Virus record (IMG/VR): IMGVR_UViG_3300046740_000473
Coordinates: 1-21,009 of that record
Length of the DNA stretch: 21,009 nucleotides
Source: a virus
Strand: one strand, 5' to 3'
Shown: positions 1 to 21,009 of the stretch, piece by piece
Numbering within the stretch: position 1 is the first letter of the stretch
Layout of the letters: every line of letters starts with the position of its first letter
The notes under the pieces: model-generated
Seen by the model: the letters and a program-made list of their open reading frames with translations, nothing else
Databases searched by the model: none
What the model was told of the DNA's origin: nothing
Translations under genes and position numbers: made by a program

Positions 1-11
1 AAATCCTCTCC

Positions 12-251
12 ATGCCCTACGCCAACCGGTGCGCGCTGATCGACAGGTTCATCGAGGTATGGCCGGCGGAGGCGACGAAGCAGGCGCTGCCGAAGCACGA
101 GGGGCCGACCAAGGTGATGATGATCCACATGGGCGGCGGCAAGTACAACGTGATCGATGGCTGGGTGCTCACCCCGGAGCCGCTGGAGAAGGACGAGGCG
201 TCTGACCTCGTGAAGGCGCTCCAGGAAGAGGCGAAGACCGACGACAGCTAA
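12..251 (+). CDS. Small hypothetical protein (start possibly upstream of window)
   Basis: This is a 79-aa soluble, mixed-charge protein if read from the first visible ATG. No Shine-Dalgarno precedes that ATG and the frame stays open to the window edge, so the true start may lie further upstream and the entry may be a 3' fragment. I see no signal peptide, membrane segment or recognised motif. The C-terminus is acidic and lysine-rich (LEKDEASDLVKALQEEAKTDDS region). It is separated by 57 nt from the next gene and heads a series of virion-type genes. I do not recognise the family. Confidence 0.55.
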   Translation: MPYANRCALIDRFIEVWPAEATKQALPKHEGPTKVMMIHMGGGKYNVIDGWVLTPEPLEKDEASDLVKALQEEAKTDDS

Positions 252-308
252 GCAGTCGCCTTAACCGGCGCCTGCCCCTGAGAATCAAAACCAACAGGAG
301 GCATGGCC

Positions 309-773
309 ATGGCCACCGGCTTCGTTCAGCGCTTCAAAGGTAAGATCCAGGCCGACTCGATTTTCCTGAAAGGCTATGGTTGGTCGGAGGTCTCGACGTC
401 CCTCGGCTCCACGGCCGCGGCGGTCGCCAACTCCACGCTCTCGGCGGACCGCACCAACTACGTCATCAACGGCTCCAGCGCAGCCATCGTCTACACGCTG
501 CCGCCCGTCGAGCAGGGCGCGCGTGCAAGCCTCCTTTTCCTGGCGGTGTCGTCCGCCGTCTTCATCAGGGCGTCGACGACTGCGCCCAACGGCGCGAACA
601 ACTTCGGCGTCCAGGGAGCCGGCGGTTCTACGGCCATCGTGCTCAAATCGACCGCTCAAATGACCGTGGACCTCATCGGCGTTTCGAGCGTCTCGTGGGC
701 GGTCACCAGCGTATGGTCCACCTACTCCACGGCGGCGGCCCTGGCGCAGCCTGTCTTCTCGACGACGACCTGA
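309..773 (+). CDS. Ser/Thr/Ala-rich virion-surface-type protein
   Basis: A 154-aa protein rich in small residues with alternating beta-like hydrophobic patterning (for example YTLPPVEQGARASLLFLAV, then AVTSVWSTYST). It resembles small phage decoration or fibre proteins, but I recognise no exact family. An upstream ATG at 303 is in frame. I prefer the ATG at 309 because AGGAGG at 296-301 is 7 nt from it but only 1 nt from 303. It lies in a run of similar small beta-rich genes upstream of the head-tail connector, which is where capsid decoration or head-fibre genes can sit. The structural role is inferred from composition and position. Confidence 0.65.
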   Translation: MATGFVQRFKGKIQADSIFLKGYGWSEVSTSLGSTAAAVANSTLSADRTNYVINGSSAAIVYTLPPVEQGARASLLFLAVSSAVFIRASTTAPNGANNFGVQGAGGSTAIVLKSTAQMTVDLIGVSSVSWAVTSVWSTYSTAAALAQPVFSTTT

Positions 774-820
774 CCGGCGTGGTAGGGGTCTAACCCCCTC
801 ACCCAGTCAAAGGACTAGCC

Positions 821-1747
821 ATGCGGAAGATCGCCATCATCGGGACAGCCCCAGCCTCGCGCGCCGTCACGCCGTTCGACGACGCGTCGTGGGACATCTG
901 GGTGTGCAGCCCGGGCAACATGAACCAGGTCAAGCGGGCGACGGTGTGGTTCGAGCTCCACTCCCTCGTGGAGATGCAGGCGGAGGAGAACCGCGGTTGG
1001 TCGGTCGGCTACCTGGGCTGGCTCAAGGCGCAGCAGTTCCCTGTCTACATGCAGGAGCCAAACGATTGGGTGCCGCAGGCGACGATCTTCCCGTACAAGA
1101 AGCTCATCACGCACTTCGGGACGCGCAACTGGTTCACGTCCTCGCCGGCGTGGATGCTGGCGTTCGCGATCTACCAGATGACTGCGGGCGACGAGCTCGG
1201 CATCTTCGGCGTCGACATGGCGGCGGCGCAAGAATACTACACTATGCAGAAGGGCGGGCTCATCTACTGGATCGAGCGCGCGCAGGCGCTGGGCATCAAG
1301 GTGACGATCCCGATGGAGTCGTGCCTGGGCATGCCGACGCCGCTCTACGGCTACAGCGAGTCCTCGCGCTTCGGCCGGCGCATGAACGTCATGCACAAGC
1401 TCACGTCCGAGAGCATGGCCAACCTCCAGCAGCAGCACAACAACATCGCCCAGCAGATCGCCTTCCACCAGGGCGCGCTGGAGTCGCAGGCGTACTTCAT
1501 GCGCACGGCGCTGGACGGCCTGGACGACGCCGAGATCGACCACGCCGAGGCGCGCACGGTCATCAGCAAGGCGGAGACGACGTGGCCGGTCGATGAGACT
1601 AAGGGCACGACCTTCAGGATGGATGACAGCGGCGTGCTCGTGCCCGTGAAGCCGAACGGCGGATACTCAGTCACGGAGGGGACGGGCAGCGCCAGACCTG
1701 AGGAGCACCACAAACACAAAGTCAGTTCGGAGGATGCGCCGCTGTGA
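821..1747 (+). CDS. Rossmann-like phage protein, paralogue A
   Basis: A 308-aa protein starting with a beta strand and a glycine loop (IAIIGTAPAS), followed by a hydrophobic strand (WDIWVCSPGN) and WFELH, which suggests a nucleotide- or nucleotide-sugar-binding Rossmann-like fold. Other landmarks are a FTSSPAWM segment, an E-L-G-I-F-G-V-D-M strand, and PLYGY followed by a Gln-rich probable coiled coil (about residues 195-235). It is clearly paralogous to the protein at 2055, which shares the landmarks in the same order, but has about 60 extra C-terminal residues. AAAGGA at 809-814 is 6 nt from the ATG. Its stop overlaps the next start as GTGA. Function unknown; DUF115/MptE-like or glycosyltransferase-related folds are the nearest idea, at low certainty. 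Confidence 0.72.
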   Translation: MRKIAIIGTAPASRAVTPFDDASWDIWVCSPGNMNQVKRATVWFELHSLVEMQAEENRGWSVGYLGWLKAQQFPVYMQEPNDWVPQATIFPYKKLITHFGTRNWFTSSPAWMLAFAIYQMTAGDELGIFGVDMAAAQEYYTMQKGGLIYWIERAQALGIKVTIPMESCLGMPTPLYGYSESSRFGRRMNVMHKLTSESMANLQQQHNNIAQQIAFHQGALESQAYFMRTALDGLDDAEIDHAEARTVISKAETTWPVDETKGTTFRMDDSGVLVPVKPNGGYSVTEGTGSARPEEHHKHKVSSEDAPL

Positions 1748-2055
1748 CGATCTTCGTCGAGGAATACACGGGCATCGCGCCATCGAACCGCCCGGAGCGG
1801 TTCCAAGGGACGCCGCAGCTCGGCTCTACAGCCCAGGCCGTAACACAGGTCTCGTCTGGCGGTGCCGTCTCGACGGTCGCGCTCGCGGCCAATACCCAGT
1901 TCGTCGCGCTCATGGGCACGGCGAACGGGTTCTATATTTTCGGTGGATCGAGCACCGGCTCGACGGCTGCCGGCTCGACCTACTTCATCCCGCCGAACAC
2001 GCAGATACTTCGCGGCGTGAAACCGTTAAGCAAGATTTTCGTCTGGAGCACATGA
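1744..2055 (+). CDS. Small beta-rich virion-type protein
   Basis: A 103-aa protein beginning at GTG 1744, whose start overlaps the upstream stop by 4 nt (GTGA), so it is probably translated by coupling. It is rich in Ser, Thr, Gly and Ala with short hydrophobic strands (TQFVALMG, FYIFGG, TYFIPPNTQILRG), the look of a compact beta-sandwich decoration or fibre protein. It sits between the two paralogous Rossmann-like genes. There is no signal peptide or catalytic motif. I do not recognise the family; virion association is inferred from composition and context. Confidence 0.62.
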   Translation: MTIFVEEYTGIAPSNRPERFQGTPQLGSTAQAVTQVSSGGAVSTVALAANTQFVALMGTANGFYIFGGSSTGSTAAGSTYFIPPNTQILRGVKPLSKIFVWST

Positions 2056-2792
2056 TGGGCCGCAGGGTTGCACTCATCGGCACGTGCCCGTCGGGCCAAC
2101 TGGCGCTCCATCTCCCGCCGGAATGGGAGCTGTGGGTATGCAGCCCGGGCAATGACACGTTTCCGCGCATTGACCTGTGGTTCGAGCTGCACGGAGACCT
2201 CGACTTCCCGGGGGAGGACTTCCGGTCATACATCGCCTGGCTGAACCAACAAGAGTTCCCGCAGATGGTCCACCGCACGGACCTCTTCCCGCGCGGTCGG
2301 AGGTTCCCCATCGAGGACATGGTGAAGGAGTTCGGCGACTTCTTCTTCACGTCGCAGCCGGCGCTGATGTTCGCCTACGCGCTGAGCCAGCAGCCCGAGG
2401 AGATAGGCCTGTTCGGCCTCGACATGCAGGCCAACAGCGAGTACGCGCACCAGAAGCCCGCGATGTTGCACTTCGCGTGGCTGGCGATGCAGCGCGGCGT
2501 GCGCGTGCTGTGCCCGGACGAGTCCGAGGCGCTCATCCCGATGCCGATTTATGGCTATAACTTGAACTCGCCCATCGGGCGCAAGCTCCGGGTGCGCTCG
2601 ATCGAGTTGAGGAATGAGATCACGAAGCTCGACGCGCAGATCGCGCGGCTGAGCGAGAAGCGCACCCACTTCCGCGGAGCGCTCGACCAGAACGAATGGG
2701 CCATGCAGACGTGGACCCACGGGCTCTACCGCGAAACGGGTGATGTCCAGCAGGTGGCGCCCCACCGGCCGCACCTTGTGAAGGAGGTTTGA
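2055..2792 (+). CDS. Rossmann-like phage protein, paralogue B
   Basis: A 245-aa paralogue of the 821 product. In order it shares an N-terminal strand and loop (VALIGTCPSG), LWVCSPGN, WFELH, FP, FG-FFTS-PA, an EIGLFGLDM strand, EY--QK, P-PIYGY, GRKLRV and a Gln/Glu-rich probable coiled coil before an FRGAL segment. Two adjacent ATGs exist (2052 and 2055). GGAG at 2045-2048 is 6 nt from 2055 and 3 nt from 2052, so I chose 2055; 2052 would give an ATGA overlap. A longer in-frame reading from about 1734 only shadows the 1744 gene. A nucleotide- or sugar-related enzyme is possible but no catalytic residue can be assigned. Confidence 0.72.
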   Translation: MGRRVALIGTCPSGQLALHLPPEWELWVCSPGNDTFPRIDLWFELHGDLDFPGEDFRSYIAWLNQQEFPQMVHRTDLFPRGRRFPIEDMVKEFGDFFFTSQPALMFAYALSQQPEEIGLFGLDMQANSEYAHQKPAMLHFAWLAMQRGVRVLCPDESEALIPMPIYGYNLNSPIGRKLRVRSIELRNEITKLDAQIARLSEKRTHFRGALDQNEWAMQTWTHGLYRETGDVQQVAPHRPHLVKEV

Positions 2793-2794
2793 CC

Positions 2795-3265
2795 ATGCCG
2801 TACTACGCAGTACCAGGTAACCAAGGCACCGTCGCCGCCGGCTACAAGACCGGCGCCCAGATAAACGCCTCCGGCACGACCAAGCGCACGAAGGTGTACG
2901 AGATCATGGTCGGGCCCACCGGCGCGCCGAACGCGACCGACTGCTCGATCCAGTTCGACGTAAGCCGCATCACGGCGACGGGCGCGGGCGCGTACACGAC
3001 GTGGACGCCCACGCTGCTCGACCCGGCGGACGGCGCGGCCGTCACCGTGGCCGGCATCAACGCCACGGCGGAAGCGACGGCGATCACCGCGAACTCCTCG
3101 GTCTGGAACGAGGGCGTCAACCAGCGCAACTCGCTCCGCTGGGTGGCGCCGCAGGAGAGCCAGTACCTCATCGGCCCCGCGGTCGCGAGCAACGGGTTCG
3201 TCCTGCGCGCCCTCTCCGCGACCTACGCCAGCTCGGTGAGCACGCAGTTCAGCTTTCAGGAGTGA
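2795..3265 (+). CDS. Phage structural-type protein (possible decoration)
   Basis: A 156-aa protein with one of the best ribosome binding sites in the window: AAGGAGG at 2781-2787, 7 nt before ATG 2795. A TTG at 2789 is in frame but too close to that site. Landmarks include KVYEIMVGPTGAPNATDC, a Thr/Ala-rich middle (TWTPTLLDPADGAAV) and NQRNSLRWVAPQESQYLIGPA, a pattern I associate with a recurrent small phage virion family whose function is uncertain. There is no signal peptide. The strong site suggests high expression, fitting a structural protein. Position upstream of the connector supports head or surface decoration. Confidence 0.65.
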   Translation: MPYYAVPGNQGTVAAGYKTGAQINASGTTKRTKVYEIMVGPTGAPNATDCSIQFDVSRITATGAGAYTTWTPTLLDPADGAAVTVAGINATAEATAITANSSVWNEGVNQRNSLRWVAPQESQYLIGPAVASNGFVLRALSATYASSVSTQFSFQE

Positions 3266-3267
3266 TG

Positions 3268-3576
3268 ATGCGGATCGTCTCGGTCACCGTCCTTCCGGCC
3301 CCGCCGGAAGGCATGCTGCACCTTCACTACACGACGCCCCGCGGCGGCCGCAGCACCGTGGGCCATATGGTCAAGGAAGGTGCGGACGCGCCGGAGTTTA
3401 TCGCCGCGGAGCTGGCGCGGCGGATCAACAACGACAGGCAGTGGGCGACCGGCTACTTCGACGCCAAGTCGTCCGGTCCTACGATCATGATCGTGTGCTC
3501 CCCCGAGGTGGACAACGTCAGCATCATCCAGGACCCGGGCAGCGCGGCGTTGGACATCCGCGACTGGGGGCAGTGA
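3268..3576 (+). CDS. Small hypothetical protein
   Basis: A 102-aa protein with an alternating strand pattern (RIVSVTVLPAPPEGMLHLHYTTP), a helix (PEFIAAELARRINN) and a hydrophobic strand (TIMIVCSPEVDNVSIIQ), so a small alpha/beta fold is likely. AGGAG at 3258-3262 lies 5 nt before ATG 3268. An in-frame ATG at 3265 sits only 2 nt away and overlaps the upstream stop. Its own stop overlaps the next start (TGATG at 3574-3578), suggesting coupling with the zinc-ribbon gene. I do not recognise the family. Confidence 0.6.
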   Translation: MRIVSVTVLPAPPEGMLHLHYTTPRGGRSTVGHMVKEGADAPEFIAAELARRINNDRQWATGYFDAKSSGPTIMIVCSPEVDNVSIIQDPGSAALDIRDWGQ

Positions 3577-3866
3577 TGCCCCGCGTCGTAGGCTCGAAAG
3601 CGATCGGCTACCTCTGCGAGACCAGCGAGGGGCGGATCGTCCGGGAGTGCGACACGTTCACCTGCAGGCATTGCAACAGGATCGTGCCGGTTCCGCCCAA
3701 CTGCCGGGCGAACGACATGCCGGGCGGCACGTGCTGGGGATGCCGGGGCCTTGTGTGTACGCGCTGCTACGATAAGGGCGGCTGCGACCACATCGAGAAG
3801 AAGTTGGAGCGGCAGGAGCGTCTCGGTCGGTGGCACAGGCAATACGACGATACGGCGAGGAGGTGA
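3576..3866 (+). CDS. Cysteine-rich zinc-ribbon phage protein
   Basis: A 96-aa protein with paired cysteines: C30-x2-C33, C53-x2-C56 and C61-x2-C64, with C70-D-H72 following. This is the arrangement of a small zinc ribbon or treble-clef module, probably binding two metal ions. The C-terminal third is basic and helical (EKKLERQERLGRWHRQ). Comparable small Cys-rich proteins occur in morphogenesis clusters of proteobacterial phages, usually without known function. The start overlaps the upstream stop (TGATG). Zinc binding is inferred from cysteine spacing; a DNA, RNA or protein partner cannot be told. Confidence 0.68.
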   Translation: MPRVVGSKAIGYLCETSEGRIVRECDTFTCRHCNRIVPVPPNCRANDMPGGTCWGCRGLVCTRCYDKGGCDHIEKKLERQERLGRWHRQYDDTARR

Positions 3867-3869
3867 ACC

Positions 3870-4241
3870 ATGGCCGTCACCCACAATGATAAATGGCAGT
3901 TAGCCCAAAGCGTGCTGTTCCAGCATCGGGTCCAGGCGTCGCTCGTGGCGGCCTGCGTCAACATCTCGTCAGAGAGCCCGACGACCGTCCCGTTCCACCG
4001 GGAGCGCTCGGACCTAGCGCGGAATATTTTACTGGCTCCTACCGGGACCAACAACTATGTGCAGTTGTTCTCGAACACGGTGGCATGCGACTCGAGCGTG
4101 ATCAACGACGCGACCGCCACGGGAGCCACGGCGATCACTGCGGCCAACATGGACGCCCAGCAGGCGCTGGTGACGGACACCCATATCGACACGGCGATCT
4201 CGGCATCTTTCAACTCGTTCGCCCGCACCCCGGCCAATTAG
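3870..4241 (+). CDS. Small virion-associated-type protein
   Basis: A 123-aa protein with a helical N-terminus (NDKWQLAQSVLFQHRVQASLVAACVNI) followed by an Ala/Thr-rich segment (INDATATGATAITAANMDAQQALVT). GAGGAGG at 3857-3863 overlaps the end of the upstream gene and is 6 nt before the ATG, supporting efficient initiation here. No transmembrane or catalytic motif is visible. It lies among decoration or fibre-like genes upstream of the connector, so a structural or assembly role is inferred. I do not recognise the family. Confidence 0.6.
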   Translation: MAVTHNDKWQLAQSVLFQHRVQASLVAACVNISSESPTTVPFHRERSDLARNILLAPTGTNNYVQLFSNTVACDSSVINDATATGATAITAANMDAQQALVTDTHIDTAISASFNSFARTPAN

Positions 4242-4254
4242 AAAGGCTGAGGCC

Positions 4255-5046
4255 GTGGCGAGCTTCGTACAGAGGAAAGACGGTAATACCCTCGTTGCAG
4301 CAGCGTCAATATCGCTATCGTTCACTAATCCGATCGCTGCCGGAAGTATAATTATCGTAGCGGGACTGGTGGACCCTGCTACTGGCGTAACAACTGCCGT
4401 TGCCAGTGATGACAAGGGCGATTCGCCAACTACTGTTATTGCGCTCACGGCTAGCGGAAATCCAGGCGCCAAAGTTTTTGCCTTTGCCTTTCTGGCCGCT
4501 ACTACTGGCGCTCAAACGGTCACCGTGACTTTTTCCGGTGGCACGAATCCTACTTATTCCGAGCTTTATATATGGGAAGGTGCCGGGCTCACCAATGCGA
4601 CCATAGACAAAAACGTCCATGCTGGCGGCAGCGGTGCAAGCGCCGATAGCGGGACAACGGGGACGCTCTCAGCGGCTGTCGAACTAGCTGTGGCCTACGG
4701 CACGAGCAGCGGCGCCTTTACTGCGGGCGGTGGCGGCTGGACGAACGTAGCTATCAGCCCTCTTGGCAGCATCGGTGAGGAACAGGTCACCGCGGCGACC
4801 ACGGCGCTCAACGGCACGGGAACAGCCGGCGCCGGTGACAATTGGGACATAATGTGCCTGACGTTCCTGTCCAGCTCGGGCATCATCGTCAACCAGTCCT
4901 TTTTTGATGAGAAGATTTTCCCGCCGAGAAGGCTGGGCGTGGAGAGCCAGGAATTTGCCACCCCAGCGCAGCCGTTGCCGCTCTACCAAAACGCATCGAT
5001 GCCGAACGCGGCTGGCGTCAGCAAGACCAGGATGATCCCCTGCTAG
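4255..5046 (+). CDS. Beta-sandwich (Ig-like) virion surface protein
   Basis: A 263-aa protein from GTG 4255, with AAAGG at 4242-4246 as a modest ribosome binding site. Repeated strand patterns (SIIIVAGLVD, KVFAFAFLAATTGAQTVTVTF, YSELYIWEGAGL, ELAVAYGTSSGAF) and terminal NWDIMCLTF resemble secreted or phage beta-sandwich domains that often carry a VASDDKGDSPT-type loop early on. About residues 215-263 form a distinct low-complexity tail (FFDEKIFPPRRLG). The first roughly 370 nt are noticeably more AT-rich, with different codon choice from neighbours, suggesting a recently acquired or fast-changing surface domain. Receptor or fibre function is inferred, not shown. Confidence 0.62.
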   Translation: MASFVQRKDGNTLVAAASISLSFTNPIAAGSIIIVAGLVDPATGVTTAVASDDKGDSPTTVIALTASGNPGAKVFAFAFLAATTGAQTVTVTFSGGTNPTYSELYIWEGAGLTNATIDKNVHAGGSGASADSGTTGTLSAAVELAVAYGTSSGAFTAGGGGWTNVAISPLGSIGEEQVTAATTALNGTGTAGAGDNWDIMCLTFLSSSGIIVNQSFFDEKIFPPRRLGVESQEFATPAQPLPLYQNASMPNAAGVSKTRMIPC

Positions 5047-5053
5047 GAGCACC

Positions 5054-6121
5054 ATGGCCGTCTCGCATCTCTTCACGAACGCGGTAGCGGACTGGACCGG
5101 GACGGTCACCGTGTTCAACAGCCAGGGCTGCACGACGAGTATCAACGCCACGCAGATCGTGCGCCCGAGCGACTGGAACTCGGCGCACGCGCAGTTCTAT
5201 ACGCTCAGCGGCAACACGACGCTCCAGTCCACGGCAAGCGGGACGAACGTGGTGTTCGCCGCGTCCGGCGCCGGCATCTCGATCGCTGGGTCGACCGGGA
5301 CGGTAGTCATCTCCTCACCGCCGCACCAGTCATGGATGGAATTTCCGCTCAACGGGCCCGAGGCAACGGCTGCTATTTCAACCGCCTCAGGTTCCGTGTC
5401 CTTTGCCGTGGCGTTCAACGTCAAGCAGCCTATCTCGGCCTCGTTCCTACGCTTCCAGGCGGCGATGACTACCAACAGTACAACGCTGGCGACTACTGCC
5501 GCGACGATGAGCGCGAGCGCGGAGCTGTACAGCACTTGGAATGCGGTAGTGTATTCCATCGGCACGGGGGCTAGCTCGAAGAGTCTGATATCAGTAGCTT
5601 CCGGCTCCGCCGGCTTCACCTTTCGTAACTCCATTTCTGTGGCGGTCAACGGCACGCAGTACAGCGTTACCCAGGGCGTCACCATGCCGGTAGAGGGCGG
5701 CACGACAACCCTCACGACGCAGTACTCGATCTCGAACACGAACCTCAGTTTCACGACGAACCAGATCGCCACGAACTTTAGCGGGAGCCGCTTTATCGAT
5801 ATTCCGTTCGCCAACTCGCTTCCAGCCGGTGAATATTGGCTGATCGTCGGTCAGTCCACGAACACGTCAGCGAACTCGACCGGAGTAAGCAACGCCACGA
5901 ACTGCAATGTACGCTATGCTGGTACAGTCGGGGTGGATACGCAGCTAAACAATGCCATAGGCGTTATGGGTTCGACGAATCTCACCTCTGTAGGGGCGCT
6001 GATGGGCGCAGGTTCATTCTCGACAGCGGGCGGCGGCACGACGTCGGGCTTACCTATGTCGGCCATCTCATCATCCGCGAGTCACCCACAAATCTACTTC
6101 CAGCTAATCAGGAGCGCGTGA
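5054..6121 (+). CDS. Tail-fibre or receptor-binding-like protein
   Basis: A 355-aa Ser/Thr/Asn-rich protein. The N-terminal 90 residues contain IVRPSDWNSAHAQFYTLSGN followed by TASGTNVVFAASGAGISI, a signature I associate with phage fibre-type proteins. The remainder is beta-rich with YSISNTNLSFTTNQIATN and LPAGEYWLIVGQS, as in C-terminal fibre or receptor-binding domains. AGGAG at 5045-5049 is 4 nt before the ATG and overlaps the upstream stop. It sits well upstream of the tail genes, so it could be a head fibre rather than a tail fibre. Host contact is inferred. Confidence 0.65.
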   Translation: MAVSHLFTNAVADWTGTVTVFNSQGCTTSINATQIVRPSDWNSAHAQFYTLSGNTTLQSTASGTNVVFAASGAGISIAGSTGTVVISSPPHQSWMEFPLNGPEATAAISTASGSVSFAVAFNVKQPISASFLRFQAAMTTNSTTLATTAATMSASAELYSTWNAVVYSIGTGASSKSLISVASGSAGFTFRNSISVAVNGTQYSVTQGVTMPVEGGTTTLTTQYSISNTNLSFTTNQIATNFSGSRFIDIPFANSLPAGEYWLIVGQSTNTSANSTGVSNATNCNVRYAGTVGVDTQLNNAIGVMGSTNLTSVGALMGAGSFSTAGGGTTSGLPMSAISSSASHPQIYFQLIRSA

Positions 6122-6372
6122 TGCCGACAGCTACTATCACGATTGACGCTGGCGTCGCCGGCACCATGACCGACCAGAAGACGATCTCAGGGGCAGACCT
6201 CACGCGGTTCGTCGCCGCCGTGCGCGTAGCCTACAACGTCCCGGCCAGCTTCACTGACATCCAGGCTTTGCAAGTCTGGGCGGATTTCGTATTCCAGCAG
6301 GCGAGGGACACGACGAGGGGCGTCGAGCAGGCGTCCGCCTCAGCAGGCATAGGGTCGATAGCACTGACATGA
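6121..6372 (+). CDS. Small hypothetical protein
   Basis: An 83-aa protein with an N-terminal strand pair (TATITIDAGVAGTM) and a helix (GADLTRFVAAVRVAYN), then QVWADFVFQQARDTTRGVEQASAS. AGGAG at 6110-6114 is 6 nt from the ATG, whose A is also the last base of the upstream stop (TGATG). The 3' end overlaps the glycosyltransferase start as ATGA. The tight coupling suggests it is made together with the fibre-like protein and the glycosyltransferase. I do not recognise the family. Confidence 0.6.
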   Translation: MPTATITIDAGVAGTMTDQKTISGADLTRFVAAVRVAYNVPASFTDIQALQVWADFVFQQARDTTRGVEQASASAGIGSIALT

Positions 6373-7082
6373 CCGCACAGATCGTCGCGCTAGACGCTGG
6401 CAAACACAACGAGGCGTTCGAGGGCTCATCCTCCCGCATCCTGCAGGGGGCGAGCTGGAAGAAGCAACGCATAATCGTCCTGCTACCTGCCTCCGACACC
6501 ATCTCGACGAAGGTGGCGCTCTCGCACTGGAACCTGATCTTTCCGCCGAACAACGCGGTCTACCGTATGCTGTGCCTGGGCATGGAGGTAGGCGACGCCT
6601 ACTCGCAGGCGATCGAGATGGTGCTCGCGCATCCGGACCTGAGCCAGTGGGAGTATTTCCTGACGATCGAGCACGACAACGTGCCGCCGCACGACGGCGT
6701 GCTCCAGCTCGTCGAGAGCATGGACAAGCACCGGGAGCTCGTCGCGATCAGCGGGCTCTACTGGACCAAGGGCGAGGGCGGCGTCCCGCAGATATGGGGC
6801 GACGAGAAGGACCCGGTGCTGAACTTCCGCCCGCAGGTGCCGCTACCGGACCAGGTGCAGCCATGCTGCGGCATCGGCATGGGCTTCGCGCTCTGGCGCG
6901 TGTCGATGTTCAAAGACGCGAAACTGCGCAAGCCGTGGTTCAAGACTATCGCGGGGCAGGAGGGTTTCAGCACCCAGGACCTCTACTTCTGGGGGGATGC
7001 ACGCAAGCACGGCTACCGTTGCGCCGTAGATACGAGGGTGAAAGTTGGACACTACGATAGCGCTACAGATACCAACTGGTGA
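6369..7082 (+). CDS. GT-A-type glycosyltransferase (family 2-like)
   Basis: A 237-aa soluble protein with GT-A features: an N-terminal Rossmann half with RIIVLLPASD, a DXD-like metal site at E101-H-D103-N in FLTIEHDNVPPHDG, an acceptor-side segment CCGIGMGFALWRVSMF (about 166-181), a possible catalytic acidic residue D204 in STQDLYFW, and a late His (H228) in VKVGHYD that matches the third metal ligand of such enzymes. It would transfer a sugar from a nucleotide sugar. Donor and acceptor are unknown. The start overlaps the upstream stop (ATGA) and the 3' end overlaps the methyltransferase. Placement among Ser/Thr-rich surface proteins suggests virion modification (inference). Confidence 0.75.
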   Translation: MTAQIVALDAGKHNEAFEGSSSRILQGASWKKQRIIVLLPASDTISTKVALSHWNLIFPPNNAVYRMLCLGMEVGDAYSQAIEMVLAHPDLSQWEYFLTIEHDNVPPHDGVLQLVESMDKHRELVAISGLYWTKGEGGVPQIWGDEKDPVLNFRPQVPLPDQVQPCCGIGMGFALWRVSMFKDAKLRKPWFKTIAGQEGFSTQDLYFWGDARKHGYRCAVDTRVKVGHYDSATDTNW

Positions 7083-7617
7083 GCCGGTCAAGCTCGACAT
7101 CGGATGCGGCAGCAAGAAGCAGCCGGGCCACGTCGGCATGGACCGCATCGCGTTCGAGGGGGTGGATCACGTCCTAGAGGTTGGGCGCGACCGCTGGCCG
7201 TTCGAGGACGGCTCCGTGGCGGAGGCGTACACCAGCCACTTCGTCGAGCACCTGACGGCGGTGGAGCGCGTCTACTTCTGCAATGAACTGCACCGCGTCC
7301 TCGTGGCGGGAGGGAAGTGCACGGTGATCGTGCCGCACTGGGCGTCCTGCCGGGCTTACGGTGACCCGACCCACCAGTGGCCGCCCGTGTCCGAGTTCTG
7401 GTTCTACTACCTGAGCCGTGAGTGGCGGGCGCTGAACGCGCCGCATACGGACGCCAAGCACTGGCCGCAAGGATTCGACTGCGACTTCGAGGTGACCTGG
7501 GGCTACGGCATGAACCCCATGATCCTGGCGCGCAACGCCGAGTTCCAGCAGTTCGCCCTGAACTTCTACAAGGAGTCGATCCAGGACATCCACGCGACGT
7601 TGACCAAGAAGGGCTAG
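7045..7617 (+). CDS. Class I SAM-dependent methyltransferase
   Basis: A 190-aa protein with motif I at residues 17-22 (LDIGCG), an acidic residue at the end of strand 2 (D33), the HFVEHL segment (65-70) and ELHRVLVAGGKCTVIVPH (81-98), a standard Methyltransf_11-like core. It ends with a charged helix (FYKESIQDIHATL). I chose TTG 7045 because no ATG or GTG precedes motif I in frame and GAGG at 7034-7037 is 7 nt upstream. This start lies 38 nt inside the glycosyltransferase gene. Sugar, lipid or protein methylation fits better than DNA methylation, since no NPPY or SPPCQ motif is present. Acceptor unknown. Confidence 0.75.
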   Translation: MDTTIALQIPTGEPVKLDIGCGSKKQPGHVGMDRIAFEGVDHVLEVGRDRWPFEDGSVAEAYTSHFVEHLTAVERVYFCNELHRVLVAGGKCTVIVPHWASCRAYGDPTHQWPPVSEFWFYYLSREWRALNAPHTDAKHWPQGFDCDFEVTWGYGMNPMILARNAEFQQFALNFYKESIQDIHATLTKKG

Positions 7618-7621
7618 CGCC

Positions 7622-9325
7622 GTGTCCTTCCAGGGGCAAGGCTTCCAGGGCAACGGCTTCCAAGTCGGATTGCCCGGCGCCTATCCCTTCACGCCGGCGA
7701 CCAACACCTCATACATCGAGGGGCTCCCTGACAGGGTAAGGCTCGTCCTTTATCAGGGGTTGGCCGTGGCGCCGTCCCCGCCAACGGCCGCGACCGTCAC
7801 GCCCATCACCGCCGGTCTGCAGGACATCGACAAGGCGTTCCGCGGGCGGTTCGTAGCGCCGCAGCTCCAGTTCTCCACCTTCACGCAGAACGACCAGCGC
7901 ACGGCGACGCCCATCACGGCTGGCATACAAGACTTCGATGCTGCGCAGCGCCGCCGCATGCTGGCCGCACCACAGGATATATCCTTCGCACGCTCGCAGG
8001 CTGCGTCCTTCGAGACCGAGGGCTTCGACGACTTCGACCAGATCATCATCCGGCGCCCACGCGTGCCGCCGCAGGATGTCACCTTCACGCTGTTCACCCA
8101 GGCCCAGTTCGAGACGGAAGGCTTCGACGACTTCGACCAGTTCGTGCGGCGGCTGCCCGGCGTGCCGCAGATGTTCTCCGGCTTCGCCACCATCAGCGGC
8201 GTCATAGCCTCTACGCCCATCACGGCGGGGATCCAAGGCTTCGACCAGACGGCGCGTGCCCGCCTGCGGCTCTTGCAGGAGATCACGTTCACCGCCTTCG
8301 TCTCCACGTTCCCCGAGAGCGAGGGATGGGACGACTTCGACGTGCTGCAGCCGGCCCGGCGCAAGCTCCCGCTCTGGGACATCACGACGTCGTACCCGAC
8401 GACTGCCGCCACGGTTACGCCGACCACGGCCGGCGTCGAACCCACGTTCGGCCCGCTGTTCAAACGGCCCTACCTGGACCACCTCCACGTCACCTACCCG
8501 AGCAACCAGAGCGCCGTGGCGCAGACGCCCATCACGGCAGGGTTGCAGGACTTCGACTATCGGTTCCGGCCGCAGTTCAAGGCGCCGCAGTTCCAGTTCT
8601 CCGGGTTCATCGTCTTCGACACGCGGGCGGCGACGCCATTCACGGCCGGCGTCCAGGACTTCGACCTTGCCTCGTTCAGGCGGCCGGCGCGCATCCAGGA
8701 CTTCGGCGCCTCGCTCATCAGCCAGATCCGGGCCATCACGGCGGGCATCCAGGGCTTCGACGCTACAATTAGCGCCAGGTCCAGGAGGCCGGAAGGCTTC
8801 CCGCCCGTCCTGACGCCTGCCGCCGCGGCTACGGCGGGCGTACAGAGCGTTGAGGCGCTCCTACGCCGTAGGAGCCAGGCCGACCAGTTCAACGCGTCCG
8901 TGGCCAGCCCTGCGGCCGCCACGGCCACGCCAATCACGGCGGGGCTTCAGGACCTGGACTACCGCTTCGTGCGTCCGTTCCGGCCGGCGCTCCAGCAGGT
9001 CACGAGCTACGCCCCGGCCAACATCGTCCTGGCCATCACCCCCTCGCCGTTCCAGTTCGCGGTCTCCGGCCTGCCGCCCTTCCGGTACGGCATGAGGGTG
9101 AGCCTCCAGACGTTCGAGTCGCGCGGGCAGAACGTCGGGATCAAGTTCATCGTCCACGTGCCGGCCGAGTCGGGCCTTTTGACGCCCGTCGTGCTGACGG
9201 CTACAAGTGCGGTGACGACGCTCTCGGGGCTGAGCGCACCGCCTACGTTGGGCGGCACCGATGCCGACCCGGACCTCAGCGGCCAGGAATCAGACCCGGA
9301 CCTCAGCGGCGAGGTGGAGAACTAG
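7622..9325 (+). CDS. Long repeat protein with TAG(I/L)QDFD repeats, probable fibre or surface protein
   Basis: A 567-aa protein from GTG 7622 (AAGGG at 7609-7613, 8 nt upstream). After a Gly/Gln-rich start (QGQGFQGNGFQ), residues 61-446 hold about twelve units of 31-36 aa, each with a core such as PITAGLQDFD or FETEGFDDFD, then an Arg-rich stretch and an APQ-x-FS-F strand. TAG/TEG/SEG positions are about 63, 99, 132, 165, 201, 233, 269, 305, 341, 373, 404 and 439. Residues 470-535 form a non-repeat beta domain, and the acidic end carries two DPDLSG copies. I recognise no family. A repetitive beta shaft is inferred. It directly precedes the connector gene. Confidence 0.72.
   Translation: MSFQGQGFQGNGFQVGLPGAYPFTPATNTSYIEGLPDRVRLVLYQGLAVAPSPPTAATVTPITAGLQDIDKAFRGRFVAPQLQFSTFTQNDQRTATPITAGIQDFDAAQRRRMLAAPQDISFARSQAASFETEGFDDFDQIIIRRPRVPPQDVTFTLFTQAQFETEGFDDFDQFVRRLPGVPQMFSGFATISGVIASTPITAGIQGFDQTARARLRLLQEITFTAFVSTFPESEGWDDFDVLQPARRKLPLWDITTSYPTTAATVTPTTAGVEPTFGPLFKRPYLDHLHVTYPSNQSAVAQTPITAGLQDFDYRFRPQFKAPQFQFSGFIVFDTRAATPFTAGVQDFDLASFRRPARIQDFGASLISQIRAITAGIQGFDATISARSRRPEGFPPVLTPAAAATAGVQSVEALLRRRSQADQFNASVASPAAATATPITAGLQDLDYRFVRPFRPALQQVTSYAPANIVLAITPSPFQFAVSGLPPFRYGMRVSLQTFESRGQNVGIKFIVHVPAESGLLTPVVLTATSAVTTLSGLSAPPTLGGTDADPDLSGQESDPDLSGEVEN
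7802..8959 (+). repeat. Region encoding about twelve degenerate 31-36-residue protein repeats
   Basis: Each unit opens with a core related to ACGCCCATCACGGC followed by codons for G-(I/L)-Q-(D/G)-F-D. Well-preserved copies begin near 7799, 7909, 8213, 8526 and 8931. Units near 8008 and 8107 use a variant FETEGFDDFD core and are close to each other in sequence. Periods cluster at 32-33 and 35-36 codons. DNA identity between units is mostly low outside the core, suggesting old duplication followed by divergence, with the two FETEG units possibly more recent. Confidence 0.8.
9266..9310 (+). repeat. Perfect 18-bp direct repeat encoding DPDLSG
   Basis: The 18-mer GACCCGGACCTCAGCGGC occurs at 9266-9283 and again, identically, at 9293-9310, a 27-bp period. 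It encodes the acidic DPDLSG motif twice at the extreme C-terminus of the repeat protein. Unlike the older internal repeats it is identical at DNA level, so it is young or under slippage. Only GAGGTGGAGAAC and the stop follow before the connector gene. Confidence 0.85.
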
Positions 9326-9328
9326 GCC

Positions 9329-10156
9329 ATGGTCGCAGCGATCAACCAGGACTTCGTCACCTACCGCGGCGACACGGTGAAGCCGATCTTCGCGGTGGTG
9401 GACTCCAGCGGCAACCCGGTCGACATCTCTGGGGCCACCCAGATCGCGTGGTCGTGCCGCCTCAACCTCGATGGGTCCCCGCTCATCAGCAAGACGAAGA
9501 CCGGCGGGCAGATCGCGTTCGTGAACACGGGCGTCGACGGCAAGTTCCAGGTGACGATCCTGCCGACCGATACGCAGCCGCTCTCGGGCTTCTACATCCA
9601 CGCGGCGGTGATCACGGACAGCGTCGGCAACGTCTCCACCGTCGAGGTCGGCCGGATCCAGGTGGGCATCGCGCCGGCCTGGACCTACAACCCGATGGAG
9701 ATCGCCAACTCCACGCTCTACCAGACACGCCTGCTGATCGGGGACATCCTACAGGGCGACCAGCAGATGACGGACGCGGAGATAAACTACTTCGTCACCA
9801 AGTACTCGAACGTGACGCTCGCGGCCGCGGCATGCTGCCGCCACCTCGCGACCCGCTACGCGCGGTCGGTAGACATCGTGCAGGGCACGCTCAAGACCAA
9901 CTACTCGAACAAGTCGAAGCAGTACTTCGCCCTGTCTCAGGACATGGAGCAACGCGGCTACGCGACGGCGATAGGCGGCTACGCGGGCGGCATCAGCCGC
10001 GAGGACGTGCTCACGCAGCAGCAGAACACGGACCGCGTGCAGCCCGAGTTCACGATCGGCATGTCGGACAACTTCCTGCCGATAGGGCCGATCGGGGTAG
10101 AGCAGCCGCTCGGCAACACGACCGCCGGGCTCGGCGGGGATACGGGGAGCGTGTGA
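9329..10156 (+). CDS. Head-tail connector (gp6-like) fused to an N-terminal beta domain
   Basis: A 275-aa protein with two parts. Residues 1-115 look like a BppU-like or Ig-like beta domain (YRGDTVKPIFAVVDSSGNPV, IAWSCRLNLDG, GFYIHAAVITDSVGNV). Residues 120-215 are helical and match the HK97 gp6/head-tail connector pattern (TRLLIGDILQGDQQMTDAEI, AAAACCRHLATRYAR, KSKQYFALSQDMEQRG). The C-terminal 50 residues look flexible. Connectors of this type form the ring beneath the portal and are usually about 100-200 aa, so the added N-terminal domain is unusual. The downstream gp10-like and terminator genes support the assignment. The stop overlaps the next start (TGATG). Confidence 0.7.
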   Translation: MVAAINQDFVTYRGDTVKPIFAVVDSSGNPVDISGATQIAWSCRLNLDGSPLISKTKTGGQIAFVNTGVDGKFQVTILPTDTQPLSGFYIHAAVITDSVGNVSTVEVGRIQVGIAPAWTYNPMEIANSTLYQTRLLIGDILQGDQQMTDAEINYFVTKYSNVTLAAAACCRHLATRYARSVDIVQGTLKTNYSNKSKQYFALSQDMEQRGYATAIGGYAGGISREDVLTQQQNTDRVQPEFTIGMSDNFLPIGPIGVEQPLGNTTAGLGGDTGSV

Positions 10157-10368
10157 TGCAGCGCATTATCGCCTATCTATTATTAGAACCCGGCGAGAAA
10201 ATCATCCTAGTGAGTTCATGGTGGCCATCATGGGGGCCCTACGGTCCTGAGTGGCCGGCGCTTCTCATTGATGATCGCAATAAGGCGCGGCGGCATGCTA
10301 CCCCGGTCTGGGATTGGGCGCGGCTGGAAAACATAGCGGGAAGATTAACGGGAAGGCGGCGCCGATGA
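10156..10368 (+). CDS. Small Trp-rich hypothetical protein
   Basis: A 70-aa protein starting at the TGATG overlap with the connector gene, with GGGGAG at 10145-10150, 5 nt upstream. It begins with a short hydrophobic stretch (IIAYLLLEPGEKIILVSSW) and a Trp/Pro-rich loop (WWPSWGPYGPEWP), and ends in four consecutive arginines. The first 60 nt are AT-richer than the flanks. The 3' end overlaps the gp10-like start as ATGA, so it is embedded in a coupled series, which supports real translation. I do not recognise it. Confidence 0.5.
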   Translation: MQRIIAYLLLEPGEKIILVSSWWPSWGPYGPEWPALLIDDRNKARRHATPVWDWARLENIAGRLTGRRRR

Positions 10369-10853
10369 TCCCGACCATCACCATCGACCTACGTCAAGCG
10401 AACCAGAAGATGACGGTGCTGCCGGAGAACGTGCGATCGAACCTACGCCGGGTTCTCCCCGACCTCGCTAAGCGACTCGGCGCTAAGGTCGAGGGCAACA
10501 TGGACGAGCGCTTGCAGTCCCATGTCCACCTCAAGGTTACGAAGCAACTCATCGAGAACCCGACCAGCATCAGCGCGAAGGTGGCGCTCGTGTGGACGGG
10601 CGATGCCAAGAAGAAGCTCGTGCCGCTGTGGCTTGAGGAAGGAACGAAGCCGCACCTCATCGAGGCGCGTAACGCGCCTGTGCTGGCGTTCTTCTGGCCG
10701 AAGATTAATGCCTGGTTCTTCGGCAAACGCGTGAACCACCCGGGCAACAAGCCGTACCGTATCTTCGAGGATGCGGTCGTCGCGATGACGCCGGAGATAA
10801 GGGCCACGATCAGGGCTGCCGTCATCAGCGGCAGCAAGCCGGGAGGGGCCTGA
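10365..10853 (+). CDS. HK97 gp10-like head-tail joining / minor tail protein
   Basis: A 162-aa protein with the HK97-gp10 layout: an N-terminal helix (NVRSNLRRVLPDLAKRLGAKVEGNM), a beta middle (SISAKVALVW), LWLEEGTKPHLIEARNAPVLAFFWP and the C-terminal VNHPGNKPYRIFEDAV helix segment typical of the family. Such proteins act in neck or tail completion between connector and terminator. The start ATG 10365 forms ATGA with the upstream stop, with GGAAGG at 10351-10356, 8 nt upstream. An upstream GTG/ATG reading from 10314 lacks a ribosome binding site and would overlap the small ORF more. Its stop overlaps the tail terminator start. Confidence 0.8.
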   Translation: MIPTITIDLRQANQKMTVLPENVRSNLRRVLPDLAKRLGAKVEGNMDERLQSHVHLKVTKQLIENPTSISAKVALVWTGDAKKKLVPLWLEEGTKPHLIEARNAPVLAFFWPKINAWFFGKRVNHPGNKPYRIFEDAVVAMTPEIRATIRAAVISGSKPGGA

Positions 10854-11380
10854 TGGCGCTCCCGGTCACGCGCGAGCAGATAATGAACCACATCTTCGCG
10901 GACCTGCAGACGTTCTGCGGGACGAACTTCCGTACCTACAGCCGGCGGTTCCTCACGTGGGAGGACGTCGTGCAATCCTACAGGGACGGCACCCCGCTCT
11001 TGCAGCCGGCGCTGTATCTCTATGACGGCCCGGGCTTCGGCGGCGGCGCCGACATGTGGGACCCTCGCGGCCCCGGCAATCCATCAGTCGTGACGATGCT
11101 ACGAACGATAGTGATTTACGCGACGCTCCCGGGCGGGGGGACGCCGCAGGGACCGGACGGCACCACGCCTGGCGGCTCGGTGCTCCACCCTCTCGTCGAG
11201 TTGGTGCAGCAGGCGCTCGCGCCCGACGACCCGACCTACGGCGTCAATCGCCTGGGCGGCCTCGTTAGCCATTGTTGGATCAAAGGCGATTCGCTAATAG
11301 TAACTGGTGAGCTTGACCCGACGCAGGGCCAGGGGATGGCGACCATCCCGCTTGAGATCATGATGTACCCGTCGCTCTAA
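10853..11380 (+). CDS. Tail terminator / tail completion protein
   Basis: A 175-aa protein with an N-terminal helix (TREQIMNHIFADLQTF), strand LLQPALYLYDGPG, a Gly/Pro loop (LPGGGTPQGPDGTTPGG), a helix (LHPLVELVQQALAPDD) and a closing strand pair (HCWIKGDSLIVTGELD, MATIPLEIMMYP). This order is typical of lambda gpU-like or gp17-type tail terminators, which cap the tail tube. The position between the gp10-like gene and the major tail protein is the conserved siphovirus position. The start lies in a TGATG overlap, with GGGAGGGG just upstream. Confidence 0.72.
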   Translation: MALPVTREQIMNHIFADLQTFCGTNFRTYSRRFLTWEDVVQSYRDGTPLLQPALYLYDGPGFGGGADMWDPRGPGNPSVVTMLRTIVIYATLPGGGTPQGPDGTTPGGSVLHPLVELVQQALAPDDPTYGVNRLGGLVSHCWIKGDSLIVTGELDPTQGQGMATIPLEIMMYPSL

Positions 11381-11396
11381 GGGAAGGGGAACTAAC

Positions 11397-12179
11397 ATGT
11401 CGGTACCTTTTGCTGCATTCGGCCCGGGCATCTTGATCGTCACCCGCACCGACCTAGCCACGCCTGTCGCGATCAACGTCGGGTTCGCGCAGGAGCTCAC
11501 CATCGACTTCACGGGCACCACGAAGCAGCTCTACGGGCAGAAGCAATTCCCGCTCGTCGCCGCCCGCGGGACCATCAAGGCCACCGGGAAGTGGAAGGCG
11601 GCGGTCATCTCGGGCATCGCCTGGAACAACGCGTTCTACGGCGGGTCATTCACGTCCGGCGGCATAAACTGGAACATCGACTCGACGTTTACCACGTCGA
11701 CTACCGTGGCGACGGTGCAGGTCGGCTCATCCGCGACGTTCGAGGCCGACCTCGGCGTGAAGTACGGGGCCACGGCCACGACGCCAAACTTCCCGCTCCA
11801 GCGCGTGGCGACCGGGAGCGAGACGACTGGCAAGTATTCCGTCGCGAGTACGCAAGCCGGCTTATATACATTCGGCGGCGGTGACCTGACTTCGCAGACG
11901 CCGATCAAGGTCACGTTCACGAACACGACCGCCACGGGACAGAGCCTTATCGTCACAAACCAGAACATCGGTTTCACGCCGGCCTTCCAGCTCGACTACT
12001 ATACGTCGCTGTCGCAGCCGACCGCGAAGCCGTTCGCTGTTCGCTTGTATGCCTGCATCGGCGGCAAGCACGCGATGGGCTTTAAGCTCGAAGATTTCGC
12101 GATGCCGGAGTTCGACTTCGACATGTTCGCTGACGCGAGCGATCGCGTGATCGATTATGTTTTTCCGGAAATTAGCTAA
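11397..12179 (+). CDS. Major tail (tube) protein
   Basis: A 260-aa beta-rich protein, assigned mainly by position between the tail terminator and tail chaperones/tape measure, and by its tube-protein style: VGFAQELTIDFTGTTKQLYG near the N-terminus, ARGTIKATGKWKAA, and a C-terminal ACIGGKHAMGFKLEDFAMPEFDFDMFAD segment. AAGGGG at 11384-11389 is 7 nt from the ATG, a strong site fitting an abundant protein. It would polymerise into the hollow tube around the tape measure protein. A pentamer array and an intrinsic terminator follow, so the transcript probably ends here in part. Confidence 0.72.
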   Translation: MSVPFAAFGPGILIVTRTDLATPVAINVGFAQELTIDFTGTTKQLYGQKQFPLVAARGTIKATGKWKAAVISGIAWNNAFYGGSFTSGGINWNIDSTFTTSTTVATVQVGSSATFEADLGVKYGATATTPNFPLQRVATGSETTGKYSVASTQAGLYTFGGGDLTSQTPIKVTFTNTTATGQSLIVTNQNIGFTPAFQLDYYTSLSQPTAKPFAVRLYACIGGKHAMGFKLEDFAMPEFDFDMFADASDRVIDYVFPEIS

Positions 12180-12195
12180 ACGTAGTAAGCTAGCC

Positions 12196-12303
12196 GTAGG
12201 CAAGGCGTGGCTAGGTAGATTCCGGCGGTGCTGGGCGTGGCGAGGCAGGCGTGGCGCGGCTTGTTTGGCGCGGCTGGGTAAGTCTCGAACAGGCCAGGCC
12301 GGC
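12196..12303. repeat. GGCNN-type pentamer array, copy 1
   Basis: Starting 17 nt after the major tail protein stop, the + strand is built from 5-nt units of the kind GTAGG-CAAGG-CGTGG-CTAGG, continuing as TGGGC-GTGGC-GAGGC and GTGGC-GCGGC. The phase shifts occasionally and the array decays toward 12303. A short lead-in (CGTAGTAAGCTAG at 12181-12193) resembles the lead-in of the second array at 16738-16749. It is noncoding and G-rich on the + strand. Confidence 0.75.
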
Positions 12304-12326
12304 TGTCTCCTAAAAGTCACACTCTC

Positions 12327-12332
12327 TACAAT
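12327..12332 (+). promoter_or_regulatory. Possible -10 element upstream of the Omp gene
   Basis: TACAAT matches a sigma-70 -10 hexamer and lies immediately before the terminator hairpin. The expected -35 region (about 12304-12309, TGTCTC) is poor. A start near 12339 would place the hairpin at the 5' end of the Omp transcript. Low certainty. Confidence 0.25.
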
Positions 12333-12376
12333 CCGCCCGGTCCCCAAGTTCCTCTGGGGACCGGGCGGTGCTATTT
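12333..12376 (+). terminator. Strong intrinsic terminator after the major tail protein gene
   Basis: A perfect 13-bp GC-rich stem pairs CCGCCCGGTCCCC (12333-12345) with GGGGACCGGGCGG (12356-12368) around a 10-nt loop, followed by TGCTATTTTC with a short T run. This is a good Rho-independent terminator for transcripts from the tail tube gene. It also separates the structural operon from the Omp gene 36 nt further on. Confidence 0.82.
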
Positions 12377-12411
12377 TCTGCCACGTTCCTAACACATCGG
12401 AGGGTACCTCA

Positions 12412-13128
12412 ATGAGATTCCTCACCTTGCTTGCGACGGCGCTCGCCTGCGGCTACGCGGGCTATGCGGCCGCTGCTGACATGCCTATCAAGGCGTATGC
12501 CCCGCCAGTCCTGCCGCTGACCTGGGCCGGCTACTACATCGGCATCGACGGCGGCGTGACGCTCAACTCTCCGTTCAAGTTCAGCGCCGTCGGCACGGAC
12601 GTGACGAAGGTAGACCCGCGCGGCGGGACGTTCGGCGGGCACGCCGGCCATAACTGGCAGACCGGCCCGCTCGTCTACAGCCTGGAGATCGACGCATTCT
12701 GGAACGGGAACAGCAAGACGGTCCCGCTCGGCGAACTCACTACCCTCAACACCAAGGTGGACTATTTCGGCTCCGCCACGGCGAAGCTCGGGCTCGCGCT
12801 GTTCAACGACGCGGTGCTTCTCTACGGCCGCGGCGGCATCGGCTTCGCCCACACGGCGGCTACCGTCACCGAGACCATCCCCGGAATCACTCTTCTGGCC
12901 CCGGTCACGACGCTGACCTCAAGCGCCTTCGAGGTGCACTACGGCCCGGTCGTCGGCCTTGGCGCCGAGTGGCGCATGTTCGGCTCATCGAGCTGGCTGC
13001 TCCGCGTCGACTACCAGCACTACATGCTGAGCAAGACGAGCTACGCCTTCGGCGGCGCCGCCCAGGTGAACGTGCCGGCGTCCCTGAACATGGACGTGCT
13101 CACCGCCGGCCTGTCGTACAAGTTCTGA
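12412..13128 (+). CDS. Omp25/Omp31-type outer-membrane beta-barrel protein (moron-like)
   Basis: A 238-aa protein with a clear Sec signal peptide (MRFLTLLATALACGYAGYAAAA, cleavage near residues 21-22), then PIKAYAPPVLPLTWAGYYIGIDGG, the entry signature of rhizobial and brucella Omp25/RopB-like small barrels. Alternating strands follow and the last residue is Phe (LTAGLSYKF), as required by the BAM machinery. CGGAGGG at 12398-12404 is 7 nt upstream. It is bounded by a terminator upstream and hairpins downstream, so it is probably an independent cargo unit. By analogy with lambda lom it may alter the lysogen surface. The exact role is unknown. Confidence 0.85.
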   Translation: MRFLTLLATALACGYAGYAAAADMPIKAYAPPVLPLTWAGYYIGIDGGVTLNSPFKFSAVGTDVTKVDPRGGTFGGHAGHNWQTGPLVYSLEIDAFWNGNSKTVPLGELTTLNTKVDYFGSATAKLGLALFNDAVLLYGRGGIGFAHTAATVTETIPGITLLAPVTTLTSSAFEVHYGPVVGLGAEWRMFGSSSWLLRVDYQHYMLSKTSYAFGGAAQVNVPASLNMDVLTAGLSYKF

Positions 13129-13153
13129 GGTCGCTCCCGCTGCGCCCGTCCGA

Positions 13154-13217
13154 GGCTGGGGTCCACCCAACTAACCAACCCAGCCCGCAGGGCCTGCCTA
13201 GCTGTCACTAGGTAGGC
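13154..13217. other. Two small hairpins downstream of the Omp gene
   Basis: GGCTGGG (13154-13160) can pair with CCCAGCC (13179-13185), a 7-bp stem with an 18-nt loop. Next, GCCTGCCTAG (13192-13201) pairs with CTAGGTAGGC (13208-13217) across a 6-nt loop with one G-T mismatch. The right arm shares CTAGGTAG with the pentamer array at 12210. Neither is followed by a clear T run. Confidence 0.55.
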
Positions 13218-13243
13218 TACCCAGCGGCCGACTAAAGGACGGA

Positions 13244-13274
13244 CGGGGGACGGTGCCATCCACACCGTCCCCCG
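13244..13274. terminator. GC-rich hairpin, possible terminator for the Omp gene
   Basis: CGGGGGACGGTG (13244-13255) pairs perfectly with CACCGTCCCCCG (13263-13274), a 12-bp stem with a 7-nt loop. The sequence after it has no T run immediately (ACGCTTGACATTTTC), so it is less canonical than the upstream terminator. It probably ends or attenuates the Omp transcript. Confidence 0.55.
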
Positions 13275-13278
13275 ACGC

Positions 13279-13309
13279 TTGACATTTTCAGAGGGGGCGG
13301 TCCTATTAA
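13279..13309 (+). promoter_or_regulatory. Candidate sigma-70-type promoter for the tail chaperone/tape measure block
   Basis: TTGACA at 13279-13284 is a consensus -35. TATTAA at 13304-13309 is 19 nt downstream, a long but usable spacing. It lies between the hairpin and the chaperone gene and would restart transcription of the tail operon after the Omp unit. A TTG here would also open the downstream frame, but no ribosome binding site supports that start. Confidence 0.45.
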
Positions 13310-13356
13310 CCGCATTAGGCTCCGCGCCGCTCCCTCACCTTTCCCTGGATGGACCA

Positions 13357-13626
13357 ATGGCCCGCACCGCGAAGATTACGCTCGACGGCGTCGACTACAC
13401 TATCCGCGCGTTCAACATCGGCGAACTTGAGATAATCCAGAGGGCTGGCAGCGACGCCTGGACCGTGCTGAAGACTGCGCTCGGGCGCGCCGATCCCAAG
13501 GTAGACCATCCGGACCTCATCGAGCCAACACCGGAAGAGTTAAAGGTGGCGTTCGAGACCATCATGACGCTCGCGGGGTTGCAAAAGCCTGACGCGTCCC
13601 CTCCGGCGGGGGCGGGAGCCCCCTAA
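13357..13626 (+). CDS. Tail assembly chaperone (gpG-like)
   Basis: An 89-aa acidic-to-neutral protein (ITLDGVDYTIRAFNIGELEIIQRA, then TPEELKVAFETIMTLAGLQKP) located directly before the tape measure gene, where siphophages encode the chaperone pair that coats the tape measure protein. I chose ATG 13357; a TTG at 13279 would add 26 residues through the promoter-like region without a ribosome binding site. The ribosome binding site here is weak (GGATGGA at 13347-13353). The gene ends with a C5 run directly before the stop (CCCCCTAA), a plausible -1 slip site into the following frame. Confidence 0.72.
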   Translation: MARTAKITLDGVDYTIRAFNIGELEIIQRAGSDAWTVLKTALGRADPKVDHPDLIEPTPEELKVAFETIMTLAGLQKPDASPPAGAGAP

Positions 13627-13646
13627 CCGAGGAGTTCTTCGAGCAG

Positions 13647-13898
13647 GTGTTCGGCCTGCTCATGGCGGATTGTGGATTTGATCCGGATCAGATAAGAAGG
13701 ATCGAGTTTCCGGACTTCGTTCGATATTGCAATCATTCAGCCAAGTATCCTTCGACCCGACAGATTGTGCACGCGATAGCTAAGTCGCTCGGCATCGAGT
13801 TCGCCGAGCCGACGACGGCGCGGTACATGACCGGCGAGGAACTTAAGGCCTTCGTCGATAGGACGGGCGGCAAGATCGAAGGGATCGGGCATGGCTGA
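13647..13898 (+). CDS. Tail assembly chaperone extension (gpT-like; probably made by -1 frameshift)
   Basis: This frame is in the -1 register relative to the chaperone at 13357 and is open from 13593. A slip on the C5 run at 13619-13623 would join the two as ...GAP-LTEEFFEQVFGLLMAD..., giving a 180-aa G-T-type fusion. If initiated alone, GTG 13647 gives 83 aa, with AGGAG at 13630-13634 12 nt upstream, which is long. Landmarks are ADCGFDPDQIRRIEFPDFVRY and a C-terminal EELKAFVDRTGG. In lambda, the analogous T domain links G to the tape measure protein. The 3' end overlaps the tape measure gene by 8 nt. Confidence 0.6.
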   Translation: MFGLLMADCGFDPDQIRRIEFPDFVRYCNHSAKYPSTRQIVHAIAKSLGIEFAEPTTARYMTGEELKAFVDRTGGKIEGIGHG

Positions 13899-15924
13899 AG
13901 AAGACGTCAATGTAAAATTCGGCGCAGATACCGCGGCCCTCACCCAAGCCACCGGCAAGGTGAAGGAGGAGCTCAACTCGCTCAACGCCGTGACGGCGCA
14001 ACTGACGGGCGTGTTCGGGCAACTCGGCAGTGCTACCGCCCTTCTGGGCGGCATACTGACCACCCTCGGCCTTTCCAGCTTCGTGCGGGACGTGACCGAG
14101 GGCGCCACGGACGCGATAAAGCTTGCCACGGCGCTCGGCATCACCGGCGCCCAGTTCCTAGACCTCAAGGCGGCGGCTGCGCTCAGCGGCACGTCAGTCG
14201 AGGCGCTCGGCCTCTCGCTAGAACGGATGTCGCTCCTCGTGCAGCGCTCGACGCGGGACGCATTCACGCCGCAGGCGCAGGCGTTGAAGGTTCTGGGCCT
14301 CAACGCCAAGGAACTCATCGGGCTCTCCGCCGACCAATACTTCCTCAAAATCTCGGAGGCGGTATCGCACTTCAATCCGTCGCTGAACCTGACCAACGCG
14401 TTGATGGTCATAGGCGGCCGCAGCATGGCGAACATGGTCTCGGCGTTTACCCAGGGCACCGAAGAGGTGAAGCGTTTCCAGGAAGAGATGGCGCGGACGA
14501 AGGTGGGCCAGGAAGGGTTCTTCGCCGCCGCCATCACGACCCACCATGAGATACTGATCATGGACTCGGCCATCAACGGCCTGAACAAGCAGTTGTTCCT
14601 GAGCCTGAAGCCGACGCTAGACATCATCATCAAGACGACGCGCGAGTTCGCCATCTCCGTCCGGGAGTCGATCAAGGAGGGCGGTGATTGGTCGGTCGTG
14701 CTTCAGGGCATAAGCGCCCTGCTCAAGTCGATCGTCACGACCACGACGCTGCTGGCGGCCGTGGTCGAGGGCTTCGTCAGTATCATGAAGAACTCGTGGA
14801 CGGCGATCCTTACTGGTGGCGTCTCCACTATGGACGGCATCCGCGAGGCCGCGCGGAAAATGTCTGACGACTTAGGTAGCATCATCAAAGAGACGGGCGC
14901 GAAGATCGGCGCAATATGGGCGACGACCGAAAGGACTAGGCACGAACGATCAGCGCGGGAAGATGCCGAGGCCATGGATGAGATGGGGCGCAAGCGCCTC
15001 GAAGTGACGATGGCGCAGATAGACGGCCAGACCAAAGTGATTGAGTCGGGCTTCGAGCGCCAGAGCCTGCTCTACCAGAGGGACGTCGACAACCTCAAGA
15101 TAACGGAAGCGCAGAAGGTTGTGCTCGTTGGTGCGGCGTCCCAGCAGCGCTACGCCGCAGAGATCACGCTGCTGCAGCAGAAGCTCCAGCTAGGCGGGAT
15201 CGATATCGCCCAGCGCGCGCAGATCGAGAATCAGATCACGGAGCTAACGCTACGGGCGGCTAACGAGCGGATCAAGGTAGAGATCGACGCCGCCAAAGCT
15301 GTCCAGCAACAGTGGTCGTTCATGGAGTCAGCGCTCACCTCCTCATTCTCCACCGCATTACGCGGCCTTTTGGCGGGAACCACCTCATGGAAAAACGCGA
15401 TGAAGGGGATATTCGCGGACGTGGTAACGGCGGCGATCCAGGAGTTCGCGAAGCTGGCTATCATCAAGCCGATGATGAACGCGCTGTCGGACGCGTTCGC
15501 GCCAGCGACGTTCTTTGCGGACATCCTGAAGGTAATAGCCAAGCTGATCGGCCAGGTGTTCGCGGGGGCGACGGCGTTCTTCGCGCCTACCCTCGGCCCC
15601 GCCGCGCCCGCCGCAGGCGCTGCTGTTGCGGCTGCGACGGAGGGGACGGCGCTAGGCTTTGAGCAAGGCGCGTGGAGCGTGCCGAGTACCGCCAACGCGC
15701 TCGTGCACCGCGACGAGATGATCCTGCCCGTTGACTTCGCCTCGGCGGTGCGCTCCGCGCTCACGGGCGGCGCCATGGGCGGCTCGAGCAACCTCAACCT
15801 CAGCATCCAGGCGTGGGACGGCGCGAGCGTGGCGCGCTGGCTGCGCTCCGGCGGGTCGGACATGCTCGCCCGGGCCATCTCCATGCAGTTCAACCAGAAC
15901 CCCACGGTGCGGCCGAGGTACTGA
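13891..15924 (+). CDS. Tape measure protein
   Basis: A 677-aa protein with tape measure architecture. The N-terminus is VNVKFGADTAALTQATGKVKEELN, followed by long Ala-rich helices, hydrophobic stretches near residues 45-65 and 240-300, and a charged coiled-coil-like zone (about 350-475). A lambda gpH-type C-terminal part follows (SSFSTALRGLLAGTTSWKNAMKG, then ALVHRDEMILPVDFASAVRSAL). At about 1.5 angstroms per residue this would suit a tail of roughly 100 nm (general rule, not measured). It sets tail length and is ejected on infection. It follows the chaperones with an 8-nt overlap; GAAGGGA lies upstream. Confidence 0.88.
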   Translation: MAEEDVNVKFGADTAALTQATGKVKEELNSLNAVTAQLTGVFGQLGSATALLGGILTTLGLSSFVRDVTEGATDAIKLATALGITGAQFLDLKAAAALSGTSVEALGLSLERMSLLVQRSTRDAFTPQAQALKVLGLNAKELIGLSADQYFLKISEAVSHFNPSLNLTNALMVIGGRSMANMVSAFTQGTEEVKRFQEEMARTKVGQEGFFAAAITTHHEILIMDSAINGLNKQLFLSLKPTLDIIIKTTREFAISVRESIKEGGDWSVVLQGISALLKSIVTTTTLLAAVVEGFVSIMKNSWTAILTGGVSTMDGIREAARKMSDDLGSIIKETGAKIGAIWATTERTRHERSAREDAEAMDEMGRKRLEVTMAQIDGQTKVIESGFERQSLLYQRDVDNLKITEAQKVVLVGAASQQRYAAEITLLQQKLQLGGIDIAQRAQIENQITELTLRAANERIKVEIDAAKAVQQQWSFMESALTSSFSTALRGLLAGTTSWKNAMKGIFADVVTAAIQEFAKLAIIKPMMNALSDAFAPATFFADILKVIAKLIGQVFAGATAFFAPTLGPAAPAAGAAVAAATEGTALGFEQGAWSVPSTANALVHRDEMILPVDFASAVRSALTGGAMGGSSNLNLSIQAWDGASVARWLRSGGSDMLARAISMQFNQNPTVRPRY

Positions 15925-15926
15925 CG

Positions 15927-16103
15927 ATGATATGGGTAGCGCTGGCGATAGCTGACGAGGGCACCGTCTACGGGACGGCAGGACCTTTCGAGTCAGAGGC
16001 GGCGGCCGATACCTGGATCAATCAACGGGGCATCGATGCTTGCCACTGGCAGGCGGTAGAGATCGATTCGCCGGAAGTGGCGGCCTCACGCTGGGAGAAT
16101 TAG
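15927..16103 (+). CDS. Small hypothetical protein between tape measure and DUF2460
   Basis: A 58-aa protein from ATG 15927, with CGAGG at 15914-15918, 8 nt upstream and inside the tape measure gene end. The start MIWVALAIADEGTVYG is a hydrophobic strand pair, and the rest (SEAAADTWINQRGIDACHWQAVEID) is amphipathic. It fills the short gap between two conserved genes and abuts the DUF2460 gene (stop and next ATG adjacent), which supports expression. I do not recognise the family. Confidence 0.5.
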   Translation: MIWVALAIADEGTVYGTAGPFESEAAADTWINQRGIDACHWQAVEIDSPEVAASRWEN

Positions 16104-16742
16104 ATGCCTGTCGCCAGCAACCCCGTCTTTCCCAGCACGAGCCTTCCCGGGCTCGCCCTCCCGGTGATCCGCACGCCGATCTGGGCCACGCTCTCCCAGC
16201 AGTCGCTCGCCGGCGTGGACGTGCCGAACGAGCCTTGGACATATGGACGTTATAGATGGAGCGTGCACTTCGAGTTCCTGCGCCAGGGCGCGGCGTTCGG
16301 AGAGCTTCAAAATCTCATGGGGTTCTTCAACAGAATGGCCGGCCGTTTCGGCGTTTTTCAATATGACGACCCGCAAGACAACACCGCGCCCACTGACCAG
16401 CCCTTCGCCACCGGGGACTCGACGACGGTGGCCTTCCAGCTCGTGCGTACGCGAGGGAGCTTCATCGAGCCAGTTTTTGCTGTGAATACGATCACGAACA
16501 TTAAGGTCGCGACGGTGATCCAGGGGTCATCTACCTACAGCGTTTCGAACAAGGGCGTCGTGACATTCACCACGCCTCCAGCGAACGGCAGCGGGATCAC
16601 GTGGAACGGCACATTTCTGTGGTTTTGCCGGTTCGACAAAGACGAAGTCGACCATGAACAATTTACTGTGAGTAGCGGTGCAGGCGGGCCGATCTGGAGT
16701 GTCAGCGCACTGCAATGGACCTCTGTAAAATTCGGTGCGTAG
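16104..16742 (+). CDS. DUF2460 family tail protein (GTA gp12-like, distal tail)
   Basis: A 212-aa protein matching the TIGR02217/DUF2460 pattern: N-terminal FPSTSLPGLALPVIRTPIW, the central FGELQNLMGFFNRMAGRFGVFQYDDPQDN, a GDSTTVAFQLVRTRG strand, YSVSNKGVVTFTTPPANGSGITW and a final FCRFDKDEVDHEQF. In the Rhodobacter gene transfer agent and related siphophages this protein forms the distal tail ring. GGGAG at 16093-16097 is 6 nt upstream. It is followed by DUF2163, NlpC/P60 and the tip protein, the conserved order, though the second pentamer array separates it from DUF2163. Confidence 0.85.
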   Translation: MPVASNPVFPSTSLPGLALPVIRTPIWATLSQQSLAGVDVPNEPWTYGRYRWSVHFEFLRQGAAFGELQNLMGFFNRMAGRFGVFQYDDPQDNTAPTDQPFATGDSTTVAFQLVRTRGSFIEPVFAVNTITNIKVATVIQGSSTYSVSNKGVVTFTTPPANGSGITWNGTFLWFCRFDKDEVDHEQFTVSSGAGGPIWSVSALQWTSVKFGA

Positions 16743-17099
16743 ATGCTAGGATTAGGTAGGCATGGTGAGGCAGGGCGGGGCGTGGCGCGGCATGGCGTGG
16801 CGTGGCGAGGCGGGGCAGGCCGCGCTAGGCCGGGCGGTTCTAGGCGAGGTCAGGCGGGGCTCGGCTTGGCAGGCGAGTCATGGCAAGGCCCGGCGGGGCA
16901 CGGCAAGGCACGGCGGGGTAAGGCTTGGCAGGCATGCCGGGGCCCGGCAGGGCCCGGCATAGCACGACCGGGTCGGTTTTGGCAGGTGTGGCGCGGCGCG
17001 GCCGGTCAAGGCGTGGCTCGGCTGGGCTGGGCAGGCGAGGCGTGGCTCGGTAGGCCCCGGCGCTCTGGCGCAAGGTGGGGCTTGGCATGGCAGGCAACA
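16743..17099. repeat. GGCNN-type pentamer array, copy 2 (about 350 bp, noncoding)
   Basis: This gene-free stretch between DUF2460 and DUF2163 consists almost entirely of 5-nt units of the form GGCNN on the + strand (GGCGT-GGCGC-GGCAT-GGCGT-GGCGT-GGCGA early on), with occasional 1-nt phase slips and drifted units. It begins right after the stop codon with ATGCTAGG and ends just before the DUF2163 ribosome binding site. A strong bulged hairpin is embedded: ATGCCGGGGCCC (16934-16945) against GGGCCCGGCAT (16950-16960). Two frames are open through it, but their products are simple-sequence Gly/Ala/Arg/Trp strings without a ribosome binding site, so I treat it as noncoding. Confidence 0.85.
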
Positions 17100-17113
17100 G
17101 GGGAGGCTTCACC
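17100..17113 (+). promoter_or_regulatory. Ribosome binding site that fixes the DUF2163 start
   Basis: GGGGAGG at 17100-17106 is 7 nt before GTG 17114. Earlier in-frame starts at GTG 17075 and ATG 17087 lie inside the end of the pentamer array and have no better site. The protein family also normally begins close to this point. Confidence 0.65.
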
Positions 17114-18043
17114 GTGAAGCCTTTTCCCGTCGGCTTAGATGTCCTGCTCGCGAGCAAAATCTACGTCTTCGCAGACATTTATCAGTTCGCGCTCAGCGAC
17201 GGCGTGACCTTTCTCCGCTTCACGACGAGCGACGCTGATGTGCTCTACGCTGGTAGCATCTGGACCTCGAAGGGTCCGTACTTCGACAGCGTCAACTCAA
17301 AATCGCGTGGTCATTGGAAGAGCGGTTTAGACATCGACTCGTGGCAGGTCCTAGTCGCGCCGGCTCCTGCGGACCCGATCACTGGCGCGGCTTACCCGGC
17401 TAAGATTTTAGGGCAGCCATGGCTCGCTGCGGCTCGCGCTGGCGCGTTGGACGGCGCGGTGGTCGACATCCATAGGTGTTACTGGGCGGCGTGGCCGGCG
17501 TGGCCTATTCCCGCGCCGGGGCAGATGATTCCAGCCTACGTGTTGGTAGACATCTTCGCCGGGCGCGTAGCTGCGGTGGACCTCACGCGCACCGAGGCCA
17601 TCATCACGGTCAACAGCCACATGGAGATACTGGCGCGCTCGATGCCGCGCAACACCTACCAGGCCGGCTGCCGGTGGACGCTCTTCGACGCCGGCTGCAC
17701 GCTCTCTCGCGCGGGGTTCGCGGTCGCCGGCACTGTCGGCGCCGTGACCTCGAACGGGACGTTCAACACGAGCCTCGTGCAGATCGCCGACTACTTCTCG
17801 CTCGGCATGCTCACGTGGACCTCCGGCGCCAACGTAGGGTTCTCGCGCGCCATACGGAAGTACACCGGCGCCGCGGGTGGCACCACGCTCATCGCGCCCA
17901 TGCCATACACGGTGGCGCCGGGGGACGCGTTCAACGCTTACCCGGGCTGCGACAAACAACTCTCGACGTGCACGAATAAGTTTTCAAACCAAAATAATTT
18001 CGGTGGTCAACCATTTATCCCATCTCCAGAAACGGCTATATAA
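17114..18043 (+). CDS. DUF2163 / BR0599 family tail protein (GTA gp13-like) with recoded 3' end
   Basis: A 309-aa protein with the DUF2163 N-terminal half (LASKIYVFADIYQFALSDGVTFLRFT) and the BR0599-type C-terminal half (YQAGCRWTLFDAGCTLSRAGFAVAGTVG, then YPGCDKQLSTCTNKFSNQNNFGGQPFIP). Paired cysteines are typical and bind iron-sulfur or zinc in gene transfer agent homologues. It acts in the tail hub below the distal tail ring. From about 17975 to the stop the DNA is AT-rich, unlike the rest of the gene. The last ten codons (PFIPSPETAI) recur with synonymous changes at 18516-18545, the probable ancestral end, displaced by the HNH element. The protein remains full length. Confidence 0.8.
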   Translation: MKPFPVGLDVLLASKIYVFADIYQFALSDGVTFLRFTTSDADVLYAGSIWTSKGPYFDSVNSKSRGHWKSGLDIDSWQVLVAPAPADPITGAAYPAKILGQPWLAAARAGALDGAVVDIHRCYWAAWPAWPIPAPGQMIPAYVLVDIFAGRVAAVDLTRTEAIITVNSHMEILARSMPRNTYQAGCRWTLFDAGCTLSRAGFAVAGTVGAVTSNGTFNTSLVQIADYFSLGMLTWTSGANVGFSRAIRKYTGAAGGTTLIAPMPYTVAPGDAFNAYPGCDKQLSTCTNKFSNQNNFGGQPFIPSPETAI

Positions 18044-18513
18044 TCAGGGATATGAAATGCATTGGATGCGACGTATCAAAGTCAATCATCGAATTCAAGG
18101 CCATGAAGCGTGGCCGAAAAGTCGTTCTGACAAAGTGCCGCCGGTGCCGCAACAAGCTTCATGCGGCCTATTTGGCCAACCGCGAAGCGCGGATCGCATC
18201 ATCGACGGCAGCCAACCGAAAAGACCCAGAAAAACGTCGGCTCTATATGAACGCCTACATGGCGTCTATCAGGGACGAGATATTTGCGAAGCTTGGATGT
18301 CGGTGCGTTCGATGCGGCTTTGCCGATCGGAGAGCGCTTCAGATCGACCATGTCAATGGCGACGGCTACCTAGAACTAAGGCGCAAGCTCAATACCTTCA
18401 AATATCTAAAGAGAGTCATCGCGGACAAAAAAGGTCGCTACCAAATCCTTTGCGCCAACTGCAACTGGATCAATCGCCACGAACAGGGCGAGCAACCGAA
18501 TCGTCGGGGCTAA
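17975..18513 (+). mobile_element. HNH endonuclease element inserted at the DUF2163 3' end, with recoded flank
   Basis: The AT-rich segment from about 17975 to 18513 contains the end of the DUF2163 frame plus the HNH gene. It is followed by a second copy of the DUF2163 terminus. The two copies of PFIPSPETAI are 505 bp apart. The element therefore appears to have brought a synonymous replacement for the codons it cut off, keeping DUF2163 intact. The left boundary is approximate, judged from base composition; the right boundary is the HNH stop. Confidence 0.65.
18052..18513 (+). CDS. HNH endonuclease (probable free-standing homing endonuclease)
   Basis: A 153-aa protein with an N-terminal four-Cys zinc site (C3-x2-C6 and C29-x2-C32), a basic linker and an HNH fold: C85-x2-C88, D99-H100 in LQIDHVNGDG, then YQILCANCNWINRH with C134-x2-C137, N138 and H143. 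This is the usual layout of phage HNH nucleases that nick or cut DNA to drive their own spread. AGGG at 18046-18049 is only 2 nt from the ATG, so expression may be low or coupled to the upstream stop 8 nt away. Base composition is AT-richer than neighbours, consistent with transfer. Confidence 0.82.
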   Translation: MKCIGCDVSKSIIEFKAMKRGRKVVLTKCRRCRNKLHAAYLANREARIASSTAANRKDPEKRRLYMNAYMASIRDEIFAKLGCRCVRCGFADRRALQIDHVNGDGYLELRRKLNTFKYLKRVIADKKGRYQILCANCNWINRHEQGEQPNRRG

Positions 18514-18548
18514 TGCCGTTCATCCCGAGTCCGGAGACGGCGATATGA
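18513..18548 (+). pseudogene. Stranded ancestral 3' end of the DUF2163 gene
   Basis: Codons 18516-18548 read PFIPSPETAI-stop, identical at protein level to the current end of DUF2163 but with different third positions in most codons (CCG for CCA, TTC for TTT, GAG for GAA, AGT for TCT) and TGA in place of TAA. The TGA overlaps the ATG of the NlpC/P60 gene as ATGA, the coupling expected of the original gene pair. It is now separated from the body of its gene by the HNH element. Confidence 0.75.
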
Positions 18549-19012
18549 CCGCAGCCGATGATTTCTCGCGCGACCCCTTCGAGGAACAAGAGCGGGCGAA
18601 CGTGGTCCGCATCGCGATGGAGTGGGAATGCACGCCTTACATCCACCAAGGCCGCATTAAGGGCAAGGCGGCAGACTGCACGTTCTTCGCGAAAGTCTAC
18701 GAGGAGGCCGGGCTGCTGCCAGCCATCACCATCCCGTTCTATTCGCACCAAGCGCACCTAAACCGGCAGGGCTCGATGTACCTGCCGATCGTGGAGAAGC
18801 ACGCCAAGCGGGAAATCACTGAGGCCGAGGCGCGCCCTGGCGACGTGGTGATGTACTTCATCGCGCGCTCGTGGTCGCACGGGGCGATCATCATCGAGCC
18901 GGGCTTCCCGTCGATCATCCACGCGGACATGGCGGCGAAGTTCGTCATCCGCGGGGAGGGCGACCAGGGCTTTTTCAAGAACGTCCCGCGCCGCTACTTC
19001 TCATGGTGGTGA
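18545..19012 (+). CDS. NlpC/P60 family peptidase of the tail tip (GTA gp14-like)
   Basis: A 155-aa peptidase with catalytic Cys in AADC45TFFAKVYEEAGL, His in SWSH112GAIII and a third polar residue, H126, in IIHAD. RPGDVVMYF (97-105) is the strand preceding the His. The enzyme cleaves peptidoglycan stem peptides, helping the tail cross the cell wall. It lies between DUF2163 and the tip protein as in the gene transfer agent (the methyltransferase intervenes here). The ATG overlaps the stranded DUF2163 stop (ATGA). After the HNH insertion, ribosomes arriving from DUF2163 end about 500 nt earlier, so coupling may be weakened. I see no strong separate ribosome binding site. Confidence 0.85.
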   Translation: MTAADDFSRDPFEEQERANVVRIAMEWECTPYIHQGRIKGKAADCTFFAKVYEEAGLLPAITIPFYSHQAHLNRQGSMYLPIVEKHAKREITEAEARPGDVVMYFIARSWSHGAIIIEPGFPSIIHADMAAKFVIRGEGDQGFFKNVPRRYFSWW

Positions 19013-19016
19013 TATA

Positions 19017-19667
19017 ATGTTCCGAGCACTTGATCTTTTTTGCGGTGCTGGCGGTGCGTCGATGGGCATGCACCGCGCTGGCTTCGACGTGATCGGCGTC
19101 GATATCAAGCGCCAGCCGCGCTACCCGTTCACCTTCGTGCAGGCCGATGCGCTGAAGTCGCCGTTCGACCTCGACTCGTTCGATTTCATCTGGGCAAGCC
19201 CGCCATGTCAGCGATGGACCGCGCCTGTGCAACAGCGTGGAATTGCCCACCTCTACCCAGATCACATCGAGCAAGTCCGATCTGCATTAACTGCTAGCGG
19301 TGTTCTCTACTCCATCGAGAATGTCCCGCGATCGCCTGTGCGTGCGATAATCATTCTCTCCGGCTGTATGTTTGGCATGAGCACATATCGGAAGCGTCAT
19401 TTCGAGACAAACTTTCTCGTATTAGCTCCACGGCCTGGCGCACCATTCGGTCCTAAGACGCGGGCGGATGCCGTAACGGTCTCTGGATCAAGCGGTGGCA
19501 AGAGCAATCGTGACTATTGGACGAACAGTAGGAAAAACGCGTGGCAATCTGCCATGGGTATCGACTGGATGACTAACGCGGAAATGGCCCAGTCGGTGCC
19601 GCCTATCTACGCGGAATTTATCGGCCGCGCCGCTATCAAATATCTGAGTAGCGCTACCAATGGCTAA
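19017..19667 (+). CDS. DNA (cytosine-5) methyltransferase, short phage form
   Basis: A 216-aa protein carrying the C5-MTase motifs in order: I (LDLFCGAGGASMGMHRAGF, 5-23), IV with the catalytic Cys (SPPC64Q), VI (E101-N-V), an RKRHFE motif VIII-like segment (125-130) and X (PPIYAEFIG, 195-203). Only about 50 residues separate VIII from IX/X, so the target recognition domain is very small and specificity cannot be inferred. Usual length is 300-400 aa. No restriction enzyme gene is nearby in the window, so protection from host restriction is plausible. It splits the NlpC/P60-tip pair and its last two thirds are AT-richer, suggesting insertion. The ribosome binding site is weak. Confidence 0.83.
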   Translation: MFRALDLFCGAGGASMGMHRAGFDVIGVDIKRQPRYPFTFVQADALKSPFDLDSFDFIWASPPCQRWTAPVQQRGIAHLYPDHIEQVRSALTASGVLYSIENVPRSPVRAIIILSGCMFGMSTYRKRHFETNFLVLAPRPGAPFGPKTRADAVTVSGSSGGKSNRDYWTNSRKNAWQSAMGIDWMTNAEMAQSVPPIYAEFIGRAAIKYLSSATNG

Positions 19668-21009
19668 CCTCTTCCGCCCATCATCGAGCGTGAACAAGCC
19701 GACCGGCCCGGCAACCTCGCTGCGCATCCAGCAGGCGGTGCAGGGCAAGGGGCGGCTCGTCGGGTGGGGGCAGACCCGTGTCGCCGGCAACCTCATCTGG
19801 TACGGGGACTTCACGGCGACCCCCGTGAACAGCGGCGGCGGCGGCAAGGGCGGGAGCGGCGGCGGCGGCAAGGGCGGCGGCGGCAACACGACCTACAACT
19901 ACACGGCGGCGGTCGCCATCTCGATGTGCGAGGGGCCGATCACCGACGTCTTCACGATCTGGTACAACAAGCAGAAGACCACCTACCAGATAGCGTCAGA
20001 CCCCTTCTCCACTCTCTGGGGCGCGCCGGGCACCGCCTTGAACATGGTGCTGTTCAAGGGCACGTACGCGCAGACCGCATGGGGCTATCTCACGAGCCTC
20101 CACCCTACCGAGGCGCTGAACTACCGCGGCGACGCCTACATGGCGGCCGGTCCGTTCCAGCTCGGCGACACGCCGGAGCTTCCGAACTTCACCTTCGAGG
20201 TGAGGTTCCTCATCAACAGCGCCTACGCGGGGACGACGGACGCGAACCCGCGCGACCTCATGCTCGACGCGCTCACCAACGACAAGTACGGCGTCGGCTT
20301 CCCGGCGTCGCGGTGGGAAGGCTCGACCAGCTACTCTAACTACTGCGTCGCCACCGGGCTGGTGATGTCGCCCGTGCTCGCCGACCAGAGGGCGTTCACG
20401 GACCACATGAAAGACTGGCTGCTGGCGACGAACAGCGAGGCGGTATGGTCTGCCGGGCTGCTCAAGATCGTCCCCTACGGCGACCAGAACACCACCGCGA
20501 ACGGCGCCACCTACACGGTGCCGGCGCTCCCCCTCTACGCGCTCACTGACAACGACTTCATGCCCGGCACCGGGGAGACCGGCGCGCCCGTGCAGGTCCA
20601 CCGCTCGCGCGTGGAGGACCAGGACAACTCCGTGTCGGTGGAGTTCCTCGACGCGACCAACGACTACAACCCGGCCGTCGTGGAGGTGAAGGACGACGCG
20701 GCCATCCAGGTCTACGGGCTGAAGAAGCAGGCGGTGACGCAACTGCACCAGTTCACGCAGCTCGCGGCCGCGACGATGTCGGCGGCACTCCAGCTCGGCC
20801 GGCAACTGATCCGGTCGCAGTACGAGTTCACCGTCCAGAGCGCCTTCATCCTCCTCGACCCGATGGACGTGATCACCATCACGGACCCGGGCCTCAGCTC
20901 CTCCGCCATCACGGTCCGCATCAAGGAGATCACCGAGAACCAGGACAGCACCCTCACGATGATCGCGGAGGACTACCTCGCCGGGTCCGCGTCGTCGCCG
21001 CTCTACGGC
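19660..21009 (+). CDS. Tail tip / host specificity protein (GTA gp15-like, J-like), 5' part
   Basis: The first 450 codons of a longer gene that runs off the window without a stop. The start ATG 19660 overlaps the methyltransferase end by 8 nt. Residues about 52-70 are a Gly/Ser/Lys linker (GGGGKGGSGGGGKGGGG), followed by TTYNYTAAVAISMCEGPITDVFTIWYNKQK, RGDAYMAAGPFQLGDTPELPNFTFEV, and LMLDALTNDKYGVGFPASRW with a later QLGRQLIRSQYEFTV, the pattern of phage tail tip (Phage-tail_3/gp15-like) proteins. It would form the baseplate hub and link to receptor binding. It follows NlpC/P60 in the conserved order, interrupted by the methyltransferase. Confidence 0.82.
   Translation, partial: MANLFRPSSSVNKPTGPATSLRIQQAVQGKGRLVGWGQTRVAGNLIWYGDFTATPVNSGGGGKGGSGGGGKGGGGNTTYNYTAAVAISMCEGPITDVFTIWYNKQKTTYQIASDPFSTLWGAPGTALNMVLFKGTYAQTAWGYLTSLHPTEALNYRGDAYMAAGPFQLGDTPELPNFTFEVRFLINSAYAGTTDANPRDLMLDALTNDKYGVGFPASRWEGSTSYSNYCVATGLVMSPVLADQRAFTDHMKDWLLATNSEAVWSAGLLKIVPYGDQNTTANGATYTVPALPLYALTDNDFMPGTGETGAPVQVHRSRVEDQDNSVSVEFLDATNDYNPAVVEVKDDAAIQVYGLKKQAVTQLHQFTQLAAATMSAALQLGRQLIRSQYEFTVQSAFILLDPMDVITITDPGLSSSAITVRIKEITENQDSTLTMIAEDYLAGSASSPLYG
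19831..19890 (+). repeat. Gly-rich linker-coding direct repeat
   Basis: The stretch encoding GGGGKGG twice repeats AGCGGCGGCGGCGGCAAGGG with near identity at about 19830 and 19857. It encodes a flexible Gly/Lys/Ser linker in the tail tip protein. Simple-sequence DNA of this kind is prone to slippage. Confidence 0.65.

Follow-up and report, generated by a model that had tools for sequence, protein, structure and literature searches.

Homing genes that sit in essential genes usually persist hidden in introns or inteins. A different anatomy has been described for mobile ORFs (mORFs) of fungal mitochondria, found in atp6 of Allomyces macrogynus and in atp6, atp9, cox2 and nad3 of Glomus, in which an inserted C-terminus is followed by an endonuclease and then by the native C-terminus, the two copies sharing about 64-81% DNA identity and encoding near-identical protein (PMC3630166). 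Among phages, ShiLan carries an unspliced, out-of-frame HNH gene in a methylase gene, which has been considered as a possible intron signature; the first 11 in-frame residues of the insertion resemble the 11 residues that follow it, the likeness being weaker in DNA, and the repeat is not read there as a substitute gene segment (PMC11855218). The mob genes of T4 and the HNHEs of lactococcal Skunavirus, for which the available excerpts describe no substitute gene terminus, are free-standing HNH genes beside conserved genes and have a patchy distribution (PMC2988022, PMC12724721). A literature search covering papers available without subscription returned no report of a free-standing phage HNH gene that comes with a substitute terminus.

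The locus described here lies in a window of 21,009 nucleotides of viral DNA, the whole stretch that was analysed. Like the fungal mORFs, it places an endonuclease ORF between two gene termini, one inserted and one native, with the protein conserved and the DNA diverged (PMC3630166). Unlike them, it is a free-standing HNH gene in tailed phages, whereas the fungal elements encode LAGLIDADG or GIY-YIG endonucleases in mitochondria; the phage elements also include N-terminal mirror forms. Judged from sequence, the window element works like an mORF and is not a member of the mORF lineage. The anatomy as such is already known from fungal mitochondria, and what appears to be new is free-standing phage HNH genes with substitute termini. 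With the T4 mob genes and the Skunavirus HNHEs it shares the free-standing HNH gene, the conserved neighbours and the patchy distribution. The ShiLan insertion is internal to its gene, whose frame stays open through it and gains extra residues; in the window the exact gene end is re-formed and has its own stop. Reading the ShiLan repeat as a substitute segment would nonetheless account for it.

Anatomy of the duplicated tail-gene end

The decapeptide PFIPSPETAI followed by a stop is encoded twice on the plus strand, at 18011-18043 (copy 1) and 18516-18548 (copy 2), with an HNH gene at 18052-18513 in between. Copy 1 reads CCA TTT ATC CCA TCT CCA GAA ACG GCT ATA TAA and copy 2 reads CCG TTC ATC CCG AGT CCG GAG ACG GCG ATA TGA. 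The two agree in 10/10 residues and 24/33 nucleotides and differ in seven of the ten sense codons and in the stop, serine being encoded by TCT in copy 1 and by AGT in copy 2. The gene that now ends in copy 1 (17114-18043, plus strand) encodes a DUF2163/phiJL001 Gp84-like tail (baseplate hub) protein with matches to PF09931 (1.7e-23), PF09356 (2.9e-25) and the tail assembly family phrog_778 (7e-50); its start was set at the GTG at 17114, an upstream GTG at 17075 being a possible alternative. Its C-terminus appears to have been rebuilt by a substitute AT-rich coding segment (17975-18043), recognised by a drop in GC3 and by codon match to relatives, of which copy 1 is the functional, recoded end. 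The left edge of the segment is approximate, the drop in GC3 falling between about 17954 and 17981.

Eight nucleotides separate the copy 1 stop from the HNH start, and two separate the HNH stop from copy 2, the HNH gene making up 462 of the approximately 470 bases between the copies. It is a separate ORF encoding 153 aa, with its own start and stop, lying beyond the TAA at 18043 that closes the DUF2163 frame. The HNH stop overlaps an ATG as TAATG (18511-18515), and this ATG is in frame with the stranded copy, forming a mini-ORF, MPFIPSPETAI-TGA (18513-18548), that may couple translation to the NlpC/P60 tail peptidase gene (18545-19012, plus strand), whose start overlaps the TGA of copy 2 as ATGA (18545-18548). 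The peptidase assignment rests on a match to PF00877 at 2.4e-4, slightly below the curated cut-off, and on 71% amino acid identity with the gene immediately after DUF2163 in the relative L056. The first-pass annotation had reported the repeat on both sides of the HNH gene, the ten matching residues in mostly different synonymous codons with TAA exchanged for TGA, and the ATGA overlap, and each of these was recovered at the same positions.

Native and substitute gene ends

Searches of viral and genome contigs with single window proteins returned no related loci, and 129 relatives of the DUF2163 end, from viral and bacterial contigs, were obtained with degenerate patterns that represent this end at the DNA level. 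Each of the 129 has one gene end, and the 3 kb downstream of it contain no second copy. The DUF2163 end leads directly into NlpC/P60 in the nearest of them (L056, L079, L053 and L006), the DUF2163 protein of L056 being 70% identical in amino acids to that of the window. The gene end of uninterrupted relatives reads ...NFGG.PFIP.PE... and is followed by NlpC/P60, as the first-pass annotation had predicted. Over 30 nt, the DNA of the relatives is closer to copy 2 in 103 cases and to copy 1 in 13, with 13 ties (n=129); the opposite outcome, relatives' ends matching the recoded copy, had been named beforehand as evidence against the proposal, as had both copies at a locus lacking the HNH gene, of which there is no instance among the 129. 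Because of this resemblance, copy 2 can be regarded, as had been proposed, as the original 3' end of the gene, stranded behind the HNH gene, a status also favoured by its gene-like GC3 of 0.80 and by the ATGA overlap that it keeps. The broader proposal, in which an HNH gene entered near the 3' end of a tail gene with a substitute end of its own and left the ancestral end stranded, gains support accordingly from the same comparisons.

Composition sets the substitute segment apart from everything around it. GC3 is 0.20 in copy 1 and 0.32 over 17966-18040, against 0.82 in the DUF2163 body, and GC content is 37% in the segment 17966-18043 against 64% in the body. The HNH gene has a GC3 of 0.62 and a GC content of 52%, which contradicts the earlier suggestion that copy 1 shares its base composition. 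At matched residues, copy 2 has the same codon as relatives in 58% of cases versus 32% for the substitute segment (17981-18040), and in this comparison of codons the left boundary is not sharp. None of the 129 relatives ends in PFIPSPETAI, the nearest being PFIPSPETAL in L009, which argues that copy 1 came from the same gene or a very near relative and not from a diverged orthologue; no plausible DNA donor of copy 1 was found among the 129 either (best 47/66 nt). Copy 1 thus appears to derive from the DUF2163 gene itself, or from a very near relative, under purifying selection. Since the relatives have single ends and include neither PFIPSPETAI nor a donor, the protein end was preserved while its DNA changed.

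Four relatives with long gaps between DUF2163 and NlpC/P60 (L035, L091, L095 and L129) were considered as second cases and rejected, their gaps holding unrelated ORFs and no second gene end. In L035 a short beta-propeller-like ORF (WVINPDGTGRTQLTNAPSPSNNDDPAWSPDG) at 781-1030 lies between DUF2163 and NlpC/P60, a different gene at the same junction of an otherwise uninterrupted relative, with the gene end not duplicated.

The HNH protein

The protein between the two copies has an N-terminal CxxC..CxxC motif, followed by helices and a C-terminal HNH core (C85, C88, H100, C134, N136, C137). It matches the HNH endonuclease family phrog_2255 (5e-14) and other HNH PHROGs and has no Pfam match; among 38 HNH relatives, four match PF01844 and six match PF02945, and H100, C85, C88, C134 and N136 are invariant. 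An AlphaFold2 model (pLDDT 87.6) has a beta-beta-alpha core, and HNH nucleases predominate among the solved structures closest to it, namely DotN, Cap5, T4 EndoVII, Gme HNH and GVE2, as weak matches (all Z < 5, Foldseek E 0.2 or worse); a search by sequence found no relative of solved structure. Going by its motifs and the predicted fold, the protein can be assigned to the HNH endonuclease superfamily. An unannotated HNH gene that is 50% identical to the window HNH core lies in L131 (MW202497.1, 3900-4240), where it and the 3' end of the portal gene overlap in different frames, and no repeated portal end was found there.

Recurrence among related HNH loci

Viral contigs were scanned three times with HNH profiles, which yielded 210 distinct related loci; this total includes the window and a few database matches. 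As a simple scan for duplicates without frame control was noisy in GC-rich DNA (8/85 versus 15/680 at a score of at least 50), peptide repeats at the element edges were sought in a frame-aware scan, with a score threshold of at least 50 chosen after seeing the data. Duplicate ends were found at 6 of the 210 HNH loci, including the window, versus 1 of 367 control ORFs, the sole control positive being a tandem methyltransferase paralogue pair. An exact match of ten residues plus stop, in the right frames and at both element boundaries, is not credible as a chance event. Since only 6/210 loci have duplicates, most relatives would be intergenic insertions or would have lost the trace.

The other cases vary in which part of the host gene is rebuilt. 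L155 has a C5-methyltransferase gene (C5-MTase, PF00145) whose initial 15 codons are left behind upstream of the HNH gene; a complete version begins anew in an ATGA overlap with the HNH stop, and 7/13 comparable codons in it are changed. In L175 an N-terminus is rebuilt in the same way, its start overlapping the HNH stop as GTGA, with 9/13 codons changed. These two loci can be read as mirror-image cases with recoded N-termini, and L168, in which the start of a DUF4326 gene is handled likewise but less cleanly, is probably another. In L191 a stretch with the PCQPFS motif of a methyltransferase is repeated on either side of an out-of-frame HNH gene, with 19/24 codons changed; the C5-methyltransferase frame stays open right through the HNH gene (1652-3190), resembling the published ShiLan element, and an additional methyltransferase-like C-terminal fragment lies upstream, out of frame. 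Weaker candidates are L172, with two similar, non-identical gene starts, and L200, with a repeated HTH-like stretch. When the six cases are pooled, 52 codons differ against 45.0 expected from independent codon choice, an excess short of significance (P = 0.055); divergence close to independent choice means that recoding need not exceed full drift, and selection for recoding is not proven by this count.

No second copy of the window element was found at the DUF2163 site, including by a scan for the right junction (TRATG + PFIPxPE), which matched six loci, all unrelated. Prophage searches of 385 and 397 genomes recovered DUF2163 relatives in 11 genomes and no HNH relative. With one known copy of the window element, homing at the DUF2163 site is argued from the analogy with Korravirus.

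Korravirus phages with and without the element

When the HNH protein of L191 was used as a query against annotated phages, 22 Arthrobacter records matched, and those fetched were all Korravirus. The HNH gene of these phages sits after DNA polymerase I, at its 3' end. In HNH-free Korravirus, pol I ends in ...GVDAK-PWNK-stop (CCC TGG AAC AAG TAG), whereas in HNH-bearing phages it ends in EWNR-stop or IWNGGK-stop, followed by the HNH gene, and the native CTGGAACAAGTAG is found at or beyond the 3' end of that gene; in several, the native pol I end supplies the last codons and stop of the HNH gene itself. Presence and absence at one site in near-identical genomes is seen in Wayne (HNH-bearing) and CallieOMalley (HNH-free), whose flanking sequences agree at 99.8% and 99.9% and are separated in Wayne by a 428-bp insertion, through which pol I acquires EWNR-stop in place of PWNK-stop; divergence begins just after GCGAAG, and identity returns at CTGGAAC. 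As the pol I sequence is present in 105 Arthrobacter records and the HNH element in about 22 of them, the element is polymorphic. Identity between the window HNH and those of Korravirus is only about 30% (30% over 138 aa, 6e-12, for that of Suppi). From these alignments, the Korravirus pol I element has the architecture of the window, in phages that have been isolated and whose empty site is known. Nancia (L392) and DrRobert (L408) form a second with/without pair, within the species Korravirus drrobert, in which PWNK-stop is exchanged for IWNGGK-stop.

Proposed mechanism and alternative explanations

The window most likely contains a mobile nuclease element that is of the homing type, needs neither intron nor splicing, and has a rescue terminus built in. 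What is established is its anatomy, which of the copies is native, that uninterrupted relatives exist, and that related HNH loci, near-isogenic with/without pairs included, are arranged alike; cleavage, immunity and mobility we infer. The element would consist of a substitute end of about 20 recoded codons plus stop, upstream of the free-standing HNH gene, and, seated in the conserved 3' end of the DUF2163 gene, it would spare its host from killing by means of that end. Its entry would have replaced the native codons from the left junction (about 17954-17981) to 18515; the gene body would then read into the substitute end, with the same protein and different DNA, and the final 33 nt of the original gene would be left stranded past the HNH stop. 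With a replacement gene end carried along, splicing is not needed. The HNH protein may cut the intact native motif (the NFGGxPFIPxPE region) in co-infecting element-free phages, with the element-bearing copy serving as the template for repair of the break. The synonymous changes, together with the splitting of the target, would leave the resident locus poorly cleavable and would also block recombination between the copies, by which the HNH gene could otherwise be excised. The TAATG/ATGA chain would maintain translational coupling to NlpC/P60. In the synthetic home-and-rescue (HomeR) and Cleave-and-Rescue drives the rescue copy is reportedly recoded. The element would work like these drives, which combine a nuclease with rescue of the targeted essential gene; they are engineered Cas9 drives and not homologues of the window element (PMC7968924, PMC7951863).

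The origin of the substitute end is the sole point that separates this reading from co-conversion, in which the gene end of an AT-richer phage, lying beside an HNH gene, was carried in by recombination and the apparent recoding is orthologue divergence. Such an origin deserves tentative consideration, given that copy 1 is AT-rich relative to the gene, that synonymous divergence is close to saturation and that horizontal transfer is preferred for the same anatomy by the authors of the fungal mORF study (PMC3630166). It sits less well with ten residues and a stop position that are all identical when no relative ends in PFIPSPETAI, with the absence of a likely donor from the 129 relatives, and with a copy 1 composition that is unlike the HNH gene as well. 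The same mode of entry could also have left a passenger whose HNH protein is now domesticated or inactive. Decay is frequent for free-standing phage HNH genes and a single example of the window element was found, but the HNH frame is open, its conserved HNH residues (H100, C85, C88, C134, N136) are retained and its core is confidently modelled, and a decayed state is considered unlikely.

Explanations without a mobile gene end fare worse. One is a tandem duplication of the gene end, without a role in mobility, followed by an ordinary intergenic HNH insertion; in its favour are the many HNH genes found between structural genes of phages and the rarity of duplicates among HNH relatives. The copies, however, lie exactly at the element edges, both here and in Korravirus, near-isogenic HNH-free Korravirus have a single end without duplication, and none of the 129 relatives has the two copies in the absence of an HNH gene, which makes this sequence of events very unlikely. 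A group I intron or other spliced element, in which the segment between the copies leaves the mRNA and its 5' end resembles the downstream exon for reasons of splicing, would find precedent in the HNH genes that phage group I introns often house and in the intron weighed for a similar duplicated stretch in ShiLan (PMC11855218). Its probability is nonetheless minimal: Rfam returned no intron match and no catalytic RNA core, group I or group II, in 17500-19200 of the window, nor any intron match in five analogous loci, nearly all of the DNA between the copies is HNH gene, leaving scarcely any non-coding space, and copy 1, with its own stop, gives an intact protein without splicing. An intein was rejected because the host frame stops at 18043 and the HNH gene is a separate ORF, and an insertion of the ShiLan type because that frame is closed by the copy 1 TAA before the HNH gene.

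Wider occurrence and significance

The presence of rebuilt C-termini and mirror-image N-termini in several phage lineages suggests repeated evolution. Beyond the window, the balance tips slightly towards phages carrying recurring splicing-free homing elements, drawn from one small HNH lineage, whose substitute C- or N-termini are immune to their own nuclease and which have colonised essential genes, that is, natural home-and-rescue drives. If true, this would be a third route, besides introns and inteins, by which homing genes can reside within conserved phage coding sequence. Korravirus offers sequenced, isolated and near-isogenic phages suited to direct tests of cleavage, self-immunity and drive. 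For annotation, the lesson is that some short 'intergenic' scraps next to HNH genes are gene ends left stranded, and that close phages which differ at a C-terminus may do so because an element has entered.

Other features of the window

Between the DUF2460 and DUF2163 genes, at 16743-17100, lies a GGC-rich degenerate tandem tract of 74% GC with periods of 5, 10 and 20 bp (TRF), an odd spacer for a tail module. Immediately after NlpC/P60, at 19017-19667, the tail module includes a C5-cytosine methyltransferase gene (PF00145, phrog_363) that is missing from the other DUF2163 loci fetched. A 567-aa protein encoded at 7622-9325 contains repeated TPITAGIQDFD-like units, pointing to several rounds of internal duplication.
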